From: Pontiellaceae bacterium
Lineage (GTDB): Bacteria > Verrucomicrobiota > Kiritimatiellia > Kiritimatiellales > Pontiellaceae
NCBI GenBank assembly: GCA_016937945.1
Contig: JAFGVP010000062.1
Span: 1-64,000, forward strand
Reading direction: 5' to 3'
Length of the DNA stretch: 64,000 nt
Of the stretch, positions 1 to 64,000 are shown in pieces (the first letter of the stretch is position 1; every line of letters begins with the position of its first letter). The position numbers and the translations under genes were made by a program. The notes below the pieces were generated by a model. That model was not told where the DNA came from. It saw only the letters and a list, made by a program, of their open reading frames with translations, and did no database searches.

Positions 1-12
1 GTTCGAGCGGAG

Positions 13-2334
13 TCAGAGGCCGGTCTGGGCAGGATTCCTGTCGGTCAGATTTTTCCGGATGTGCTCTAGCTGCCGATCCCTTCGCTCAGCGGTGCAGGCG
101 AGTTCGAATTCCGGAGCCCCGGCTTTTCGCAGGCCTTCGTTCATCTGGTTGGCGGCGAGATCGCAAACGCGTAGCGGCAGGATGGTTCCGATTGGAGGCA
201 TATCCTCCACGTTTTTTGTGACGTTCTTACTGCCTGACATCGTATCTGTTTTGAAAGAAATTGCATGAGGGTTGATGATTTCGATGGTGCCGCATTCGGT
301 GCTGTCATTCAGACAGGCCAGCAGGTTTTCGCGAAACGCCGGAAATTTTGCCAATCCATGCCAAAAGTCGATGATATCCATGGATCTGGGCGAAGTCTTT
401 GCCAGCGATTTCCAGATTCCGTCTGGTCCGAACATTTTTTCTGCGGCATACCGGTTGTACTGGGTGTCGGGTAGGTCAGCCATGAGTTTGAAAAACGATG
501 TGTTTGATCCGATTTGTCCGATGGTTGCGTTTGCCATGCAACGGACATAAATTAAGGACGTGGACGGATCTGAGGCGCCAGTTCGCGCCTGGGTTAGATG
601 CACGATGAGGCGCAGGGCTTTGCTCTCGGTGCGAGGCGATTCGGCCACAAAGTGTTTTTCGAGGGTATCAAAAAGACGGGCCACTGCATTGGTTCCTGCA
701 TGGATATCCCACCGGCTGAGGGCGATGGCCAGCTTTGTGGATTTTTCCGGTTCTATTTCCCTAAGCTGTTCCATTCGGTCAATCAACAGGTCCGATAAGC
801 AGGGGTTGTTGCGGCTTCGCAGGCTTTCTCCTGCCATTGTCGGAGTGCTTGCTCCGCCGTCTGAATAAAGGGTCATCGTTCCGGCAAACTGGCTGCCGCG
901 AATCATTTTTTCGGAGGTTGGGCGCGAGATGTTGTTGGCCGCTTCTACCCAGCGGTTCGAGGCCGCGTCGTCCTGCAGGATCGTGAACCAGCGTTCCTCG
1001 CGGCTGAGGCCCTTGTATTTTTTCCAGTAGTCTCGGATTTCTCCAGCCATTCTGCTGCGGCCCCCGTCGCCCCGGGCCGTGAGGCTGTCTGCGGTTGAAT
1101 TTGTGTGATAAAAAGAGGCTTCCAGAATATTTGCAAGGATGTAATAAGCAACCTCATGAACGCCGATGACGGTGCGCTCGTAAGCAAAGTCCCTCCTGAA
1201 TTTAACCGAGCGCGTAAAGCGTTGATCCTGTTCCAGACAGTCGATCAAGGGTTCAACGACTTCTTCGCCTTTTTCAATTAGCTTTTGAATCCGTTCGTCC
1301 TCGTCAAGCGAAACACCACCGGGTTGCCCCCATTGCCGGGCATTGACATTTTCCAGATCGGCAATCAGTTCTGGGACCGACTCAGCTGTCTGAGAATTGT
1401 CTGTTTTTGCTTGGATACGCCTGTGTATATCCTTGTGGAGTTTTTTCAGCTGAGCGAGGTGCCGAAGTTGCATGGGGACACCTTCAGGGTCTATTTCCCC
1501 GATTCTGTTTTTGAGTCGTGTTACATAATCCACCAGAGTATCCAGGGACGCTGCAGCAAGTGGGTCGTCACCCCGCATCTGGGCACAGATTGCTCTGTTA
1601 TAGTGACTCCATGTCCATTCTTTGGCCACGGTTTGATAGTCTGGAGGTGCCATTGAATTCTGAAGGCTCTGAGCCCGGTCCGTCTGGCCATTCTGGACTG
1701 CCCGTTCATACAGATGATGAATATTTTTTCTCTCAACCGCATCGATGTAGCTGCACGCTTCATCGATCAGTCCCAGCCGAATCATAAGGCAGGCCTTGGT
1801 GTACGAGGCTGTATCCGGTTTGCACGAAAGCATTTCGTTATCTGCATTTCTTCCCGGTGCACTTGTCCAGAAAAGAAGAACCTCCAGTTCCATGTCCGAC
1901 ACCTTATTCTGTAAGATTTCAATGTCGGTGTTCAGGTCTACCAATGCTCCGTCATCAACCAGCGGATAAATCAGGCCATTCCAGGCCACGGCAAACCGGG
2001 TGGTGTCGGTTGTTTTTGCTGGTAGCACCCATGCATGCGTTTCAATGACACCGGCATCTCCAAACCAGCAGTTGCCTACGGCAAACTTTACCTCACGATA
2101 TTCACAGCCACGCGGGTCGGCCATTCCATCGTCAAACAACTGGCGGACGGTTTCTGCAAATGGAAGATACTTTTCTTCAAGGTCGGGAGTATCCCATGGT
2201 TGTCCTTGTTGCGGAGGGACAGGAATTTCGGTGCCCCTAAATACGGGGGATCCGTAACAGTCGGCGATGCTGTAGATGATAATGACGAGCGAAAACAGGC
2301 CTGTTTCTAGCAAAGTTATCGGCTGTTTTCTCAT
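13..2334 (-). CDS. Large secreted or membrane-anchored protein of unknown function
   Basis: A 773-residue protein I do not recognise. Residues about 8-28 are hydrophobic after a short basic start (MRKQ), so it is probably exported or anchored in the inner membrane. The remainder is soluble, with charged helical stretches in the middle and no catalytic motif I can name. The helix-rich region around residues 180-330 could be TPR- or HEAT-like, but this is a guess. A GGAGAG ribosome-binding site lies about seven bases before the ATG, which supports this start. The low-molecular-weight phosphatase gene lies just upstream on the same strand, 18 bases before the ATG, so the two are probably co-transcribed. 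It is clearly coding by its length and sequence character, but function is unknown. Confidence 0.8.
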   Translation of the reverse strand: MRKQPITLLETGLFSLVIIIYSIADCYGSPVFRGTEIPVPPQQGQPWDTPDLEEKYLPFAETVRQLFDDGMADPRGCEYREVKFAVGNCWFGDAGVIETHAWVLPAKTTDTTRFAVAWNGLIYPLVDDGALVDLNTDIEILQNKVSDMELEVLLFWTSAPGRNADNEMLSCKPDTASYTKACLMIRLGLIDEACSYIDAVERKNIHHLYERAVQNGQTDRAQSLQNSMAPPDYQTVAKEWTWSHYNRAICAQMRGDDPLAAASLDTLVDYVTRLKNRIGEIDPEGVPMQLRHLAQLKKLHKDIHRRIQAKTDNSQTAESVPELIADLENVNARQWGQPGGVSLDEDERIQKLIEKGEEVVEPLIDCLEQDQRFTRSVKFRRDFAYERTVIGVHEVAYYILANILEASFYHTNSTADSLTARGDGGRSRMAGEIRDYWKKYKGLSREERWFTILQDDAASNRWVEAANNISRPTSEKMIRGSQFAGTMTLYSDGGASTPTMAGESLRSRNNPCLSDLLIDRMEQLREIEPEKSTKLAIALSRWDIHAGTNAVARLFDTLEKHFVAESPRTESKALRLIVHLTQARTGASDPSTSLIYVRCMANATIGQIGSNTSFFKLMADLPDTQYNRYAAEKMFGPDGIWKSLAKTSPRSMDIIDFWHGLAKFPAFRENLLACLNDSTECGTIEIINPHAISFKTDTMSGSKNVTKNVEDMPPIGTILPLRVCDLAANQMNEGLRKAGAPEFELACTAERRDRQLEHIRKNLTDRNPAQTGL

Positions 2335-2352
2335 CGTATTCTCTCCATTCGA

Positions 2353-2856
2353 TTAAATGATTCCTTCGCGGCCTAGTTCACGGAAGATACGGTCGATTTC
2401 CGCGTGGGCGGCATCGAGAAACTCTTCGTAATCGATGGTGTCCTGTCCGGTGGGATCCGGAATGTCCTGAATTTCATCGGCGTCGCCATGCCAGAGGTAT
2501 TCCATCAGCCGGAAGGTTTTATCCCTCGCCTGAGGGAAACGTTCGATCAGCATCTCCTTCTGCCACTGTTCCATGACGAGGATAACATCCGCCTGCTTTA
2601 CGGTTTTTTTTGTAAAGGGGTCGGAGCGGTGGTTGTTGAGGCTGAATCCGTGCGTGCGGGCAACGTGCCGGACCACCTGGCTGGCCGAGCTTCCCTGTCG
2701 GGCCTGAACGCCGGCGGATATAATCCGCAACTTCCGGCGCGCGTGCGGCAGGTGTTCCCGTATATAATGTTCCATGTAGCCGTGCAGGTAGGCACTGCGT
2801 GTAATGTTGGCCTTGCAGGCGACGAGGATTGTAAACTTTTTCTTAAACAGAGACAT
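2353..2856 (-). CDS. Low-molecular-weight protein tyrosine phosphatase family protein
   Basis: Cytosolic phosphatase of the LMW-PTP/arginine phosphatase family. The catalytic loop CKANITRS (C-x5-R-S) is at residues 14-21, where the family expects it, with Cys14 as nucleophile and Arg20 binding phosphate. The general-acid aspartate is in DIPDPTGQD near the C-terminus. At about 167 residues it matches the family size. Three starts are possible: TTG at 2892, ATG at 2874 and ATG at 2856. None has a clear ribosome-binding site, and I chose the last because the family begins only a few residues before the P-loop strand. Relatives remove phosphate from tyrosine kinases of capsule synthesis or from phosphoarginine; the substrate here cannot be told. 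It precedes the unknown secreted protein on the same strand. Confidence 0.85.
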   Translation of the reverse strand: MSLFKKKFTILVACKANITRSAYLHGYMEHYIREHLPHARRKLRIISAGVQARQGSSASQVVRHVARTHGFSLNNHRSDPFTKKTVKQADVILVMEQWQKEMLIERFPQARDKTFRLMEYLWHGDADEIQDIPDPTGQDTIDYEEFLDAAHAEIDRIFRELGREGII

Positions 2857-2972
2857 GGGCGGGAAGATAGGCATTTTGTCGGCGCTTGGCAAATGTGCGG
2901 CGCATTTTTGTGCAACGTTCCATGGTAAAATGTGGTCAATTGGGTAATCTATTACGCTAACCGTGGGGGCAT

Positions 2973-4328
2973 ATGAAAAAGTTATTCAAGGTGATCGGGT
3001 CTATCTTCGTGCTGGGAACAGTCATTCTGTTGCTGCTGCATGTCTTTCTCCTGTACGGGCTGACAAAGACGATGCGCGATGTTGTGCTTCCGCAGGTCAA
3101 GGAGCAGACCGGGATCGATGTGCGGGTGGACGGGCTATCGCTTAATATTCCGAACGGCCGCATGACGCTCAAGGGCGTGGAAATTCGTAATCCGGAAGGT
3201 TTTCTGATCGAAAATGCCGCGTCGGTAGACCGGGTTTACATGGAGCTGGATATTCCCTCGCTGCTCAAGCAGAAGCTCATTCTGGTGCGGGATGTCAGCG
3301 TGGAAGACGCTCTGGTGAACATTATCCGGAACCGGAACGGCGAAATCAATTTTATCAAACTGCAGGAGGGGCTTCCGCAGTCGGCATCCCCGGTTGAGGG
3401 TGCACCCGAAGAACGTCCGGCTCCTTCCGGAGAGGGCGAATCAGTCCCCGCAACTCCGGTTGAGATTCCGGAAGTTCTGATCGAGAAACTGGCGTTTCAC
3501 ACGATGCTTCGCTATGTGGATCTGAAGCTGGAAAAACTGGGCGATATTGTCTTGGATCTGGAACTTGCCGGGAAAAATCTGGGCACGCAGCGTGGTCCGG
3601 AAGCGGAATGGGGGGCGCTGACAATTGATGGATCGCTGGGCGATGATAAAAACAGCTTCGTGACCGAGCTGCTGCTGAAGCTGGCTCCGGTGGTTGATCC
3701 TCAGATCCTTTCGTTTGATTTGACCGGAACCATTATGGAAATCGATCCGAAAATTATGCAGGACATCTATGATGACCTGGGCATCCGATCGGCTCCTTTC
3801 GGATTTGATCCGGACATTCATTGCCGTGATAGCCGCTTCGAAAACTCCTCCTTTGCGCTCAATCTGAACAGTATCCGGCTGGAGGATAAGCTGGCGGACC
3901 GGTTGGGCGGCATGGCATCGATCGAATCGCTCCGTTTCCCGGTGACGCTTGAAGGAACGCTGACCGAGCCGAAGGTCGACGTGCCCGGCGCATTTATGTC
4001 GGCTCTGGGTGGAAACGTTGAGAATATTCTCGGCTCCCTGATCAAAGGCGCAGCGAAGGAAGCCGGACTGGATGAGGTTCCGGAAAATATAACCGATGCC
4101 GCCGTCGAGATTCTCGGCCAGCATGTGGAGGAGATCGGGGAAAATGAGGACGTAAAGAAGGTATTAAAGGATTTGGCAGACGGAAAGCCATCCGATACAA
4201 ACGCGCCTGCCCCTGCCGTTACGGATGTCCTGATCGACATTCTCGGTAACGAAGTAGACGAAATTGGAAATGACGAAGTGCTCAAGGAAGGTTTAAAAGG
4301 CTTGGGGCGCAAGCTCTTCGGAAACTAG
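2973..4328 (+). CDS. AsmA-like inner-membrane-anchored protein
   Basis: A 451-residue protein with one N-terminal transmembrane segment (about residues 5-30) and a periplasmic body. The stretch after the anchor (IDVRVDGLSLNIPNGRMTLKGVEIRNP) is typical of the N-terminal AsmA repeat, which builds the beta-groove of lipid-transfer and envelope-homeostasis proteins. Residues about 140-165 form a Pro/Ala/Glu-rich linker. The C-terminus carries two similar helical repeats (each with VLIDILG or VEILGQ followed by VxEIGxxE), an odd internal duplication. A GGGGG site lies five bases before the ATG. plsY follows after eight bases, so it sits at the head of a phospholipid-related operon. The family assignment rests on overall pattern only. 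Confidence 0.7.
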   Translation: MKKLFKVIGSIFVLGTVILLLLHVFLLYGLTKTMRDVVLPQVKEQTGIDVRVDGLSLNIPNGRMTLKGVEIRNPEGFLIENAASVDRVYMELDIPSLLKQKLILVRDVSVEDALVNIIRNRNGEINFIKLQEGLPQSASPVEGAPEERPAPSGEGESVPATPVEIPEVLIEKLAFHTMLRYVDLKLEKLGDIVLDLELAGKNLGTQRGPEAEWGALTIDGSLGDDKNSFVTELLLKLAPVVDPQILSFDLTGTIMEIDPKIMQDIYDDLGIRSAPFGFDPDIHCRDSRFENSSFALNLNSIRLEDKLADRLGGMASIESLRFPVTLEGTLTEPKVDVPGAFMSALGGNVENILGSLIKGAAKEAGLDEVPENITDAAVEILGQHVEEIGENEDVKKVLKDLADGKPSDTNAPAPAVTDVLIDILGNEVDEIGNDEVLKEGLKGLGRKLFGN

Positions 4329-4336
4329 GATTTGTG

Positions 4337-4939
4337 ATGGAAATTGTTATTCTCAGTGTGGCGGCCTATCTGTTCGGTGCGGTTCCGTTCGGCTTGCTGG
4401 TCGCTAAATCGCGTGGCGTGGATATTCGACAGCATGGCAGCGGAAACATCGGGGCAACCAATGTATTCCGGGTGGTCGGCAAGGGCTGGGGTATTTTTAC
4501 TTTCGTGCTCGATGCGCTGAAGGGCTTTATTCCTGCATTTGTTTTTCCGCTCATCGGAAAGCTCGAAGGGGATTACAGCGTACTCTTCGGTCTGCTTGCG
4601 ATCGTCGGCCATAGCTTCCCTGTTTATCTGAAATTCAAGGGCGGCAAGGGCGTGGCCACCAGCGCCGGTATGTTGCTGGGCGTGGCGCCGGCGGCGGTTG
4701 GAATCGGATTCCTCTGCTGGATCATCAGCATGTTTGCGTCGCGGATTGTTTCGCTTTCGTCGATTCTTGCGGCGCTTGCGGTAGGCATCAGTGTCTGGTT
4801 TCTGGATGAAACTCTGGTGGTTTCGATTGCGCTGTCCATGCTGGCCCTTTTAGTGATCTGGCTGCATCGCGCCAATATCAAGCGCCTGATGAACGGGACG
4901 GAAAATCGGTTTGGTAAGAAAAAGGAGCCTGCAGCATGA
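4337..4939 (+). CDS. plsY: Acyl-phosphate:glycerol-3-phosphate acyltransferase PlsY
   Basis: Integral membrane enzyme that transfers an acyl group from acyl phosphate to glycerol 3-phosphate, the first step of phospholipid synthesis. All three PlsY signatures are present: the N-terminal SGNIGATNVFR region, the GHSFPVYLKFKGGKGVAT loop and the C-terminal HRANIKRL segment. About 200 residues with five hydrophobic segments, the usual size. A GTG at 4334 immediately precedes the ATG; I take the ATG at 4337. The stop overlaps the gpsA start (ATGA), so synthesis of glycerol 3-phosphate and its acylation are translationally coupled. Confidence 0.95.
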   Translation: MEIVILSVAAYLFGAVPFGLLVAKSRGVDIRQHGSGNIGATNVFRVVGKGWGIFTFVLDALKGFIPAFVFPLIGKLEGDYSVLFGLLAIVGHSFPVYLKFKGGKGVATSAGMLLGVAPAAVGIGFLCWIISMFASRIVSLSSILAALAVGISVWFLDETLVVSIALSMLALLVIWLHRANIKRLMNGTENRFGKKKEPAA

Positions 4940-5925
4940 AGGTAGCAGTGATTGGTGATGGAGGCTGGGGGACCGCTCTGGCCATGGTGTTGAATCGCAA
5001 CGGCCATGAGACGACGGTATGGGGGCCGTTCAAGGAAACCCAGACGACGATCAAGTTCTGCGGACAGAATAAAACCTACCTGCCCGGTGTTGATGTCCCG
5101 TCGGAAATCCGCTGGACGACCGATCCGGAAACCGCCGTCGCCGGCGCCGGACTGGTGGTGCTTGTGGTGCCTTCTCGATTTTATCGTTCCACCTTGGAAA
5201 CCTTTAAGCCGTTTATTGCGTCCGATGCCCTGATTGTCAGCGCGACCAAGGGCCTCGACGAAAAGACCCACGAACGCATGAGCAGCGTTGCTCAGGGTAT
5301 TCTGGAGCGACCCGTGGCCGTGCTTTCGGGGCCGAGCCATGCCGAGGAAGTGGCTCGCGAAGTGCCCTGCGCCGTGGCGATTGCTGCCGAAGATCACGCC
5401 GTGGCGGAAAAAATCCAGGAGCTTTTCCTGAATGAAACCTTCCGCGTCTATACGCTCGACGACGTGATTGGTGTCGAGCTGGGCGGCGCGTTGAAAAACG
5501 TGATCGCCGTGGCCGCCGGTATCGGTGACGGCATGGGATACGGCGATAATACCAAGGCGGCGTTGATGACCCGCGGTATTGCTGAAATCACCCGTCTGGG
5601 CGTGGCCCTCGGGGCAAAGCCGGAAACTTTTACCGGACTCAGCGGGATCGGCGACCTGATGGTTACCTGCATGAGCCAGCACAGCCGGAACCGCGGCGTC
5701 GGCGAACGGTTGGGCCGGGGAGAAAGTCTTTCCTCGATCATGTCCGGCATGAAAATGGTGGCCGAAGGCATCTGGAACTGCCAGGCCGCCAAGGAACTGG
5801 CGGATGAGCACGGCGTGTCGGTTCCGATTACGGAAGAGGTCAATGCCGTTGTGCACAAGGGCAAGAATCCGCGACAGGCGGTGATTGATTTGATGACCCG
5901 TGCTCCGAAGCCGGAGCAGGAGTAG
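4936..5925 (+). CDS. gpsA: Glycerol-3-phosphate dehydrogenase [NAD(P)+]
   Basis: Cytosolic enzyme that reduces dihydroxyacetone phosphate to sn-glycerol 3-phosphate for phospholipids. The Rossmann motif GDGGWGTALA is at residues 7-16, LSGPSHAEEV follows mid-protein, and the catalytic lysine is in the conserved GGALKNVIAVAAG segment near residue 190. The C-terminal helical domain is complete (GLSGIGDLMVTC, then SRNRGVGERLGRG). Length 329 residues is normal. It overlaps plsY by four bases. The product is the substrate of PlsY, so the pair forms a functional unit. Confidence 0.96.
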   Translation: MKVAVIGDGGWGTALAMVLNRNGHETTVWGPFKETQTTIKFCGQNKTYLPGVDVPSEIRWTTDPETAVAGAGLVVLVVPSRFYRSTLETFKPFIASDALIVSATKGLDEKTHERMSSVAQGILERPVAVLSGPSHAEEVAREVPCAVAIAAEDHAVAEKIQELFLNETFRVYTLDDVIGVELGGALKNVIAVAAGIGDGMGYGDNTKAALMTRGIAEITRLGVALGAKPETFTGLSGIGDLMVTCMSQHSRNRGVGERLGRGESLSSIMSGMKMVAEGIWNCQAAKELADEHGVSVPITEEVNAVVHKGKNPRQAVIDLMTRAPKPEQE

Positions 5926-5958
5926 GTTTTTAACATGCCGGCTTTTGACAATGGAGAG

Positions 5959-5988
5959 GGGGCGCATTAGAGTGCGCCCCTTCAATTT
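5959..5988 (+). terminator. Hairpin with weak T-tract between gpsA and the DUF1015 gene
   Basis: An 8-bp perfect stem (GGGGCGCA / TGCGCCCC) with a six-base loop is followed by TTCAATTT. The short T-run suggests a partial terminator or mRNA-stabilising hairpin within the operon rather than a full stop. Confidence 0.5.
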
Positions 5989-6010
5989 ATCAACGAGGGA
6001 GATACTTCAG

Positions 6011-7231
6011 ATGAAAGTTAAGGCATTCAAGGCGTGGCGTCCGGCGGCGGACAAAGCGGAAACGGTTGCTTCGGTTCCGTACGATGTGGTGGACACGAAA
6101 CAGGCGGCGGCGCTGGCCGAGGGCAATCCCGACAGCTTCCTGCATGTTGTGCGGGCGGAAATCGATCTTCCGGCTGATACCGATCCTTACAGCGATGCGG
6201 TTTACGCCAAGGCCAAGGCCAACCTGCAGCGCCTGATGGATGACGGCGTGCTGATTCGCGAAGACGAACCGTCGATCTATCTCTACAGCCAGCAGATGGG
6301 CGATCATATTCAGTACGGTATTGTGGCTACCTGCCATATCGACGACTATGAGCAGGGCAATATCAAGATTCACGAAAAGACCCGGCGCGTGAAGGAAGAG
6401 GACCGTATCCGTTATGTGGATACGCAGAACGCCAATACCGGTCCGGTCTTTCTTGCTTACCGTGACAGTGAAAAGATCAATGCAGTTGTCGAGGCCGCCA
6501 AGGCGTCCGATCCGCTTTACCGGTTTACGGCGGCTGACGGTGTTGCCCATACCGTCTGGAAATTCGAAAATGCCGCCGAACTGGAAGCGGCTTTCGCAGA
6601 AATTCCCGCTACCTACGTGGCCGACGGCCACCATCGTTCCGCATCGGCCGCCAAGGTGGGTTCCATGCGTCGCGCCGCCAATCCGAATCATACCGGCGAT
6701 GAGCCCTATAACTGGTTTCTTGCCGTAATGTTTCCGCAGAGCGAACTGAAGATTCTTGCCTACAACCGCGTGATCCTGACCCTGCCGGGCACGAAGGATG
6801 AATTTTATTCCGCCCTGAACGCGGCATTTGATGTGGAGCAGGACGGAGTGAAGGTTCCGCGTAATGCCGGTGAGATCTGCATGTACATCGATGGACAGTG
6901 GAGTTCAATGACGCCGAAGCAGATGCCGGAAGCTGCCGATCCGGTGGCGGCGCTGGACGTGAGCATCCTTCAGAACGAGGTGCTTGCGCCGATCCTGAAT
7001 ATCGACGATCCGCGCGAAAGCAACGATATCGACTTTATCGGCGGCATCAAGGGAACCGATGAACTTGAAAAGTGGGTCAACGATGGTCGCGCAGTGCTCG
7101 CGTTTTCCATGTATCCGACTTCCATGGAACAGCTTTTTTCCGTAGCGGACGCCGGTATGCTGATGCCGCCCAAGAGCACCTGGTTCGAGCCGAAGCTGCG
7201 CTCCGGCCTGCTGGTCAATACGCTGGATTAA
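6011..7231 (+). CDS. DUF1015 family protein
   Basis: A 406-residue cytosolic protein of the DUF1015 family. The opening (MKVKAFKAWRP, then SVPYDVVD), the GIVATCHIDDYEQG stretch and the ADGHHRSASA motif near residue 205 are the family hallmarks. In other genomes I recall the family beside serine-synthesis genes (serA/serC); here it follows gpsA. DGHHR resembles the G-[EC]-[HR]-R core of the ParB/sulfiredoxin fold, which includes free-serine kinases, so a small-molecule kinase role is possible but unproven. The open frame extends upstream into gpsA, but ATG 6011 has GAGGGAG upstream and matches the family N-terminus. It ends just before a strong terminator. Confidence 0.85.
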   Translation: MKVKAFKAWRPAADKAETVASVPYDVVDTKQAAALAEGNPDSFLHVVRAEIDLPADTDPYSDAVYAKAKANLQRLMDDGVLIREDEPSIYLYSQQMGDHIQYGIVATCHIDDYEQGNIKIHEKTRRVKEEDRIRYVDTQNANTGPVFLAYRDSEKINAVVEAAKASDPLYRFTAADGVAHTVWKFENAAELEAAFAEIPATYVADGHHRSASAAKVGSMRRAANPNHTGDEPYNWFLAVMFPQSELKILAYNRVILTLPGTKDEFYSALNAAFDVEQDGVKVPRNAGEICMYIDGQWSSMTPKQMPEAADPVAALDVSILQNEVLAPILNIDDPRESNDIDFIGGIKGTDELEKWVNDGRAVLAFSMYPTSMEQLFSVADAGMLMPPKSTWFEPKLRSGLLVNTLD

Positions 7232-7261
7232 GTCGACCGTGAGGCGAGGCCGTTTTTCGCC

Positions 7262-7936
7262 TTACATCTTCTTAATGGGAAGATCCCTTCGGGTGATCTT
7301 CCCTTTTCTTTGGCGGATATGCCCGCACATGAGCAGGAAGATTTCTGCGGCGATGTAGGCGTCGCCTTCGGCCGTATGGCGGTCGAACAGCGGCAGTCCC
7401 AGATGCGCGCAAAGATCCTCGATGGACGGCGGCCGCTGGTTAATGTATCCGCTCTTCCGGAACGGCTGAAGTTCGTTCATGGCCATGGGGCCGACATCGA
7501 TGATCGGGTTGCGGAATCCGATGCCGAAATTGCGGCGCAGGGCATCGTTCAGCATGAGGGCGTCGAACCAGATCTGGTGTCCGATCACGATGGCGTTTTC
7601 CAGGCTGGGCAGCAGTTCGGACAGCATCTGCTTTTCCGGAATACCTTTCAGAGTGTCCGATGGCAGAATTCCGTGGATTTCCGTGGCCTTGTTGACGACG
7701 GTGTTGGGCTGGTACACCAGCCACTCGACGCCGCCGTTTATATGAATATGCTGCCAATCCACTTCGAAGACGGCGATGGATAGAATGCGATCATGCCCGA
7801 TCTCAAATCCGGTGGCTTCGGTGTCGAGCACCATCAGGCGAAGCTGATCGAGCGGTTTCTTGGCGGCCAGCTTTGGATGGGTTCGGGCCGTGTAGCTTGC
7901 GATGAAGTCCGGCACATTTTTTCGAAACAGACTCAT
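7262..7936 (-). CDS. DEDDh-type 3'-5' exonuclease (DnaQ-like)
   Basis: A 224-residue single-domain exonuclease. Exo I is LRLMVLDTEATGFEIGHD, with the metal-binding D-x-E. Exo II is around VIGHQIWFDALMLN, and Exo III is LFDRHTAEGDAYIAAE with the H-x4-D of the DEDDh class. Relatives trim 3' ends of DNA or RNA, and some are polymerase III epsilon subunits. Length and context argue against the replicative proofreader. Its start overlaps the stop of the upstream cNMP/CBS/DUF294 gene (ATGA, 7933-7936), so the two are translated together and probably cooperate. Its last codons contain a terminator for the opposing operon. Confidence 0.9.
   Translation of the reverse strand: MSLFRKNVPDFIASYTARTHPKLAAKKPLDQLRLMVLDTEATGFEIGHDRILSIAVFEVDWQHIHINGGVEWLVYQPNTVVNKATEIHGILPSDTLKGIPEKQMLSELLPSLENAIVIGHQIWFDALMLNDALRRNFGIGFRNPIIDVGPMAMNELQPFRKSGYINQRPPSIEDLCAHLGLPLFDRHTAEGDAYIAAEIFLLMCGHIRQRKGKITRRDLPIKKM
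7277..7307 (+). terminator. UUCG-tetraloop intrinsic terminator
   Basis: A perfect 9-bp stem (GGGAAGATC, 7277-7285; GATCTTCCC, 7295-7303) is capped by an inner CC-TTCG-GG tetraloop and followed by TTTTCTTT. Read on the plus strand it would end the plsY-gpsA-DUF1015 transcript. It lies inside the last codons of the convergent exonuclease gene. Confidence 0.8.
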
Positions 7937-9894
7937 CGCTGCAGTTCCAGATTAAAGTGGCGCCGGACCGTGTTCTGCACCATGCGCTGGACGTCGAATA
8001 CGTTGGCGAGCTGTTCGCGTTCTAGCCGGTTCAGGGTGCCGGGGTCAATAAACCGGCCGTCATCCTTGCGCTTCAGCCCGGTCAGGGTCCGGAACCGCAA
8101 CAACTGATCATATCCGCTGCGTGCGAGGTTTGCGACTTCCGCCAGTTCCGGATGCAGAATAGCCAGCTCCGCCCAGCGGCCGCCGGTGGAATGGTGGCTC
8201 TTCAGGCCATAATGAAGGGCGAACACGCGTGCGGCGTCGCGAAGCGGGCTGAGTCCGCGCTTCTTGATATCGAATTCGCCTTCATTGAGGCCCTTCTTTT
8301 CGACGATAAACTTGCCTCGGAAGTTGAGCGGCGGCGGATTGGCTACAACCATTTCCGCCAACTGTCGTAGGGCCCCCATCCGCTCTGCGCTGGCTGAAAT
8401 CTCGAAGACCGTGTCGCGAATGCGCACGCAGATGTCGCGGTCGCCGGCTACATGGCGCAGGTCATAGAGTACAAGGGCTCTCAACAGGTTGTCACCCTGG
8501 GAAAGTTTGTCGACGCTGGAAATCTCTTCAATCCACTCTGTATCCGTCCGGCACCAGCGCGGATTGGATGCCATGACGCCTCCCTGACACCGGGCAAATC
8601 CGGCGTCGATGAGCAGGTTGATCACCAGTTCCGCCATGCGCAGGAATACACCCCGATTCAGTTCATCCTGTTCGGGATCGCCGGAGCTCTCGAAAACGAG
8701 GGCGTTATCCATGTCGGTCCGAAGCACCTGTTCACGGCGGCCATCGCTTCCGACCGCCATCCATGCCCACGGAATGTCGGGCAAAAGCTGACCGTTTTCA
8801 GCCATCGATTCTTCCGCCATTTCGATCATTCGGGTGACCAGTGTGTCGTAAAGCTGGGCGCAGATCTGGCCCATAAGAATCCCGGAAATTCCGGCTTCAA
8901 GATAAGAGCATGCCACCTCTTCAATATCGTCGCACAGTTCGCGCAGGCGGGCGGCCGAGCGGGCATGCTGAATGTTATCCGCAATTCCGACCGGATGGTG
9001 ACCGCTCTGGGAGAGCAGGTCTTTCGGCGTACAGACATCCAGCGCGCGGGATTCCGCCGTTCCGTCCTCGGTGATACAGATATGATCGATGCGTTCATGC
9101 AGCATGGTCAGCAGAGCGGCCATGGTGCTCGATTTTGCCGAAACGGTGGTGGCCGGACTTCGCATGATCCGGGCTACCGGACTGGTCGGGCGCGTGCTGC
9201 CGACGACGACTTCGCGGACGAGATCTTCATGGGTAACAAAACCCAGGGGCAGCCCTGATTTATCGACCACGAGGATGGAGGAGAGGTTGCGCTGGACCAT
9301 CATTTCCGCAGCGGCGCGGATGGGTGTATCCGGTTGACAGTTCAGCAATTGCTCCGGCGGACGGGTCTGGATAATCTGTGCGCCGTCGAGGTGAGCATCC
9401 AGGATGCCGCGGGCGCCTGCGCTGTCAAAGCTGTCCGTCGGCGCGGCGCGGCCAACGCGGGTTCCCCAGAACAGGTGGCGCCGGACATAGTTGCGGGCCT
9501 GATCGTTCACTTCGAGGACAAACTGCATGTCCGCCCACGGCAGGACGTAAAGAATGCTGTCCTCTTTGACCTCGGCGGTTACGCGGTAGGATTCTCCTTC
9601 GTGGAGGGCTGAAAGGCCGAGAATATCGCCGACATCCCGCACGTCCACCAGTTCATCAATCCCGTCGGCGGAGCGGCGGTATTCCACGCGGCCCATCGCC
9701 AGAAACAGAACTTCGTCGCCCGGCGGATCGCCCTGATTCCAGACCTTGTCGCCTTCGACCAGCACCTTGACCTGCGCCTTTTCCGCAAGGCTGGAGACGG
9801 TTGGCGAGGGGAGCATGGAAAACGGCGGGAATTTCTGCAGTGCTTCGGCGATACGCGAGGGAATCCGGTTGGTTTTATTCATGTCGGCAGTCAT
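7933..9894 (-). CDS. cNMP-binding / CBS-pair / DUF294 nucleotidyltransferase-like signalling protein
   Basis: A 653-residue cytosolic protein with four parts in order: a cyclic-nucleotide-binding-type beta-roll (about 20-130), a pair of CBS domains (about 175-300), a DUF294 nucleotidyltransferase-like domain and a helical C-terminal domain. The DUF294 signature is VGSDGRREQVLRTDMDNALV, resembling GlnD-type G-S-x-G-R-x-E-Q then D-x-D. CBS pairs usually bind adenine nucleotides, so it may sense nucleotide state and modify a partner. Start is ATG 9894, or ATG 9882 with an AGGA further upstream. It is coupled by a 4-base overlap to the exonuclease, a pairing I have seen in other phyla. Its target is unknown. 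Confidence 0.88.
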   Translation of the reverse strand: MTADMNKTNRIPSRIAEALQKFPPFSMLPSPTVSSLAEKAQVKVLVEGDKVWNQGDPPGDEVLFLAMGRVEYRRSADGIDELVDVRDVGDILGLSALHEGESYRVTAEVKEDSILYVLPWADMQFVLEVNDQARNYVRRHLFWGTRVGRAAPTDSFDSAGARGILDAHLDGAQIIQTRPPEQLLNCQPDTPIRAAAEMMVQRNLSSILVVDKSGLPLGFVTHEDLVREVVVGSTRPTSPVARIMRSPATTVSAKSSTMAALLTMLHERIDHICITEDGTAESRALDVCTPKDLLSQSGHHPVGIADNIQHARSAARLRELCDDIEEVACSYLEAGISGILMGQICAQLYDTLVTRMIEMAEESMAENGQLLPDIPWAWMAVGSDGRREQVLRTDMDNALVFESSGDPEQDELNRGVFLRMAELVINLLIDAGFARCQGGVMASNPRWCRTDTEWIEEISSVDKLSQGDNLLRALVLYDLRHVAGDRDICVRIRDTVFEISASAERMGALRQLAEMVVANPPPLNFRGKFIVEKKGLNEGEFDIKKRGLSPLRDAARVFALHYGLKSHHSTGGRWAELAILHPELAEVANLARSGYDQLLRFRTLTGLKRKDDGRFIDPGTLNRLEREQLANVFDVQRMVQNTVRRHFNLELQR

Positions 9895-10040
9895 CCTGTT
9901 CAGATTGATTAGGAAAAAAATACGCGGCCCTTTGAAACAAGCAAATCAAAAAGGACCGACGGAATGGATCGGAGGGAGAACGGAATGGATTTTTGCGGAA
10001 TCCGGCGATAGGCTGGGTCTCGATAACAAGGGAGATTGAT

Positions 10041-10832
10041 GTGAAGAGTAAATATCTTTTAATGGGGTTGCTGGCCGCGCTTTTTCTGTCCGGCTGTTCG
10101 ACGGTGCCGATTGTCGGGCGCAAGCAGCTGAAACTGGTTCCGGATTCCATGATGGTTTCCCAAAGTGCGGTCAGTTATCGGGAAGTCATCTCGGAGGGGC
10201 CCCTTTCGACCGATGTCGCGCAGACAGAAACGGTACGGCGGGTCGGCGTCCGAATTGCGGATGCGGTTGAACGTTACCTGAAAGCCGAAGGGCAGAGCGA
10301 TCGTATCAAGGGTTTTGAGTGGGAGTTTAACCTGATTGAAAAGGACGAGCCCAATGCCTGGTGCATGCCCGGCGGCAAGGTGGCTTTTTACACCGGCATC
10401 CTGCCTTATACCAAAACCGAGGCAGGAATCGCCGTGGTCATGGGGCATGAAATTGCGCACGCGGTGGTCGGTCACGGTGCTGAGCGGGTAAGTCATCAGC
10501 TGCTTCAGCAGGGCGGCGGTGTGCTGCTGGTGCTCTATACGGAAGATTCGGAATATCGCGACGCCATTCTTGCCGTGTATGGTGTCGGTTCGCAGCTTGG
10601 AGCCATTCTGCCATATTCCCGCATGCACGAACGAGAGGCCGATCGATTGGGCCTGATCTTTATGGCGATGGCCGGATATGATCCGAATGAAGCGGTCGGT
10701 TTCTGGCAGCGAATGGCGGCCTCGTCGGCCGAAAAACCGCCGGAATTCCTTAGTACGCATCCATCCGACGAACGCCGTATTCGGGAGTTGCAGGCGCATA
10801 TGCCCGAGGCGCTGGAATATTACAAGCCCTGA
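10041..10832 (+). CDS. M48-family zinc metallopeptidase, lipoprotein
   Basis: A predicted lipid-anchored periplasmic protease of about 263 residues. The signal peptide ends in a lipobox (LFLSGC), and the zinc motif HEIAH lies near residue 136 in VVMGHEIAHAVVGHGAER, with a third ligand in the later READRLG. The family includes BepA/LoiP-like peptidases that clear misassembled outer-membrane proteins. The frame is open further upstream, but the GTG at 10041 has AAGGGAG six bases before it and puts the signal peptide at the N-terminus. It is divergent from the cNMP/CBS gene and its 3' end overlaps the convergent acetyltransferase by 13 bases. Confidence 0.93.
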   Translation: MKSKYLLMGLLAALFLSGCSTVPIVGRKQLKLVPDSMMVSQSAVSYREVISEGPLSTDVAQTETVRRVGVRIADAVERYLKAEGQSDRIKGFEWEFNLIEKDEPNAWCMPGGKVAFYTGILPYTKTEAGIAVVMGHEIAHAVVGHGAERVSHQLLQQGGGVLLVLYTEDSEYRDAILAVYGVGSQLGAILPYSRMHEREADRLGLIFMAMAGYDPNEAVGFWQRMAASSAEKPPEFLSTHPSDERRIRELQAHMPEALEYYKP

Positions 10833-11347
10833 TCCGCCGGCATCGCGAGGTCAAACTGCGGGGCAAAACGGACGATTCCCTGACATGATTTTAATGCGTC
10901 CGGCACGAGTTCGAGCGCCATGAACGCTTCATCGGGAATGCCTTGCCAGCTGGGGAACAGTCCGAAATTCGAGGCGGATTTAAAGCCGCATCGATAATAG
11001 AAACGCGGTTCACCCAATACCACAACCGCCGGGATTCCGAGTTCGCGGCAGATGTTGATTCCCTCCCGTGCCAGCAAGGTTCCGATACCGTGGTGCTGCT
11101 GATCGGGCCGTACCGCCAGCGGCCCGAGGGTTGCCAGCCGGATATTAGATCCGTCGACGGTTGCGGTAGTGAAAAGGATGTGTCCGGCAATGCTTCGACT
11201 GTTTTCCGCGATCAGCGAAAGCAGCATCCGGTCCGTGTTCCGAAGGCTGATCACCAGATTAGGCTCAATGTCCCGTCCGAAGGCTTTCCGGTGGACCTCC
11301 CTGACGGCTTCGTAATCTTCGTAATATTCCTTTCGGATGATAGGCAT
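10820..11347 (-). CDS. GNAT-family N-acetyltransferase
   Basis: A 175-residue acetyltransferase that uses acetyl-CoA. The acetyl-CoA pyrophosphate-binding motif is in LAVRPDQQHHGIGTLLAR, followed by a strand (VVVLGEPRFYYRCGF) typical of the YhbS-like subgroup that acts on small molecules or proteins. The open frame runs about 120 residues further upstream, but that extension is low-complexity, overlaps the mnmE 5' region and is not family-like, so I use ATG 11347. Substrate unknown. It is divergent from mnmE and convergent with the M48 gene. Confidence 0.88.
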   Translation of the reverse strand: MPIIRKEYYEDYEAVREVHRKAFGRDIEPNLVISLRNTDRMLLSLIAENSRSIAGHILFTTATVDGSNIRLATLGPLAVRPDQQHHGIGTLLAREGINICRELGIPAVVVLGEPRFYYRCGFKSASNFGLFPSWQGIPDEAFMALELVPDALKSCQGIVRFAPQFDLAMPADQGL

Positions 11348-11431
11348 GGGCGAGAGAGTATCTCCGCAAACGTTTTTGTGCAACCGGGGTTTTCTGCTTT
11401 CCCAACCGTCGGAAGCGGCTATCATCCGCGC

Positions 11432-12814
11432 ATGTCTTTGTATGAAACAGATACGATTGCGGCCATAGCCACGCCTCCGGGGGACGGCGGAGTGGGAATC
11501 ATCCGTATTTCCGGGCCCGAAGTCTGGAGCATTGCCGACCAGGTATTCACGGCGATGGACCGAATTCCGGTATCCCGCCGGGATCATGGAACGTTTGCCT
11601 ATGGCCGTGTTCTTGATGAGGCGGGGGAGGAGATCGATACCGGTCTGGCCCTCATCATGCGGGCACCGAAGAGCTACACCTGCGAGGATGTCGTGGAGAT
11701 TCAGGGGCATGGCGGCGCCGTCGGCATGCGGCGGATCCTGCGGCGTGTGCTCGATGCCGGCGCCCGTATGGCCGAGCCGGGCGAATTTACCAAGCGCGCT
11801 TTCCTGAACGGGCGCATCGACCTGCTTCAGGCCGAGGGCATCTTTGATATGATCCGGGCGCGTTCCGACCGTGCGGCCAGTGCGGCGCTGGAGCAGATGG
11901 AAGGGCGGCTGAGCAGGCGCTTTGATGCAATCTACGATGCATTCCTGGAAGTTGCCGCCAATCTGGAAACCACGCTGGATTTTGTGGAAGACGAGCTTCC
12001 TGACGATGTTTTTGCCGGAATTGCCCAGCTGATGGATCGCACCTTTCGGGATCTGGATGCCCTGCTGGATACCTGGGACGAAGGCCGGCTGCTGCGAGAA
12101 GGGGCCCGGGTGGTTATTCTCGGACGGCCGAACGCCGGTAAGTCGACGCTGTTAAACACCTTGCTTGGATTTGAACGGGCCATTGTTTCGAGTACGGCGG
12201 GAACGACGCGTGACACGATCGAAGAGGGATTTGTGCTCGACGGAATTCCGCTGCGCATTATCGATACCGCCGGCCTGCGAATCACGGATTGCGAGATCGA
12301 GGCCGAAGGGATTCGGCGCGCCGAGGCCCACGGACAGGAGGCGCATCTGGCGATTTATCTGGTCGATGCCTCCGTGCCGCTGCACGAAGAGGATCGCGCT
12401 CGCCTGCAGAAGCTCGATCCGGACCGGAGCGTGGTGGTGTTGAATAAGGTGGATCAGGGATGCCGGGTTTTGCGCGACGAGTGGCCGTCGGCGAATATCG
12501 TGGAGTCCAGTCTGATCCGTGGCTCGGGAATCGAGGAACTCAAGCGGGCCATGGCGGAGCAGTTGGAACGCGGGGCCGACCTGCAGGCGCCGCCGCATGC
12601 AGTAATTTCCGAACGTCATCGGCAGTTGCTGGTCCAAGCCCATCGTGAAGCCCGTCAGGCGCGTACGTTTCTGGATCAGAATGTCGAGGAAAACGCCGTG
12701 CTGGCGAGCGAGCATCTGCGAACGGCGCTGGAATATCTGGGACAGGTGACCGGGCGGGTCTACCATGAAGAGCTGCTCGATAGCATCTTTTCGCGATTCT
12801 GCATCGGGAAATGA
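11432..12814 (+). CDS. mnmE: tRNA uridine-5-carboxymethylaminomethyl modification GTPase MnmE
   Basis: A 460-residue GTPase that works with MnmG to modify U34 of certain tRNAs. Order: N-terminal folate-binding domain (DTIAAIATPPGDGGVGIIRISG, GHGGAVGMRRI, EFTKRAFLNGR), helical domain, then a Ras-like G domain inserted near residue 230 (GRPNAGKSTLLN; DTAG; NKVD). The C-terminal FCIGK carries the cysteine of the conserved C-[IV]-G-K. The track frame starts far upstream, but ATG 11432 gives the exact family N-terminus. It is not next to mnmG, and hisD follows. Confidence 0.97.
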   Translation: MSLYETDTIAAIATPPGDGGVGIIRISGPEVWSIADQVFTAMDRIPVSRRDHGTFAYGRVLDEAGEEIDTGLALIMRAPKSYTCEDVVEIQGHGGAVGMRRILRRVLDAGARMAEPGEFTKRAFLNGRIDLLQAEGIFDMIRARSDRAASAALEQMEGRLSRRFDAIYDAFLEVAANLETTLDFVEDELPDDVFAGIAQLMDRTFRDLDALLDTWDEGRLLREGARVVILGRPNAGKSTLLNTLLGFERAIVSSTAGTTRDTIEEGFVLDGIPLRIIDTAGLRITDCEIEAEGIRRAEAHGQEAHLAIYLVDASVPLHEEDRARLQKLDPDRSVVVLNKVDQGCRVLRDEWPSANIVESSLIRGSGIEELKRAMAEQLERGADLQAPPHAVISERHRQLLVQAHREARQARTFLDQNVEENAVLASEHLRTALEYLGQVTGRVYHEELLDSIFSRFCIGK

Positions 12815-12901
12815 TGCCGGAAAACGTGTAACTTGAAATTTGAAACAAACGGGCAGGAAGAGTAGCTTTTCGTGCTTTTGGAACCAAACGAGGTAAGCGA
12901 T

Positions 12902-14209
12902 ATGAGCAGAAATCTGGCAACGATCGTCAAATGGGGCACTGATAAGAAATACAAGAAGGTCGAGGATTTCCTTCTTCGTCCGGCCGTCGAGGATCAGGCA
13001 ATGAAAGCTGCCGCGACGATTCTTGCCGATGTAAAGGAACGGGGCGACAAGGCGGTCATCGAGTGCGCACGTCGTTTTGACGGCGCAAATATTTCCACGC
13101 GCCGGATTCGTGTTTCTCCCGAAGAGATTGCCGAAGCCGCCTCGCTGGTGGATGACGAATTCAAGGCCGCGGCCCATGAGGCGCATCAGCGTATCGTTGC
13201 ATTTTCGAAGAATGGATTGCGGAACGACTGGAAAATGGCCACCCCGAAGGGCGGCATGCTGGGCGAACGGTTTGTGCCGTATGATCGCGTGGGCGCCTAT
13301 ATTCCCGGCGGTGCCGCGCCGCTGGCATCAACCGCGCTCATGACGCTGACGCTGGCCAAGGTGGCAGGCGTGAAAGAATTGGTAGCGTGTTCGCCGGCCA
13401 ATGCCGAAGGGAAGCTGAATCCGTACATCATTTATGCCATGGATCTGGCCGGTGCCACGGAAATCTACAAAATCGGCGGCGTGCACGCGATCGGCGCGAT
13501 GGCCTACGGCACCAAGTCGATTGCCAAGGTCCGCAAGATTGTCGGTCCCGGCGGCCCGTATGTTACGGCGGCCAAGCGGCAGGTTTATGGCGACGTGGCA
13601 CTGGATATGGTGGCCGGTCCGAGTGAAATTGCCGTGCTTTGCGATTCGTCGGCCAATCCGGCGCACGTTGCGGCCGATCTGCTGTCTCAGGCGGAACACG
13701 GAACCGGTTCGGAAAAGTCGCTGCTGATTACGACTTCGCAAAAGCAGGCGGAAGCGATTCGTGCCGAGGTGCTGAAACAGGCGGAGCTGCTGTCGCGTTC
13801 GGAGCCGATCAACAAAGTGCTCGCCGACGGCATGCTGCTGGTTGTGGTGAAAAACATGTCCGACGGGATGCTGCTGTGCAACCGTTTTGCGCCGGAGCAC
13901 ATGGAACTGATCGTGAAGAATCCCGAAAAGTGGGTGGACAAGGTGGAAAACGCCGGCGCGCTCTTTATCGGCGAATGGACGCCGGAGTCGGTGGGTGATT
14001 TTGCCGCCGGACCGAGCCACGTGCTTCCGACGGGTGGGACCGCCGCCTATTTCTCGGGGCTGACGGTGGAGGATTTCCGTCGGCGCATCAGCCTCATCCA
14101 GTTTACGAAGGACGATCTGCAGGACACGCTGCCGGTCGTGGAGGCCTTTGGCCGCATTGAAACTCTTGATGGTCATGCGCGTTCTGCAACCATCCGGTTT
14201 GACAAGTAG
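12902..14209 (+). CDS. hisD: Histidinol dehydrogenase
   Basis: A 435-residue zinc-dependent enzyme catalysing the last two oxidations of histidine synthesis, L-histidinol to L-histidine with two NAD+. Typical segments are VPGG-type YDRVGAYIPGGAAPL, GPGGPYVTAAKRQVYGDV, DMVAGPSEIAVL, LSQAEHGTGS and FAPEHMELIV, which contain the active-site Glu/His and metal ligands. ATG 12902 follows GAGGTAAGCG and gives the family start. hisC begins ten bases after the stop. No other his genes are in the window, so the pathway is split in this genome. Confidence 0.96.
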   Translation: MSRNLATIVKWGTDKKYKKVEDFLLRPAVEDQAMKAAATILADVKERGDKAVIECARRFDGANISTRRIRVSPEEIAEAASLVDDEFKAAAHEAHQRIVAFSKNGLRNDWKMATPKGGMLGERFVPYDRVGAYIPGGAAPLASTALMTLTLAKVAGVKELVACSPANAEGKLNPYIIYAMDLAGATEIYKIGGVHAIGAMAYGTKSIAKVRKIVGPGGPYVTAAKRQVYGDVALDMVAGPSEIAVLCDSSANPAHVAADLLSQAEHGTGSEKSLLITTSQKQAEAIRAEVLKQAELLSRSEPINKVLADGMLLVVVKNMSDGMLLCNRFAPEHMELIVKNPEKWVDKVENAGALFIGEWTPESVGDFAAGPSHVLPTGGTAAYFSGLTVEDFRRRISLIQFTKDDLQDTLPVVEAFGRIETLDGHARSATIRFDK

Positions 14210-14219
14210 AGAAAAATTT

Positions 14220-15275
14220 ATGAGCGAACGAATCAGAAAATCAGTTCAGGCCATGTCCGGTTATGTTCCGGGCGAACAGCCCAAAGGCGAGGGCATCATT
14301 AAGCTGAACACCAACGAAAATCCCTATCTTCCGTCGCCGGATGTGCAGGATATTCTTTCCATGGTGGATATTGCGGTGCTGTCGCGTTATCCGGATCCGG
14401 TGTGCATCGAGCTGCGGAAGGTCATTGCCGAGCTGCATGGCTGCGATATCGGGAATGTTTTTGTGGGGAACGGATCGGACGAGGTGCTGGCCCTATGTAT
14501 TCGGGCATTTGTGGAACGTGACGGATCGGTCGGCTATTTTGACCCGTCCTATTCGCTTTATCCGGTGCTTGCGAATATTGAAGATGTGGAACAGCGTCCG
14601 GTATCGCTGACTCCGGCCTTTGGATGGGCGATGCCGACGAATTATTCCGCGTCCCTGTTTTTCCTAACGAATCCGAATGCGCCCACCAGCCTGATATATA
14701 AAAAATCCGATGTTGAATCCTTCGTTAAGGGATTTTCGGGCGTTGTGCTGATTGATGAAGCCTATGCGGATTTCGCGGATGAAAACTGCATGGACCTTGC
14801 GCTGAAGTATGACAACGTGATTACGGCCCGGACGCTTTCCAAGTCCTATTCCCTCGCCGGTATCCGGCTGGGATATTGCGTGGGCAATCCGGAGCTGATC
14901 GGCGCCATGTATAAGATCAAGGATTCGTACAATGTGAATTACCTGACGCAGGAGATTGCGCGGGTGGCGATACTGGATCAGGACACGATGAAGGCCAATG
15001 TTTCGGCGATTGTTGAAACGCGCCGCATGATTTCAGAAAAGCTGGAGGAACTGGGTTTTGAGGTGTGTGATTCGCAGTCCAATTTCCTTTGGGTCAAGCC
15101 GCTGGGGATTACGGCGCCTGAACTGTTCAAGGGGCTGCGGGCGAAGAATATTATTGTGCGCTACTTTGGTAATGATGCCCGAACCAAAGACTATCTGCGC
15201 GTAACCGTAGGAACGGCACCGGAGATGCTGAGTTTCCTGGATGCCGTCGATGAAATTCTCAAGGGAGAGGAATGA
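14220..15275 (+). CDS. hisC: Histidinol-phosphate aminotransferase
   Basis: A 351-residue PLP enzyme (fold type I) converting imidazole-acetol phosphate to histidinol phosphate. The PLP lysine is in RTLSKSYSLAGIRLGYCVG, the phosphate-binding area includes GNGSDEVL, and LNTNENPYLPSP at the start is a HisC hallmark. ATG 14220 lies ten bases after hisD. The stop overlaps the start of the small cysteine-rich gene. Some HisC-like proteins act on other aromatic or cobalamin substrates, but the hisD neighbour makes histidine synthesis most likely. Confidence 0.94.
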   Translation: MSERIRKSVQAMSGYVPGEQPKGEGIIKLNTNENPYLPSPDVQDILSMVDIAVLSRYPDPVCIELRKVIAELHGCDIGNVFVGNGSDEVLALCIRAFVERDGSVGYFDPSYSLYPVLANIEDVEQRPVSLTPAFGWAMPTNYSASLFFLTNPNAPTSLIYKKSDVESFVKGFSGVVLIDEAYADFADENCMDLALKYDNVITARTLSKSYSLAGIRLGYCVGNPELIGAMYKIKDSYNVNYLTQEIARVAILDQDTMKANVSAIVETRRMISEKLEELGFEVCDSQSNFLWVKPLGITAPELFKGLRAKNIIVRYFGNDARTKDYLRVTVGTAPEMLSFLDAVDEILKGEE

Positions 15276-15478
15276 TGGCGGCGGCCTGCCCAAACAAAGC
15301 GGAAAACCTGAAGTTCTGTACCTGTTCCTACGACTGTGATAAGCGCGGCGTATGTTGCGAGTGCGTGGCCTATCATCGGGCCAAGGGGCAGATTCCCGGT
15401 TGCTTTTTCTCCAAGGAAGGGGAGGCGACGTGGGATCGTTCGGTTAAAAATCTGTGCCGCGACTGCAACGAGTGTTGA
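15272..15478 (+). CDS. Cysteine-rich DUF6485-type mini-protein
   Basis: A 68-residue protein with eleven cysteines arranged as C, CxC-x3-C, CC-x-C, C and a C-terminal CxxCxxC. The FCTCSYDC...CCECVAYH core and PGCFF match what I recall of DUF6485, a small cytosolic family of unknown role found in anaerobes. The cysteines suggest binding of zinc or an iron-sulfur cluster. Tandem ATGs at 15272 and 15275 overlap the hisC stop, and AAGGGAGAGG just upstream is a good ribosome-binding site, so it is translationally coupled to hisC. Confidence 0.8.
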   Translation: MMAAACPNKAENLKFCTCSYDCDKRGVCCECVAYHRAKGQIPGCFFSKEGEATWDRSVKNLCRDCNEC

Positions 15479-15506
15479 ACGGGACGGGCGAGGGGCGCCC
15501 GACTGC

Positions 15507-15534
15507 TTGACTCGCAGGGTTTAACGGGCATAAT
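15507..15534 (+). promoter_or_regulatory. Sigma-70-type promoter for the Gld-like ABC operon
   Basis: TTGACT (15507-15512), a 16-base spacer and CATAAT (15529-15534) form a good housekeeping promoter about 28 bases before the ATP-binding protein start. It implies a short leader and independent expression from the his genes. Confidence 0.65.
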
Positions 15535-15561
15535 GGCCCGCTGAATTTATTGGATTTCAAT

Positions 15562-16500
15562 ATGATCAAGGTCTATGGGGTGACAAAAAAATATCCGGCG
15601 CGAACGGCGGTGGATGATATTTCCTTTGAGGTAAAGCGCGGCGAGATTGTCGGCTTTTTAGGGCCGAACGGTGCCGGAAAGACGACTACGATGCGCATGC
15701 TGGCGGGCTATCTTCCTGTGGATGCCGGACAGATAGAGATTGCCGGCTACGACGTGACGCTTCATCCGCAGGAGGTGCGCCGGCGCATCGGTTATCTGCC
15801 GGAAAGTTGTCCGCTCTATCCCGAGATGCGGGTGGATGAATACCTGCGGTTTCGCGCGGAGCTCAAGGGCGTCAAGTCGGCAGCCCGAAAAGCCAAGGTG
15901 AGCGAAGTGAAGGAACGTTGCGGGCTGGAAGATGTTGGAAAACGAATTATCGGTCAGCTTTCAAAAGGATACCGTCAACGTGTGGGGTTGGCTGACAGCC
16001 TTGTACACGATCCGGACCTGCTGATTCTCGACGAACCAACCGTAGGGCTCGATCCATTTCAGATTCGTCAGGTGCGTGAGCTGATCACTCAGCTGGCCGA
16101 ACGGCATACGGTTTTGCTTTCAACTCATATTCTGCAGGAAGTGGAAGCGATCTGTGAACGCATCCTGATCATCAAGAACGGCCGGATCGTGGCGTCGGAT
16201 ACGGAAGAAAACCTGCACCGCATGCTTCATGCCTGCTCGATCATCGAGATGGAAATCATGGCAGATCGCGAAGAGGTGGTCGCCAGGGTCGGTACAATGG
16301 ACGGTATGAACGTGCGCAATGCGAATGAGCTGGCGGACGGTTGGTTGTGGCTTGAGATTGAGGCGGATTCGCCGGCGCTGAGGGTGGATCTGTTCAATCT
16401 GGTGGTTTCGCAGGGGTGGGTGCTTCGCGAGCTCAGCGAGCAGCAGCATTCGCTCGAAGATACCTTCGTGAAAATTACCAGTGACAAAGGAGAGGCATAG
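15562..16500 (+). CDS. ABC transporter ATP-binding protein, GldA-like
   Basis: A 312-residue cytosolic ATPase of an ABC-2 type exporter. Walker A is FLGPNGAGKTTTMRML near residue 40, the signature is QLSKGYRQRVGLAD, Walker B is DLLILDEPTVGLDP and the switch histidine is in LLSTHILQEV. A C-terminal extension of about 90 residues follows the core, as in GldA and NosF-type proteins. The frame is open from a TTG at 15550, but ATG 15562 matches the family. Overlap with the permease start and the downstream GldG-like gene identify a GldAFG-like system. Such systems are needed for gliding in Bacteroidota, but are widespread outside gliders and their cargo is unknown. Confidence 0.93.
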   Translation: MIKVYGVTKKYPARTAVDDISFEVKRGEIVGFLGPNGAGKTTTMRMLAGYLPVDAGQIEIAGYDVTLHPQEVRRRIGYLPESCPLYPEMRVDEYLRFRAELKGVKSAARKAKVSEVKERCGLEDVGKRIIGQLSKGYRQRVGLADSLVHDPDLLILDEPTVGLDPFQIRQVRELITQLAERHTVLLSTHILQEVEAICERILIIKNGRIVASDTEENLHRMLHACSIIEMEIMADREEVVARVGTMDGMNVRNANELADGWLWLEIEADSPALRVDLFNLVVSQGWVLRELSEQQHSLEDTFVKITSDKGEA

Positions 16501-17252
16501 TGAGTGTTTTCCTGAGCCTTTTCAAGAAGGAGTTTCGGACCAGTTTCCTTTCGCCCATTGCGTATGTGGTGATGTTCTTTTTCTGGGTGCTAAGCGGCGG
16601 AAACTTTATCTGGCTGCTGCAGCAGATGACCAGCGGGAAGTCGCTGATGTTTGCTACGCAGGGAATATTCGGAGGGATGGTCCTTACCTTTGCCGTTCCT
16701 TTTGTCGTTCCGTTGATCACGATGCGTCTCTTTGCTGAGGAGCGCAAGCTCGGGACCCTTGAGGCGCTACTGACTACGTCGGTAAGGGTTCCGGAACTGG
16801 TTCTTGCCAAGTTTGCCGGAGCACTGGTGTTTTATGCGGTTCTCTGGCTGCCGGTGCTGGTTTATCTCTTTACCCTCGTTCGCCTGTGTCCGCAGGAAGT
16901 GGTCGGATTTCCGGATGGCGGCGCCATCTGGTCGGCGTTTGTCGGTGTTTTCCTGATCGGAGCGCTCTATATTGCCGTCGGGTTGTGCATGTCGGCGATG
17001 ACCTCGAACCAGATCGTTGCAGCCATCGCTTCGTTCGCCCTGCTTTTCGGCTCCACGCTCGTGCTGACCTTTATGGCATCGAGTTCTCAGAGTTCGTCGG
17101 TTCAGGTGCTGGGGCAGTATTATTCATCCTATGTGCACATGCTTGATTTTTCTCGGGGTATTCTGGATAGCCGGATCATCGTGATGTATCTGTGCAATAG
17201 CGCATGGTTCCTGTTTGTGACAACCCGCTTGATTGAGGCGAAGCGGGTGTAG
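16500..17252 (+). CDS. ABC-2 type permease, GldF-like
   Basis: A 250-residue membrane protein with six predicted transmembrane segments. The N-terminal FKKEFRTSFLSPIAYVV and the cytoplasmic RLFAEERKLGTLEALLTTSV (the EExxGTLE signature of ABC-2 permeases) are clear. It pairs with the ATPase encoded immediately before it; the start codon GTG shares a base with the previous stop. The downstream GldG-like protein completes the usual three-gene set. Confidence 0.92.
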   Translation: MSVFLSLFKKEFRTSFLSPIAYVVMFFFWVLSGGNFIWLLQQMTSGKSLMFATQGIFGGMVLTFAVPFVVPLITMRLFAEERKLGTLEALLTTSVRVPELVLAKFAGALVFYAVLWLPVLVYLFTLVRLCPQEVVGFPDGGAIWSAFVGVFLIGALYIAVGLCMSAMTSNQIVAAIASFALLFGSTLVLTFMASSSQSSSVQVLGQYYSSYVHMLDFSRGILDSRIIVMYLCNSAWFLFVTTRLIEAKRV

Positions 17253-17272
17253 CCCGGAAGATCGATTGACGT

Positions 17273-18715
17273 ATGAAACGCTATGTAACCAGCATGAAAG
17301 CAATTATTGCGGTGTTCCTTGCCCTTATCCTGTCGCTTCTGGTCGGGGTTGCGGCGCTGCGGAATCCGTATCGGATCGACCTGAGTACCCGCAATTTTTA
17401 CCGGCTTTCCAACCGAACGATACAGCTGCTAGAACAGCTTGATCGCGATGTGCGAATCACGGTCTTTTTCCAGGAAGAGGATTTTCTCTTTGATGATATT
17501 GATAACCTGCTGGAAGAGTACGAATACCGCTCCCGTTATATTGAGGTCGACTGGGTGGACCCGATGCGCGATGTGGCTGAAACAGAAAAGCTGGCCAGCA
17601 AGTTTGGGGTGAAACCGTCGCAGCTTGTGGTTGTTGAGATGGATGGCCGCAGTCAGGTACTCCATATGAGTGATCTTGCGGTGATGCAGTCGGTACCTGG
17701 TCGGGATGAACCGATAATGACGGCGTTTAAGGGGGAACAGGCTTTCTCCAGTGCCATCCAGAAGCTTTCCGAAGGAAAAACGCCGGTCGTCTATTTTCTG
17801 CTAGGGCATGGCGAGCATCGGTTAGGCGATTTTGATCCGCAGGTGGGATATAGCGATATTGCCACCGCCATGCTGAGCGACAATATTCAGGGAGAGGATC
17901 TCATTCTTTCCAGTGAACAGGGTATACCTGAAAACGCTGCCGCCGTTGTGATTGCGGGGCCGACTCAGAAAATGAGTGCGACCGAGGTGGCGATGATTGA
18001 GGATTATCTCAGCCGCAGCGGCCGGTTGTTTGTCTTGCTGGATGCGCTGGTGGATACGGGGATGGAAGGCATGTTGCGTCGGTGGGGCGTTGTGCTGCAT
18101 AACGATATTGTAATCGACATGGAAAATACCCTGAGGGGTGAAGATGTTCACATTCGCCGGTTTAATCCTGATCATCAGATCAGCGGAACTATGGGCGCGA
18201 TTGTTCAGTTTATTCTTCCACGATCTGTTGAGCCGCCTCTGGATGAAAACGGTATGCTGATTGTTGAAGACGAGCTGCAGCTCATCGATCCGTTGTGTTC
18301 TACTTCTGAGAAAAGCTGGGCTGAAACGCAGCTCTCTGACAGCGCACCTCCCAAGTATGATCCCGATACGGCTGATCGGCTGGGGCCCATCTTCCTTGGT
18401 CTGGCTGTGGAGCGCGGTGCGGCGCAGGATCAGCTGGATGTACAGATCGATCCCTCCCGAATGGTGGTGATCGGTGATTCGGATTTTGTAAGCAATGGAA
18501 ACATGGTGCTAGGAAACTCGCGTCTTTTTATGAATTCCATGAACTGGCTGTTGGACCGAGATGAAAAGCTGCCTATTGCTCCTAAGCCGGTTGAAAAGGT
18601 CCGGCTTGGTCTGACGATGGGGCAATTGCGCATGATGGGGTGGATTAATCTGGCCGCCATTCCGGGGATCGCGGTCGGTCTGGGACTGTTGATTTGGTCG
18701 CGCAGGAGGAAATAG
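17273..18715 (+). CDS. GldG-like ABC auxiliary protein
   Basis: A 480-residue protein with an N-terminal transmembrane segment (about 8-30), a large extracytoplasmic domain of the ABC_transp_aux type and a C-terminal transmembrane segment (about 455-475) followed by basic residues. The passage RNFYRLSNRTIQLLEQLDRDVRITVFF is the typical opening, and VVYFLLGHGEH and VIGDSDFVSNGNM are conserved family pieces. It belongs to the ABC complex encoded upstream and is followed after four bases by a DUF4340 gene, a common linkage. Confidence 0.9.
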   Translation: MKRYVTSMKAIIAVFLALILSLLVGVAALRNPYRIDLSTRNFYRLSNRTIQLLEQLDRDVRITVFFQEEDFLFDDIDNLLEEYEYRSRYIEVDWVDPMRDVAETEKLASKFGVKPSQLVVVEMDGRSQVLHMSDLAVMQSVPGRDEPIMTAFKGEQAFSSAIQKLSEGKTPVVYFLLGHGEHRLGDFDPQVGYSDIATAMLSDNIQGEDLILSSEQGIPENAAAVVIAGPTQKMSATEVAMIEDYLSRSGRLFVLLDALVDTGMEGMLRRWGVVLHNDIVIDMENTLRGEDVHIRRFNPDHQISGTMGAIVQFILPRSVEPPLDENGMLIVEDELQLIDPLCSTSEKSWAETQLSDSAPPKYDPDTADRLGPIFLGLAVERGAAQDQLDVQIDPSRMVVIGDSDFVSNGNMVLGNSRLFMNSMNWLLDRDEKLPIAPKPVEKVRLGLTMGQLRMMGWINLAAIPGIAVGLGLLIWSRRRK

Positions 18716-18719
18716 GCGC

Positions 18720-20501
18720 ATGAGGGATCGTTCAATCATAATTCTGCTGTCGGCCATTCTCGTGGTTGGCGGTTTCATTCTCGGTCAGGAATTTCTGCGT
18801 TCTAGGAACATGCGCCGGGACCATGAAAAGCTGGCGGTATTTAACTTTCATCCGCATACCCTGCTGTCCATCCAGATTGCCGGAACCAATGGGTTGATTG
18901 ATTGTGTGAAGCAAGACGGAAGCTGGTCGGTCGGAAATCCGGAGCAGGGCATGGGTCGTGCTGATCCCGCGTTGGTCTATAAGCTGATTGCGGAGCTGAA
19001 CGCCTTGACGCGCGGCACGACCATCAGTGCCCGGCAGCTTGACCTGCGGGGGATCAGCATGTCGGAATATGGGTTTGATGCGCCGGTGTTCGCCATTACG
19101 GCGATCGACAATCAGGGCCGGCGAAGTTGGAAGGTTGGTCGTAATTCACCCTCTGGAACCGATATCTATATTCAGGAAGTCGGAAGCGAAGATGTTTTCA
19201 CAGTCCCGGTCGGATTGCGCTCTGTGCTGCCTTCCAGTCCAGATGATCTGCGAAGCCGTTCCATCTTTTTCAATGAAGTTGCAGGAATCAAGCGGATTGA
19301 GATGCGCCGGTCGACTGGTTTTTTACGTATTGTCAGGGAGTCGGGAAACTGGGTGATTCAGCAACCGATTGTTTCGCCGGCAGATCCGTATGAGATTGCC
19401 GCCTTCCTTGAGTTGCTGAAAGCGGTTCGTATTGAGGATTTTATCGATGAAAACGTGTCGGACTTTGCCGCGTATGGTTTACAGGGGGAAACCCGTCAGA
19501 TTTCGCTAGGCGGCGTGGACGGAACCTCAAGAACACTGGTGCTTGGTGATCCTGTTCCGGGCAGCGCCGGACTGATTTATGCGCGACGGGCCGATGAAAC
19601 ATCCGTTTTTGCCCTGAAGGAAGATGTGCTGGCCTTGCTTGATACGCCGGTTAAACAGCTTCGTGATGCCCGCGTACTGACCCTTCCGAAGAATGAGATT
19701 TCCTCCATATCGATTCAGTTCGGAGAAAAGCGCGTTGCCCTCGACTGGGATCCCGAGGCCGGTTGGCAGATTGTTGTGCCGGCGGTCTGGAAAGCGGATA
19801 CGCAGGAGATTGCCGAATTGATTGACCTGTGGGAACGCGTTGTAATTACCGAGTATGACGTGACGGAATCAAGTGATAAAGCCAGCTGGGTTCTCGAATT
19901 TGGCTCCATCAGTGCCGGAACAACCAATCGGATTGAGGTGCTCAGTGCCGGAGTCCGTTTTGACGGACTGCTTGTGCGACTCAATGGCGAAAGTGCAGTG
20001 TATCAGGTTAACCTCCCTATTGTTCCGGATACGATTATCGATCCGTTCAGCTACAAGGATCGGCTTGTCTGGTCGTTGATGACAGATGACGTCCGGCGCA
20101 TTGAACTGAAGCGGTCCGGCAAGGATGCCCAAATCCTCGAAAAAACGAAGGATGGAGTGTTTGCCGCCGTTGAATCCAGTGGAAACGGGCATGTGAATGC
20201 GTCTGCAGTCAGTCGGCTCCTGAAATGCCTGAAGCGCATAGAGACCCCAGGATACATTGCATACAACCCGCGAAGCCTGGATACGTATGGTTTGGAGGCA
20301 CCATCGCTGGAGTTGTATGTTGGTCTGGCCGGCGGAAGTGAGCTGGGTCGGGTTCTGTTGGTTGGTCATGAGTCATCGGAGGGATATTATTCGATGATCA
20401 AGGGGCGTGACGTTGTCTTTTATCTGGATAAGGAGACTGTGAACATCCTTTCATCGGGTTTGCTGACAGCGCCCGAGACTTCCATTCAGACCGCCGAGTA
20501 A
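18720..20501 (+). CDS. DUF4340 domain protein
   Basis: A 593-residue protein with one N-terminal membrane anchor (about residues 5-23) and an extracytoplasmic region made of several repeated DUF4340 units. Each unit has a beta-rich core with phrases such as KVGRNSPSGTDIYIQ, LVLGDPVPGSAGLIYAR and LLVGHESSEGYYSMI, i.e. at least three copies. The family is of unknown function and regularly accompanies GldAFG-like operons; it lies four bases after the GldG-like gene. I infer that it is an accessory component on the outer face of the membrane. Confidence 0.88.
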   Translation: MRDRSIIILLSAILVVGGFILGQEFLRSRNMRRDHEKLAVFNFHPHTLLSIQIAGTNGLIDCVKQDGSWSVGNPEQGMGRADPALVYKLIAELNALTRGTTISARQLDLRGISMSEYGFDAPVFAITAIDNQGRRSWKVGRNSPSGTDIYIQEVGSEDVFTVPVGLRSVLPSSPDDLRSRSIFFNEVAGIKRIEMRRSTGFLRIVRESGNWVIQQPIVSPADPYEIAAFLELLKAVRIEDFIDENVSDFAAYGLQGETRQISLGGVDGTSRTLVLGDPVPGSAGLIYARRADETSVFALKEDVLALLDTPVKQLRDARVLTLPKNEISSISIQFGEKRVALDWDPEAGWQIVVPAVWKADTQEIAELIDLWERVVITEYDVTESSDKASWVLEFGSISAGTTNRIEVLSAGVRFDGLLVRLNGESAVYQVNLPIVPDTIIDPFSYKDRLVWSLMTDDVRRIELKRSGKDAQILEKTKDGVFAAVESSGNGHVNASAVSRLLKCLKRIETPGYIAYNPRSLDTYGLEAPSLELYVGLAGGSELGRVLLVGHESSEGYYSMIKGRDVVFYLDKETVNILSSGLLTAPETSIQTAE

Positions 20502-20505
20502 GACT

Positions 20506-22986
20506 ATGCTGCTAGCTGAGCCCAAGCACCATCATCTGCGCGCTCCACGGGTGTTGCGGTTCCTCGTCCGGCTTGTTCTTTTGCTTCTATTTATGCTTTT
20601 TATTTCTTTGGTTTACCTCCATTTCGCGGGGGTTCCGGAGCCTGTGCTGCGCAAGATCGTTCAGGAACTTAATGCACGGGGGATTTCGGTTGATCTGGAT
20701 GCATTGACTCTGTCCCGCTTTGGCTGGAAGGCAGAGAATTTCTGCTATTACAGCGGGCTTTCAGATGATCTTGAACCGGTCTTCTGTGCGGAGGTGGTCT
20801 ATGTGATGCCCAGTAGAAATATGGCGCATGCTGCGCAAGACGGGGCGGGTTTTGAAATTGATGCCCGGGCCGTCCGACTGAATCCTTCGTCTGCATGGTG
20901 CGTGGGAGTGCCCGAATCAAGTCATATTCGTGATCTGGAGCGAATGCGCCTGCGGATCGGTGTGAATCGGGGGCGCGTGGTCATTCAGGATGCCCATGCC
21001 TCCTGGTGCGGAGTTGAGCTGTATGTTGACGGTCGGGCCTTCTGGACGCCTAGTGACGACCCCGAGCACCTTCCTGATTTTCTTCCTTTGGTTATCGATC
21101 CTGCGGTCTTTGAGCGCTTTGATCAGATCCTCTGCTCTTTGCTCGAAAAAAAATCGGGCGTAGTAAGGGTCCAATTCCGGCTGGATCAGAATCATTCCGA
21201 CGCGAATCAGATTCGGTTCAGTGCATCAGCGGATGGAATCGATTTCGCCGGAGTTGAGTTGGATCTTGTTGAAGTTGTTGCTTGCTACGAAAACAACCGG
21301 GTGTTGCTGGATCGGGCACTGCTTTGTCAGGACGGGCGGTCATTACTGGCAGATGGTGCATATGAGCGTACATCCGGAGCGGTTGAATTGCATGTGCAGA
21401 ATTCGTTAGCCGCGCCGGAATTGCTTACGCTCCTTCCGGAGAATGTGCAAGATTTGATGGAGCTTTTCGGGCTTAAGCTCACGACCGTTCCTGCTTTTGA
21501 TATGCGTCTGGGGCCGGGGCTTCCTGAAGAGTTGCTGAATAGGGTTTCGGGTTCTTTTGAAGTTCTGGATGCTGAATTTCGGGGGTTGCATTTCAGTTCC
21601 TGTTCAAGTCGGGTGACGCGCAAGGCTGGCCGTCTGGATTTGACGGAGATCAAGGCGATCCTTTCCGATCAAACGGAGCAATCCATGGAAACCGGAAGCT
21701 GCATGCTGGGGGGAACGGCCTCCGGATCATTTTTTTGGGATGCGGGGAAACGGGAAATCGGCTGTAATGCGGATGGTTGCTTTGATCCGACCCTGCTGAT
21801 TCCTCCGCTAAGTGATGTACGGGTTGCCACAAATATTCTGCACCGCTTTCAGTGCGACAGAGAAACGCCGCAGGCGCACGTTGAGTTTGGCTTTCAATAC
21901 CAGCCATGGAGCGAATTTTTCTTTAATTTGCAGGGTTCCGGTAATGATCTTAGATATCGCGGTGTACCGTTTACATCGATCAGCGCCAGTCTTGAATATC
22001 GCGATATGATCCTTGAGTTTGATTCCCTTTTGGCGCAACAGGGAATCGATTTCTGCAAAGGAATGGTTTCATTCGATTTCCGGAATCATCTGTTTTCATT
22101 CGACGGCGATGCCAATATGAATCCGGCGACGCTGGAGAGCGTTGTTTTTCCGCGAGGCGAGGTCTTTGGTAATGCCGTTCGGTTTGAGGGGCCGGCCAGG
22201 ATGCATGGTTCCGGAACCATCGACTGGCGAGAGATGAAGGCGACGGATTTTCGAGGAGAGGTGGCGGCTGATCGTGTTGAACTCCCCATGATGGCCATGG
22301 ATGACTTCAAGTGTTCTGTGATTGGAGACGGCCCTGTTATCCAATTGGATGAAATGACTTTTGGCCTCTATTCCGGCACCGGGATGGGTACTTTTTCTGT
22401 GCTGGTGGATCCCTCCAGAGATTCATTGCCCTGCAAGGTTGAGGTTGGGGTAAATAAGGCGGATTTCAGTAAATTCATTCACTATGTGTATCCGGAGCTC
22501 CGTATGGAGGCGACGGGCGAGCTTTATGGATGGATCAAGGCTGATGCAGATATTGCTGATGACTTGCTGGAATCTGCGAAGGGTGCAGGACGCGTTGATA
22601 TTCGGCATGGCCAGTTGGCAGACCTTCCTCTTTTCCGAGGCTTTTCAAGCACGGTTCGCAAGCTGTTTCCCTCGTTCAGGGCTTTTTCAATCACCAGGCT
22701 GAATGGTGATTTTGAAATACATGATGGAATAGTTTCCTCGGATAATGCTTATTTTGACGGCGATGTCATTAGCGCCAAGGGGCGGGGGGCCTATTCGTTC
22801 CGAAATGGGTTCAACGCCTATGTTCAGGCTCAGGTGCTCAGCGATAATTCTGTTTCGCGGATCTTTCGCTTCCTGACCGATCCTTTGCTGAAGCTTTTTG
22901 AAATGAAGCTTTCCGGAATGCTCCCTGACCCTAAATGGGAACTGGGTGCGTTGGCATCGGATAAGGAAAATGACGCGAATGAGTAG
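20506..22986 (+). CDS. Very large AsmA/YdbH-like envelope protein
   Basis: An 826-residue protein anchored by a segment at about residues 20-42 with a long, beta-rich periplasmic body. The phrase VQELNARGISVDLDALTLSRFGWKAENF and the C-terminal AEGRGAYSF-like FDGDVISAKGRGAYSF, followed by a conserved FRFLTDPLLKLFEMKLSGML ending, are typical of AsmA/YdbH/TamB-type lipid-bridge proteins. It lies five bases after the DUF4340 gene and so belongs to the ABC operon. Such proteins move phospholipid across the periplasm or aid outer-membrane assembly, which suggests the operon has an envelope role. Family call by pattern only. Confidence 0.72.
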   Translation: MLLAEPKHHHLRAPRVLRFLVRLVLLLLFMLFISLVYLHFAGVPEPVLRKIVQELNARGISVDLDALTLSRFGWKAENFCYYSGLSDDLEPVFCAEVVYVMPSRNMAHAAQDGAGFEIDARAVRLNPSSAWCVGVPESSHIRDLERMRLRIGVNRGRVVIQDAHASWCGVELYVDGRAFWTPSDDPEHLPDFLPLVIDPAVFERFDQILCSLLEKKSGVVRVQFRLDQNHSDANQIRFSASADGIDFAGVELDLVEVVACYENNRVLLDRALLCQDGRSLLADGAYERTSGAVELHVQNSLAAPELLTLLPENVQDLMELFGLKLTTVPAFDMRLGPGLPEELLNRVSGSFEVLDAEFRGLHFSSCSSRVTRKAGRLDLTEIKAILSDQTEQSMETGSCMLGGTASGSFFWDAGKREIGCNADGCFDPTLLIPPLSDVRVATNILHRFQCDRETPQAHVEFGFQYQPWSEFFFNLQGSGNDLRYRGVPFTSISASLEYRDMILEFDSLLAQQGIDFCKGMVSFDFRNHLFSFDGDANMNPATLESVVFPRGEVFGNAVRFEGPARMHGSGTIDWREMKATDFRGEVAADRVELPMMAMDDFKCSVIGDGPVIQLDEMTFGLYSGTGMGTFSVLVDPSRDSLPCKVEVGVNKADFSKFIHYVYPELRMEATGELYGWIKADADIADDLLESAKGAGRVDIRHGQLADLPLFRGFSSTVRKLFPSFRAFSITRLNGDFEIHDGIVSSDNAYFDGDVISAKGRGAYSFRNGFNAYVQAQVLSDNSVSRIFRFLTDPLLKLFEMKLSGMLPDPKWELGALASDKENDANE

Positions 22987-23054
22987 CCCTCCTAATGGAT
23001 TTGAAAAATAAGTGCATCGGACGTATACATCGTAGGGAAACAAGGAGATAGTCT

Positions 23055-23504
23055 GTGATTTCTAATGCATTGCATCCAACATTCTGGGCGGCCCTTTTCG
23101 GCTGGATTGTTGCCCAAACGATAAAAATGGTTTGCAGCTTTGTGGAGACGCGTCGTCTGGACTTCAGCTACATGGTAAGTACCGGGGGCATGCCTAGTGC
23201 GCATTCGGCTATGGCAAGTTCGCTGGCAACCTCTCTGGCGCTCTGTGAAGGATTTGATTCATCTGTTTTTGCCCTAGGATGTGCCTTTGCAATCGTAGTG
23301 ATGTTCGATGCCCAGAGTGTGCGAAAGGCCGCGGGCGAACAGGCGCGTCTATTGAACCAGATTGTAGATGAACTGCTGCATGAACATCACCTGTCAGAAA
23401 ACAAGCTGAAGGAATTGCTGGGACATACCCGACTGGAGGTATTCATGGGATTGTTGACCGGCATTGCAACGGCGTTGGCATCCTTCCGGTTTATTCATCC
23501 ATAG
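23055..23504 (+). CDS. Divergent PAP2 family membrane protein
   Basis: A 149-residue protein with about four hydrophobic segments. SYMVSTGGMPSAHSAMASSLAT carries the GGMPSAHS motif of the divergent PAP2 (DUF212) family, related to lipid phosphatases but with an incomplete acid-phosphatase active site. GTG 23055 has AAGGAGATA seven bases upstream. It follows the AsmA-like gene by 68 bases and is ended by a bidirectional terminator. A lipid-related role is suggested by family and context. Confidence 0.88.
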   Translation: MISNALHPTFWAALFGWIVAQTIKMVCSFVETRRLDFSYMVSTGGMPSAHSAMASSLATSLALCEGFDSSVFALGCAFAIVVMFDAQSVRKAAGEQARLLNQIVDELLHEHHLSENKLKELLGHTRLEVFMGLLTGIATALASFRFIHP

Positions 23505-23533
23505 CGGCGGATTTATTTGGTGAACAGCAAAAA

Positions 23534-23558
23534 AAAAGCGACCAAACGGTCGCTTTTT
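23534..23558. terminator. Bidirectional terminator between the PAP2 and ferredoxin genes
   Basis: The stem AAAAGCGACC / GGTCGCTTTT with a four-base loop has an A-run on one side and a T-run on the other, so it works in both directions between these convergent genes. Confidence 0.9.
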
Positions 23559-23577
23559 CAATAACGGAAGATTCCGT

Positions 23578-23748
23578 CTAGCCGGCAGCAATGGCGTCAA
23601 CCGGGCAGGAATCAGCGCAAGCACCGCAATCTGTGCAGGCATTTGCGTCGATAACGAACTGGTCGTCTCCCTGGCTGATTGCTTCAACCGGGCAGGTTGA
23701 TTCGCAAGCACCGCATGAGATGCATTCGCTGGAAATTACATAGGCCAT
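23578..23748 (-). CDS. 2[4Fe-4S] ferredoxin
   Basis: A 56-residue clostridial-type ferredoxin too short to be picked up by many gene finders. It starts MAYVISSECISCGACE and has two CxxCxxCxxxCP clusters: C-ISCGACESTCP at residues 9-19 and C-TDCGACADSCP at 38-48. AAGGAG seven bases before ATG 23748 is a strong ribosome-binding site. It is the natural electron carrier between PFOR and the hydrogenase encoded in this window. It is divergent from the Fur-family gene, so iron or peroxide control is likely, and it ends at a bidirectional terminator. Confidence 0.96.
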   Translation of the reverse strand: MAYVISSECISCGACESTCPVEAISQGDDQFVIDANACTDCGACADSCPVDAIAAG

Positions 23749-23813
23749 GATAACACTCCTTATTGTTTGTTACTTTGTTTCGGATAAACTGTGGCAATAT
23801 ACCAGCAAAAAAC

Positions 23814-23842
23814 TTGATTACACCAACAATTGTGCGTCATAA
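23814..23842 (+). promoter_or_regulatory. Candidate promoter of the Fur-family gene
   Basis: TTGATT (23814-23819), a 17-base spacer and TCATAA (23837-23842) lie about 47 bases before the regulator start, in the shared region with the divergent ferredoxin gene. The match is moderate and no clear Fur box is seen. Confidence 0.4.
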
Positions 23843-23888
23843 AGATGTTTATACCTAGATTCAATTTCAAGAGGGCTGGGACAAAATA

Positions 23889-24377
23889 ATGAGTATGAAT
23901 GAACAGGATTTGCCGGAAGAAGTACGCGAGTCAGTGGAGGAAGCATGGCCGCTTTTTGTGGAGTTCCTTAAAAAAAAGGATGCACGAGTTACACAGGCCA
24001 GAAAGATTGTCCTTACGCAGGTTTTTTCTCGGCATGATCATTTTTGTGCGGATGACCTAGCGGCAGAACTCTCAAGCGGAATCAATCATGTCAGTCGGGG
24101 AACTGTTTATCGTACGCTGGCTTTGATGGAAGAAGCCGGACTGGTGCGCGTGATTCGCGATACTGATGTTCATGCGCATTATGAACATACGTTTAATCAT
24201 CCGCATCATGAGCACATGATCTGTGATAAATGCGGACAATTCATCGAATTCTCCGATGATTCTATCATGGAGCACATTGATCAGGCCTGTAAAAAACACA
24301 ACTTTTCGGAGCGGACCCATCGCATTGTGGTTTTCGGTGTTTGTGCATCCTGCCAGCAGTCCGAGAATACTGACTAA
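23889..24377 (+). CDS. Fur/PerR family metal-dependent regulator
   Basis: A 162-residue transcription factor. Winged-helix domain about 20-100 (RVTQARKIVLTQVFSRHDHFCADDL, then GTVYRTLALMEEAGLV). The metal-binding and dimer part contains HAHYEHTF, HPHHEHMICDKCG with the first CxxC, and VCASCQQ with the second CxxC for structural zinc. The family represses iron uptake, peroxide defence or zinc genes; the subtype is not certain from sequence alone. Start ATG 23889; a second ATG lies two codons later. The ferredoxin gene diverges from it. Confidence 0.93.
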   Translation: MSMNEQDLPEEVRESVEEAWPLFVEFLKKKDARVTQARKIVLTQVFSRHDHFCADDLAAELSSGINHVSRGTVYRTLALMEEAGLVRVIRDTDVHAHYEHTFNHPHHEHMICDKCGQFIEFSDDSIMEHIDQACKKHNFSERTHRIVVFGVCASCQQSENTD

Positions 24378-24401
24378 GGCTCATGTTCCTTTGAGCAGGT
24401 G

Positions 24402-24623
24402 TTAGGCCTGTTGTTCGGCGCGCTTTTCTGCTTCCTTTGCCGCCTTGAACTCTCGAAGTTCACATGAAGGGCACTGAACCTTTTCGCCTTTGTAGACGAC
24501 GCAATCGTGACTTCCCGAGCATCCCGGCTGTTTCTTTCGCATCGAATTGATGAGCGCGAGAATGCCCATGGGCAGTGCAATTACGACGATTACGACAGCA
24601 AATAGTTTGAGAAATGGAATCAT
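24402..24623 (-). CDS. Small single-pass membrane protein with cysteine pairs
   Basis: A 73-residue protein. A transmembrane helix (about residues 5-27) is followed by basic RKK and a cytosolic tail with four cysteines (PGCSGSHDC, then CPSC) and a charged Ala/Lys/Glu C-terminus. AGGA seven bases before ATG 24623 supports translation. The layout of one helix, a basic stretch and four cysteines recalls NqrM, which delivers iron to Na+-NQR, but the motif spacing is not the same and no nqr genes are here. I call it unknown. Confidence 0.6.
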   Translation of the reverse strand: MIPFLKLFAVVIVVIALPMGILALINSMRKKQPGCSGSHDCVVYKGEKVQCPSCELREFKAAKEAEKRAEQQA

Positions 24624-24664
24624 TTTTTTCCTGCTTATAAAGTTCGTCCTTCACGGAGCAACGC

Positions 24665-24693
24665 TTGACACATACCGTCCCCCGATCAATACT
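24665..24693 (+). promoter_or_regulatory. Candidate promoter of the TPR-glycosyltransferase-comEC operon
   Basis: TTGACA (24665-24670), a 17-base spacer and AATACT (24688-24693) lie about 63 bases before the TPR gene. The -35 is perfect, the -10 moderate. Confidence 0.55.
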
Positions 24694-24755
24694 TCAACCC
24701 CTTTATTCATGGAAGAAAATTGCCGATTGGCAGTACGGATTTTGAAGCGAGGCCT

Positions 24756-26024
24756 ATGAAAAAAAAGAAGCACAGCAACAATCGTCTGAACAGCGGCGGA
24801 TTCGATCCTATGACCGATTCCAATGATTTCTACTCGGGATCTCCGACAGAGCGTCCCCTGTATCAGGATCGCCGGAAAACAGATATGAACCGGGTCCGTA
24901 AGACTGCGCGCCATCAGGATTTGACCGGTCGCCGAAAAGAAGCGGCTGATTTGCGTGAAAAAATGGCACTGATTGCCATTATGAAGGCGACGATCATTCT
25001 GATTGTCCTCATTATTCTCTTCTTTGCGCTCTGGAAGGGTATCGGCCTCTACGAGGAAAAAGTGTTTGTGGATAATCTTCCCGACACTCAGGGAGCTCCT
25101 TTGCTCAATCCGTTACAGGGACTGGGTGAAATGGACGTTAATGTCCGTGAAGCGGGGGCACCTTTTTCTGAGCGGATCGAGCAATGGAAAAAGGCCGAGC
25201 GGATTGTTGATAACGTAGATAATCTGTTGCTTCGGGATAATATTGATCAGGCGATTATCCGTTGCCAGGAGGCGCTGGAGGTTGCACCCATGCACATGGG
25301 AGCTCTTGAGCGAATTGCGAGGCTTTACTTTGATCAGAAAATGTATGCGGAAGCAGTTAACACCTATGTTCGTATGCTGGGTGTGGAGCCTTCCCGTTCA
25401 GATCTGCAGGTGGACCTGCTGAAGGCGCTTAACATGTATGGTGATCCGGATGCGACAATCGCCGTGGGCCAATGGTATCATGAGAAGAATATGTACAATG
25501 GCGAGGTCCAGCGCTATCTGGCCAACGCCTTCTTCCTGAAGAAAGAGTATGCCGAGGCCGCCGAAGCTTATGCAGTCGTTATTGCTGAGAAACCGGGAGA
25601 TTCGTCCGTCCTCGAAAATCAGGCGATCTGCTACATGGAACTGAAGGAATATCAAAAGGCACTGGATGTTCTCGAACAGCAGGCCCTCGTTGATCTGCGT
25701 GATCCGGACTGCTACAAGCGAATGACATTCTGCTTTGCTCAGCTTGGCAAGGAGGAGGATGTCGTCCAGACGCTGGGGCGGTCGGCCCATTTGTTCGGTG
25801 CTGACGCCGTTGCTATGTGGATTCAGGATCCGCGTCTGGACCCGGTGCGCATGGACCGCTCTTTTCAGATTTTTGCGGACTCTGTTGTTACGGAAGAATA
25901 CCGTAAATACTTGGAACGCATGGCGCAGACCATGGAAAATGCTGAAAAGGCGGAAATTGCACCTCAGCTTGACCTCCCGGATCGGACTCAGCTTGATCCT
26001 GAGTTGCTCAAACCGAGACAGTAG
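24756..26024 (+). CDS. Membrane-anchored TPR protein
   Basis: A 422-residue protein with a long basic cytosolic N-terminus (starts MKKKKHSNNR), a transmembrane helix near residues 80-100 and a C-terminal TPR array (about 150-390), for example AEAVNTYVRMLGVEPS, YAEAAEAYAVVIAEKPGD and YQKALDVLEQQ. It looks like a scaffold for a membrane complex. The frame is open from 24720, but ATG 24756 gives the natural basic start. A glycosyltransferase gene follows after 11 bases. No specific function can be assigned. Confidence 0.8.
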   Translation: MKKKKHSNNRLNSGGFDPMTDSNDFYSGSPTERPLYQDRRKTDMNRVRKTARHQDLTGRRKEAADLREKMALIAIMKATIILIVLIILFFALWKGIGLYEEKVFVDNLPDTQGAPLLNPLQGLGEMDVNVREAGAPFSERIEQWKKAERIVDNVDNLLLRDNIDQAIIRCQEALEVAPMHMGALERIARLYFDQKMYAEAVNTYVRMLGVEPSRSDLQVDLLKALNMYGDPDATIAVGQWYHEKNMYNGEVQRYLANAFFLKKEYAEAAEAYAVVIAEKPGDSSVLENQAICYMELKEYQKALDVLEQQALVDLRDPDCYKRMTFCFAQLGKEEDVVQTLGRSAHLFGADAVAMWIQDPRLDPVRMDRSFQIFADSVVTEEYRKYLERMAQTMENAEKAEIAPQLDLPDRTQLDPELLKPRQ

Positions 26025-26035
26025 CCCCTCCGGCT

Positions 26036-27154
26036 ATGAAAATTCTATTTGTCACTTTTGGATATCTATCTGCAGGGGCGGGCGCTACCCGTTCAGTATC
26101 CCTCTTGAGGGTGCTGGCAGATGCCGGGCATCAGGTTGATGTCGTTGCATCCATGTGTGATATTGCTGAGCACGGTAATATTAATATTCTCTGTGGAGAG
26201 GCCGCGCAGCAATTACCCCGCCGCCGGATTCGTTTACAAACCCTCCGCGCGTTGAGCCGGACGCGGTATGCGGTGATACATGCGGTCGATGATGCCATGT
26301 TGATGGTTTCTCGTTTCCGCATAAAGCGTTCACTTCTCGTTTACGAGGCCTCCCGCTGTTTTTCCGGAACAAGTGGAGAGGCGCCCGGGAGGTACTGGCG
26401 ATTGTTTCCCAATCAATGCCGGCGGGCTGAAGAACGAATGCTTGAGCACTCCTCTCTGGTTTTATGTTCTGGTAATGATCTGTCGGTCAACCTGAAGCGC
26501 ATTGTATCTTCGATTTCTGTCTCTATTATTGAGGATATTCCGGCACAACCACTGTTTCCCGTTCAGGATATTGAGAGGGATGCCGTGCTTTCTTTCTTTC
26601 CATCCGGAACGACGTTCTTAGGGGTTTGCAGCGTGGTTTGCGAAAATTGTGCCGATTTGAGGACCCTGCTGCTGGGGGTCAGGAAGCTTATTGATAAAGT
26701 TCCGGGTGCCGGTTTCTATTTTAAAGGATTGAATCCGGATAAGGCCATAGCGTTGGCAGCAAATCTGGAGATCGAGCGCCGTTGTGTTTTTCTCTCTCCT
26801 CAGGACGAAGGGCGGTTTCTCTCCGCGCTATCTGTTGCTGATACATCGTTGTTCATTCCTCGTCAGGGGGCGCGGTATGCCCATCCCGAAGTTCTATCTT
26901 TGATGAATTCCCCCGCGCTTCTGGTTGCGTTGGATGAGCCGGCATATAATGGAATTCTGTCTGATCGAAACTGCATTCGGGTGGACTACACGGCACAGTC
27001 GATTGCTGATGGACTCTTAAGCGTAAGCCGAGAGCCGCTGTTGGCATTGGGGTTGGTTTCTGAAGCCCGGCAGTTGATCGCCGACCGCTATTCATTTTCA
27101 AGCTTTAAGCACCGGGTGCGAATGGCCTATCACGATTTGACCCACAAACATTAA
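26036..27154 (+). CDS. Glycosyltransferase, GT4-like
   Basis: A 372-residue GT-B fold enzyme. The N-terminal Rossmann half begins MKILFVTFGYLSAGAGATRS, the nucleotide-glycine loop, with VIHAVDDAML following. The C-terminal donor-binding half contains FKGLNPDKAIAL and a weak version of the E-x7-E region around SLFIPRQGARYAHPEVL. It probably transfers a sugar from a nucleotide donor to a lipid or glycan. The degenerate C-terminal motif means activity is not certain. It lies between the TPR protein and comEC genes. Confidence 0.75.
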   Translation: MKILFVTFGYLSAGAGATRSVSLLRVLADAGHQVDVVASMCDIAEHGNINILCGEAAQQLPRRRIRLQTLRALSRTRYAVIHAVDDAMLMVSRFRIKRSLLVYEASRCFSGTSGEAPGRYWRLFPNQCRRAEERMLEHSSLVLCSGNDLSVNLKRIVSSISVSIIEDIPAQPLFPVQDIERDAVLSFFPSGTTFLGVCSVVCENCADLRTLLLGVRKLIDKVPGAGFYFKGLNPDKAIALAANLEIERRCVFLSPQDEGRFLSALSVADTSLFIPRQGARYAHPEVLSLMNSPALLVALDEPAYNGILSDRNCIRVDYTAQSIADGLLSVSREPLLALGLVSEARQLIADRYSFSSFKHRVRMAYHDLTHKH

Positions 27155-27164
27155 GGGAGATGGG

Positions 27165-28706
27165 ATGCTTGCAGTTTATCCATTGAGGCGGCCGCTGGCA
27201 GGCGTCGCACTTTCAATGGTGCTTGGTATTTATATTGCATCCCATGTTTCTTTTCCTGTGTGGGCTTTAGCATGTGTCTGTCTTCTGGCTCTCACCGGAG
27301 CCTGGCTGTCTCGGAGTCGGCGGTATTCCGATACAATTGTTTTTTCCGCAATTGTTCTCCTATCCTCTTTGCATTATCAGGTTTCTGGACACGAGATCCC
27401 GTCCACTTCCATCCTCCATCGGCAGGGTGATCTTCCAATTGATCGGGTTGCGGTAATCGGTCGTGTCTGCGGAAAACCTGTATACCATCCTTTTAAGCAG
27501 TCATCTAAGGGTATGTGGGTTTTCCCGGTTCAGTTGGAAGGAGTGAAGCAGGACGGTCGATGGATGACGCAGCGCGGTGAGATTGATGTCAGGGTCATGG
27601 GCGTTTCTTTATCAACCCCTTCGGCAGAGTATGGTCAGCGGGTGTGGCTGTGGGGACAGCTCCAGTCTCGGAATTACCGTAATCAGAATCCGATTGGAAT
27701 GAAGGTTCCGCAAGGGCGGTTTTGCCGTCCGCTTTCTCCCCCTCGTTTCTCAATGACCGAGTGGGTGCAGTCGTGGAGACGCTCCGCCGGCGAGCGCCTG
27801 CAGCAGGGAATATCGAACCGTCCGCTTCAGTTATCCATTCTTCGATCGCTGATTCTTGGCTATCGAAACGAGATTCCTTCAGAGACCTATGCCTGCTTTC
27901 AACGTACCGGTTCATTGCACATATTTGCCATATCCGGTCTTCATGTTGGAATCATAGGTCTCTTGCTGGCCATCGTTTTGAAATCGATCGGAGTGCCCCG
28001 CGACTGGTTCGGTGTCTGGCTGATTCCATTGCTGCTTGCGTATGTGGCTGCAACCGGAATGAAAGCTTCCGCGCTGCGAGCCGCGGTAATGGCCGGGGTT
28101 TTTCTTCTTGCGCCGCTGTTTCGAAGAAAACCCGATATTCCTTCGTCCGTCGCATTTGCCGCGATTTTTCTGCTACTGCTGAATCCTCATGAAATGGATT
28201 CCGCCGGATTCATTTTTTCATTTGTTGTCGTCTCTTTCATCGTCATGGTTTACGCCGCAATTCCGGAACATTGGTTAACGGGCGGCGGTGTCCGGCGCTA
28301 TAGCCTGTCGCTGCTGATCACCTCCATCGCGGCAAGTCTGGCGTCCATGCCTGTAACAGCCTATTATTTCGGTCGATTTTCCCCGATTGCACTTGTCGGC
28401 AACCTGATCGTTGTTCCGCTTACCTTCTGCACGGTGCTTTCCGGATGGCTATCCATTCTTTTTCCCTGGGCTGCCACCATATTCAATCATGCTTCGTTGG
28501 TATTTATTAATCTCATGCTCTGGGGGATCGGGTTTCTTGACCGAATTCCCGGATCCAGTTTTGCGGTGGAGGCGCCTCCGGTAATCTCCATTGCAATCTG
28601 GTACGGAAGCCTGATTTTATTTCTTGTGCATGCAAGGACCTGGCGGCAGCGCATGTATGCCCTGTCCGGCGCCGGTTGCTCTATTCTGATCGCCTTGCTT
28701 TTTTGA
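27165..28706 (+). CDS. ComEC/Rec2-like membrane protein without the C-terminal nuclease-like domain
   Basis: A 513-residue membrane protein. After two N-terminal helices there is an OB-like domain (about 80-180) and the polytopic competence domain, with [46 protein letters not shown] and the later helices. The family forms the channel for single-stranded DNA uptake. Full ComEC has a metallo-beta-lactamase-like domain after the helices, which is absent here. AAGGGAGAT upstream of ATG 27165 is a good ribosome-binding site. The 3' end overlaps the convergent trhO by 90 bases. It may be a competence channel or a related exporter. Confidence 0.87.
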
Positions 28707-29672
28707 GGCGTCTTCTCTTCGGCGTACTTTTTCTGTACGTCGGGCTTTTGCAATCTGCTTCATGGCTCCCCCGATGTGCTCTTCGCCTCGTTCACGGGCC
28801 AGCCCGATCTGTCGTTCCCTTTCCTCGAAACGAGCTCTGCGTTCTTTGGAGTAACTTCCGTGACAGTGAGGGCAACTGACGCCCTCCTGATAGTCAATGC
28901 TTCGCATGTCCTCTTCCGAGATCGGCATTCGACAGGCATGACATTGATAAAATGCGCCTTTTTCAAGGCCATGCCGGACGGATACGCGATTGTCGAATAC
29001 AAAGCATTCTCCCCTCCACATTGACTGATCTTCCGGGACTTCTTCCAGATATTTCAGAATACCGCCCTTCAGGTGGTATACTTCTTCAAATCCAAGTTCC
29101 TTAAGATACGCCGTGGATTTTTCACAGCGGATTCCTCCCGTACAGAACATGGCGACTTTACGATGGCGGGCCGGATCAAGGTTCTGTTGTACATAATCGG
29201 GGAACTCTCTGAATGTCGCGGTTTTGGGATTCACGGCATTTTCAAAGGTCCCGATACCGAATTCATAATCGTTTCGCGTGTCGATCAACAAGGTGTCCGG
29301 TTCCATGATCAGCTTATTCCAATCACGGGGTTCAACATAGGTTCCTGCCGTCTGCCCGGGGTCTATGCCGGGTACGCCCATGGTAACGATCTCCTTTTTT
29401 AGCCTTACTTTGGTCCGGTAAAACGGATTCTCGTTGTTCAGGGACTCTTTGCAGACGAGGTCCTTTAGGCGAGGGTCTGACTTTAATCGGCAGAGTAATG
29501 CATCAATGGCTTCGCGCGATCCGGCAACCGTTGCATTAATTCCCTCCGGCGCGAGAAGGAGTGTTCCTTTGATACCGTGCTCCTGCATAAAGTCGAACAG
29601 GGGCGATCTCAGTGCATTGCAGTCTTCAAGCCGCACGAATTTATATAAAGCGCATATAACAATGGGTTTCAT
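28617..29672 (-). CDS. trhO: tRNA uridine(34) hydroxylase TrhO (rhodanese family)
   Basis: A 351-residue enzyme that adds a hydroxyl to U34 of tRNA for 5-oxyacetyl uridine synthesis using O2 or alternative routes. The N-terminal RNA-binding-like domain is followed by a rhodanese domain with the active cysteine in [16 protein letters not shown], then a zinc-binding CHACRMPIS and CPHCHG region and a long basic C-terminus. The frame is open about 40 codons upstream, but ATG 29672 gives the family start [12 protein letters not shown]. Its last 30 codons overlap the end of the convergent comEC. Confidence 0.93.
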
Positions 29673-29731
29673 GGTTGTGTGGTTTATCGGCAGAAAACGC
29701 CGCAAGCAACCAACTATAGTGAATAATAAGT

Positions 29732-30397
29732 TCAGCCGTGAAAGAATACTTCCCGGTGAATCTGCGGAAGCCCGATTCCTTTTCCCTGCAGCCATGCTGA
29801 AACCTCGTTTACCATGCTTTCAAGTCCGCAACAGTAATAGTGGGTAGTTCCATCCAGCGAAAGAGAGTCAAGAAGTCCCGTAATGCGACCCTGAAAATGG
29901 TCTTTTGATGGCTCTCTGGATACTGCAAGTATGGAGGAGCCTCGACGATTGAATCGATCGAATCCAATGGCATCATTCCGCGTGCGGACGCCGTAAAGTA
30001 CCTTGGTCGGGACTTTTTCAAAGGTATTCAGGTAGGAGAGAAATGGAGCCACGCCGGTTCCTGTTGCCATAAAGACAAACGGGGCATCGCCGATATCCTG
30101 CCCGGGTCGGAACCATCCGAACGGCGGGCTTATACGGATTTCATCGCCGGGTTTTCGGTTCATCAGCCATGGAGAAACCTCGCCGTCTTTCATGCTGCGT
30201 ATGACGAATCGAAGATCCTCTTCGTTGGTACCGGACGCAATACTGTAAGGTCGCGACTTTGCTTCATCGGTGTATAGGGCCACACAATCCCCTGGTAAAA
30301 ATTCAAGTCCGTTACGCTCGACGGATAGTTCAAAAAGATCATCGCTGAAGATGCTGACCTGTATGACTGAATGACGGCTATAGTTTAGATTAATCAT
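29732..30397 (-). CDS. Ferredoxin/flavodoxin--NADP+ reductase family protein
   Basis: A 221-residue flavoprotein. The FAD-binding RPYSIAS is near residue 50, the NAD(P)-ribose binding [11 protein letters not shown] near residue 115, and the C-terminal [10 protein letters not shown] and IHREVFFHG are typical of Fpr-like reductases that pass electrons between NAD(P)H and ferredoxin. In this anaerobic context it may link NADPH to the ferredoxin pool. ATG 30397 has GAGG seven bases upstream. trhO follows on the same strand after 59 bases. Confidence 0.87.
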
Positions 30398-30459
30398 GAT
30401 ATTCCTCAATTATCTGGTGCGAGGGTTATCTATGATTTGGCTCATAATTGCAACTGTGT

Positions 30460-31395
30460 CTAAACAGTGGGCTGCTTTTCCTTCAGCTGATCGTAGAGTC
30501 TTTCCGTTTCAGGCATCAAAACGCCGGCTCTTTTTGCAAGGCGTAACGGATTCCCGTAAATGCTCTCAATTTCCATTGGATTTCCCCGGTCATAATCGAG
30601 CTTCATGCTGGGGGCATAGGGCCGCATCTTTTCCGTATCGGTCATCATTTTATTGATGAATGCCTGCTCAATCGGGCGCGCGCAGACCTCCGCCGCTGCG
30701 GCAACCTCATCCATCATGATCCGGCATCGGTTGCGGGTGTCTTCCCGGCGAACAAGCTCGTCAGTCAGCAAGTCATGAATAACGGACATTCCGTTGAAGG
30801 GAATGTTCCACACCAGTTTTTTCCATCGGGCCAGCATGAGATCCTCGATCAGCCGGATCGGAATACCGGCGGTTTCCATTTCCTTCCCGATCGTTTTCAT
30901 TCGGGGAGTGACTCCTGCCGGCACGCCATCCGGAGTATATTCTCCGATCGTGATGAGTCCATAATCGAGATGCCGGATATGACCTGGTGCGATTTTACTG
31001 GAACATAAAAAGCAGAGGCCGCCCAGGATTCGGTCTGCGCCGATAGATTCAGCGATTGCAGCTTCGCTTCCCAGTCCGTTCTGAAGGGTCAGTACCACGC
31101 CGTGCCGGCAAAGAAGACGGGGGAGAATCTCCGGAAGTAAATGATTTGCAGTGGTTTTAAGAGCCACAATGACCACATCGCTACGTGGTACCTGATCAGC
31201 ACTTGAAAACGCATGGACCGAGGGAAGACAAAAATCTCCGTTACGGGATTCAATAACCAAACCGTTTTCCAAAACGTGTTCATAATCGCGATTCAGCAGA
31301 AAGCGGACATCGTGTCCGGCACGCTGGAGAAGTGCTCCGTAATATCCGCCCACCGCTCCGGTGCCGACGATCGTATAGGTATTCTTTGGTGTCAT
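30460..31395 (-). CDS. panE: 2-dehydropantoate 2-reductase family protein
   Basis: A 311-residue NADPH-dependent oxidoreductase that reduces ketopantoate to pantoate for coenzyme A synthesis. Rossmann motif IVGTGAVGGYYGALLQRAG near residue 8, LTLQNGLGSE near residue 105, and the catalytic lysine in RWKKLVWNIPFNGMSV followed by the family helix bundle. Some members of this superfamily act on other 2-oxo acids, so the symbol is the most likely assignment. A terminator for the upstream small regulator gene lies 34 bases before the start. Confidence 0.85.
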   Translation of the reverse strand: MTPKNTYTIVGTGAVGGYYGALLQRAGHDVRFLLNRDYEHVLENGLVIESRNGDFCLPSVHAFSSADQVPRSDVVIVALKTTANHLLPEILPRLLCRHGVVLTLQNGLGSEAAIAESIGADRILGGLCFLCSSKIAPGHIRHLDYGLITIGEYTPDGVPAGVTPRMKTIGKEMETAGIPIRLIEDLMLARWKKLVWNIPFNGMSVIHDLLTDELVRREDTRNRCRIMMDEVAAAAEVCARPIEQAFINKMMTDTEKMRPYAPSMKLDYDRGNPMEIESIYGNPLRLAKRAGVLMPETERLYDQLKEKQPTV

Positions 31396-31428
31396 ATATC
31401 GGTCAATATGTCATAGGACAAATTCGAC

Positions 31429-31463
31429 AAAAAGAAAAACCGGCTCCCCGCAAAGGAAGCCGG
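31429..31463 (-). terminator. Terminator after the ribbon-helix-helix gene
   Basis: Read on the minus strand, CCGGCT (31463-31458) pairs with AGCCGG (31445-31440) and is followed by TTTTTCTTTTT, a typical intrinsic terminator 27 bases after the stop. Confidence 0.8.
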
Positions 31464-31489
31464 CTGCGCTGTAATCAACCGGGTCGTGA

Positions 31490-31669
31490 TCAGTTTTCCT
31501 TCAACTGCAGCTTTTTCCCCGATTTCAGCCAGTCACCAAGGATGATCTTGCAATAGGCACCTGTGGACAGTTGCATGGATGCAGCACGTCGTTCCAGGTC
31601 CTGGGCCATCTCCATTTTCATGTTGATGCCGATTGTTTTTGTTCCTTTTCCTGCCGGATTGGTAGCCAT
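31490..31669 (-). CDS. Small ribbon-helix-helix-like protein
   Basis: A 59-residue basic protein: a strand (KTIGINMKM), a helix (MAQDLERRAASMQ) and a second helix (GAYCKIILGDWLKSG). This beta-alpha-alpha order and size are those of MetJ/Arc-type regulators and antitoxins. The ribosome-binding site AGGAGGT nine bases before ATG 31669 is close to perfect. The frame is open about 78 codons further but without a site. A toxin partner is not seen nearby, so it is either a stand-alone DNA-binding protein or a nucleoid factor. Confidence 0.72.
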   Translation of the reverse strand: MATNPAGKGTKTIGINMKMEMAQDLERRAASMQLSTGAYCKIILGDWLKSGKKLQLKEN

Positions 31670-31838
31670 AGGTCTACCTCCTTTCCTATGACTGCAATTT
31701 ACCGGCCTCAGTAAATCATGCAAATATTTCTTTATCATAGAAATTCTTATATCAGGCGGAGTTCTTGCTAAATATTTTCCCTGATAAAAACAGAATAACG
31801 GGATAATTTCGGGGTATTGCACGCTCTTCCTGCAGGAT

Positions 31839-32651
31839 CTAAGAACGAGTTCTTCGTTGTCTAACCGCTTCGTAAAGAATAACTGCTGCTGCAGTGGATA
31901 CATTCAGGGAGTCATTACGGCCGAGCATGGGAATCGAGACTGAAACATCGGCTGCATTTTTCCACTTCTCGGAAAGGCCTTCGTCTTCTGCTCCGACGAC
32001 AATGGCGGTTCCGCGGCGCATATCGACCGAGGTATACTCCATTACGGCATCCGGGACGGCGGCCACGGATTGGATTCCGCGATCTGCCAGCCATTTGATG
32101 ACCTCATCCGATGAGGCTTCGGCAACCGGAATGAAAAACAGGGTGCCAATGCTGGAACGGATGACGTTGGGATTGCTGAGGTCGGTCTTATAGTCGCAGG
32201 CGATCACCGCATCGACACCCGTTGCGTCGGCGGTTCGGAGAATCGTGCCGAGGTTTCCGGGCTTTTCAATGTCTTCGGCAATCAGCAGCAACGGGGATTC
32301 CGGGAGGTTTAACTGATCGAGTCTTTTTCCCACCAGGGGTGAGAGGGCAATCAGCCCGTCGGGGGTATCACGATAGGAAATTTTTCGGAATGCGCTTTCG
32401 GAGCAACGAAAAACAGGTGTTCCTCTGTCCTGGACTTGCTGAGTCAGATCGCCGGCATGTAGGTCAAGATAGAGTTCCGGACAATAATACAGCTCCTTAA
32501 AACACCAGCCACTTTCCGTTGCACGTTGTATTTCACGAAACCCTTCGACGAGCGTTGTTCCCGTTTCCTGCCTGACTTTATTTTTGCGCAGGCGCACAGC
32601 CGCCTTGATTCGAGGATTCTGCGGGCTTTCGATCGTTATTGGTTTTTCCAT
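31839..32651 (-). CDS. TrmH/SpoU-type RNA 2'-O-methyltransferase
   Basis: A 270-residue SPOUT methyltransferase that uses S-adenosylmethionine. N-terminal substrate-binding domain (SPQNPRIKAAVRLRKNKVRQE, then LVEGFREI), then motif 1 IEKPGNLGTILRTADATG with the catalytic Arg, motif 2 VVGAEDEGLS and motif 3 IPMLGRNDSLNVSTAAAV with the knot. Target may be rRNA (RlmB-like) or tRNA. Its start overlaps the stop of the Mur-like ligase by 16 bases, so translation is coupled. Confidence 0.93.
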   Translation of the reverse strand: MEKPITIESPQNPRIKAAVRLRKNKVRQETGTTLVEGFREIQRATESGWCFKELYYCPELYLDLHAGDLTQQVQDRGTPVFRCSESAFRKISYRDTPDGLIALSPLVGKRLDQLNLPESPLLLIAEDIEKPGNLGTILRTADATGVDAVIACDYKTDLSNPNVIRSSIGTLFFIPVAEASSDEVIKWLADRGIQSVAAVPDAVMEYTSVDMRRGTAIVVGAEDEGLSEKWKNAADVSVSIPMLGRNDSLNVSTAAAVILYEAVRQRRTRS

Positions 32652-33910
32652 TCTTCTACCAGTTTATGTGCAAACAAAGGCAGTTGCGGATCTCTGGCAC
32701 CCATGCCGAGAATCGCGCTTCCCGGTCCGGCCTGAGTCCGGAGCCGTTGCCCCAAAACATCGTAGTCTGGAACATATTCAACGGGGATGCCAGCCGAATT
32801 AAGGCGATGGACCAGATCTTCTGAGGTGGTTTTGCGCTGGACGGTTCCGCCGGCATAATAGACCGGCAGGATGTAAACGGTTCCGCCGGTGGATTTCCAG
32901 TGCTCCGTAAATATCTCGATGAGATCACTCATCCCCTGATAAAGCGGCGTAAATCCGTGCGGACGCCAGTATGCCTGTACCTGTTCAAAAGCGCCGGACA
33001 CCGCCGACAGGGCCGCCGCAATTTTTGCGGCATTATGCGCATAGTCGTCCATGATCGTGACTCCGTCGGCGATGCCGACCATTTCAAGACGGCGCTCGAT
33101 GCCCTTGAATCGGGCCAGCGCGTCGCGAACCTTGTGGAGGTCGAGATCCAATGCTTCGCACATTCGTACGGCGCATTGTGCATTTTCAAGATTGTGGCGA
33201 CCGGTCAGGGTAATCGAAAATTCAATGTTCCGATAGCTGAAGGATTGCGGTCCTGTCTGTTCAAGAGGATGGCTGTTTCCTTCAATTATCGTTTCAGCCG
33301 TCTGCGCTCGGAACTGGTCGAACATGTCCTGAAGCTCGTCCAGCTCATAATGATCGCGCGAAATATTGGTAATAATACTGTGTTCCGGATGAAACCGCAG
33401 GAAGGATTTATCGGACTCATCGGCCTCAATCACCCAGAGGTTTCTGTTTCCCGTGCGTACATTTCCCGGATTTGTGTCGGATTTCCAGTTAAGAACCGCG
33501 GCGCCGTTATAGACGGTCGGGTTCAGTTCAAGCTGTTCGAGCAACCATCCAAGCATTCCGGTCGTTGTCGTTTTTCCGGCGGTGCCGGCCACAGCGATGA
33601 GCTTGCTTCCGCCGACCAGTTGATTCAGAAATTCAGCACGATGGAGCAGGGGGATCCCGTATTGCTGCGCCTTCTGAAGATCCGGATTGTCCTGTTCAAT
33701 GGCGGTGCTGAATACAACCTGTGATGTCGGTTCCTGAATTCCACTGCCGTCCTGCGGGACGATCCGCACGCCCATCTTTTTCAGGCAGGTCAGCAGTACA
33801 CTGTTTACGGTGCGATCAGAGCCGCTGACTTCATATCCTGCCGCCTGCGAAAGTTGGGCGAGGCCGTTCATGCCGACCCCGCCGACTCCGATAAAGTGGA
33901 CGTGCTTCAT
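32636..33910 (-). CDS. MurC/Mpl-like Mur ligase, atypical
   Basis: A 424-residue ATP-dependent ligase. The MurC-type UDP-binding motif IGVGGVGMNGLA is at the N-terminus, the ATP loop is GTAGKTTTTGML near residue 115, and the middle domain contains the lysine/Glu region VIEADESDKSF. The C-terminal substrate motif reads DDYAHNAAKI. Canonical MurC has GTHGKTTTT and DD[YF][GA]HHP, so two conserved His/Pro positions are lost, and the protein is short for MurC. It probably acts on UDP-MurNAc or a related acid, but which one is unclear. Followed by a TrmH gene, preceded by a secretin gene. Confidence 0.8.
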   Translation of the reverse strand: MKHVHFIGVGGVGMNGLAQLSQAAGYEVSGSDRTVNSVLLTCLKKMGVRIVPQDGSGIQEPTSQVVFSTAIEQDNPDLQKAQQYGIPLLHRAEFLNQLVGGSKLIAVAGTAGKTTTTGMLGWLLEQLELNPTVYNGAAVLNWKSDTNPGNVRTGNRNLWVIEADESDKSFLRFHPEHSIITNISRDHYELDELQDMFDQFRAQTAETIIEGNSHPLEQTGPQSFSYRNIEFSITLTGRHNLENAQCAVRMCEALDLDLHKVRDALARFKGIERRLEMVGIADGVTIMDDYAHNAAKIAAALSAVSGAFEQVQAYWRPHGFTPLYQGMSDLIEIFTEHWKSTGGTVYILPVYYAGGTVQRKTTSEDLVHRLNSAGIPVEYVPDYDVLGQRLRTQAGPGSAILGMGARDPQLPLFAHKLVEEWKNQ

Positions 33911-33919
33911 GCGCCGTTG

Positions 33920-36274
33920 TTACTGATCTTCGTTAGGGATCAGGCGCAGCTTGCTTTCCGACCAGTTCCAGTCCTCCGGACTGAGCGTGGTATTTTTGTA
34001 GACGCGCTCGGTTTCTGCCTCAAGTTCTGCGTGATTCGTCATGACATACGGGGTCAGCAGTACGAGCAGTTCGCGCTGCACTTCGGTTTTGTGCACTGAA
34101 CTGAAGAGCAGTCGACCGATCAGCGGGATATCACCAAGAATCGGAATCTTGGTAACAGAATCATCCTTTTCCGTGGTCATCAATCCGCCCAGAGCAATGG
34201 TTCCGCGGTCCGGAATTGCTACAGAAGCCTGAAACTCACGATTAAGGATGATCGGGACATCGTTGTTGTCGATCGATACCGTACCGCCAAGCTGGTCGGC
34301 CTGCTGGCTGATTTCCATGACAACGAACCGCTTGGGATTGATGCGGGGGGTGACGGTCAGCTGGATACCGATATCCTTGTATTCGTACTGGGAGCTCTGA
34401 GTGCCGGAGCTGTTTGCATACGATGAGGTGGAGGTCACGACCGGACGCTGTTCGCCGATGCTCAGCGTGGCTTCGGTATTGTCGGTGGTCATGATGATGG
34501 GGGTTCCCAGAACGCGGGCATTATTGTCAGACGCTGCCATTTTTACGGCGAGCTCCGTGTTGATGCCCGTCACATTCTGGTAATACTTCAGCGCTCCGCC
34601 GGCAACGCTCTGGAGTCCGTTGGTGGCCAATGTGCTGACATCCCATGCGCCCATCTTGTCTCCGGCCTGCGTCTGGTAGAGCCATTGGATGCCGTGGTCC
34701 AGTCCCTTGGTGAGGCCGATTTCAAAAATATCCGCCTCAATCATGACCTGTTCGAGCATCACGTCGAGCTTGGCAATCATCACTTTGATCGCGGCAATGT
34801 CGCTTTTCCGTCCCGTAAGCAGGATGGAGTTGGAGCGGGTATCGGCCAGGATCTTTGTGTTTTCTGTGAGTTCGTCCATGTTCTCGAAAGAGACCCCGCC
34901 GCCTTCTGTCGGGGAGGCATTCGGAGTGACCCGCGTATTGCTTGTTGAGGTTCTGGACGTTCCTGAACTGGAGGCCGACGTCCGACTGTTTCGTGAGCTT
35001 GATGCCGGCGAGCTGCTCGAGCCGGAGGTGGAGCTACGTGAGCTTCCGGATGACGAGCCGCCGATCAGGCTGTTCAGCGTGCTGGCTAGTTCTTCTGCAT
35101 CGGCATATTCGAGGTTGACGACTTCAAAGGTAATTGCCGGTTCGACTTCCACGTCCAGCATTTTTATCATGTTCTCGAAAAATTCGAAGTTTTCCTTCTG
35201 GGAGAAGATGATAATCAGGTTGGTTCGCTCATCGGCCATAACCTTGACCGTTCCCTGGATAATGGTCTGGCTGCCGGCCTGTGTGGAGGAAATAGTCGCC
35301 TGACTGGGTGTGGTGGCAGTCGGCGTCTGATTGCGAGCCGCACGAATGACTGTCCGGCTGCTGGTCGTAGCAGTGCGGGATGATGATGTTGTCTGCTGGT
35401 CAACCTGGGCCGCGACAATAATCTCATTCAGCTTACTGGCGATTTCGGACGCTTCGGCGTAAACAATTTCATAAAAGCGAGGCTCTATGCGTGCACTGGC
35501 CTGATCGAGAAAATCAACAAGTTCGCGGATACGGATAATGTTGGATTCCGTATCGGTGATCAGCAGGCTGTTGCTCCCTTCCAGTGTCTGAATTTTACCG
35601 TAGGAGTGCATCAGGTGCTGAATCGCGGTCTGAACTTCTTTGATCTGGACGTTCTTCAACGGAATCATCTGGGATACCAGTCGGTCCCGTCCCTGATATT
35701 CCGCATCTTCGCTGTAGTTGACGATCCCGCCGTTTCCTGTCAGGTCGGCTGAGTTGGCCTGAACTACTTTGACAAATTTCTCACCGTAGGGAACAATTAT
35801 AATGTTGTTCATGGCGAGAATAGCTTCAAGTGCATCAATACATTCGGGAATCGTAAGCCGGTCTACCTTAAGGGAGATTGACGCCGCAACCTGATCGCTC
35901 TTCAGGTAAATCTTTCCGGTCCACTCGCTGTACATGCTCATGACGGTGTCGATATCAGCACTTGCAAATTCGAACGACTGCAACCGATCTCCATCCTGCT
36001 TAACCGGCGTGATCGCTGAGATCGACGAACGCGGCGTTCTGGTCGGAGGAACAAATGCCGGTTTTTCAGAAACAGCGGGTTCTTGCGTTTCCGGTTCCTG
36101 GGCAGGAGTGTTGTTGTTTTCCTCGACTGCTTCAACCTGCGGTGCCGGTGCGGTTGCCGGATCTTCCGGCGGCGGGCCGGCCGGAAAGGACGGCGGACCG
36201 CCCTGGGCAAACGCCATGGATAGGGGGAAAATACAGACTGCAGAGGCCAATATAAAGGTATGTGAGTATTTCAT
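33920..36274 (-). CDS. Outer-membrane secretin (GspD/PulD-like)
   Basis: A 784-residue secretin. Signal peptide about 1-20 (cleavage after MAFA), then a Pro-rich linker, N-terminal modules (about 95-330), a long Ser/Gly/Thr-rich loop (about 430-490) and the secretin core with VMIEADIFEIG, YEYKDIGIQLTVTPRI and the C-terminal VTKIPILGDIPLIGRLLF signature. It forms a large ring channel for type II secretion, pili or similar. ATG 36274 lies at the signal peptide. No ATPase, pilin or inner-membrane partner gene is in the window. Confidence 0.92.
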   Translation of the reverse strand: MKYSHTFILASAVCIFPLSMAFAQGGPPSFPAGPPPEDPATAPAPQVEAVEENNNTPAQEPETQEPAVSEKPAFVPPTRTPRSSISAITPVKQDGDRLQSFEFASADIDTVMSMYSEWTGKIYLKSDQVAASISLKVDRLTIPECIDALEAILAMNNIIIVPYGEKFVKVVQANSADLTGNGGIVNYSEDAEYQGRDRLVSQMIPLKNVQIKEVQTAIQHLMHSYGKIQTLEGSNSLLITDTESNIIRIRELVDFLDQASARIEPRFYEIVYAEASEIASKLNEIIVAAQVDQQTTSSSRTATTSSRTVIRAARNQTPTATTPSQATISSTQAGSQTIIQGTVKVMADERTNLIIIFSQKENFEFFENMIKMLDVEVEPAITFEVVNLEYADAEELASTLNSLIGGSSSGSSRSSTSGSSSSPASSSRNSRTSASSSGTSRTSTSNTRVTPNASPTEGGGVSFENMDELTENTKILADTRSNSILLTGRKSDIAAIKVMIAKLDVMLEQVMIEADIFEIGLTKGLDHGIQWLYQTQAGDKMGAWDVSTLATNGLQSVAGGALKYYQNVTGINTELAVKMAASDNNARVLGTPIIMTTDNTEATLSIGEQRPVVTSTSSYANSSGTQSSQYEYKDIGIQLTVTPRINPKRFVVMEISQQADQLGGTVSIDNNDVPIILNREFQASVAIPDRGTIALGGLMTTEKDDSVTKIPILGDIPLIGRLLFSSVHKTEVQRELLVLLTPYVMTNHAELEAETERVYKNTTLSPEDWNWSESKLRLIPNEDQ

Positions 36275-36345
36275 AGGCGCATATAACCATGTTTGGATAG
36301 ATTTATTGCAGTCTAGTTTTCTTCTTGCAGAAAGCAAGGCAGGGC

Positions 36346-36378
36346 ACAAAAAAACCGCCCCGGTTAAAGGGCGGTTTT
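36346..36378 (-). terminator. Intrinsic terminator of the hydrogenase operon
   Basis: A 10-bp perfect stem (36351-36360 with 36369-36378) with an eight-base loop; on the minus strand it is followed by a run of T, ending the operon 19 bases after the hndD stop. Confidence 0.9.
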
Positions 36379-36396
36379 TCGAGGTCTGCGACCGGT

Positions 36397-38145
36397 TTAC
36401 TTCTTGTAAACCAGACGTTCCATATAGTCGGTGTGCAACAGCTCATGTGCCTTGTGGCTGAGCGGTGCGCCGAGGAACTCGTCGTAGATTTTGGTGATCA
36501 TCGGGTTGTGGTGCGAGCAGCGCTGTACCGATTTTTCGTCGTCGGAGTAGAGGCCGGCCGTACGCTTCAGACGAATTTCGTCCGTTGCGCCGTGAGGCTG
36601 TCCGCCGCCACCGATGCAGCCGCCGCGGCAGGCCATTACTTCGATGAAGTGCCACGGAATCTCTTCTCCCTTTTCCTTGGCTTCGCGAACCTTGTTCAGA
36701 ACGGCTTCCACATTGCCCATCTGATGGGCGATCGCCACGCGCACTTCCGTGCCCTTGATGTCGATTGTGGCTTCCTTCACGCCTTCAAGACCGCGGACAT
36801 CCATAAAGTTGACATCTTCGAGATCTTCCTTGGTGATCAGGAAGTAAGCTGAACGAAGCGCTGCTTCCATAACGCCTCCGGTAACTCCGAAGATCGTGCC
36901 GGCTCCGGTGTATTCGCCGAGCAGGCTGTCCACTTCTTCTTCCGGTAGGGAGTTGAAGTCGATACCCGCCTGCTTGATCATGCGAGCCAGTTCGCGGGTG
37001 GTCAGGGCGACGTCCACGTCCTGGAACCCCGTGGAGCTCATGTTGTCGTCGCGCGATACTTCAAACTTCTTGGCGGTACACGGCATGATCGAAACCACAT
37101 ACATGTCTTTCGGATCAATCTGCGCCTGTTCCGCATAGTAGGACTTGGCCATGGCGCCGAGCATCTGCTGAGGCGACTTGGCGGTCGAGAAGTTCGGAAT
37201 GAAGTCGTTGGCGTATTTTTCCATGTAGTCGGTCCATGCCGGGCAGCAACTGGTAATCTGCGGAAGGACGCCGCCTTCGGTCACGCGCTTCACGAATTCC
37301 GTTCCTTCTTCAAGGATGGTCAGGTCGGCCGAGAAGTTGGTGTCGAATACGGCATCGAATCCAAGACGGCGCAGGGCCGCATAGAGCTTGCCGGTTGCGA
37401 GCTCGCCCGGTTCCAATCCGAACGCTTCGCCGATAGCTACGCGGACCGCCGGAGCGATCTGTACAACGCAATGTTTTTCGCCGGCCTTAATGGCATTCCA
37501 AACGGTGCGGCATTCCGACTTTTCATAGATGGCGCCGACCGGGCAGTGGGCCGAGCACTGGCCGCACTTGATGCAGGGGCTTTCATCCAGTGTTACGTCA
37601 GCTGCCGGAGCGAGGCGGGTGCCGTCGCCGCGACCGATGAATTCGAGGGCGTGAACGCCCTGCATTTCCTGACAGACCAAAACGCAGCGTCCGCACTGTA
37701 CGCATTTTTCCGGATTCAGCACGATAGAGGTCGTGGAGGTGTCCGGCGCAATCTCCCGAACGCGCTTTTCGAACGGGATTTCGCGGATGCCGAAGTCGGA
37801 GGCCAGATCCTGCAGTTCGCAGTTTCCGCTGCGTCCGCACTGAAGACAGTCGTTCGGATGCGTGGAAAGAATCAGTTCCAGAACCGTGCGGCGGACTTCC
37901 ACAACTTCCGGGTCGTGGGTGATCACTTTCATGCCCGGGCCGACGGCCGTGGCACAGGCACGCAGCATTTTCGGGGATCCTTCCACCTTGACCACGCAGA
38001 TGCCGCAGGCGGCCCATGCGTCGAGGTCGGAGTGGTAACACAGCTTTGGAATTGCAACGCCCACTTCCTTTGCAGCATTCAGGATGGTGGTTCCTGCCGG
38101 GACGCTAACGGGAATTCCATTAATTTCGAGTTCAACCATAGACAT
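36397..38145 (-). CDS. hndD: [FeFe] hydrogenase catalytic subunit HndD/HydA
   Basis: A 582-residue cytosolic iron-iron hydrogenase. N-terminal [2Fe-2S] domain (CYHSDLDAWAACGIC), His-ligated [4Fe-4S] site (HPNDCLQCGRSGNC), two ferredoxin-type clusters (CVQCGRCVLVCQ and CIKCGQCSAHCP), then the H-cluster motifs TSCCPAW (near 297), MPCTAKKFE (near 353) and EVMACRGGCIGGGGQP (near 505). The full set of H-cluster cysteines is present, so it should be active. Size and context match the HndABCD NAD(P)-linked and bifurcating type. GGAGTAAGAAA precedes ATG 38145. The maturases HydE/F/G are not in the window. Confidence 0.97.
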   Translation of the reverse strand: MSMVELEINGIPVSVPAGTTILNAAKEVGVAIPKLCYHSDLDAWAACGICVVKVEGSPKMLRACATAVGPGMKVITHDPEVVEVRRTVLELILSTHPNDCLQCGRSGNCELQDLASDFGIREIPFEKRVREIAPDTSTTSIVLNPEKCVQCGRCVLVCQEMQGVHALEFIGRGDGTRLAPAADVTLDESPCIKCGQCSAHCPVGAIYEKSECRTVWNAIKAGEKHCVVQIAPAVRVAIGEAFGLEPGELATGKLYAALRRLGFDAVFDTNFSADLTILEEGTEFVKRVTEGGVLPQITSCCPAWTDYMEKYANDFIPNFSTAKSPQQMLGAMAKSYYAEQAQIDPKDMYVVSIMPCTAKKFEVSRDDNMSSTGFQDVDVALTTRELARMIKQAGIDFNSLPEEEVDSLLGEYTGAGTIFGVTGGVMEAALRSAYFLITKEDLEDVNFMDVRGLEGVKEATIDIKGTEVRVAIAHQMGNVEAVLNKVREAKEKGEEIPWHFIEVMACRGGCIGGGGQPHGATDEIRLKRTAGLYSDDEKSVQRCSHHNPMITKIYDEFLGAPLSHKAHELLHTDYMERLVYKK

Positions 38146-38156
38146 TTTCTTACTCC

Positions 38157-39935
38157 TTATCCCTTGAGGATTGCGTCAAATTTACATTTGTCGAAGCACT
38201 GACCACACTTGATGCACTGGTCGTTGTTGATGACATGAGGCTTCTTGACTTCACCGCTGATGCAGTTGACCGGGCAGACACGCGAACAGGCCGTACAGCC
38301 GATGCACTTGTCCTCAACGATCGTGTAGGACAGCAGATCCTTACACTTGCCGGCCGGACACTTCTTATCGTTGATGTGAGCCATGTACTCATCTTCGAAA
38401 TAGTTCAGCGTGGACATGATCGGGTTCGGTGCAGTCTGGCCCAGTCCGCAAAGCGATGCCTTGCGCATGGCCTGCGCGAGATCCTTGAGTTTTTCAAGGT
38501 CTTCGAGCGAACCCTTGCCCTTGGAGATCTTGTCGAGGATGTTGTAGTTGGTGCGGCCGCCGATACGGCAGGGGGAGCACTTGCCGCAGGATTCATCCAC
38601 CGTGAACTCGAGGTAGAACTTGGTTACATCGATCATGCAGTCGTCTTCGTCCATCACGATCATGCCGCCGGAACCCATCATCGAACCGATGCCCATCAGG
38701 CTTTCGTAGTCGATCGGGGTGTCGAGGTAATCTTCCGTGATAACACCGCCGGAGGGACCGCCGGTCTGGGCCGCCTTGAACTTTTTACCGCCGCGGATGC
38801 CGCCGCCGATATCGTAGATGATTTCGCGGAGCGTCGTGCCCATCGGAACTTCGATCAGTCCGGAGTTGTTGATCTTGCCGGTCAGGGCGAAAACCTTGGT
38901 TCCCTTGCTGGTTTCCGTGCCGATGCTGCTGTACCAGGCGGAACCCTTCAGGATGATCATCGGGATGTTGGCCCAGGTTTCAACGTTGTTGATCACGGTA
39001 GGCTTGCCCCACAGGCCCTTGACGGCCGGGAAGGGAGGCCGCGGAACCGGCATGCCGCGCTTACCTTCGATCGAGGCGAGCAGGGCGGTTTCTTCGCCGC
39101 AGACAAATGCGCCGGCGCCGAGGCGGAGCTCGATGTCGAAGCTGAAGCCGGATCCGAGAATGTTTTCTCCGAGCAGTCCGTATTCGCGGGCCTGCTTGAT
39201 GGCGTTTTCAAGACGTTCAATCGCCAGCGGATATTCAGCGCGGATGTAGATGAAGCCCTGGTTGGCGCCGACGGTGTATCCGGCGATGGTCATAGCTTCG
39301 AGAACGGAGTGGGGGTCACCTTCGCAGGTGGAGCGGTCCATGTAGGCACCCGGGTCACCTTCGTCGGCATTGCAGACCACATACTTCTGGTCGGACTGGG
39401 CATTCTTCGTGAATCCCCACTTCAGTCCGGTCGGGAAGCCGGCACCGCCGCGACCGCGCAGTCCGGCCGCCTTGAGTTCTTCGATAACTTCATCGCCGGT
39501 CATTTCGAAGATGACCTTTTCCAGCGCGGCATAGCCGTCGCGGGCAATGTATTCATCAATGTATTCCGGATTGATGACGCCGCAGTTGCGCAGCACAATG
39601 CGCTGCTGCTTCTGGTAGAAGTCGATATTGTCGGAAGAGCCCTTCTGTTCCTTGTCATAAAGGAGGGCTTCAATCTGACGACCCTTGACGATGTGCTCTG
39701 AAACAATTTCCTTGGCGTGTTCGGGGCCGACTTTGACATAGAAGGATTCGTCGGGGAGGATCTTAACAATCGGACCTTGTTCGCAGAAGCCGAAGCAACC
39801 GGTCTTCACGAGCTGAGCTTCGGTCTCGACGCCCTGTTCCTTCAGTTCCTTTTCAAGCGCTTCGTAGAGCGCGATGCCTTTGCTGGATTCGCACGCGGTT
39901 CCAGCGCACACGAGAATGTAGTTTTTGTATGCCAT
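38157..39935 (-). CDS. hndC: Hydrogenase flavoprotein subunit HndC (NuoF-like)
   Basis: A 592-residue FMN- and NAD-binding subunit. N-terminal thioredoxin-like [2Fe-2S] domain (VCAGTACESSKG, TGCFGFCEQGP), then NuoF core with NAD loop GRGGAGFPTGLKWG, FMN segment GDPGAYMDRSTCEGDPH, SLBB region and cluster motif ESCGKCSPCRIG, and a C-terminal 2[4Fe-4S] domain (CIGCTACSRVCP and CIKCGQCFDKCK). This is the module that exchanges electrons with NADH. It is 11 bases upstream of hndD and follows hndB closely. Confidence 0.96.
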   Translation of the reverse strand: MAYKNYILVCAGTACESSKGIALYEALEKELKEQGVETEAQLVKTGCFGFCEQGPIVKILPDESFYVKVGPEHAKEIVSEHIVKGRQIEALLYDKEQKGSSDNIDFYQKQQRIVLRNCGVINPEYIDEYIARDGYAALEKVIFEMTGDEVIEELKAAGLRGRGGAGFPTGLKWGFTKNAQSDQKYVVCNADEGDPGAYMDRSTCEGDPHSVLEAMTIAGYTVGANQGFIYIRAEYPLAIERLENAIKQAREYGLLGENILGSGFSFDIELRLGAGAFVCGEETALLASIEGKRGMPVPRPPFPAVKGLWGKPTVINNVETWANIPMIILKGSAWYSSIGTETSKGTKVFALTGKINNSGLIEVPMGTTLREIIYDIGGGIRGGKKFKAAQTGGPSGGVITEDYLDTPIDYESLMGIGSMMGSGGMIVMDEDDCMIDVTKFYLEFTVDESCGKCSPCRIGGRTNYNILDKISKGKGSLEDLEKLKDLAQAMRKASLCGLGQTAPNPIMSTLNYFEDEYMAHINDKKCPAGKCKDLLSYTIVEDKCIGCTACSRVCPVNCISGEVKKPHVINNDQCIKCGQCFDKCKFDAILKG

Positions 39936-39947
39936 GGTGTAACCTGC

Positions 39948-40337
39948 CTATTTGATGATATCTACTGCGGGTTTGTCGAAAATGTGATCGCTGACGAGCG
40001 ACTTTCCGATGATGTGTTCCTTAACGATCCGGCGCGCCACCTTGTCGTCCACGTTTCCGTAGATTACGCGCGGCATGCCCGGAACATCCACTTCAACCGT
40101 GGGTTCGGAAAAGCACAGGCCCATGCAGCCGGTCTGGCTGATCTTGGTGTCCGTGATGTTGTGGCTTTCCAGTTCGTCGAGGAATGCGTCGAATGCGTCT
40201 TTTGCGCCGGCGGCGATGCCGCAGGTGCCCATTCCGATGATGATCTGTGCGGACTTATCGTTGCTGTCGCGCTGGGTCATCTGTTTCTTTTTCTCTTCGC
40301 GAAGCTTGCGAAGCTCATCAAGTGTCATCTTAGCCAT
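39948..40337 (-). CDS. hndB: Hydrogenase subunit HndB, thioredoxin-like ferredoxin
   Basis: A 129-residue protein of the (2Fe-2S) ferredoxin domain family. A short charged N-terminal helix is followed by GMGTCGIAAGAKDAF and TGCMGLCFSEP; three cysteines are visible, as I recall for HndB, rather than four in the classic fold. It is the small electron-transfer subunit of HndABCD. The frame is open three codons upstream (GTG 40346), but ATG 40337 has AAAGGTGG five bases before it. Confidence 0.9.
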   Translation of the reverse strand: MAKMTLDELRKLREEKKKQMTQRDSNDKSAQIIIGMGTCGIAAGAKDAFDAFLDELESHNITDTKISQTGCMGLCFSEPTVEVDVPGMPRVIYGNVDDKVARRIVKEHIIGKSLVSDHIFDKPAVDIIK

Positions 40338-40353
40338 GTTACCCACCTTTCGT

Positions 40354-40899
40354 TTAAACTTCCCTTAATTCGTCTTCATTTCCCTGGATGAACTGCCTGA
40401 GCAGCAGCAGGCTTTCCGTATCGTTCAGGTCGCCGAGAGCGTCTGAGAGCTCTTCTCTGCTGATGCTGTACTCTTTTTCTCCGATCTGATGCTTCAGGAT
40501 CAGGTTTCCCTCATATCCATAAGTCATCAGTGTAACCGCCGCCGTCGTCAGGTTTCCGAATTCCGGAAGGTCCAGGTGATTCGGATCGAACTGGAAGGTT
40601 ACCGTGGTGCCCACGCCTTCTTCCGATTCAATCGAGGCCGTCCCTTCGGTCATCTCCGCCGTCTGGAAAAGGAAAGGGAGGCCGAGTCCCACTTTGCGGT
40701 GCCGATGTTTTATCCCGTCGGTAAAGAAGGGATCCCTTGCTTTCTGCAGGGTTTCAGCATCCATGCCTTTTCCGTTGTCTGCGATTACGACATTCAGATT
40801 TGAGTCGTTCTCCTTGATTTCCAGGGTGATCTCCGTTGCGCGCGCTTCGATCGAGTTCTGCACCAGATCGGTAATCATGTCGCACAACGTCGCGTGCAT
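40354..40899 (-). CDS. HATPase (GHKL) protein in hydrogenase operon
   Basis: A 181-residue protein that is mostly a GHKL ATP-binding domain: N box LVQNSIEARATEI, G1 DNGKGMDAE, F box PFFT, G2 KVGLGLPFL and G3 GVGTTVTF, then a 70-residue C-terminal part. It has no sensor, no dimerisation/phospho-histidine helix and no transmembrane region, so it is not a standard sensor kinase. The N box resembles MutL as much as kinases. It lies three bases after hndA and 16 before hndB. The same insertion is known to me from clostridial hydrogenase operons, role unknown. Confidence 0.88.
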   Translation of the reverse strand: MHATLCDMITDLVQNSIEARATEITLEIKENDSNLNVVIADNGKGMDAETLQKARDPFFTDGIKHRHRKVGLGLPFLFQTAEMTEGTASIESEEGVGTTVTFQFDPNHLDLPEFGNLTTAAVTLMTYGYEGNLILKHQIGEKEYSISREELSDALGDLNDTESLLLLRQFIQGNEDELREV

Positions 40900-40902
40900 T
40901 GT

Positions 40903-41388
40903 TTATTTACCTTCGTACTGATCGATAATCTTGCTCATCTGCTTGGTCGTGACGCCGCCGAATACTTCGCCGTTAACCGTCAGAACCGGAGCCAGACCGC
41001 AGCAGCCGATGCAACGAACCGCTTCAACGGAAAATTCGCCGTCCTCGGTTACTGTGTTGAGGCCGACGCCGAGGATTCGCTGGCATTCGTCGATCAGGTC
41101 CTGTCCGCCCTTGAGGTAGCAGGCGGTTCCCATGCAGACCGCGATCTGGTTGCGTCCGGGCTTGGTCAGCTTAAAGAAATGGTAGAAGGTGATAACGCCG
41201 TAAATCTTGGCTACCGGAATATTCAGGGCTTCGGCCACTTCAAATGCGGCTTCGCGCGGGATGAAACCGAACTCACCCTGTACACGGTGCAGGATCATGA
41301 TCAGGTTGCCGGGTTTGGGCCGCCACTCTTCAATGAAGGCTTCGATTTCCGGCGTCAGCATTTTTTCTTTCTCAGCGGTAGCAGTCAT
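40903..41388 (-). CDS. hndA: Hydrogenase subunit HndA (NuoE-like)
   Basis: A 161-residue thioredoxin-like [2Fe-2S] subunit. Helical N-terminus (PKPGNLIMILHRVQGEFG-like RPKPGNLIMILHRVQGEFGF), KIYGVITFYHFF, then cluster ligands in CMGTACYLKGG and VRCIGCCGLAPVL. It pairs with HndC to oxidise or reduce NAD. First gene of the hydrogenase operon, with TTGGAGGAAA before ATG 41388 and a promoter and candidate operators about 150 bases upstream. Confidence 0.95.
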   Translation of the reverse strand: MTATAEKEKMLTPEIEAFIEEWRPKPGNLIMILHRVQGEFGFIPREAAFEVAEALNIPVAKIYGVITFYHFFKLTKPGRNQIAVCMGTACYLKGGQDLIDECQRILGVGLNTVTEDGEFSVEAVRCIGCCGLAPVLTVNGEVFGGVTTKQMSKIIDQYEGK

Positions 41389-41501
41389 ATTTTTCCTCCA
41401 ATTTAGGCGGCTGTGTTCCTGTTAAAAACTTCCCCAGACCGGTCGCTGTGCAAAACCCCTTTTGCAGTCCCCTCGGGTTTTTGATACGTGATTGAATCGA
41501 C

Positions 41502-41526
41502 CCGGTTAACCGGTTTTTTGTTAAAA
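41502..41526. promoter_or_regulatory. Candidate redox operator of the hydrogenase operon
   Basis: A perfect 12-bp palindrome CCGGTTAACCGG (41502-41513) is followed by TTGTTAA (41518-41524), the half-site of the Rex consensus. Both lie just downstream of the hndA promoter's -10 element, a classic repressor position. GGTTAAC also recurs right before the rex start codon (41673-41679). The full inverted Rex consensus is not present. Confidence 0.45.
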
Positions 41527-41535
41527 GTGGCTGGC

Positions 41536-41563
41536 AATATAGGCGTCCCCTTGACGCCGTAAA
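41536..41563 (-). promoter_or_regulatory. Candidate promoter of the hnd operon
   Basis: Read on the minus strand: TTTACG (41563-41558), a 16-base spacer and TATATT (41541-41536). It lies about 148 bases before hndA, leaving a long leader that covers the palindrome. Confidence 0.5.
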
Positions 41564-41611
41564 TAAAAAAAGCGGGATTCGCATTGTTTATACAGCATGC
41601 AGGTAATATTA

Positions 41612-41629
41612 ATGACAACATAATGTCAT
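41612..41629. promoter_or_regulatory. Inverted repeat ATGACA-N6-TGTCAT upstream of rex
   Basis: A perfect 6-bp inverted repeat with 6-base spacing in an AT-rich part of the rex upstream region, about 50 bases before rex. It looks like an operator, possibly for autoregulation or for another dimeric regulator. Confidence 0.45.
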
Positions 41630-41679
41630 GGCATTTATTTATATGTTACGATCGCAACAATAAAAGAGGTTTGGTTAAC

Positions 41680-42321
41680 ATGAATTCGAATCAGGAAGTA
41701 ATCCGGCGCCTTTCCCGTTACCGGAATGTCATGCGGAAAATGAAGGCGCTCGGATTGGTGAAGGTGTTCTCGGATAATCTCGCCGACGCCATAGGCGTTT
41801 CTCCTTCGTTGGTGCGCAAAGACTTTTCCATGTTTAACCTTTCCGGCAACAAGCGTGGCGGGTATCGGATTGATGATCTTGTCGCGAAGCTGAACGTCCT
41901 GCTCGGAAAGGATAAGAAACAGAAGATTGTCATTATCGGCTGCGGGAAGCTGGGGCAGGCGCTGATGAACCATAACGGGTTTCCGCGTGTCGGAATCCGG
42001 GTGGTTGCCGGCTTTGATTCCGATCCGGCGGTGCTCGATCCTGATGCGCCCATTCCGATTCTGCACGTAAAAGATATCAAGGAGTTTGTTAATGATAACG
42101 AAATCCGGGTGGCGGCCCTGACCGTTCCGGAGCCGGCGGCGCAGGGAATGATCGACACGCTTCGTAAAACCTGCTGCAAAGGCGTGATCAACTTTGCGCC
42201 GATCTCCCTGAAAAGCGCCGAAGACTTTTTGGTTCATAACATCAATATCGAACAGGAGATTGAAAATCTGTTCTATAACATTCACTTCTCGGAAACCCAT
42301 CCGCCCCGGGGTGGGCAATAA
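41680..42321 (+). CDS. rex: Redox-sensing transcriptional repressor Rex
   Basis: A 213-residue dimeric NADH sensor. N-terminal winged helix (about 1-75: RRLSRYRNVMRKM, DAIGVSPSLVRKDFSMF) and C-terminal Rossmann domain with IIGCGKLGQAL near residue 88 and GFDSDP. NADH binding releases it from DNA, turning on fermentation genes. The frame is open from 41584, but ATG 41680 preceded by AAGAGG gives the family start. It is divergent from the hydrogenase operon, whose promoter has a candidate operator. Confidence 0.94.
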   Translation: MNSNQEVIRRLSRYRNVMRKMKALGLVKVFSDNLADAIGVSPSLVRKDFSMFNLSGNKRGGYRIDDLVAKLNVLLGKDKKQKIVIIGCGKLGQALMNHNGFPRVGIRVVAGFDSDPAVLDPDAPIPILHVKDIKEFVNDNEIRVAALTVPEPAAQGMIDTLRKTCCKGVINFAPISLKSAEDFLVHNINIEQEIENLFYNIHFSETHPPRGGQ

Positions 42322-42448
42322 GTTGTGACTGCTTCATTTGTGGTTCGGACGACGGGTCGGTTTCTTCTTCTAGCATCTGCAGATTCCGGCTTGGTTTGGT
42401 CGTGTTTTTTGGGCATGGTCTCTGTTTCAAAGTTTATTGGGGGAATCC

Positions 42449-43168
42449 ATGGCGGGTTTAAACAATCTGGTTGCGGATGGTGCAAAGCTGAAGGCTCCGA
42501 GCCTGAAGAGCGCGGCAGTCGGCGGATTTACAAACAAAGAGTTGATGGAGGATGCGCGCTCTTCTCTTTCGGGAAACTGGGGGGTGGCAATTCTTGGTAT
42601 GCTGCTTTTCTGGGTGCTTCTCGCCAGTTTTATGGTTTTTGTGGTGTCTTCCATTGTTTTTGTGAGTGCTTCATCCGCAGTCGATACGGAGGCATTTGTT
42701 AAAAAGGCCGTTTCGCTGTATCCGCTTATTCAGCCGATCCAGTTAATTCTTGCGGGGCCGGTCATGGTGGGCGTTTCGGCGTTTTTTCTGAGTATTACCC
42801 AAGAAGGGGCGGCCAGTGTCGAAGCACTATTCGCAGGTTTCAGGCGGTTCTGGCGTTCGCTGGCGCTCTATTTTTTCTACACGCTGTTTGTTGGTCTTTG
42901 GTCCCTTCTTTTAATTATTCCCGGAATTATTGCCCAGTTTCGTTATGCCATGGCATTTTATGTCATGGCCGAAGATGAAGATTGCGGTCCGCTTGAAGCG
43001 TTGCGGCGCAGCAAAGAGATGATGGGCGGCAATAAATGGAAGTTTTTCTGTCTGCATTGGCGTTTTATCGGGTGGGCGCTGTTGTGTTCTATTCTTCCGG
43101 TCGGCTATTTCTGGCTGGTTCCTTACATGCAGACTTCATTCGCGAAATTCTATGATGATGTCAGTTAG
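42449..43168 (+). CDS. DUF975-like integral membrane protein
   Basis: A 239-residue protein with an N-terminal soluble part and about four to five transmembrane segments. The segment FTNKELMEDARSSLSGNWGVAILGML and the GIIAQFRYAMAFYVMAEDED-type motif with LRRSKEMMGGNKWKFF match DUF975, a family of unknown function. ATG 42449 has GGGGAATCC before it; a TTG opens the frame at 42437. The 127-base gap to rex and 108-base gap to tgt give no functional clue. Confidence 0.75.
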   Translation: MAGLNNLVADGAKLKAPSLKSAAVGGFTNKELMEDARSSLSGNWGVAILGMLLFWVLLASFMVFVVSSIVFVSASSAVDTEAFVKKAVSLYPLIQPIQLILAGPVMVGVSAFFLSITQEGAASVEALFAGFRRFWRSLALYFFYTLFVGLWSLLLIIPGIIAQFRYAMAFYVMAEDEDCGPLEALRRSKEMMGGNKWKFFCLHWRFIGWALLCSILPVGYFWLVPYMQTSFAKFYDDVS

Positions 43169-43276
43169 GCGTCAGGCACCAGACAAGAGACATTGGGTAG
43201 CTGGGGTGTCCTTGGTGCGGTCCGGCCTGATCACTTAACAACTTTAATCACCTAAACACTTGAGATCTGAAACTGC

Positions 43277-44425
43277 ATGACTATTGGAACATTTGAACTA
43301 TTGGGGAAAGATCCGTCGAGCCATGCGCGACGTGGACGTTTTCATACGGCCCATGGAACGGTAGAGACGCCGGTTTTTATGCCGGTCGGTACGCAGGCCA
43401 CCGTGAAGTGCATGACGCCGCGTGAAATGCATGAAATCGATTGTGAAATCCTGCTGGGAAATACCTACCATCTGAATGACCGTCCGGGGCCGGACCTGGT
43501 TGAGCGCATGGGCGGGCTGCACCGGTTCATGGGCTGGGACCGCGCCATTCTGACCGACAGTGGTGGCTATCAGGTATTCAGCCTGGGCAGTATGAACAAG
43601 ATTACGGACGAGGGTGTCGCCTTTCGTTCGCACACCGACGGCCGGAAGCATTTTATCGGGCCGAAGGAGTCGATGGAGATCCAGCGTAAGCTCGGGTCGG
43701 ATATCGCGATGGTTTTTGACGAATGCCCGCCGTATCCGTGCGATAAGGATTACGCTTGCAAAGCGGTACGCCGGACCCTAGATTGGGCGGCTATTTGCAG
43801 GGAAGCGCCCCGGGCGGAAGGCCAGTTATTCTTCGGCATTGCGCAGGGTAGTGTTTTTCCGGATTTGCGCGAGGAGTGTGCCAGGGCGCTGGTCGAGATG
43901 GATTTTGACGGCTATGCAATTGGCGGCGTGAGTGTCGGAGAGCCGGACGAGCTGATTCTGCGGGGAGTGGACGATACGGTTCATCATCTGCCGGAGGAAA
44001 AGCCCAGATACCTGATGGGCGTGGGAGAGATGGCCCAGATGGTGGAGTCGGTGGCGCGCGGAGTGGATATGTTTGACTGCGTTATGCCGACCCGGCAGGC
44101 GCGCAACGGAACGGTATCCACGCGGCGTGGTCGCTACCCTGTGAAGGCGGCGGTCTATAAGGAGGACACGCGGCCGCTGGAGGAGGGGTGCACCTGTTAT
44201 GCATGCCGGAACTTCACGCGCGCCTACGTGCGTCATCTGCTGAATGTGGGTGAAATTCTCGGACTGCGGCTGGTGACGATGCACAATCTGCATTGCTACC
44301 TGGATTTTATGAGAGATATGAGGAAGTCGATAGAGGAGGGGACGTTCGAGGTATTCCGCTCGGAGTTTCATGCCGGCTATCGCGTGATTTGTGAGGAACA
44401 TACGATAAACGTGAAGGAGAGCTAG
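43277..44425 (+). CDS. tgt: Queuine tRNA-ribosyltransferase
   Basis: A 382-residue enzyme that replaces guanine 34 of certain tRNAs by the queuosine precursor. Conserved segments GTQATVKCMTP, GNTYHLNDRPG, LTDSGGYQVFSL with the catalytic Asp region, FDECPPYPC, the base-binding GGVSVGEP, DCVMPTRQARNGT, and the zinc site CTCYACRNFTRAYVRHLL with His further on. The size is normal. yajC begins at the next base after the stop, the usual tgt-yajC-secDF order. Confidence 0.97.
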   Translation: MTIGTFELLGKDPSSHARRGRFHTAHGTVETPVFMPVGTQATVKCMTPREMHEIDCEILLGNTYHLNDRPGPDLVERMGGLHRFMGWDRAILTDSGGYQVFSLGSMNKITDEGVAFRSHTDGRKHFIGPKESMEIQRKLGSDIAMVFDECPPYPCDKDYACKAVRRTLDWAAICREAPRAEGQLFFGIAQGSVFPDLREECARALVEMDFDGYAIGGVSVGEPDELILRGVDDTVHHLPEEKPRYLMGVGEMAQMVESVARGVDMFDCVMPTRQARNGTVSTRRGRYPVKAAVYKEDTRPLEEGCTCYACRNFTRAYVRHLLNVGEILGLRLVTMHNLHCYLDFMRDMRKSIEEGTFEVFRSEFHAGYRVICEEHTINVKES

Positions 44426-44782
44426 ATGTATCTATTGCCTTTAACCATCGCCCAGGCGGCGACCGAAACGACAGGATCTGGAGGCGGAGGTTCGCCATAC
44501 CAGTTCCCGGTTATGATGATTATTCTTTTTGCGATCATGTATTTCCTGATGATTCGTCCGCAGAAGCGTCGTGAAAAAGAGCGCAAGGAGATGATTGCCA
44601 ACATCAAGAGCGGCTGTCGTGTGATGCTGACGAGCGGGATTATAGGAAACGTGACGACCGTAAAGGAAAACACGCTGATTGTCCGCATTGCTGAAAACAC
44701 CAAGATTGAAGTGGTTCGCTCTGCAATTTCCCAGATTCTGGAAACAGGCGAAACACCGGCTGATATTGAACCGACTAAGTAG
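44426..44782 (+). CDS. yajC: Preprotein translocase accessory subunit YajC
   Basis: A 118-residue inner-membrane protein with one transmembrane helix (about 32-50), followed by the diagnostic MIRPQKRREKERKEMI and a cytosolic SH3-like domain (VMLTSGIIGNVTTVKENTLIVRIAENTKIEV). It joins SecDF in a complex that aids protein export. Start is immediately after the tgt stop; a short Gly-rich stretch precedes the helix. Confidence 0.95.
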   Translation: MYLLPLTIAQAATETTGSGGGGSPYQFPVMMIILFAIMYFLMIRPQKRREKERKEMIANIKSGCRVMLTSGIIGNVTTVKENTLIVRIAENTKIEVVRSAISQILETGETPADIEPTK

Positions 44783-44805
44783 TGAAGTAGAAAGGTCTGC
44801 CTGTT

Positions 44806-47310
44806 ATGGATAAAAACAAACTTTGGAAATGGCTGTTGCTGGGCTTTCTTCTGCTGTGGTCAATTACGTTGGTCACGCCGCCGGTAAGCGTTAAGGACGA
44901 AAACGGCAAGGTTATCAAGCCCGGCAAGATCAAGCTGGGTCTTGACCTGCAGGGCGGTTCCAGCTTCGTCGTTGAAGTGGACGAAGTGGACGTTAAGCAG
45001 AAGATGATCGAAAGCGACGAGAAGATTAATTCCGAAAAGGATATCTCTGCGTCCATGCTGAAAGAAAAGATCAGCAACGTGCAGGACAGCGCGGTTGAAA
45101 TGATTCGCAATCGTATCGACGTGCTGGGAACGACCGAACCGGAAATCTATCCGGAAGGCGAAAAGCGCATTGTCGTTCGTCTGCCGGGCGCCGATAAGGC
45201 CACCCGCGATGAAGCCCGCATGATGATCATGCGCGACGGCGTGCTGAGCTTTAAACTGGTTGCCAGCGAAAGCTCGGTCTGGGTGCGCGAGCTGATCAAT
45301 GCCGGTACGATCCCGACCGGATTCAACTATGCCGGCGAAGACGGACAAGGGCCGTTCTTTATCCGTGACCACGAAAGCTATCCCGGAGAGTTGGACCGCG
45401 AATACTACACAAGCCTGAAAACGCTGGGTGACAAGTACGCTGACTTTATGCTGATGGCCGATCGCCACTCCGACGGTTCCACCATCTACCGTCCGGTTTA
45501 TGTCGAACGTCGCCTCCAGCTGGGCGGAAATACCATCGAAAATGCGCTGGTAACCTCTGACCCGATGAGCGGCTATCCTGAAATCTCTCTCGAGTTCAAC
45601 GACGAAGGCCGGACTGATTTCGGCAAGGTCACGGAAGCGAATGTAAATCGTCGTCTCGCGATTATTCTCGATGATACGCTCTACTCTGCTCCGAATATTA
45701 CCGAGCCGATTCTGGGTGGACGTGCCAGCATCTCCGGTGCATTTTCCAATCAGGAAGCCCGTCGTCTGGTGAATGTCCTGCGCGCCGGCGCCCTGCCGGG
45801 GCGTGTTTATATTGTCGAAGAGCGTACGGTGGACCCGACCCTTGGTAAGGACTCCATTTCCAGCGGTATCCGGGCCATTATCTATGGCGGTATTGCCGTG
45901 CTGGTCTTCATGGGAGTCTACTATCTGGTGCCCGGCATGATTGCGAACTTCTCGCTCATCTTTGTGCTGCTCCTCCTTCCGCTGGGTATGATGCTTTCAG
46001 CGGGCTTTCTGGGGGCGGCAACCGGATCGCTCGAAGGCGGTGAAGTCGGCCTTCCGACGCTCACGCTTTACGGTATTGCCGGTATCGTGCTGACCATCGG
46101 GATGGCGGTGGACGCGAACGTGCTGACCTTTGAACGTATGCGTGAAGAGTGGAAGGTAGGAAAATCAATCTCCGGCTCCATTAACGCCGGTTACAACAAG
46201 GCTTTCAGTACCATTCTCGACGCGAACGTGACCACGCTGCTGACGGCGATCATCCTGTTCTGGAAAGGATCCGGTGCGATCCGCGGTTTTGCGGTAACAC
46301 TCAGTGCCGGTATTCTGGTCAGTATGTTTATTGTTCTGATCATTACCCGACTGTTCTTCAACACGATGGCCGACGGCGGCATGCTCAAGTCCGTGAAGAT
46401 GATGGCGATTCCTTTCCTCCAGAACGCGAACTTTGATTTTGTCAGCAAGCGTCGTATCGCGGCGGGTCTGTCGTTGGTGCTGATCATCGGTTCGTGGGTC
46501 AACTTCTTCATCAAGGGGCAGGATAATTTCGGGGTCGACTTTACCGGTGGTTCTGTAATGACCTTTGAGTTTTCCGAAAAGCAGGATCTGGATGTCGTCC
46601 GTGCGGCTCTTTCCGATGCGGGATTTTCCTCGGCTAATGTGGCTTATCAGTCCGGCCTGGAATCCAAGGACGGCCAGAATGCGGAATTCCTTGAAATCAA
46701 GGTGGGCGCCTCCGGCGATGAAGCCACTCCGGCGCTGACTGCGATTGAAAATCTGCCGGGCAGCTATGAAAACATTAAGAATGACAGTGTTGGATCACAG
46801 ATTGGCAAGGAGCTTCAGCGCAAGGGGATCTCTGCGATTATCTGGTCGCTGATCGGGATCATTATCTACATTTCGATCCGCTTTGAGTTCGCGTTTGCGA
46901 TGGGAGCGATCGTGGCGCTGGCGCATGACGTGCTCATTACGATCGGTCTGTACTGCGCCTTCGGGCGCGATCTGAGCATGCCGATCATTGCGGCTCTGCT
47001 GACCATTGTCGGTTACTCCGTGAATGACACGATCGTGGTGTTCGACCGTATCCGTGAGGATCTGAAGCTGGTCAAGGGCAAGTCCTACAAGGAAATTGCC
47101 AACCTGTCCATCAATCAGACGCTGAGTCGTACGTTCCTGACGTCGTTCACGACACTGCTTACAGTCATTATGCTGCTGTTTGTCGGTGGTGGTGCCGTGT
47201 TTGATTTTGCTCTGGCGCTGCTGATCGGTATTGTGGTCGGTACCTATTCGTCCATCTTTGTGGCGACTCCGGTTGTGCTGCTCTGGCACAAGGAGGAAAA
47301 GGTTCAGTAG
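44806..47310 (+). CDS. secDF: Fused protein-export membrane protein SecD-SecF
   Basis: An 834-residue fusion of the two export subunits that use the proton or sodium gradient to pull proteins across the membrane. SecD part about 1-520: first helix, periplasmic P1 domain, GGRASISGAFSNQEA, and the helix bundle with the IGMAVDANVLTFERMREE motif. SecF part about 540-830: helix, FGVDFTGGSVMTFEF, and SVNDTIVVFDRIREDL. About twelve transmembrane segments in total. The fusion is normal in several phyla. It ends at a clear terminator. Confidence 0.96.
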   Translation: MDKNKLWKWLLLGFLLLWSITLVTPPVSVKDENGKVIKPGKIKLGLDLQGGSSFVVEVDEVDVKQKMIESDEKINSEKDISASMLKEKISNVQDSAVEMIRNRIDVLGTTEPEIYPEGEKRIVVRLPGADKATRDEARMMIMRDGVLSFKLVASESSVWVRELINAGTIPTGFNYAGEDGQGPFFIRDHESYPGELDREYYTSLKTLGDKYADFMLMADRHSDGSTIYRPVYVERRLQLGGNTIENALVTSDPMSGYPEISLEFNDEGRTDFGKVTEANVNRRLAIILDDTLYSAPNITEPILGGRASISGAFSNQEARRLVNVLRAGALPGRVYIVEERTVDPTLGKDSISSGIRAIIYGGIAVLVFMGVYYLVPGMIANFSLIFVLLLLPLGMMLSAGFLGAATGSLEGGEVGLPTLTLYGIAGIVLTIGMAVDANVLTFERMREEWKVGKSISGSINAGYNKAFSTILDANVTTLLTAIILFWKGSGAIRGFAVTLSAGILVSMFIVLIITRLFFNTMADGGMLKSVKMMAIPFLQNANFDFVSKRRIAAGLSLVLIIGSWVNFFIKGQDNFGVDFTGGSVMTFEFSEKQDLDVVRAALSDAGFSSANVAYQSGLESKDGQNAEFLEIKVGASGDEATPALTAIENLPGSYENIKNDSVGSQIGKELQRKGISAIIWSLIGIIIYISIRFEFAFAMGAIVALAHDVLITIGLYCAFGRDLSMPIIAALLTIVGYSVNDTIVVFDRIREDLKLVKGKSYKEIANLSINQTLSRTFLTSFTTLLTVIMLLFVGGGAVFDFALALLIGIVVGTYSSIFVATPVVLLWHKEEKVQ

Positions 47311-47340
47311 ACGTCGAGCATTTTGACGGCTATAACAGCG

Positions 47341-47373
47341 GGCGTCCCGGAAATGGGGCGCCTTGCTTTTTTT
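47341..47373 (+). terminator. Terminator after secDF
   Basis: Stem GGCGTCCC / GGGGCGCC with a six-base loop and a T-rich tail (TTGCTTTTTTT), 30 bases after the secDF stop; the next gene starts 20 bases later. Confidence 0.88.
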
Positions 47374-47393
47374 ACAGGATTTAATGGTACGTG

Positions 47394-48674
47394 ATGAATC
47401 GAGATAAAAACCTGAGAAGAGATGCTGCAGAGGCATTGCGATGTCCGGTCATGAAACTGCTTCTTTCTCGTGTCGTTCAGGCGAATCTGCCACCGGACTG
47501 CCATGAAAACCGCACGCGGCTCGGTATGCTGGCCGGGTGGACGAGTGTCGTGCTCAGCGTGGTGCTGGCATCCGTTAAGGGTTGGCTTGGTCTGGTTTCG
47601 GGCAGCGCTTCCATGCTGGCTGATGCCACCAACAATCTGACGGATGTCGGAAGCAGTCTGGTGATTGCTCTGGGGTTTCAATGGTCTCGAAAGCCGCGCG
47701 ATGAAAAGCATCCGTTCGGACACGGGCGCATTGAGGCCGTCGCCACGCTGGTTCTTGCCATTGCGTTGATTCTGGTCGGGGTAGAGGTCGCGCAGTCGGG
47801 GATATCGAGGCTGGTCCATCCGAAACCGATCGAGGCGCCGGGGTGGATTCTTGTAACGGTCGGCCTCTCGATTCTTGTTAAATCGTGGATGGCTGTTTTT
47901 GCGAGGGGGCTTGCCCGGTTAACCCGTTCACACGCGCTTGAGGCCGATGCGTGGAATCACACCTTTGATATTATCTGCACGTTGATGGTCGTGGTTGCGC
48001 TGATTTGTTCCCGCTTCGGCTGGGGCGCACTCGATGGATGGATGGCCATCGGCGTGGCTCTTTTTATCCTGTATACGGGCATCACCTATGCACGTGAAGC
48101 CATTGATCATCTGCTGGGAGAAAAGCCTAATCCGATGACGCTTCGTCGGATTTATTCCACGGTAATCGAGGTGGAAGGTGTGATGGGTGCGCATGATATT
48201 ATGGTACATCAGTATGGTGATGTGTACATGGTATCACTGCATGTTGAAGTGGATGCAAACCTCAGTCTGGTAGAGGCGCATCGCATTTCCGAGGAGGCTG
48301 AGGCCGCGGTTGAACAGCAGCTTGGATGGCGCGCGGTGGCCCATGTGGATCCGGTGGACCGCTCTCATGTGCTGTTTGAGGAGTTGAGTCATGTGCTCAA
48401 GGCGTTTGTTGCATCGGAGGCTCGATTGGTGGATGTGCACGATTTGCGCGCCGAAGGGATGGATCCTCCGTATCGAATCTCTTTTGATCTTGTAACGGAC
48501 ATGGATACCGTTCGGCGGGAGTATGATGAGATTTATAGTTCGGGCATCGCGATGCTCAATCATGCATTTTCCGGACGCGTTGACGAGGTTGAAATAGGGA
48601 TCGAGGCCGTGGTTGAAAGTGCGCCGATGTCGCGACGGGTCGTGCATCTGGGTCGGGATGAGACTGTTTCCTGA
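47394..48674 (+). CDS. Cation diffusion facilitator family transporter
   Basis: A 426-residue metal efflux protein, six transmembrane helices. Helix II carries SGSASMLADATNNLTD with the D-x3-N metal site, followed by HPFGHGRIEAVATL, and helix V has ALEADAWNHTFDI. The cytosolic C-terminal domain includes VMGAHDIMVHQYGDVYMVSLHVEVD, and a second, degenerate copy-like extension follows (about 330-420). The family exports Zn, Fe, Mn or others by proton exchange. An ATG follows a GTG at 47391; I use ATG 47394. Confidence 0.92.
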   Translation: MNRDKNLRRDAAEALRCPVMKLLLSRVVQANLPPDCHENRTRLGMLAGWTSVVLSVVLASVKGWLGLVSGSASMLADATNNLTDVGSSLVIALGFQWSRKPRDEKHPFGHGRIEAVATLVLAIALILVGVEVAQSGISRLVHPKPIEAPGWILVTVGLSILVKSWMAVFARGLARLTRSHALEADAWNHTFDIICTLMVVVALICSRFGWGALDGWMAIGVALFILYTGITYAREAIDHLLGEKPNPMTLRRIYSTVIEVEGVMGAHDIMVHQYGDVYMVSLHVEVDANLSLVEAHRISEEAEAAVEQQLGWRAVAHVDPVDRSHVLFEELSHVLKAFVASEARLVDVHDLRAEGMDPPYRISFDLVTDMDTVRREYDEIYSSGIAMLNHAFSGRVDEVEIGIEAVVESAPMSRRVVHLGRDETVS

Positions 48675-48712
48675 TTGATGTATTTTCAATGGGTAAAAGG
48701 TTGTATTGCTAT

Positions 48713-48740
48713 TTGCCTCCCTTTCCGATGCTGTTATGAT
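48713..48740 (+). promoter_or_regulatory. Promoter of the Hpt-REC-PP2C-STAS cluster
   Basis: TTGCCT (48713-48718), 16-base spacer and TATGAT (48735-48740), about 41 bases before the Hpt gene. Good match to a housekeeping promoter. Confidence 0.6.
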
Positions 48741-48781
48741 TCTGCTTCAGGTTAAAGCAAAGTACGTACAGGAGAGTTAAA

Positions 48782-49129
48782 ATGGATATGCTCGGCAATG
48801 TAGATTGGGTTGCAGACCTCGTTCCCGGACTGGAGTCCCAGCTGGACCAGTTTGTTGTTTCAACAGATGAAGTGGATGAAGAACTGATTGAGGTTTTTGT
48901 CGAAGAGCTGAAGCGGCTGACCGGTGAGCTTCAGGACGGCATGGCGTCCGGGGATGAAGAGCTGGTTCGTCAGGCGGCGCATTCCATCAAGGGAATGGGC
49001 GGGACGATCGGTCTTCCTGAAATTTCCGTTCTGGGACTCACGATCGAAAACTTTGCAAAAGCCGGCCGCCTTGATGAAAGTCGACCTTTGGTGAGCGCTC
49101 TTGCTGACTGGGTGACGACTCTCGCGTAG
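48782..49129 (+). CDS. Histidine-containing phosphotransfer (Hpt) domain protein
   Basis: A 115-residue four-helix bundle carrier. The phosphorylated histidine is His67 in AAHSIKGMGGTIGL, and the acidic helix before it (DEELIEVFVEELKRL) is typical. It passes phosphate between a hybrid kinase and a response regulator, the latter likely the REC protein encoded eight bases downstream. AGGAGAGT lies before ATG 48782. No kinase is in the window, so the phosphate source is unknown. Confidence 0.92.
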   Translation: MDMLGNVDWVADLVPGLESQLDQFVVSTDEVDEELIEVFVEELKRLTGELQDGMASGDEELVRQAAHSIKGMGGTIGLPEISVLGLTIENFAKAGRLDESRPLVSALADWVTTLA

Positions 49130-49137
49130 GAGGTTGC

Positions 49138-50784
49138 ATGAAATCCAAGGATCAGGTGGTCCGAACCGACCCGACCCTCTCCCGTTTTTCCCAGTCGCTC
49201 GCTGGCAAGGTGCTGGTCGTAGACGATGAGCTTCCGAATCGGTTGTATCTGCGGAAGCTGCTGGAAGCCAGAGGGTGCGAGGTCTTCGATACCGAAGGGG
49301 GTGTTGAGGCGCTTGAGCTGGTATCGCAGAAGGCGATGGATCTGATTCTTGTTGATGTCATGATGCCGCATATGGACGGCTTCGAGCTGTGCGGACGCCT
49401 GCGCGAAGAGCCGCATGCCGCCCGCATTCCTATTATCATGGTCACGGCAAAGTCCAAGATAGAAGATATTGAAATGGGCTTTGAGCTTGGCGCAATGGAT
49501 TATATCCGGAAGCCGTTTAATCCGCGTGAACTGGTACTTCGAGTCGGCAATGCTCTTGCTCTCAAGAGAAGCAGCGATGAGTTGACCATCTGGAATAATC
49601 GCGTTTCCCGCGATTTGGAGTTGGCCGGCGCGATCCAGCGCTCTCTGTTCTCCGAGGTGCCGCACTTTTCCCACCGATTTGAAGTGCGGATTGCTTATCG
49701 GACCTGTCTTGCCGTGGGGGGGGACGCTTTTGACATCATTTCACTGCCGAACGGAATGCACTGTGTTTATGTGGCGGATGTTTCCGGGCATGGCGTGGCA
49801 CCGGCTATGATTTCTGCTCTCTTGAAGGCGACCGCTAATGAAATGATTTCCCGGTATGCCGAAAAGGGACCTGCGGAGGTCTGTAATGCTCTTAATGTTG
49901 TGATTCGTCGCCGTATCGATAATCCCGCCTACTTTGCTACTATGTTTATCGCGATTCATGATCCGGAAACGCTGGAGTGGCGGTGTATGAACTGCGGCCA
50001 TCCTGATCCGGTGATCGTGCGCAATAATGAGATCGGGGATTCGTCCATTTTCAGTAAAGGCGGCGGTGCTCCGCTGGGTTTCCCATTCGGTTCAGAGCGG
50101 CCATATTCTGTTGCTGATGAAGTGGTATTCAAAGATGACGGTAATGCATTTCTTCTTTTATATACCGATGGGTTGGTGGAGGCACGCCATCGGGCGACAC
50201 TCAAGGATTGTGCCGGACAAATGGCAGAACATTATCGACGGGTCGTTCGAGATCCCTCCGCGCCGGATAAATCAGATGAGCTGCTGCGGGTGCTTGAGTC
50301 CGAGGGATATGATCTGTCTGCGGATGACTGCACGGCGATCTCTATCCATATGCTTGATCCCGTTAAAATTGTGATTGAGCAGTATGTACCGAGAAATATT
50401 TATCTGGTTTCGGATGTTGCAAAGCAGGCGGAGTCCGCGGTTATGGCCAAGGGGATCGGTGCCAATACGGCGGCAATGCTGCGATTGCTGATCATGGAAC
50501 TAGGAGCGAATCTGGTGGATCATGCAGGGCTGGCCGAAGATGATTCTTTCTGGATTCAGTTGCGAGTGGATGAAAATGTATGCCAGTTGGTGATTGAGGA
50601 TCAGGGCGCTGAGTGGGAGCTTGAGGAGGCTCTGAGTCGGGAGCTGGATGAGGCCTACATGGGCGAGCGGGGGCGGGGCATCGCAATCACCAATGCGATT
50701 GCAAACCGGATTGAACGCTATCGCGTTGAACATAACAATCTGACCTATTGCACTATTATCGACGAAGGGGGAGGCGATGAATGA
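49138..50784 (+). CDS. Response regulator with PP2C phosphatase and HATPase (anti-sigma kinase-like) domains
   Basis: A 548-residue cytosolic signalling protein with REC (about 22-140, phospho-Asp in LILVDVMMPHMDG, switch Lys in YIRKPFNP), a RsbU/SpoIIE-type PP2C (about 190-400: VGGDAFDII, DVSGHGVAPAMI, YTDGLVEAR, DDCTAI) and a RsbW-type HATPase (about 410-540: MELGANLVDHAG, QGAEWE, GERGRGIAITNAIAN). Metal and ATP residues appear intact. So one protein holds both the kinase and phosphatase of a partner switch, with STAS nearby as substrate. AGGAGG precedes ATG 49138; the stop overlaps the sugar transferase start. Confidence 0.92.
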   Translation: MKSKDQVVRTDPTLSRFSQSLAGKVLVVDDELPNRLYLRKLLEARGCEVFDTEGGVEALELVSQKAMDLILVDVMMPHMDGFELCGRLREEPHAARIPIIMVTAKSKIEDIEMGFELGAMDYIRKPFNPRELVLRVGNALALKRSSDELTIWNNRVSRDLELAGAIQRSLFSEVPHFSHRFEVRIAYRTCLAVGGDAFDIISLPNGMHCVYVADVSGHGVAPAMISALLKATANEMISRYAEKGPAEVCNALNVVIRRRIDNPAYFATMFIAIHDPETLEWRCMNCGHPDPVIVRNNEIGDSSIFSKGGGAPLGFPFGSERPYSVADEVVFKDDGNAFLLLYTDGLVEARHRATLKDCAGQMAEHYRRVVRDPSAPDKSDELLRVLESEGYDLSADDCTAISIHMLDPVKIVIEQYVPRNIYLVSDVAKQAESAVMAKGIGANTAAMLRLLIMELGANLVDHAGLAEDDSFWIQLRVDENVCQLVIEDQGAEWELEEALSRELDEAYMGERGRGIAITNAIANRIERYRVEHNNLTYCTIIDEGGGDE

Positions 50785-51511
50785 GTCGATCTATCGAGCA
50801 CGTCGTGAAATGTTCAATACCATGGAAATTCCGGTTTCCAAGGCGGATATCAAGATCCTGAAATGGAAGCAGCGATCTCGCATCGTATTCTGGGAATCGA
50901 TGCTGAAAAGCCTGTTCGTCGTCAAACGAACTCTGGACATAATTGTGAGTCTTGTCGCATTGGTGATTTTATCACCCCTCATGCTGCTTGCCTGCATCCT
51001 GATTATTGCTGAAGATGGTTTTCCTGTTATTTTTTCACAAAAGCGCGTCGGACTTGATGGAAGTGAATTTTACATCCTGAAGTTCCGTACTATGTGCCGG
51101 AATGCCGAGCAGATGAAGGCCGAACTGATGAGGCAGAATGAATCGTCGGGTTCGGTAACGTTTAAAATTAAGAAAGATCCCCGAGTGCTACGATGCGGTC
51201 GGTTCCTTCGGCGCTTCAGTATTGATGAAATCCCCCAGTTTCTGAATGTGCTTTTGGGCGATCTTTCGGTCGTGGGGCCGCGTCCTCCGCTTCCGGAAGA
51301 GGTGAAACACTATTCGCTTTCCGACCGGAAACGGTTGCATGTGAAACCGGGGATTACCTGTATATGGCAGATCAGCGGCCGGGCGGATATTCCGTTTGAC
51401 GGACAGGTCAGTCTGGACATGCAGTATATAAAAAGCCAGGGCTTCCTGACGGATCTGTTAATCGTGTTGAAAACTATTCCTGCGGTTCTTTTTGGTCGCG
51501 GGGCATATTAA
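50777..51511 (+). CDS. Membrane sugar transferase (undecaprenyl-phosphate glycosyl-1-phosphate transferase type)
   Basis: A 244-residue monotopic phosphoglycosyl transferase that begins lipid-linked polysaccharide synthesis. Membrane helix near residues 55-75, then QKRVGLDGSEFYILKFRTM, the region with the catalytic residues, then SIDEIPQFLNVLLGDLSVVGPRPP and PGITCIWQISGR. It is short, i.e. without the multi-helix N-terminal part of WbaP/WcaJ, as in PglC/ExoY-like forms. It overlaps the end of the REC-PP2C gene by eight bases, unusual coupling of a signalling and a glycan enzyme. Confidence 0.93.
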   Translation: MNESIYRARREMFNTMEIPVSKADIKILKWKQRSRIVFWESMLKSLFVVKRTLDIIVSLVALVILSPLMLLACILIIAEDGFPVIFSQKRVGLDGSEFYILKFRTMCRNAEQMKAELMRQNESSGSVTFKIKKDPRVLRCGRFLRRFSIDEIPQFLNVLLGDLSVVGPRPPLPEEVKHYSLSDRKRLHVKPGITCIWQISGRADIPFDGQVSLDMQYIKSQGFLTDLLIVLKTIPAVLFGRGAY

Positions 51512-51523
51512 AGGGAGATGGAA

Positions 51524-51862
51524 ATGATTGATTGCACCAAGCAGGATGGGATCGGAGTTGTTCGGGTGGGGGGCGCCATGACGGCCGCTACCGTGGACAG
51601 CTTCCGGGAACAGCTGGCTGACTGGCAGGAGCGCGAGCCGGAGGTGAAAAACTTTGTAGTGGATCTGGAATCCGTCGATTTTATGGATTCTGCCGGACTC
51701 GGGACTCTGATTGCCGCGTTGAAGCGTATTTCTGAACGAGGTGGCGACATGAAGATTGCCTGTCTTCAGAAAAAACCACGAATGGTTTTCGAAATTACCA
51801 GAGCACACAAGGTTTTTGAGATTTACAACAGCACGGAAGATGCTGTGCGGGCATTTGCCTGA
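51524..51862 (+). CDS. STAS-domain anti-sigma factor antagonist
   Basis: A 112-residue protein like SpoIIAA/RsbV. Strand-turn core VDFMDSAGLGTLIAALKR with the target Ser56 in DSAG, a residue phosphorylated by RsbW-type kinases and restored by PP2C phosphatases, both found in the REC-PP2C-HATPase protein. I chose ATG 51524 over ATG 51518 because AAGGGAG would be too close to the latter. It sits between two sugar-transferase genes, so its client may be one of these rather than a sigma factor. Confidence 0.92.
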   Translation: MIDCTKQDGIGVVRVGGAMTAATVDSFREQLADWQEREPEVKNFVVDLESVDFMDSAGLGTLIAALKRISERGGDMKIACLQKKPRMVFEITRAHKVFEIYNSTEDAVRAFA

Positions 51863-51875
51863 GACTTGGCCGGTC

Positions 51876-53273
51876 ATGATTGCAGTTCTGAATACATCCT
51901 GCCACTGTGTCTGGGCGGAGGCCATCGGTGGACCCCCGTGGTCCCTGCTGCCGATTGCCAATCGGCCTCTTGTGGACTATTGGCTGGAAATGTGTTCCGA
52001 CCTGAAATTGGATCTCGTTCAGGTCATGCTGGGAGAAGATGCGAAGCAGGTAGAGGATTATATCGGCGACGGCAAAAGGTGGAATCTACGCATTGAATAT
52101 GCTTTTGCCCGCACCGGAGAGGCCCCTTGCGATTATCTCTGCTCTATTCGAACGCGTTGGAGTGATGGGTTGCTCTATTTCGGCTATCCCTTTTTTATCC
52201 GCCGGCGGCAGGCTTTTCGTATCGAAGGATTGAACGGTCTGAGGCCGACCTGCTATCGAATTGATCACGATCCCGTGTTTATTTTTGCGCGAGGAAAGGA
52301 TGAGGCGGATGCGCTTCTGCTCGGAGAGGCCGGGTCGCATTCCGGTCTGGAAAGTGTTCACGCCCAGCCATGGATTATTAAGGACATCCATTCGTACTAT
52401 GACCTGAATATGAAAATGGTTGCCGGCGAATTTACCCGCTATACAACGGCTGGTTTTTCATCCGGTGACCGGAGTTCGGTGGGATACAACGTCCATACAC
52501 CGCCATCGAGTCATCTTCAGGCGCCGATCCTGATTGCGGATGACTGTCGTTTCGGGCCGATGACGACGGTGGGCCCGAATGCAGTTGTCGCAAATCATGT
52601 GATTGTCGATTCAAACAGCGAGTTGATTGACTGTCTGGTGCTTTCGGATACCTACATTGGCCGTAATCTCGATATTCATGGAAAAATCGTCGCCGGCAAC
52701 CGTGTGATCAGCCCGGATGACGGTACTGTGATTGAAATTGATGATTCCTGGCTGGTTGCCCGGAACAGGCCTCAGATGAGGGCTGAGGATATCGTTCGTT
52801 GCACGATTCTTTGGTTTGTGGCACTTGCCGTGGTTTTGATTCAATTGATCCCGTTTTGGGTGATCTATCCGCTCGTCCGGATCAGCCGCATTGCCCGGTT
52901 TGAACGACTCACTTTTCATGATCCCCGGACCGGATATATCCGCCTTCCGATCCTGTGTAAGCGCAGGAATGTACGCTCTCCTCTGTTCAGCGCATTCAAG
53001 GCGTTGTCGCTGGACCGTTTTCCTCTGCTGGTCCTGGTTGTGCGGGGCCGGTTGTTTTTGTGCGGGCAGCCGCCGATGCGACACCCTGAAGATGATGAGA
53101 TGATCAAGCAATTGCCGGAATACTATCCCGGCGTTTTCTGTTATCAGGATTATAACAAGGAGTCCGATCGACTGGTCGATTCGTTATGGTATGCTCATAT
53201 CCGTTCGCTTTACGAAGATTTGAAGATTCTGGCCAAATCGCTTCTTTCACGTTTCCTTCGGGGCGGCCGCTGA
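51876..53273 (+). CDS. Degenerate nucleotidyltransferase-hexapeptide protein fused to a partial sugar transferase
   Basis: A 465-residue fusion. Residues about 1-200 look like a sugar-phosphate nucleotidyltransferase (SLLPIANRPLVDYWLEMCSD) but lack the G-x-G-T-R loop that binds the nucleotide. Residues about 215-290 look like left-handed beta-helix repeats (APILIADDCRFGPMTTVG, VVANHVIVDSNSELIDC). A transmembrane segment follows (about 308-330). The end (about 370-465) aligns by eye with the C-terminal half of a sugar transferase (LSLDRFPLLVLVVRGRLFLC, then IRSLYEDLKIL), without the catalytic KFRTM part. ATG 51876 is 13 bases after STAS. Likely a non-catalytic partner. Confidence 0.78.
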   Translation: MIAVLNTSCHCVWAEAIGGPPWSLLPIANRPLVDYWLEMCSDLKLDLVQVMLGEDAKQVEDYIGDGKRWNLRIEYAFARTGEAPCDYLCSIRTRWSDGLLYFGYPFFIRRRQAFRIEGLNGLRPTCYRIDHDPVFIFARGKDEADALLLGEAGSHSGLESVHAQPWIIKDIHSYYDLNMKMVAGEFTRYTTAGFSSGDRSSVGYNVHTPPSSHLQAPILIADDCRFGPMTTVGPNAVVANHVIVDSNSELIDCLVLSDTYIGRNLDIHGKIVAGNRVISPDDGTVIEIDDSWLVARNRPQMRAEDIVRCTILWFVALAVVLIQLIPFWVIYPLVRISRIARFERLTFHDPRTGYIRLPILCKRRNVRSPLFSAFKALSLDRFPLLVLVVRGRLFLCGQPPMRHPEDDEMIKQLPEYYPGVFCYQDYNKESDRLVDSLWYAHIRSLYEDLKILAKSLLSRFLRGGR

Positions 53274-53286
53274 TCGGATTTATAGT

Positions 53287-54996
53287 ATGCTGAAAAAACG
53301 CTGGAATATTCAAACCTCTGACGAATCGTCGTGCGCACGTATGGCTGAACTGGCCGACCTTCCGCGTCCGCTGCTTCAGATGCTGGTCCGGCGCGGCTTG
53401 GCCGATGCCGTCGAACTTCAAACCTTCATCGAGCCGCGGTTGGCGGATCTGGATGATCCGTTTCTGCTTCCTTGTATGCAGACGGCAGTGGACCGTATCT
53501 GGGAGGCCATTCATGCGAATCAGCGGATTGTTGTTTTCGGTGATTATGATGTCGATGGCGTAACGGCGTCCGCCGTTATGATCCGGATTCTGCGGGCGCT
53601 GAAGGCGGATGTGCAGGGTTTTGTTCCTGATCGACTGGACGAAGGATACGGACTTTCCGCAGATTCCGTTGAGCGTTGTTTGACGGAGCTGAGTCCGGCG
53701 CTGATTATTACCGTGGATTGCGGTACAAACTCGGTGCCCTGCGTTGCATCCATTCAGCATCAGGGCGTCGATGTGATTGTAACCGACCATCATGAACCCG
53801 AAGAAATCACGGCCGACGCATTTGCCCTGATCAATCCGAAGCTCGGGCCGACGCTTTCGCATCTTTCCGGGGTGGGAGTTGCTTTCAAGGTGGCCCATGC
53901 ACTGGTGAAACAGGGCCGGGATCTCGAATATGAAGCTGCGATGAAAATTGATCTTCGGCATTTGCTGGATCTTGTGGCTCTCGGAACGGTTGCCGATATT
54001 GTGCCATTGGTGGGCGAAAACCGGATTATTGTACGCCATGGCCTTCTGCAGCTGGCTTCGACCCGATGGGCCGGCATGGCGGCTCTCATTGATGTGGCCG
54101 CCATTCGAGGTGAGCTGAATGCCGGTCACCTTGGTTTTCAAATCGGTCCGCGCATTAATGCCGCCGGCCGGATCGGTGAACCGATGCAGGCGCTGCGCTT
54201 GCTAACGACCGATGATGCGCTGGAAGCGCGAAATATCGCCAAGTTGCTTGATCGTAATAATCGCGAACGGCGCGATATTGAGCACAAAATGGCTGAAGAG
54301 GCTTTTGCGGAAATTGATGCCTATTATGATCCGGATCGGCATTTTGGTCTGGTGGTTGCACGCGAAGGATGGCATCCCGGTGTGGTGGGGATTGTGGCAT
54401 CGCGGGTTTCGCGGCATTATAACCGTCCGGCAATCATCATGGGCATTGATGACGACGGCAGCGCCCGTGGATCGTGCCGGGGAATAGAGTCCTTTGATCT
54501 GCTTGCAGGTCTGCAGGAGTGCGAGCAGTATCTTACTAAATTCGGAGGGCATCGAATGGCTGCCGGTCTGGAAGTCTGTTCCGGTGAATTGAATGCGTTT
54601 AAAAAGGCATTCAACCATGCTGCATCTGTTGCTCTTCGGGATATTGATCTTGCCCCCGTCCTGTGTATTGATGCCGTGCTTTCGGCGGAGGATGTGAACT
54701 GGGCATTTTATGATGCCCTGCGCCATTTGCGTCCGTTCGGGCAGGAGAATCCGGAGCCGGTCTGGGCTCTGATGGGGGTCTGCGTGGCCGGGGCGCCGCG
54801 CGTTGTCGGTAAGCAGCATCTTAAGCTGTATCTTAATGCCGGCGATCGGCAGCTCGATGCGATTGCTTTTAACTATCCGTTGAAGTCGTTGCCGGCCGGT
54901 TTGATTGATGTGGCATTTACGCTCAAGAAAAACAGCTGGAACGGGGATGATGCGCTCCAGCTTCAGGTGGTGGATATTCGACCGTCTCAGCGCTGA
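53287..54996 (+). CDS. recJ: Single-stranded-DNA 5'-3' exonuclease RecJ
   Basis: A 569-residue nuclease acting in recombination and mismatch repair. DHH domain motifs VVFGDYDVDGVTASAVM, VDCGTNS and VIVTDHHEPEE carry the metal ligands; DHHA1 has the SGRGIE-like SCRGIESFDLL and KFGGHRMAAGLEV; the C-terminal OB domain is VVGKQHLKLYLNAG. Standard length. It starts 13 bases after the sugar-transferase fusion and its end faces ybeY with a five-base gap. Confidence 0.96.
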   Translation: MLKKRWNIQTSDESSCARMAELADLPRPLLQMLVRRGLADAVELQTFIEPRLADLDDPFLLPCMQTAVDRIWEAIHANQRIVVFGDYDVDGVTASAVMIRILRALKADVQGFVPDRLDEGYGLSADSVERCLTELSPALIITVDCGTNSVPCVASIQHQGVDVIVTDHHEPEEITADAFALINPKLGPTLSHLSGVGVAFKVAHALVKQGRDLEYEAAMKIDLRHLLDLVALGTVADIVPLVGENRIIVRHGLLQLASTRWAGMAALIDVAAIRGELNAGHLGFQIGPRINAAGRIGEPMQALRLLTTDDALEARNIAKLLDRNNRERRDIEHKMAEEAFAEIDAYYDPDRHFGLVVAREGWHPGVVGIVASRVSRHYNRPAIIMGIDDDGSARGSCRGIESFDLLAGLQECEQYLTKFGGHRMAAGLEVCSGELNAFKKAFNHAASVALRDIDLAPVLCIDAVLSAEDVNWAFYDALRHLRPFGQENPEPVWALMGVCVAGAPRVVGKQHLKLYLNAGDRQLDAIAFNYPLKSLPAGLIDVAFTLKKNSWNGDDALQLQVVDIRPSQR

Positions 54997-55001
54997 GGTC
55001 A

Positions 55002-55466
55002 TTAAATACGGATCAGTCCCGTGGCCAATGGACCTGCCTGTTTCAGCCATGCGGTTTCCGTGGCGCGCATCTTTTTCCGTTTATAGTCGGTGTCATCTTC
55101 GGCCCCGCTCAGATGGTCAAAGCCGTGGGCAAGATAGAGTGCCAGCTCATAGTCGATTCCATCGTGTTCTGGCCCTATTTGTACGGCGCGGTCGACATTG
55201 ATTACCAGATCGCCGCTCCAGGTGTCTTCCTCGCCGGGAATCGGTTCATAACGAAAGCTGATAACGTCCGTCGGGCGGTTCTTCCCGAAATATTCCCGAT
55301 TAGTCCGGGTGATGCCGTCGTCATCGACCAAAACAATACATACCTCGCTCCATGCGTGGGGCGTGGTTGTTTCCTCGAGCTGTTTTCCCAGCCAATCAGC
55401 CAGCTGTTTTAGCTTTGGGAGGGCTATCCGATGATTTGTCTGCTGGTTTTGAACGCTTGTTTTCAT
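55002..55466 (-). CDS. ybeY: Endoribonuclease YbeY
   Basis: A 154-residue metal-dependent RNase for 16S rRNA maturation. NRPTDVISFRYEP and the active motif AHGFDHLSGAEDD are present. The usual third zinc His (H-G-x2-H-L-x-G-x-D-H) is replaced by Asp, as I recall in some Bacteroidota members. The N-terminal SVQNQQTN, typical of the family, requires ATG 55466, so the gene overlaps the end of pgpH by 71 bases. Order phoH-pgpH-ybeY is widespread. Confidence 0.9.
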   Translation of the reverse strand: MKTSVQNQQTNHRIALPKLKQLADWLGKQLEETTTPHAWSEVCIVLVDDDGITRTNREYFGKNRPTDVISFRYEPIPGEEDTWSGDLVINVDRAVQIGPEHDGIDYELALYLAHGFDHLSGAEDDTDYKRKKMRATETAWLKQAGPLATGLIRI

Positions 55467-57699
55467 GATCTTTCGGGTATGGGATCCGTCCATGCAACAT
55501 GTTGGACAGAGAGAAGATGAAGGACTGTTTAACTACCTTGATTTCCGCCATGGTCAGGTTGGCATAATCCATCTGGCCATCCCTGATTTTCATGGCAAAG
55601 ATATCATCGAGTAGATTGGATATTTTCTGCGGGGTCGGCTTTTCAATGGAGCGAGATGCCGCTTCTGACGCATCCGCCAGTGAAAGAATGGCCATTTCGG
55701 GGGAGACCGCCGGGGCGCCGCCGTAGCGGAAATCGCTCTCATTAATCAGATCGGCCATGTTGGTGGTTCCGTCGCCGGCCTGCTGTTTGGCCTTGTGGTA
55801 AAAGAATGAGATCAGGCCGTTCCCGTGGTGCTGTTCAATCGCGTCGAGGATCGGTTTCGGCAGTTTATGTCTTTTGGCCAGCGTGAGACCTTCCTTGACG
55901 TGCGAGGAAATTACCAGCGCGCTCATGTGCGGAGATAGTTCGTCGTGGGGATTTTCTTTGTGCTGGATGTTTTCCGTGAAGAATTCCGGTTTCGCCATTT
56001 TTCCGATGTCATGATAGTAGGCGCAAACACGTATCAGCAATGGGTTGGCTCCGATTGCTTCCGCTGCATTTTGGGCAAGTGTGGCAACCATCAGGGAATG
56101 GTGGTAGGTGCCCGGAGCCTGAATCGCCATTTTCTGGAGCAGCGGATGTCCCATGTCGGAAAGTTCAAGCAGCGTGATATCGGTAGTAATCTTAAAGATT
56201 TTCTCAAAAAGGGGGATCAGCAGAATGGTGAGAATCGCTGATATGGCGCCGGAGGAGACGGCGGCTCCCAGCTGCCACAGTACATTTGAAAGAAGCTGTT
56301 CATGCAGCATGACGCCAAGCAGTACATACAGCATCTTGACGACGCAGATCCAAAGTCCGGCCCGAAACAGGCTGGAGCGTCGGTGTACATTCCGGGCGGA
56401 GCTTGCGGAGGTGATCGTGACCACCATGCCCAGCATGAACACGGGAAATGAATGTCCCAGCAGGACGGCCGTTGCGGAACTGCACCAGAATCCCAGTCCG
56501 ATAGCGGCGTTGCTGCCCACCAGAATGCCGGCCAGCAGAACTGACAGTGCAAATGGAATTATATAGGGAATGAGTTCAAAAGTGAGCGGCGTATGCTTGG
56601 TGGAGAGATAGGCAAGGAGTCCGGCGGTTCCAAGAGGAATCAGGGACAGGGTGATCAGGAGCAGGAGTTTATCCACTTGTCGGACGAGGTTGCCGCTGCC
56701 GACCCGCAGGATAACCACCGAGGCGATGAGTCCAACAAGCAGAAGAACGGCGTTGCCCGCGATTTCAAGGATCTGCTCTGTTGCCGCCCGGCTTTCCTGA
56801 ATTTTTGTATTATGTTCCTGAAGTAACAGCAGTTTCTGGGCATCGGCAATGTCGCCGGGAGACGCCAGCGAGTCACCTTTTGAATAGGATTCAATGGTCG
56901 GAGGAACGGCCGCAATTGCTTTCTGGCGCAGACTTTCCGTGGCATCCGCATCATATTCCAGGTTCGGTTTGACCACCGAAGTAAGAAGTTTACTGATAAG
57001 GCCTCGTTGCGTTTGGTTTGTGAAACGCGCGGAAATTGTCTGAACCGCTTCCTGTTGGGACTTGATGTTTGCGAGACTTTCATTCCGTGCCTGCGTCTCG
57101 GTATCCGACTTGATGGTCAGTGCCCGGTTCGGGTTTCCCTCGGCAAAATTATCGCGGGTCTTGTCGGCAATGATGCCTAGCGACATGACTTCTTTAAGCC
57201 TGCCGCTCAAGGCTTCGCGGGTCAGCGCAATCGAGTTGGATGGAAACGCCTGAATAAATCCGGCGGCATCGAGATCGAACCCAAGTAAAACATCGTTAAG
57301 CGAGGCAATCTGATGCTCCGTTTCCTCTTCCGTTGCGGTTGCAACCTGTTCCAGCCTGTCAAAAACAGTTTGGACTTGTTTAACGGCCCGCTTTTCCGGT
57401 TGGGTGGCGAGGCTGAAGATCAGGGGAACGCCGGCGGCGGCCTGATCCTGGGCGAGGGCGGTGAGGCTCAGGTTTTCGCACTGGAAATCGACCAGCGCCT
57501 CTATGCTGGCCGGAAAAACATCGCCCATCTGGTATGACACCTTGGTGACAATGCCGCGGCCGAAGAACAGCCACGTGACCAATAGCCATAGGATAACGCC
57601 CATGCCAATAGCTTTATAGGGGATGTCTCGCCGGCGCTTGACCTCGGTCTTACGCTCGGCAATGCCCTTCTGTTTTTTCTTAGAAATCTTCTTCTTCAT
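55396..57699 (-). CDS. pgpH: 7TM-HD family phosphohydrolase (PgpH-like)
   Basis: A 767-residue membrane protein: N-terminal basic tail and helix (about 27-50), a large extracytoplasmic 7TMR-HDED domain (about 60-320), a block of seven transmembrane helices and a cytosolic HD domain (about 510-720) with PGTYHHSLMVATLA, YYHDIGKMAKPEFF and the later IEQHHG. Relatives (PgpH) break down c-di-AMP. The frame is open upstream of 57699, but that ATG gives the basic tail and is right after the phoH stop. A Lys/Ser-rich C-terminus overlaps ybeY. Confidence 0.93.
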   Translation of the reverse strand: MKKKISKKKQKGIAERKTEVKRRRDIPYKAIGMGVILWLLVTWLFFGRGIVTKVSYQMGDVFPASIEALVDFQCENLSLTALAQDQAAAGVPLIFSLATQPEKRAVKQVQTVFDRLEQVATATEEETEHQIASLNDVLLGFDLDAAGFIQAFPSNSIALTREALSGRLKEVMSLGIIADKTRDNFAEGNPNRALTIKSDTETQARNESLANIKSQQEAVQTISARFTNQTQRGLISKLLTSVVKPNLEYDADATESLRQKAIAAVPPTIESYSKGDSLASPGDIADAQKLLLLQEHNTKIQESRAATEQILEIAGNAVLLLVGLIASVVILRVGSGNLVRQVDKLLLLITLSLIPLGTAGLLAYLSTKHTPLTFELIPYIIPFALSVLLAGILVGSNAAIGLGFWCSSATAVLLGHSFPVFMLGMVVTITSASSARNVHRRSSLFRAGLWICVVKMLYVLLGVMLHEQLLSNVLWQLGAAVSSGAISAILTILLIPLFEKIFKITTDITLLELSDMGHPLLQKMAIQAPGTYHHSLMVATLAQNAAEAIGANPLLIRVCAYYHDIGKMAKPEFFTENIQHKENPHDELSPHMSALVISSHVKEGLTLAKRHKLPKPILDAIEQHHGNGLISFFYHKAKQQAGDGTTNMADLINESDFRYGGAPAVSPEMAILSLADASEAASRSIEKPTPQKISNLLDDIFAMKIRDGQMDYANLTMAEIKVVKQSFIFSLSNMLHGRIPYPKDHENKRSKPADKSSDSPPKAKTAG

Positions 57700-57719
57700 G
57701 GTGGACTCCGTTGGGTGTC

Positions 57720-58670
57720 TCAGGAATTCCGCTTGGCCTGATAGGCTTCGATGACCTTTTGGACAAGCGGATGCCGTACCACATCGCGTTCCGTGAGCGA
57801 GATTATCTCCAAACCGTGAATGTTCTGCAGGATGGACTGGGCTTCTTTCAGTCCGGATGCACTGCGCCCCGGCAGGTCGATCTGCGTCAGGTCGCCGGTA
57901 ATGGCGCATTTTGAGTCGAAGCCAAGTCGGGTGAGAAACATCAACATTTGCGGCGGCGTCGTGTTCTGGGCTTCGTCAAGAATAACAAACGCATGGTTAA
58001 GTGTGCGTCCTCGCATGTAGGCCAGCGGCGCGACTTCAATAATGCCGCGTTCCAGATAACTCTCGATGGTTTCCGCCGGCAGCATGTCATAGAGGGCATC
58101 GTAGAGCGGACGGAGGTAAGGGGCCACCTTTTGCTGCATGTCGCCCGGCAGGAATCCCAGATTTTCGCCGGCCTCAATGGCTGGGCGGGTAAGGATGATG
58201 CGGCTGATCTCTTCCTTAATAAGAGAAGAGACGGCCATGGCCATCGCGAGATAGGTCTTGCCGGTTCCGGCCGGGCCGATCCCGAAGGTGATCGTGCTTT
58301 TCAGCATGGCATCGAGATAAATCTGTTGCCCAAGGGTTTTAGGAAACACGGACGGTTTTCTGGCCCCGACATCGATCCGTATGCTGGCCAGTTTCTCAAA
58401 CACATCGATTTCCCCCTGTTCGAACGCTTCGTAAGCATAGCTGACGGCCTGGTTGTCGATTCGGGTGCGATTTCGGGTTTTTCGCAAATCATTGATAAAT
58501 TTGATCAGTGGCACGGCTTGTTCATCCGGCCCCTGCAGGTTGATGGTCAGATCGCGCGCAAGCAACTCCAGTCCAAAGCGGCTGTGAATGCGGTCTGCAA
58601 GCTGTTCCAGCAAGGGCGTAATCTCTCTTGCTTCGCTGGCGTTATCAAAATGGATGGTATGTGAGTTCAT
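57720..58670 (-). CDS. phoH: PhoH family ATPase
   Basis: A 316-residue P-loop ATPase. KH-like N-terminal domain (about 1-100), Walker [15 protein letters not shown] near residue 131, [15 protein letters not shown], Walker [12 protein letters not shown] and sensor GDLTQIDLP. Role in RNA metabolism, linked to ybeY. First gene of the phoH-pgpH-ybeY operon. The intergenic region before its ATG is 750 bases and starts the non-coding section described next. Confidence 0.95.
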
Positions 58671-59024
58671 GAGTAAATGGATGCGGACAGGGATGAGGGC
58701 GTGGTTGTTCGCGACAATCTTCGGCCCTAAGAGGACGAGAGCTGACTTGGAGTCCGAATCTTCATAACCGGAAGTTAATGGGAATGTACGGAGCGCGTCA
58801 ACTGGTAATACGGGAGAAGAGTCTCTCAGATTTTTGGCAATATTTACTCAGAGAGCTGTCTTGGTATGTAATATGCTATGTATATGGAAAGTTTGAGCGA
58901 ACTCAGTCTGTCAGATAGAACGATCGCACGTACGCAACTGGAGACGCGTGTATATATAAAGATACAGACAAACTGATCGGAAAAACTTTTTACGCAGCGT
59001 GTTCGCGGCGGGCGTGTATCCGAA
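58671..59024. other. Long intergenic region upstream of phoH, no gene seen
   Basis: About 350 bases with no convincing coding frame. It is AT-rich around 58830-58990, with several TATA-like stretches (for example TATATATAAA near 58953), so it probably holds promoters for phoH (minus) and for the RNA candidate (plus). I could not place a -35/-10 pair with confidence. Confidence 0.5.
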
Positions 59025-59193
59025 ATCCACCCCGGTGGATGCGGAGCTAAGATTACCCCGGCGGCAGCCGGTTCGGTGAACAGCATAGTTTTTAGCATTG
59101 GCTAGGGATGAATCGACAGGGAATGTCGCGGTCAGCGGTCCCTTGCTGAATACCCCTTCTTCCTTCTAGCCAATGCACTTATCTTTCCAGTAA
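59025..59193 (+). ncRNA. Candidate structured non-coding RNA upstream of PFOR
   Basis: A series of self-complementary segments without a plausible coding frame: hairpin ATCCAC/GTGGAT (59025-59040), hairpin CCGGC/GCCGG (59058-59071), and a long-range perfect 11-bp pairing GCATTGGCTAG (59095-59105) with CTAGCCAATGC (59166-59176). The latter encloses two hairpins, CGACA/TGTCG (59114-59128) and CAGC/GCTG (59133-59148), a three-way-junction layout. A terminator follows immediately on the plus strand. I do not recognise it as tmRNA, RNase P RNA, SRP RNA or a known riboswitch. It could be a free RNA or a leader element of PFOR. Confidence 0.55.
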
Positions 59194-59216
59194 GCCCCGC
59201 ATCGGGGGTTTTTTTA
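59194..59216 (+). terminator. First terminator after the RNA candidate
   Basis: CCCCG (59195-59199) pairs with CGGGG (59203-59207), followed by seven T. On the opposite strand there is no T-run, so it acts on plus-strand transcription. Confidence 0.8.
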
Positions 59217-59222
59217 TCAAAA

Positions 59223-59257
59223 ATGCCTATTGGGACTCGATTTCAATAGGCGTTTTT
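59223..59257. terminator. Second, bidirectional terminator
   Basis: GCCTATTG (59225-59232) and CAATAGGC (59244-59251) form a perfect 8-bp stem, with T-runs on both strands, 9 bases after the first terminator. Confidence 0.8.
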
Positions 59258-59417
59258 GTTGTCAAAATCGAAAAATAGAGGCCAAAAAAACTTTCCTTTC
59301 AGGCGGGTTCTGGGAATATTTCGAACTTTTACCGGGGGACCCGGGTGGAGAAATCCAAAACAGCAAATAATTTTGTAATTTTATTAATTAAGGGAAGCTA
59401 ACCAAGGAGCAGCTCAG
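59258..59417 (+). promoter_or_regulatory. PFOR leader and promoter region
   Basis: About 160 AT-rich bases between the tandem terminators and the PFOR ATG. It contains CCGGGGGACCCGGG (59332-59345), an inverted repeat, and an AT-rich block (59366-59393) that may hold the -10 element. AAGGAG (59403-59408) is a strong ribosome-binding site. A definite -35/-10 pair is not seen. Confidence 0.4.
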
Positions 59418-62942
<3,525 letters not shown>

Positions 62943-62962
62943 GATCATCTGCGATGCAAATC

Positions 62963-62992
62963 AAAAAGCCCGTCCTCGTGACGGGCTTTTTT
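62963..62992 (+). terminator. Terminator after PFOR
   Basis: A 12-bp stem (AAAAAGCCCGTC / GACGGGCTTTTT) with a five-base loop and further T's, 21 bases after the stop. Confidence 0.92.
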
Positions 62993-63073
62993 CGTGTATG
63001 GCTCCGGTGCATTGAGCCGGAGATGGAGGAGATCCGACCGGTCGAATGGATCCGGCCGGTATATCAGCACTCG

Positions 63074-63940
63074 TTAAAATTCGCGCCGGACCAGATATTC
63101 CGCGATGGAGCGGAGGGCGTTGGTGTTTCGGGACAGCGTGTTCAGTAGGGCGATGGCATCGTTGGTAAGTTCCCTGACCTTTTTCCGGGCGTTGTCCATT
63201 CCGTGTACGGCGGGGTAGGTCATCTTATGGTGCTCCTGGTCGGCTCCCGCATGCTTTCCAAGCACTTCGTCCGTCGAGGTTTCATCAAGGATGTCATCCT
63301 CAATCTGGAAGGCCATGCCGATTTTTTCGCCGAAGATTGTCAGGCTTTCGAGTTCCTGACCGTCGGCGCCGGCGGCGATCGTGCCCATGCGAACGGCGGC
63401 ACGGATCAGGATGGCGGTTTTATTCATGTGAATGAATTCAATAAGATCGGCGTTGGGCTCTTTTCCTTCTGCGGCAAGGTCTTCCACCTGACCGGCGATT
63501 ACTCCCTGTGAGCCGGCTGCACGGGCCAGTTCCAGTGACAGTTTTGAATTTCCATATTCAGCGAGAATCTGGAAGGCATGAATCATAAGGGCGTCGCCTG
63601 CCAGAACGGCATTTGCTTCGCCATACTTGATGTGACAGGTCGGCATGCCGCGACGCAGGTCGTCGTCATCCATGCAGGGCAGGTCGTCGTGGATCAGGGT
63701 TGAACAGTGGAACAGTTCAAGCGCCACGGCCGGCATGAGCACTTCCGCTGCCGGCTTATCGAATACTTCGGCGGCTGCAATGCAAAGGATCGGACGGATT
63801 CGTTTGCCGCCATTCAGAACGCAGTAACGCATGGCTTCATGCAGCAAGGAAGGACGGGTCAGTTCGGTCGGAAGACAGTCTTTAAGGGCGAGGTCAACGA
63901 GAAACTGTTTTTCTTTGAGGTATTGCGTGATGTCGGGCAT
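63074..63940 (-). CDS. ispA: Polyprenyl (farnesyl/geranylgeranyl) diphosphate synthase
   Basis: A 288-residue all-helical isoprenoid enzyme. First aspartate-rich motif DDLPCMDDDDLRRG near residue 80, second FQIEDDILDETS near 220, plus GGKRIRP near 43, all with conserved Mg and substrate residues. IspA-type with DDxxxxD. It condenses IPP with allylic diphosphates to C15 or C20 products for undecaprenyl or quinone synthesis; chain length is not certain. It follows the tail of a small gene on the same strand, overlapped by the leader. Confidence 0.94.
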   Translation of the reverse strand: MPDITQYLKEKQFLVDLALKDCLPTELTRPSLLHEAMRYCVLNGGKRIRPILCIAAAEVFDKPAAEVLMPAVALELFHCSTLIHDDLPCMDDDDLRRGMPTCHIKYGEANAVLAGDALMIHAFQILAEYGNSKLSLELARAAGSQGVIAGQVEDLAAEGKEPNADLIEFIHMNKTAILIRAAVRMGTIAAGADGQELESLTIFGEKIGMAFQIEDDILDETSTDEVLGKHAGADQEHHKMTYPAVHGMDNARKKVRELTNDAIALLNTLSRNTNALRSIAEYLVRREF

Positions 63941-63949
63941 GGAAAACTT

Positions 63950-64000
63950 TCATTCATGGTTAGCTGAAGGGGCATCCGCCTCCGGAACATCCTGTTCCTG
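63950..64000 (-). CDS. C-terminal tail of an upstream gene, possibly exonuclease VII small subunit
   Basis: The last 16 codons of a minus-strand frame, ending in TGA (63952-63950), with an acidic tail (QEQDVPEADAPSANHE). The stop is nine bases before the ispA start, and xseB is the usual neighbour there with an acidic C-terminus. The piece is too short to confirm. Confidence 0.4.
   Translation of the reverse strand, partial: QEQDVPEADAPSANHE

Follow-up and report, generated by a model that had tools for sequence, protein, structure and literature searches.

We found that five adjacent genes in a marine Kiritimatiellales bacterium of the Pontiella group form a conserved unit, in which phosphorelay and STAS-switch genes stand beside those for a phosphoglycosyl transferase and a degenerate partner. 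We lean towards reading this block as a partner switch of the HptB-HsbR-HsbA type whose client is a glycan-initiation complex. Because the phosphorelay and STAS switch are co-inherited with the transferase and its predicted dead partner, the signal may well target the glycan-initiating enzyme itself, not gene expression.

Gene layout and signalling proteins

The block lies in the window, by which we mean the whole 64,000-nucleotide stretch analysed (contig JAFGVP010000062.1). Its five genes are collinear on the plus strand, with intergenic gaps below 15 bp and one 8-bp overlap (PGT over RPH). Together with the two genes that flank the unit, they are:

47391..48674, +, CDF cation-efflux transporter, left neighbour outside the unit; conserved at this place only among members of the same genus and family
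48782..49129, +, Hpt phosphotransfer protein, 115 aa; PF01627, E 1.9e-13
49138..50784, +, RPH (REC-PP2C-HATPase), 548 aa; PF00072, E 8.7e-31; SpoIIE/PP2C, E 7.8e-28; HATPase_c_2, E 1.3e-10
50777..51511, +, PGT, small monotopic phosphoglycosyl transferase, 244 aa; Bac_transf PF02397, E 5.7e-63
51518..51862, +, STAS, single-domain protein; PF01740, E 1.1e-24; probable start ATG 51524 (112 aa)
about 51876..53273, +, FUS, degenerate nucleotidyltransferase/hexapeptide/pseudo-PGT fusion, 465 aa; assigned from sub-threshold Pfam matches, profile-profile comparison and predicted fold
53287..54996, +, RecJ, right neighbour outside the unit; conserved at this place only among members of the same genus and family

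A preliminary description of this DNA had listed five overlapping or nearly touching genes with these domains, all of which are present, and had placed STAS between the two transferase genes without an adjacent sigma factor, with which gene order and neighbours agree. Neither a sigma nor an anti-sigma gene adjoins the block in the window. The surroundings are housekeeping genes outside any EPS cluster, and the PGT/FUS pair alone is glycan-related there. A promoter and terminator scan returned no more sites than shuffled sequences.

The phospho-acceptor of Hpt is His67 (AAHSIKG), a histidine kept in 30 of 30 orthologs. RPH carries a receiver (about residues 25-136), a PP2C/SpoIIE phosphatase (about 208-404) and an RsbW/SpoIIAB-like HATPase kinase (about 424-533), and across 12 diverse orthologs the receiver residues D29/D30/D73/T103/K125, the phosphatase residues D196/D214/D344/D396/D397 and the kinase residues E454/N458/D488/G490/G512 are invariant. 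STAS, whose PDB relatives are SpoIIAA and TM1442, holds its switch serine in the motif DFMDSAGLG, with the Asp-Ser pair likewise invariant in 12 diverse orthologs. This serine is Ser58 when counted from ATG 51518 and Ser56 from ATG 51524; the earlier designation of Ser56 as the expected switch residue is correctly numbered because nearly all orthologs start at the position equal to ATG 51524. Among relatives, signalling genes can be fused (Hpt~RPH, HK~Hpt), and at one locus (L134) a hybrid HK lies immediately 5' of Hpt; in the window the hybrid histidine kinase is unlinked.

The preliminary description took SypE as its model precedent and noted a domain order different from SypE's, but a closer precedent exists. 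The nearest system is Pseudomonas aeruginosa HptB-HsbR-HsbA, in which all three genes recur; like Shewanella CrsR-CrsA, it combines adjacent Hpt, REC-PP2C-kinase and STAS genes with a Ser56-type switch (PMC5085249, PMC6482189). Since HsbR already has the REC-PP2C-kinase order, that of RPH is not new. The genes and domain order of these systems recur here, with the PGT gene separating STAS from RPH, as do the Hpt histidine, receiver aspartate, PP2C metal aspartates, kinase N-box and STAS serine. In Vibrio fischeri SypE-SypA, similarly, a receiver-bearing serine kinase/phosphatase controls a STAS protein from a polysaccharide locus (PMC10120452); STAS stands in such a locus in relatives of the window's block, the window itself having the PGT/FUS pair only. 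However, the receiver is central in SypE, in contrast to RPH, and SypE-SypA has no described Hpt neighbour and no pseudo-PGT. The domain order rules out SypE as the closest relative.

The phosphoglycosyl transferase and its degenerate partner

PGT shows the hallmarks of small monotopic enzymes: the DX12P re-entrant helix motif, the Asp-Glu dyad and the Lys/Arg/Arg set. In 73 sequences, D54-X12-P67, K102, R145, D150-E151, R169 and D226 are essentially invariant; the dyad is found in all 73, and D54/P67, K102, R145, D150-E151 and R169 each in 70-73 of them. Its relatives in the PDB are WbaP and PglC. Like the PglC-type enzymes and the WbaP catalytic domain, it has all catalytic and membrane-motif residues; unlike them, it has an N-terminal extension (about 45 residues, preceding the re-entrant helix) and an obligate neighbour, FUS. 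The AlphaFold model of PGT was poor (mean pLDDT 64.9) and was set aside.

FUS consists, in order, of a pseudo-nucleotidyltransferase, a left-handed beta helix, a hydrophobic helix of about 34 residues and a pseudo-PGT. Its nominal open reading frame starts at TTG 51756 inside STAS; ATG 51876 fits the orthologs. All its Pfam matches (Bac_transf, hexapeptide, NTP_transferase) are sub-threshold, and hhalign against the intact PGT identifies the C-terminus as a degenerate PGT (probability 87.8, E 3.3e-6). The AlphaFold2 model (mean pLDDT 86.7) has NTase-LbH proteins as fold relatives, namely 8x7s, GMPPA/GMPPB and eIF2B. At the catalytic Glu position, the aligned FUS sequences have R (38), K (20), L (8), T (2), I (1), D (1) or a gap (4), and E in none. 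By eye, FUS also lacks GGxGTR, the signature loop of nucleotidyltransferases. The consistent lack of the PGT Glu, the missing loop and the sub-threshold NTP_transferase match rule out an active bifunctional enzyme. Judged by its residues, FUS is a catalytically dead partner encoded beside an active PGT, and the papers searched held no description of an active PGT paired with a conserved dead-PGT partner. In GMPPA/GMPPB and eIF2B, dead nucleotidyltransferase subunits are regulatory.

Conservation of the block and its possible clients

The order Hpt-RPH-PGT-STAS-FUS was found in 37 census loci, and in three more without a detected Hpt, from about ten families. Outside the family the flanking genes differ between loci while the block stays whole within the class, which rules out a chance neighbourhood. 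The earlier view that the signalling genes form one unit with both transferase genes is borne out by this shared order in about 40 loci with changing flanks. In a set of 388 Verrucomicrobiota genomes, FUS is accompanied by the STAS type in 48 of 50 cases and by the RPH type in 47 of 50, counts that, like those of gene neighbourhoods, come from genomes that are not phylogenetically independent. PGT-FUS adjacency also survives rearrangement of the signalling genes, as in the orders RPH-Hpt-PGT-FUS, STAS-PGT-FUS and GAF/PAS-PP2C-HATPase/STAS/PGT/FUS/STAS. At two loci (L250, L251) STAS-RPH lies some kb upstream of PGT-FUS within one EPS cluster, and EPS genes adjoining PGT-FUS in relatives include Poly_export, Wzy_C, GT4 and WecG. 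Thirteen loci have PGT-FUS without a signalling gene inside about 5 kb.

The preliminary description had tied homologous loci to sugar-transferase genes. This stood within the class, where the block is whole, and in the phylum-wide co-occurrence of FUS, STAS and RPH; it did not stand for six RPH-STAS modules without PGT nearby (L232-L236, L238). Such modules indicate that the client can differ and that PGT is not the module's only association. In the RPH and STAS trees (the latter weakly resolved), modules with and without an adjacent PGT are interleaved; the link has therefore arisen or been lost repeatedly. The PGT-less modules would also fit an old operon that persists through joint inheritance and whose switch has an unlinked target, such as a diguanylate cyclase. 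HsbA, a STAS protein, indeed has an enzyme client of this unlinked type, binding the non-sigma client HsbD in a Ser56-dependent manner (PMC5085249). We nevertheless consider this improbable by a wide measure: PGT-FUS stays attached through changes of flanks, gene order and gene fusions (Hpt~RPH, HK~Hpt), and STAS and RPH persist as single-copy orthologs where they are unlinked.

Another reading makes the RPH kinase domain an anti-sigma factor that sequesters an alternative sigma, freed by STAS, with the transferases merely co-transcribed or in the same regulon. The kinase domains of CrsR and HsbR, in proteins of identical domain order, do bind RpoS (PMC6482189), and the window's genome encodes a 261-aa region-3 sigma factor besides RpoD. 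However, 10 of 20 block-bearing genomes of the class, including near-complete isolate-grade assemblies, have a single region-3 sigma factor, of RpoD size, which argues against an anti-sigma role in those genomes. A sigma gene was found beside the block in none of the loci examined, and this reading leaves the STAS-WecG fusions described below and the constant PGT-FUS association unexplained; we give it little credence. The preliminary description had allowed for STAS pairing with a sigma or anti-sigma factor elsewhere, and no sigma partner emerged. The HsbR and CrsR systems differ from the block in their clients, FlgM, HsbD and RpoS, whereas the window's module is locked to PGT and a pseudo-PGT, and many block hosts lack an alternative region-3 sigma factor.

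WecG/TagA glycosyltransferases with a fused STAS domain also occur, including in the window's own genome, and these fusions, which co-occur in many block-bearing genomes, strengthen the link between STAS and glycan enzymes. The WecG/TagA family uses the lipid-linked product of such PGTs. The fusion gene adjoins FUS at three loci (L134, L136, L138) and an Hpt~RPH gene at L239. None of the papers searched joins "WecG" with "STAS domain", or "STAS domain" with "phosphoglycosyl transferase". Anabaena all4160, a glycosyltransferase with an N-terminal STAS domain, is likewise a STAS fusion to a polysaccharide glycosyltransferase, but by its description differs in glycosyltransferase type and domain order (PMC8256260). 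The fusions might instead mark STAS as an adaptor that helps to assemble or localise glycosyltransferases such as WecG~STAS, or FUS in the role of an NDP-sugar-sensing subunit, leaving the PGT active site untouched; the resemblance of the FUS NTase-LbH part to regulatory subunits is in keeping with this. Yet most blocks have no WecG~STAS nearby and PGT is the sole enzyme invariant in all arrangements, and we regard an adaptor role as rather unlikely.

Proposed control of glycan initiation

In the partner switch that we favour, a multi-step phosphorelay would feed a switch gating the first membrane step in making an exported polysaccharide. Phosphate from a hybrid histidine kinase would reach the receiver of RPH by way of Hpt. 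The receiver would tip RPH towards its PP2C phosphatase or its RsbW-like kinase and so determine the phosphorylation state of Ser56 in STAS. In one of its forms, STAS would then bind the machinery of initiation, most likely the active PGT, the dead FUS or both, and switch sugar-1-phosphate transfer to polyprenyl phosphate on or off. We infer the phosphate flow and serine phosphorylation from the protein families named above; the direct contact of STAS with PGT/FUS, the pairing of PGT with FUS and the sign of regulation are conjectural. A bolder and more tentative version casts STAS as an allosteric subunit under phospho-control, on which the making or breaking of the PGT/FUS membrane pair depends. 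Here the STAS-WecG fusions would extend the switch to the next glycosyltransferase, and the first two lipid-linked glycan steps would be contact-controlled in much of Verrucomicrobiota.

A STAS protein acting on an enzyme has a precedent in the Ser56-dependent binding of HsbA to HsbD (PMC5085249). A signalling protein that controls a PGT is likewise known from Myxococcus xanthus, in which EpsW~P directly activates the initiating monotopic PGT EpsZ post-translationally, apparently by contact (PMC12802240). EpsW-EpsZ and the window's system both combine a phosphorylation-dependent signalling protein with an initiating monotopic PGT, although contact in the window's system is presumed. They differ in their parts: in Myxococcus a single-domain response regulator (EpsW) acts on a large PGT (EpsZ), whereas the window encodes STAS, a multidomain response regulator and a 244-aa small PGT with a dead partner. 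Phosphorylation control of glycan initiation, so far shown for EpsW-EpsZ, may be more general.

For polysaccharide-regulating STAS proteins without an evident sigma factor, such as Vibrio SypA and Nostoc HmpV, the targets are missing; the initiating PGT and its partners are now named candidates, and for SypA the window's locus gives a testable one. The locus ties STAS, phylum-wide, to one named enzyme pair, and the fusions join it covalently to a glycosyltransferase of the same pathway. In stationary phase, Pontiella isolates secrete a sulfated glycosaminoglycan-like polymer (PMC7356697), and this secretion provides a measurable phenotype.

Conservation of the five-gene block

The five genes of the preliminary description were all found on the + strand at 48782-53273 of the window, which is contig C155 of a 4.28-Mb genome in 183 contigs.

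Genes of the block, in order
48782-49129, +, Hpt
49138-50784, +, REC-PP2C-HATPase protein (RPH)
50777-51511, +, small monotopic phosphoglycosyl transferase (PGT; Bac_transf)
51518-51862, +, STAS
51876-53273, +, degenerate nucleotidyltransferase/hexapeptide/pseudo-PGT fusion (FUS)

The block is flanked by a CDF transporter gene and recJ. Since successive genes are separated by only 8, -8 (an overlap), 6 and 13 bp, they likely share one transcript; FUS ends 13 bp from recJ, and promoter and terminator scans were uninformative. Named relatives are Kiritimatiellales, including Pontiella sulfatireligans F21 and Pontiellaceae isolates.

Conservation within the genus and family extends to the flanking SecDF, CDF and RecJ genes. 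From the next family outwards, through the remainder of the class, other genes take their place, while the five genes remain in order, which bears out the proposed grouping of signalling and transferase genes. Across 75 loci, Hpt-RPH-PGT-STAS-FUS occurred in 37, RPH-PGT-STAS-FUS in 3 (one truncated at a contig end), STAS-PGT-FUS in 10 (two from the same genome), RPH-Hpt-PGT-FUS in 6 and PGT-FUS alone within 5 kb in 13, the remainder being other arrangements. Non-adjacent STAS or RPH genes persist as single clear orthologs elsewhere in the genome; in L250 and L251, for instance, they lie 7-8 kb upstream within the same EPS cluster. Neighbours are also fused, Hpt to RPH (L066, L135, L140) or a histidine kinase to Hpt (L065, L133), and in L134 a PAS-HisKA-HATPase-REC-REC hybrid kinase directly precedes Hpt. 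Split reading frames of PGT (L053, L057) and of RPH and STAS (L070) are probably sequencing or assembly errors of metagenome bins.

We scored presence in 388 genomes of the phylum at cut-offs of at least 150 (FUS), 80 (STAS) and 190 (RPH) bits. In raw counts, which ignore kinship, FUS and STAS were both present in 48 genomes, FUS only in 2, STAS only in 20 and neither in 318; for FUS and RPH the counts were 47, 3, 17 and 321. The association of the block is real and phylum-wide. Homologous loci lacking transferases, which the preliminary description had held to count against its reading, do exist: RPH-STAS pairs, some with Hpt, have neither PGT nor FUS nearby in L232-L236 and L238, and in trees they interleave with PGT-linked pairs. 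Two genomes with such pairs (G183, G203) carry a WecG-STAS fusion protein.

Transferases and glycan context

PGT matches the WbaP and PglC structures in sequence, and 70-73 of 73 sequences keep the residues defined for PglC (PMC12802240): the DX12P motif, the Lys, the two Arg and the Asp-Glu dyad. The AlphaFold2 model of FUS is confident (mean pLDDT 86.7), its nearest solved folds being nucleotidyltransferase-beta-helix proteins (8x7s tlr0611, GMPPA/GMPPB, eIF2B). Beyond this part come a long helix and then a C-terminal region, which profile comparison aligns with PGT. The dyad Glu is absent from every aligned sequence, its place being taken mostly by Arg, Lys or Leu, and the alignment shows no nucleotidyltransferase G-loop; we read FUS as a putative double pseudoenzyme. 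The window's genome has only two intact PGTs, that of the block and a large 489-aa type on contig C139 (L261:5216-6679). FUS relatives in L242, L243 and L244 match mainly over the beta-helix part, in clusters holding RPH-like and STAS genes (and, in L242, a PGT); the association reaches these shortened or altered clients.

In other lineages PGT-FUS neighbours Poly_export/SLBB, Wzy_C, GT4, GT2 and WecG genes, so the pair is part of Wzx/Wzy-kind polysaccharide export. The EPS that Pontiella isolates make in stationary phase is sulfated and resembles glycosaminoglycans (PMC7356697). In several f44 clusters, a phosphoribulokinase/uridine-kinase-like gene of ~210 aa lies directly 3' of FUS (L141:5883-6539; matching genes in L145, L146, L250 and L251).

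STAS fusions and the putative switch

The Hpt His is kept in 30/30 orthologs, the receiver, phosphatase and kinase residues of RPH in 12/12 diverse orthologs compared, and the Asp-Ser of the STAS switch loop across orthologs. The switch serine is Ser56, as first numbered, when counted from ATG 51524, the start that orthologs favour. A census of sigma-70 region-3 proteins, a class that leaves out ECF sigma factors, found a single one, of RpoD size, in 10 of 20 block-bearing genomes of the class, and the module therefore seems to be kept where the sort of sigma factor that partner switches usually act on is missing; five Pontiella-group genomes, including the window's, encode a second of 261-266 aa.

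STAS proteins of 480-530 aa near the block are glycosyltransferases of the WecG/TagA/CpsF family that end in one or two STAS domains. They follow FUS in L134, L136 and L138, adjoin a fused Hpt-RPH gene in L239, and occur in the genus Pontiella and the window's own genome; relatives of the latter protein are found in many block-bearing genomes. Other lineages have a degenerate PGT-like domain in place of STAS.

WecG fusions
C152:41150-42613 (window's genome; = L223:1492-2952), WecG/TagA with two C-terminal STAS domains
L141:8677-10062 (also L250 and L251 clusters), WecG with degenerate Bac_transf domain, directly upstream of active PGT and FUS

Families of the WecG/TagA type use the lipid-linked molecule made by the PGT as their substrate. 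The WecG-STAS fusions are the strongest hint from sequence that STAS may act on glycan enzymes by contact. Separately, L066:5-736, ~3 kb from the block, encodes a GPP34 (GOLPH3-like) domain joined to STAS; in the eukaryotic Golgi, GOLPH3 keeps glycosyltransferases in place.

The Hpt, REC-PP2C-kinase and STAS trio is the arrangement of Pseudomonas HptB-HsbR-HsbA, in which HsbA, once phosphorylated, depends on Ser56 to bind the cyclase HsbD (PMC5085249) and HsbR also binds RpoS (PMC6482189). Vibrio SypE-SypA, the parallel drawn initially, indeed differs from RPH in domain order, and the target of SypA is unknown (PMC10120452). Acting post-translationally and apparently through contact, phosphorylated EpsW activates the PGT EpsZ (PMC12802240). 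The reading that most simply joins these three systems, and towards which we lean slightly, is that, much as the preliminary description had proposed, RPH would set the state of STAS, which would bind PGT, FUS or both and thereby gate glycan initiation, positively or negatively. The block is a variant of a known switch type.

Follow-up and report, generated by a model that had tools for sequence, protein, structure and literature searches.

A conserved structured RNA overlapping the 3' end of a PEGA-lipoprotein gene in Pontiella that appears to outlive its reading frame

Small RNAs (sRNAs) cut from the 3' ends of mRNAs are well known; their transition to stand-alone genes is seldom visible. 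Among Gram-positive sRNAs, the C-rich RsaE and RoxS expose a run of C residues suited to G-rich ribosome-binding sites. CpxQ, MicL, DapZ and other sRNAs from mRNA 3' ends use the terminator of a protein-coding gene, and the reviewed examples come largely from model bacteria, with many of them linked to Hfq (reviewed in PMC9438474). In Campylobacter jejuni, an mRNA that depends on RpoN gives rise to the sRNA FlmE (CJnc230) from its 3' region, downstream of flgE (PMC11187230). In the Staphylococcus aureus icaR mRNA, a C-rich motif of the 3'UTR is complementary to the Shine-Dalgarno sequence of that same mRNA (PMC3868564). Our literature search, which had partial coverage, returned neither a bacterial sRNA derived from a pseudogene nor a 3'-end sRNA that repeatedly outlives its open reading frame (ORF), and also no RNA work in Pontiella or Kiritimatiellota.

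Here, we describe an RNA element from a 64,000-nt stretch of DNA of a Pontiellaceae bacterium (in the following, the window). Our preferred reading, to which we assign a probability of roughly 0.6, is that of a Pontiella small regulatory RNA which normally sits at the 3' end of a PEGA-lipoprotein mRNA transcribed with sigma-54 and which would stand alone in the window. The whole element spans positions 58861 (sigma-54-type promoter) to 59211 (terminator), and the examined interval is flanked by a PhoH-like gene (- strand) and the gene for pyruvate:ferredoxin oxidoreductase (PFOR, + strand). All features are listed in Table 1.

With regard to the systems above, the element resembles FlmE in its location in the 3' region of an RpoN-type mRNA and in a single-stranded stretch of anti-Shine-Dalgarno type (PMC11187230). 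In contrast to FlmE, the predicted Pontiella RNA extends over the final codons and the stop codon of its host, which encodes a PEGA lipoprotein. To our knowledge, there is no sequence relationship between the two RNAs. As in icaR (PMC3868564), a C-rich 3' motif is complementary to the Shine-Dalgarno sequence of the same mRNA, here in 11 of the 17 intact genes with a weak or absent match in the other six, but in Pontiella this motif is the invariant bulge of a conserved hairpin and is kept where the ORF is gone. CpxQ, MicL and DapZ are alike in sharing the terminator of a protein-coding gene and unlike in that Hfq (PF17209) was not found in the eight genomes searched (G000-G005, G029 and G030). 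The resemblance to RsaE and RoxS concerns the exposed C-run, i.e., that feature and not sequence or structural homology. Two features set the RNA apart from the class of 3'-end sRNAs: it reaches into the final codons and the stop codon, and it appears to have survived repeatedly without the ORF.

Table 1. Coordinates of the RNA element and its surroundings (positions within the window).
Feature	Positions	Strand	Remarks
PhoH-like gene	57720..58670	-	divergent neighbour, on the promoter side of the RNA element
Sigma-54-type (-24/-12) promoter TTGGTATGTAATATGC	58861..58876	+	conserved GG-N10-GC; start predicted at ~58888
3' remnant of eroded PEGA-lipoprotein ORF, ~codons 392-427	58990..59091	+	tblastn to intact relatives; 58% identity, ~11 gap positions
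Conserved RNA hairpin P1-P4	59095..59176	+	covariance model E 4.6e-25, fold z -3.2, covariation, synonymous-site constraint
One-sided bulge AUACCCC, 7 nt, candidate seed	59150..59156	+	identical in 22/22 copies
Intrinsic terminator, GCCCC..GGGGG then T-run, ends the RNA	59192..59211	+	position kept in most relatives, stem sequence varied
Second hairpin, flanked by A/T-runs, two-way terminator-like	59220..59257	.	in PFOR-linked genomes; outside the RNA
PFOR gene	59418..62942	+	TIGR02176, 1706 bits; neighbour, not the RNA's partner

The hairpin contains the perfect 11-bp stem that an earlier note on this DNA had pointed out, i.e., GCATTGGCTAG (59095-59105) pairs with CTAGCCAATGC (59166-59176), and includes the former stop codon TAG (59167-59169). 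The P1 stem carries a 2x2 mismatch in six copies. The fold is better than that of shuffled sequences in the window (z -3.2) and more clearly so in the nine relatives that were folded (-4.7 to -7.9), and the AUACCCC bulge is unpaired in the consensus fold as well as in single-sequence folds. Both terminator structures described in the earlier note were recovered, and the second one sits between an A-run and a T-run, in line with its described action on both strands; it probably terminates transcription in both directions and thereby insulates PFOR. In total, the region shows 6 terminator-like sites versus 2.3 expected by chance. Varied copies of the second hairpin (CCTATTGG..CAATAGG) with G.U changes are found at loci L022, L025-L029 and L033. 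The earlier note did not recognise the RNA class. With Rfam 15, no matches were obtained in the window at gathering cut-offs, and permissive thresholds gave chance-level matches only in the region. Two statements of the earlier note need correction. The local hairpins before ~59090 lie within decayed coding sequence and are unconserved among relatives, and the supposed 750-base region without genes harbours the remnant of a PEGA-lipoprotein gene, as revealed by tblastn to intact relatives.

A blastn search with positions 59067-59217 found the element in 20 of 27 further Pontiella genomes, and no genome beyond the genus gave a match. Using a covariance model of the hairpin, we obtained a single copy per genome in 22/28 Pontiella (Kiritimatiellota) genomes, and in 13/14 when considering those of high quality; many of the genomes compared are metagenome-assembled. 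The type strain P. sulfatireligans F21 is among the carriers of the element. Searched with the same model, 288 class genomes yielded no match beyond Pontiella. An intact ORF of ~442-449 residues, which has a lipobox as well as PEGA repeats (PF08308, E 7.7e-35), ends in the hairpin in 17 genomes. There, the hairpin overlaps the final ~25 codons of the lipoprotein gene together with its stop codon and is followed by a terminator at the mRNA's 3' end, as in an sRNA derived from an mRNA 3' end. Throughout the related genomes, the hairpin is always placed 3' of the PEGA-lipoprotein gene or its remnant, and wherever a contig includes PhoH, the intact lipoprotein gene lies between PhoH and the hairpin. 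Four cases of a hairpin without an intact gene were observed, and none of an intact gene without the hairpin within the genus. The copy of genome G025 is situated at a contig edge and has a stop inside; directly before what is left of its lipoprotein gene (L086, 1-110), an inverted repeat ATTTTATCCTCCTGCTT..AAGCAGGAGGGATAAAAT is visible that is possibly an inserted element.

The four copies without an intact gene, i.e., the window and loci L033, L038 and L041, have a deleted or decayed lipoprotein ORF of which the last 21-58 codons are left. When comparing the window with the intact genes, identity is 58% over the 96 nt before the hairpin, with gaps at ~11 positions, and 84% over the 86 nt of the hairpin itself, with essentially no gaps. 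The respective values among the intact genes are 74% and 88%. The hairpins of L041 and L038 are more changed and their folds are still strong (z -4.75 for L041); L041 has a compensated pair in P3, and the alignment of L038 shows matching changes in both stem arms. Deletion borders differ among the decayed copies, and the three of them that have PhoH do not group in the PhoH tree. The deeper branches of this tree are poorly resolved, which makes it uncertain how often the ORF was lost independently; two losses seem likely as a minimum, and four are probable.

The upstream signal has been retained as well. The strict pattern TTGG[TAC]A[CT]G-N5-TGC has one match in the 64-kb window, namely TTGGTATGTAATATGC, and TGG-N10-GC is present upstream of 17/17 intact genes and 4/4 decayed copies. 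The distance between promoter element and hairpin is 19 nt in L041, 67 nt in L038, 99 nt in L033 and ~220 nt in the window, such that the predicted start of L041 is found ~8 nt before the hairpin base. Two RpoN (sigma-54) genes are encoded in the genome of the window (G000:C95:21441-22817 and G000:C143:42895-44289), and together with the -24/-12 motif they would place the transcript in the sigma-54-dependent class, as judged by motif. On the - strand, a conserved block with TTGACG-like and TTAACT motifs (~58771-58806, also seen in relatives) precedes the PhoH-like gene and looks like that gene's own divergent promoter.

Under our preferred reading, the RNA would normally ride on the 3' end of the lipoprotein mRNA and finish at the mRNA's own terminator. 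As the ORF has decayed in the window, the sigma-54-type promoter would now yield a transcript of ~320 nt, the conserved part of which is the 3' hairpin with the terminator. The independent small RNA, one of the two suggestions of the earlier note, fits this reading. The hairpin would present the invariant AUACCCC bulge, for which G-rich ribosome-binding sites are the most likely pairing partners, with no help from Hfq. In most of the intact genomes, a matching site would be the lipoprotein's own Shine-Dalgarno sequence AAGGGGUAU. This sequence and its near variants pair with the bulge at <= -12 kcal/mol in 11/17 intact genes, given a background mean of -5.8 kcal/mol, and the match is weak or absent in 6/17. 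Since the bulge is invariant despite these weak cases, it may do something else, e.g., bind a protein.

A search of all 28 genomes for start sites of the form AAGGGGTAT-N3-9-ATG resulted in 80 matches compared to 45 for controls, i.e., a modest excess. Among the strict matches, the lipoprotein is the most recurrent gene, and we claim no trans target because only two other gene pairs repeat. These observations support self-control of the lipoprotein where its ORF exists, as in icaR. Such control cannot be the role in the window, where the ORF is gone, and the retention of the hairpin after ORF loss points to a role in trans. Transcription, processing, pairing in trans and regulated targets are what we infer from comparative data.

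Self-control could also be all there is. The element would then be a purely cis-acting 3' part of the lipoprotein mRNA, which pairs with the Shine-Dalgarno sequence of this mRNA or makes the transcript more stable, and the ORF-less copies would be relics on their way out. While the 11/17 matching Shine-Dalgarno sequences and the S. aureus precedent (PMC3868564) are in accordance with this, relics would hardly be expected to keep the promoter motif in all four ORF-less copies, nor a strong fold and a compensated P3 pair in the much-changed L041. It also sits badly with the window, in which the ORF remnant has drifted down to the identity given above and the hairpin remained essentially free of indels. 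We thus consider a purely cis-acting element unlikely.

Several comparisons indicate selection at the level of the RNA. Within the 17 intact genes, synonymous codon identity is 0.785 in the last 26 codons versus 0.439 before, and other 26-codon windows of the lipoprotein gene have a mean of 0.432 (sd 0.039) with a maximum of 0.538. Given that the sister genus uses differing codons here, the conservation of the 3' end goes beyond the protein's need. For covariation, the test named in the earlier note, we wrote the hairpin as 32 pairs. In this model, 92.6% of the cells pair compared to 29-48% in slid controls, and double-sided compensatory changes are observed for seven base pairs (0/500 shuffles). 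For related sequences, counts from shuffles exaggerate the significance, but neither the slid controls nor the synonymous test depends on these shuffles. Furthermore, 69 G.U cells versus 18 A.C cells, 13 of which belong to one pair, favour an RNA of the + strand. At the level of sequence evidence, the comparisons show a real, conserved structured RNA on the + strand that overlaps a gene and survives the loss of the ORF.

The same data bear on an element acting at the DNA level, e.g., an attachment or recombination site at the gene's 3' end with dyad symmetry by chance. A single copy at one position and deletion borders nearby would suit such a site. Still, G.U pairs are tolerated far more than A.C pairs, the stem shows compensatory changes and a terminator follows immediately 3' of the hairpin; viral contigs, scanned by pattern, and phage records, searched by blastn, gave no match either. 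A DNA-level site is therefore very improbable.

In the sister genus, represented by one genome (G028), an orthologous gene is found beside PhoH. Its protein ends with ..GDPLLNTPTSF encoded by different codons, its ribosome-binding site differs (AGGAGAGG), and neither a hairpin match nor the sigma-54 motif was found in this genome. The C-terminal motif DPLLNTPxSF is common to the 17 intact PEGA genes and the G028 locus (L158) despite the different codons. Most simply, the RNA would have arisen within the Pontiella lineage over a pre-existing coding tail, although with one outgroup genome a loss is possible instead. The conserved element might also reflect selection on a peptide, be it just the C-terminal tail of the lipoprotein or a short ORF that overlaps (MNRRGMSRSATPC-like), and the common tail speaks for this. 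It is very improbable, however: the sister genus encodes the tail differently while synonymous sites are frozen in Pontiella, and the decayed copies have the tail out of frame or left as an orphan. The short overlapping ORF was discarded, since the alignment shows it to be broken in L033 and L041.

Downstream of the hairpin, we find PFOR in this genome and several relatives. Other genomes have a lysyl-tRNA-synthetase-like gene in this place, and one has an unrelated gene on the opposite strand. Since the upstream gene is constant and the downstream gene varies, the element belongs to the lipoprotein gene and not to PFOR. The terminator-controlled PFOR leader or riboswitch first proposed in the earlier note, for which the position upstream of PFOR speaks, is thus contradicted by the gene order of relatives and practically untenable: the association with PFOR is not constant, part of the genus having other genes in this place, the element tracks the lipoprotein gene, and in PFOR-linked genomes the RNA stops at its own terminator, with a separate stretch then preceding PFOR.

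Concerning the origin of the small RNA, we lean slightly towards an RNA gene that was born atop the 3'-terminal codons of a pre-existing protein gene and that has outlived the protein in several lineages. It would have become the conserved function of the locus, with internal deletions bringing hairpin and sigma-54 promoter together. A ribosome completing the protein would have to run through the final codons and the stop codon, which are part of the hairpin, and would unfold it, and therefore translation and RNA folding should compete. One locus offers the series, i.e., the tail without the RNA in the sister genus, the overlap of RNA and protein, and promoter, hairpin and terminator without the protein. 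If true, Kiritimatiellota would have a conserved regulatory RNA, and this in bacteria in which no Hfq was detected.
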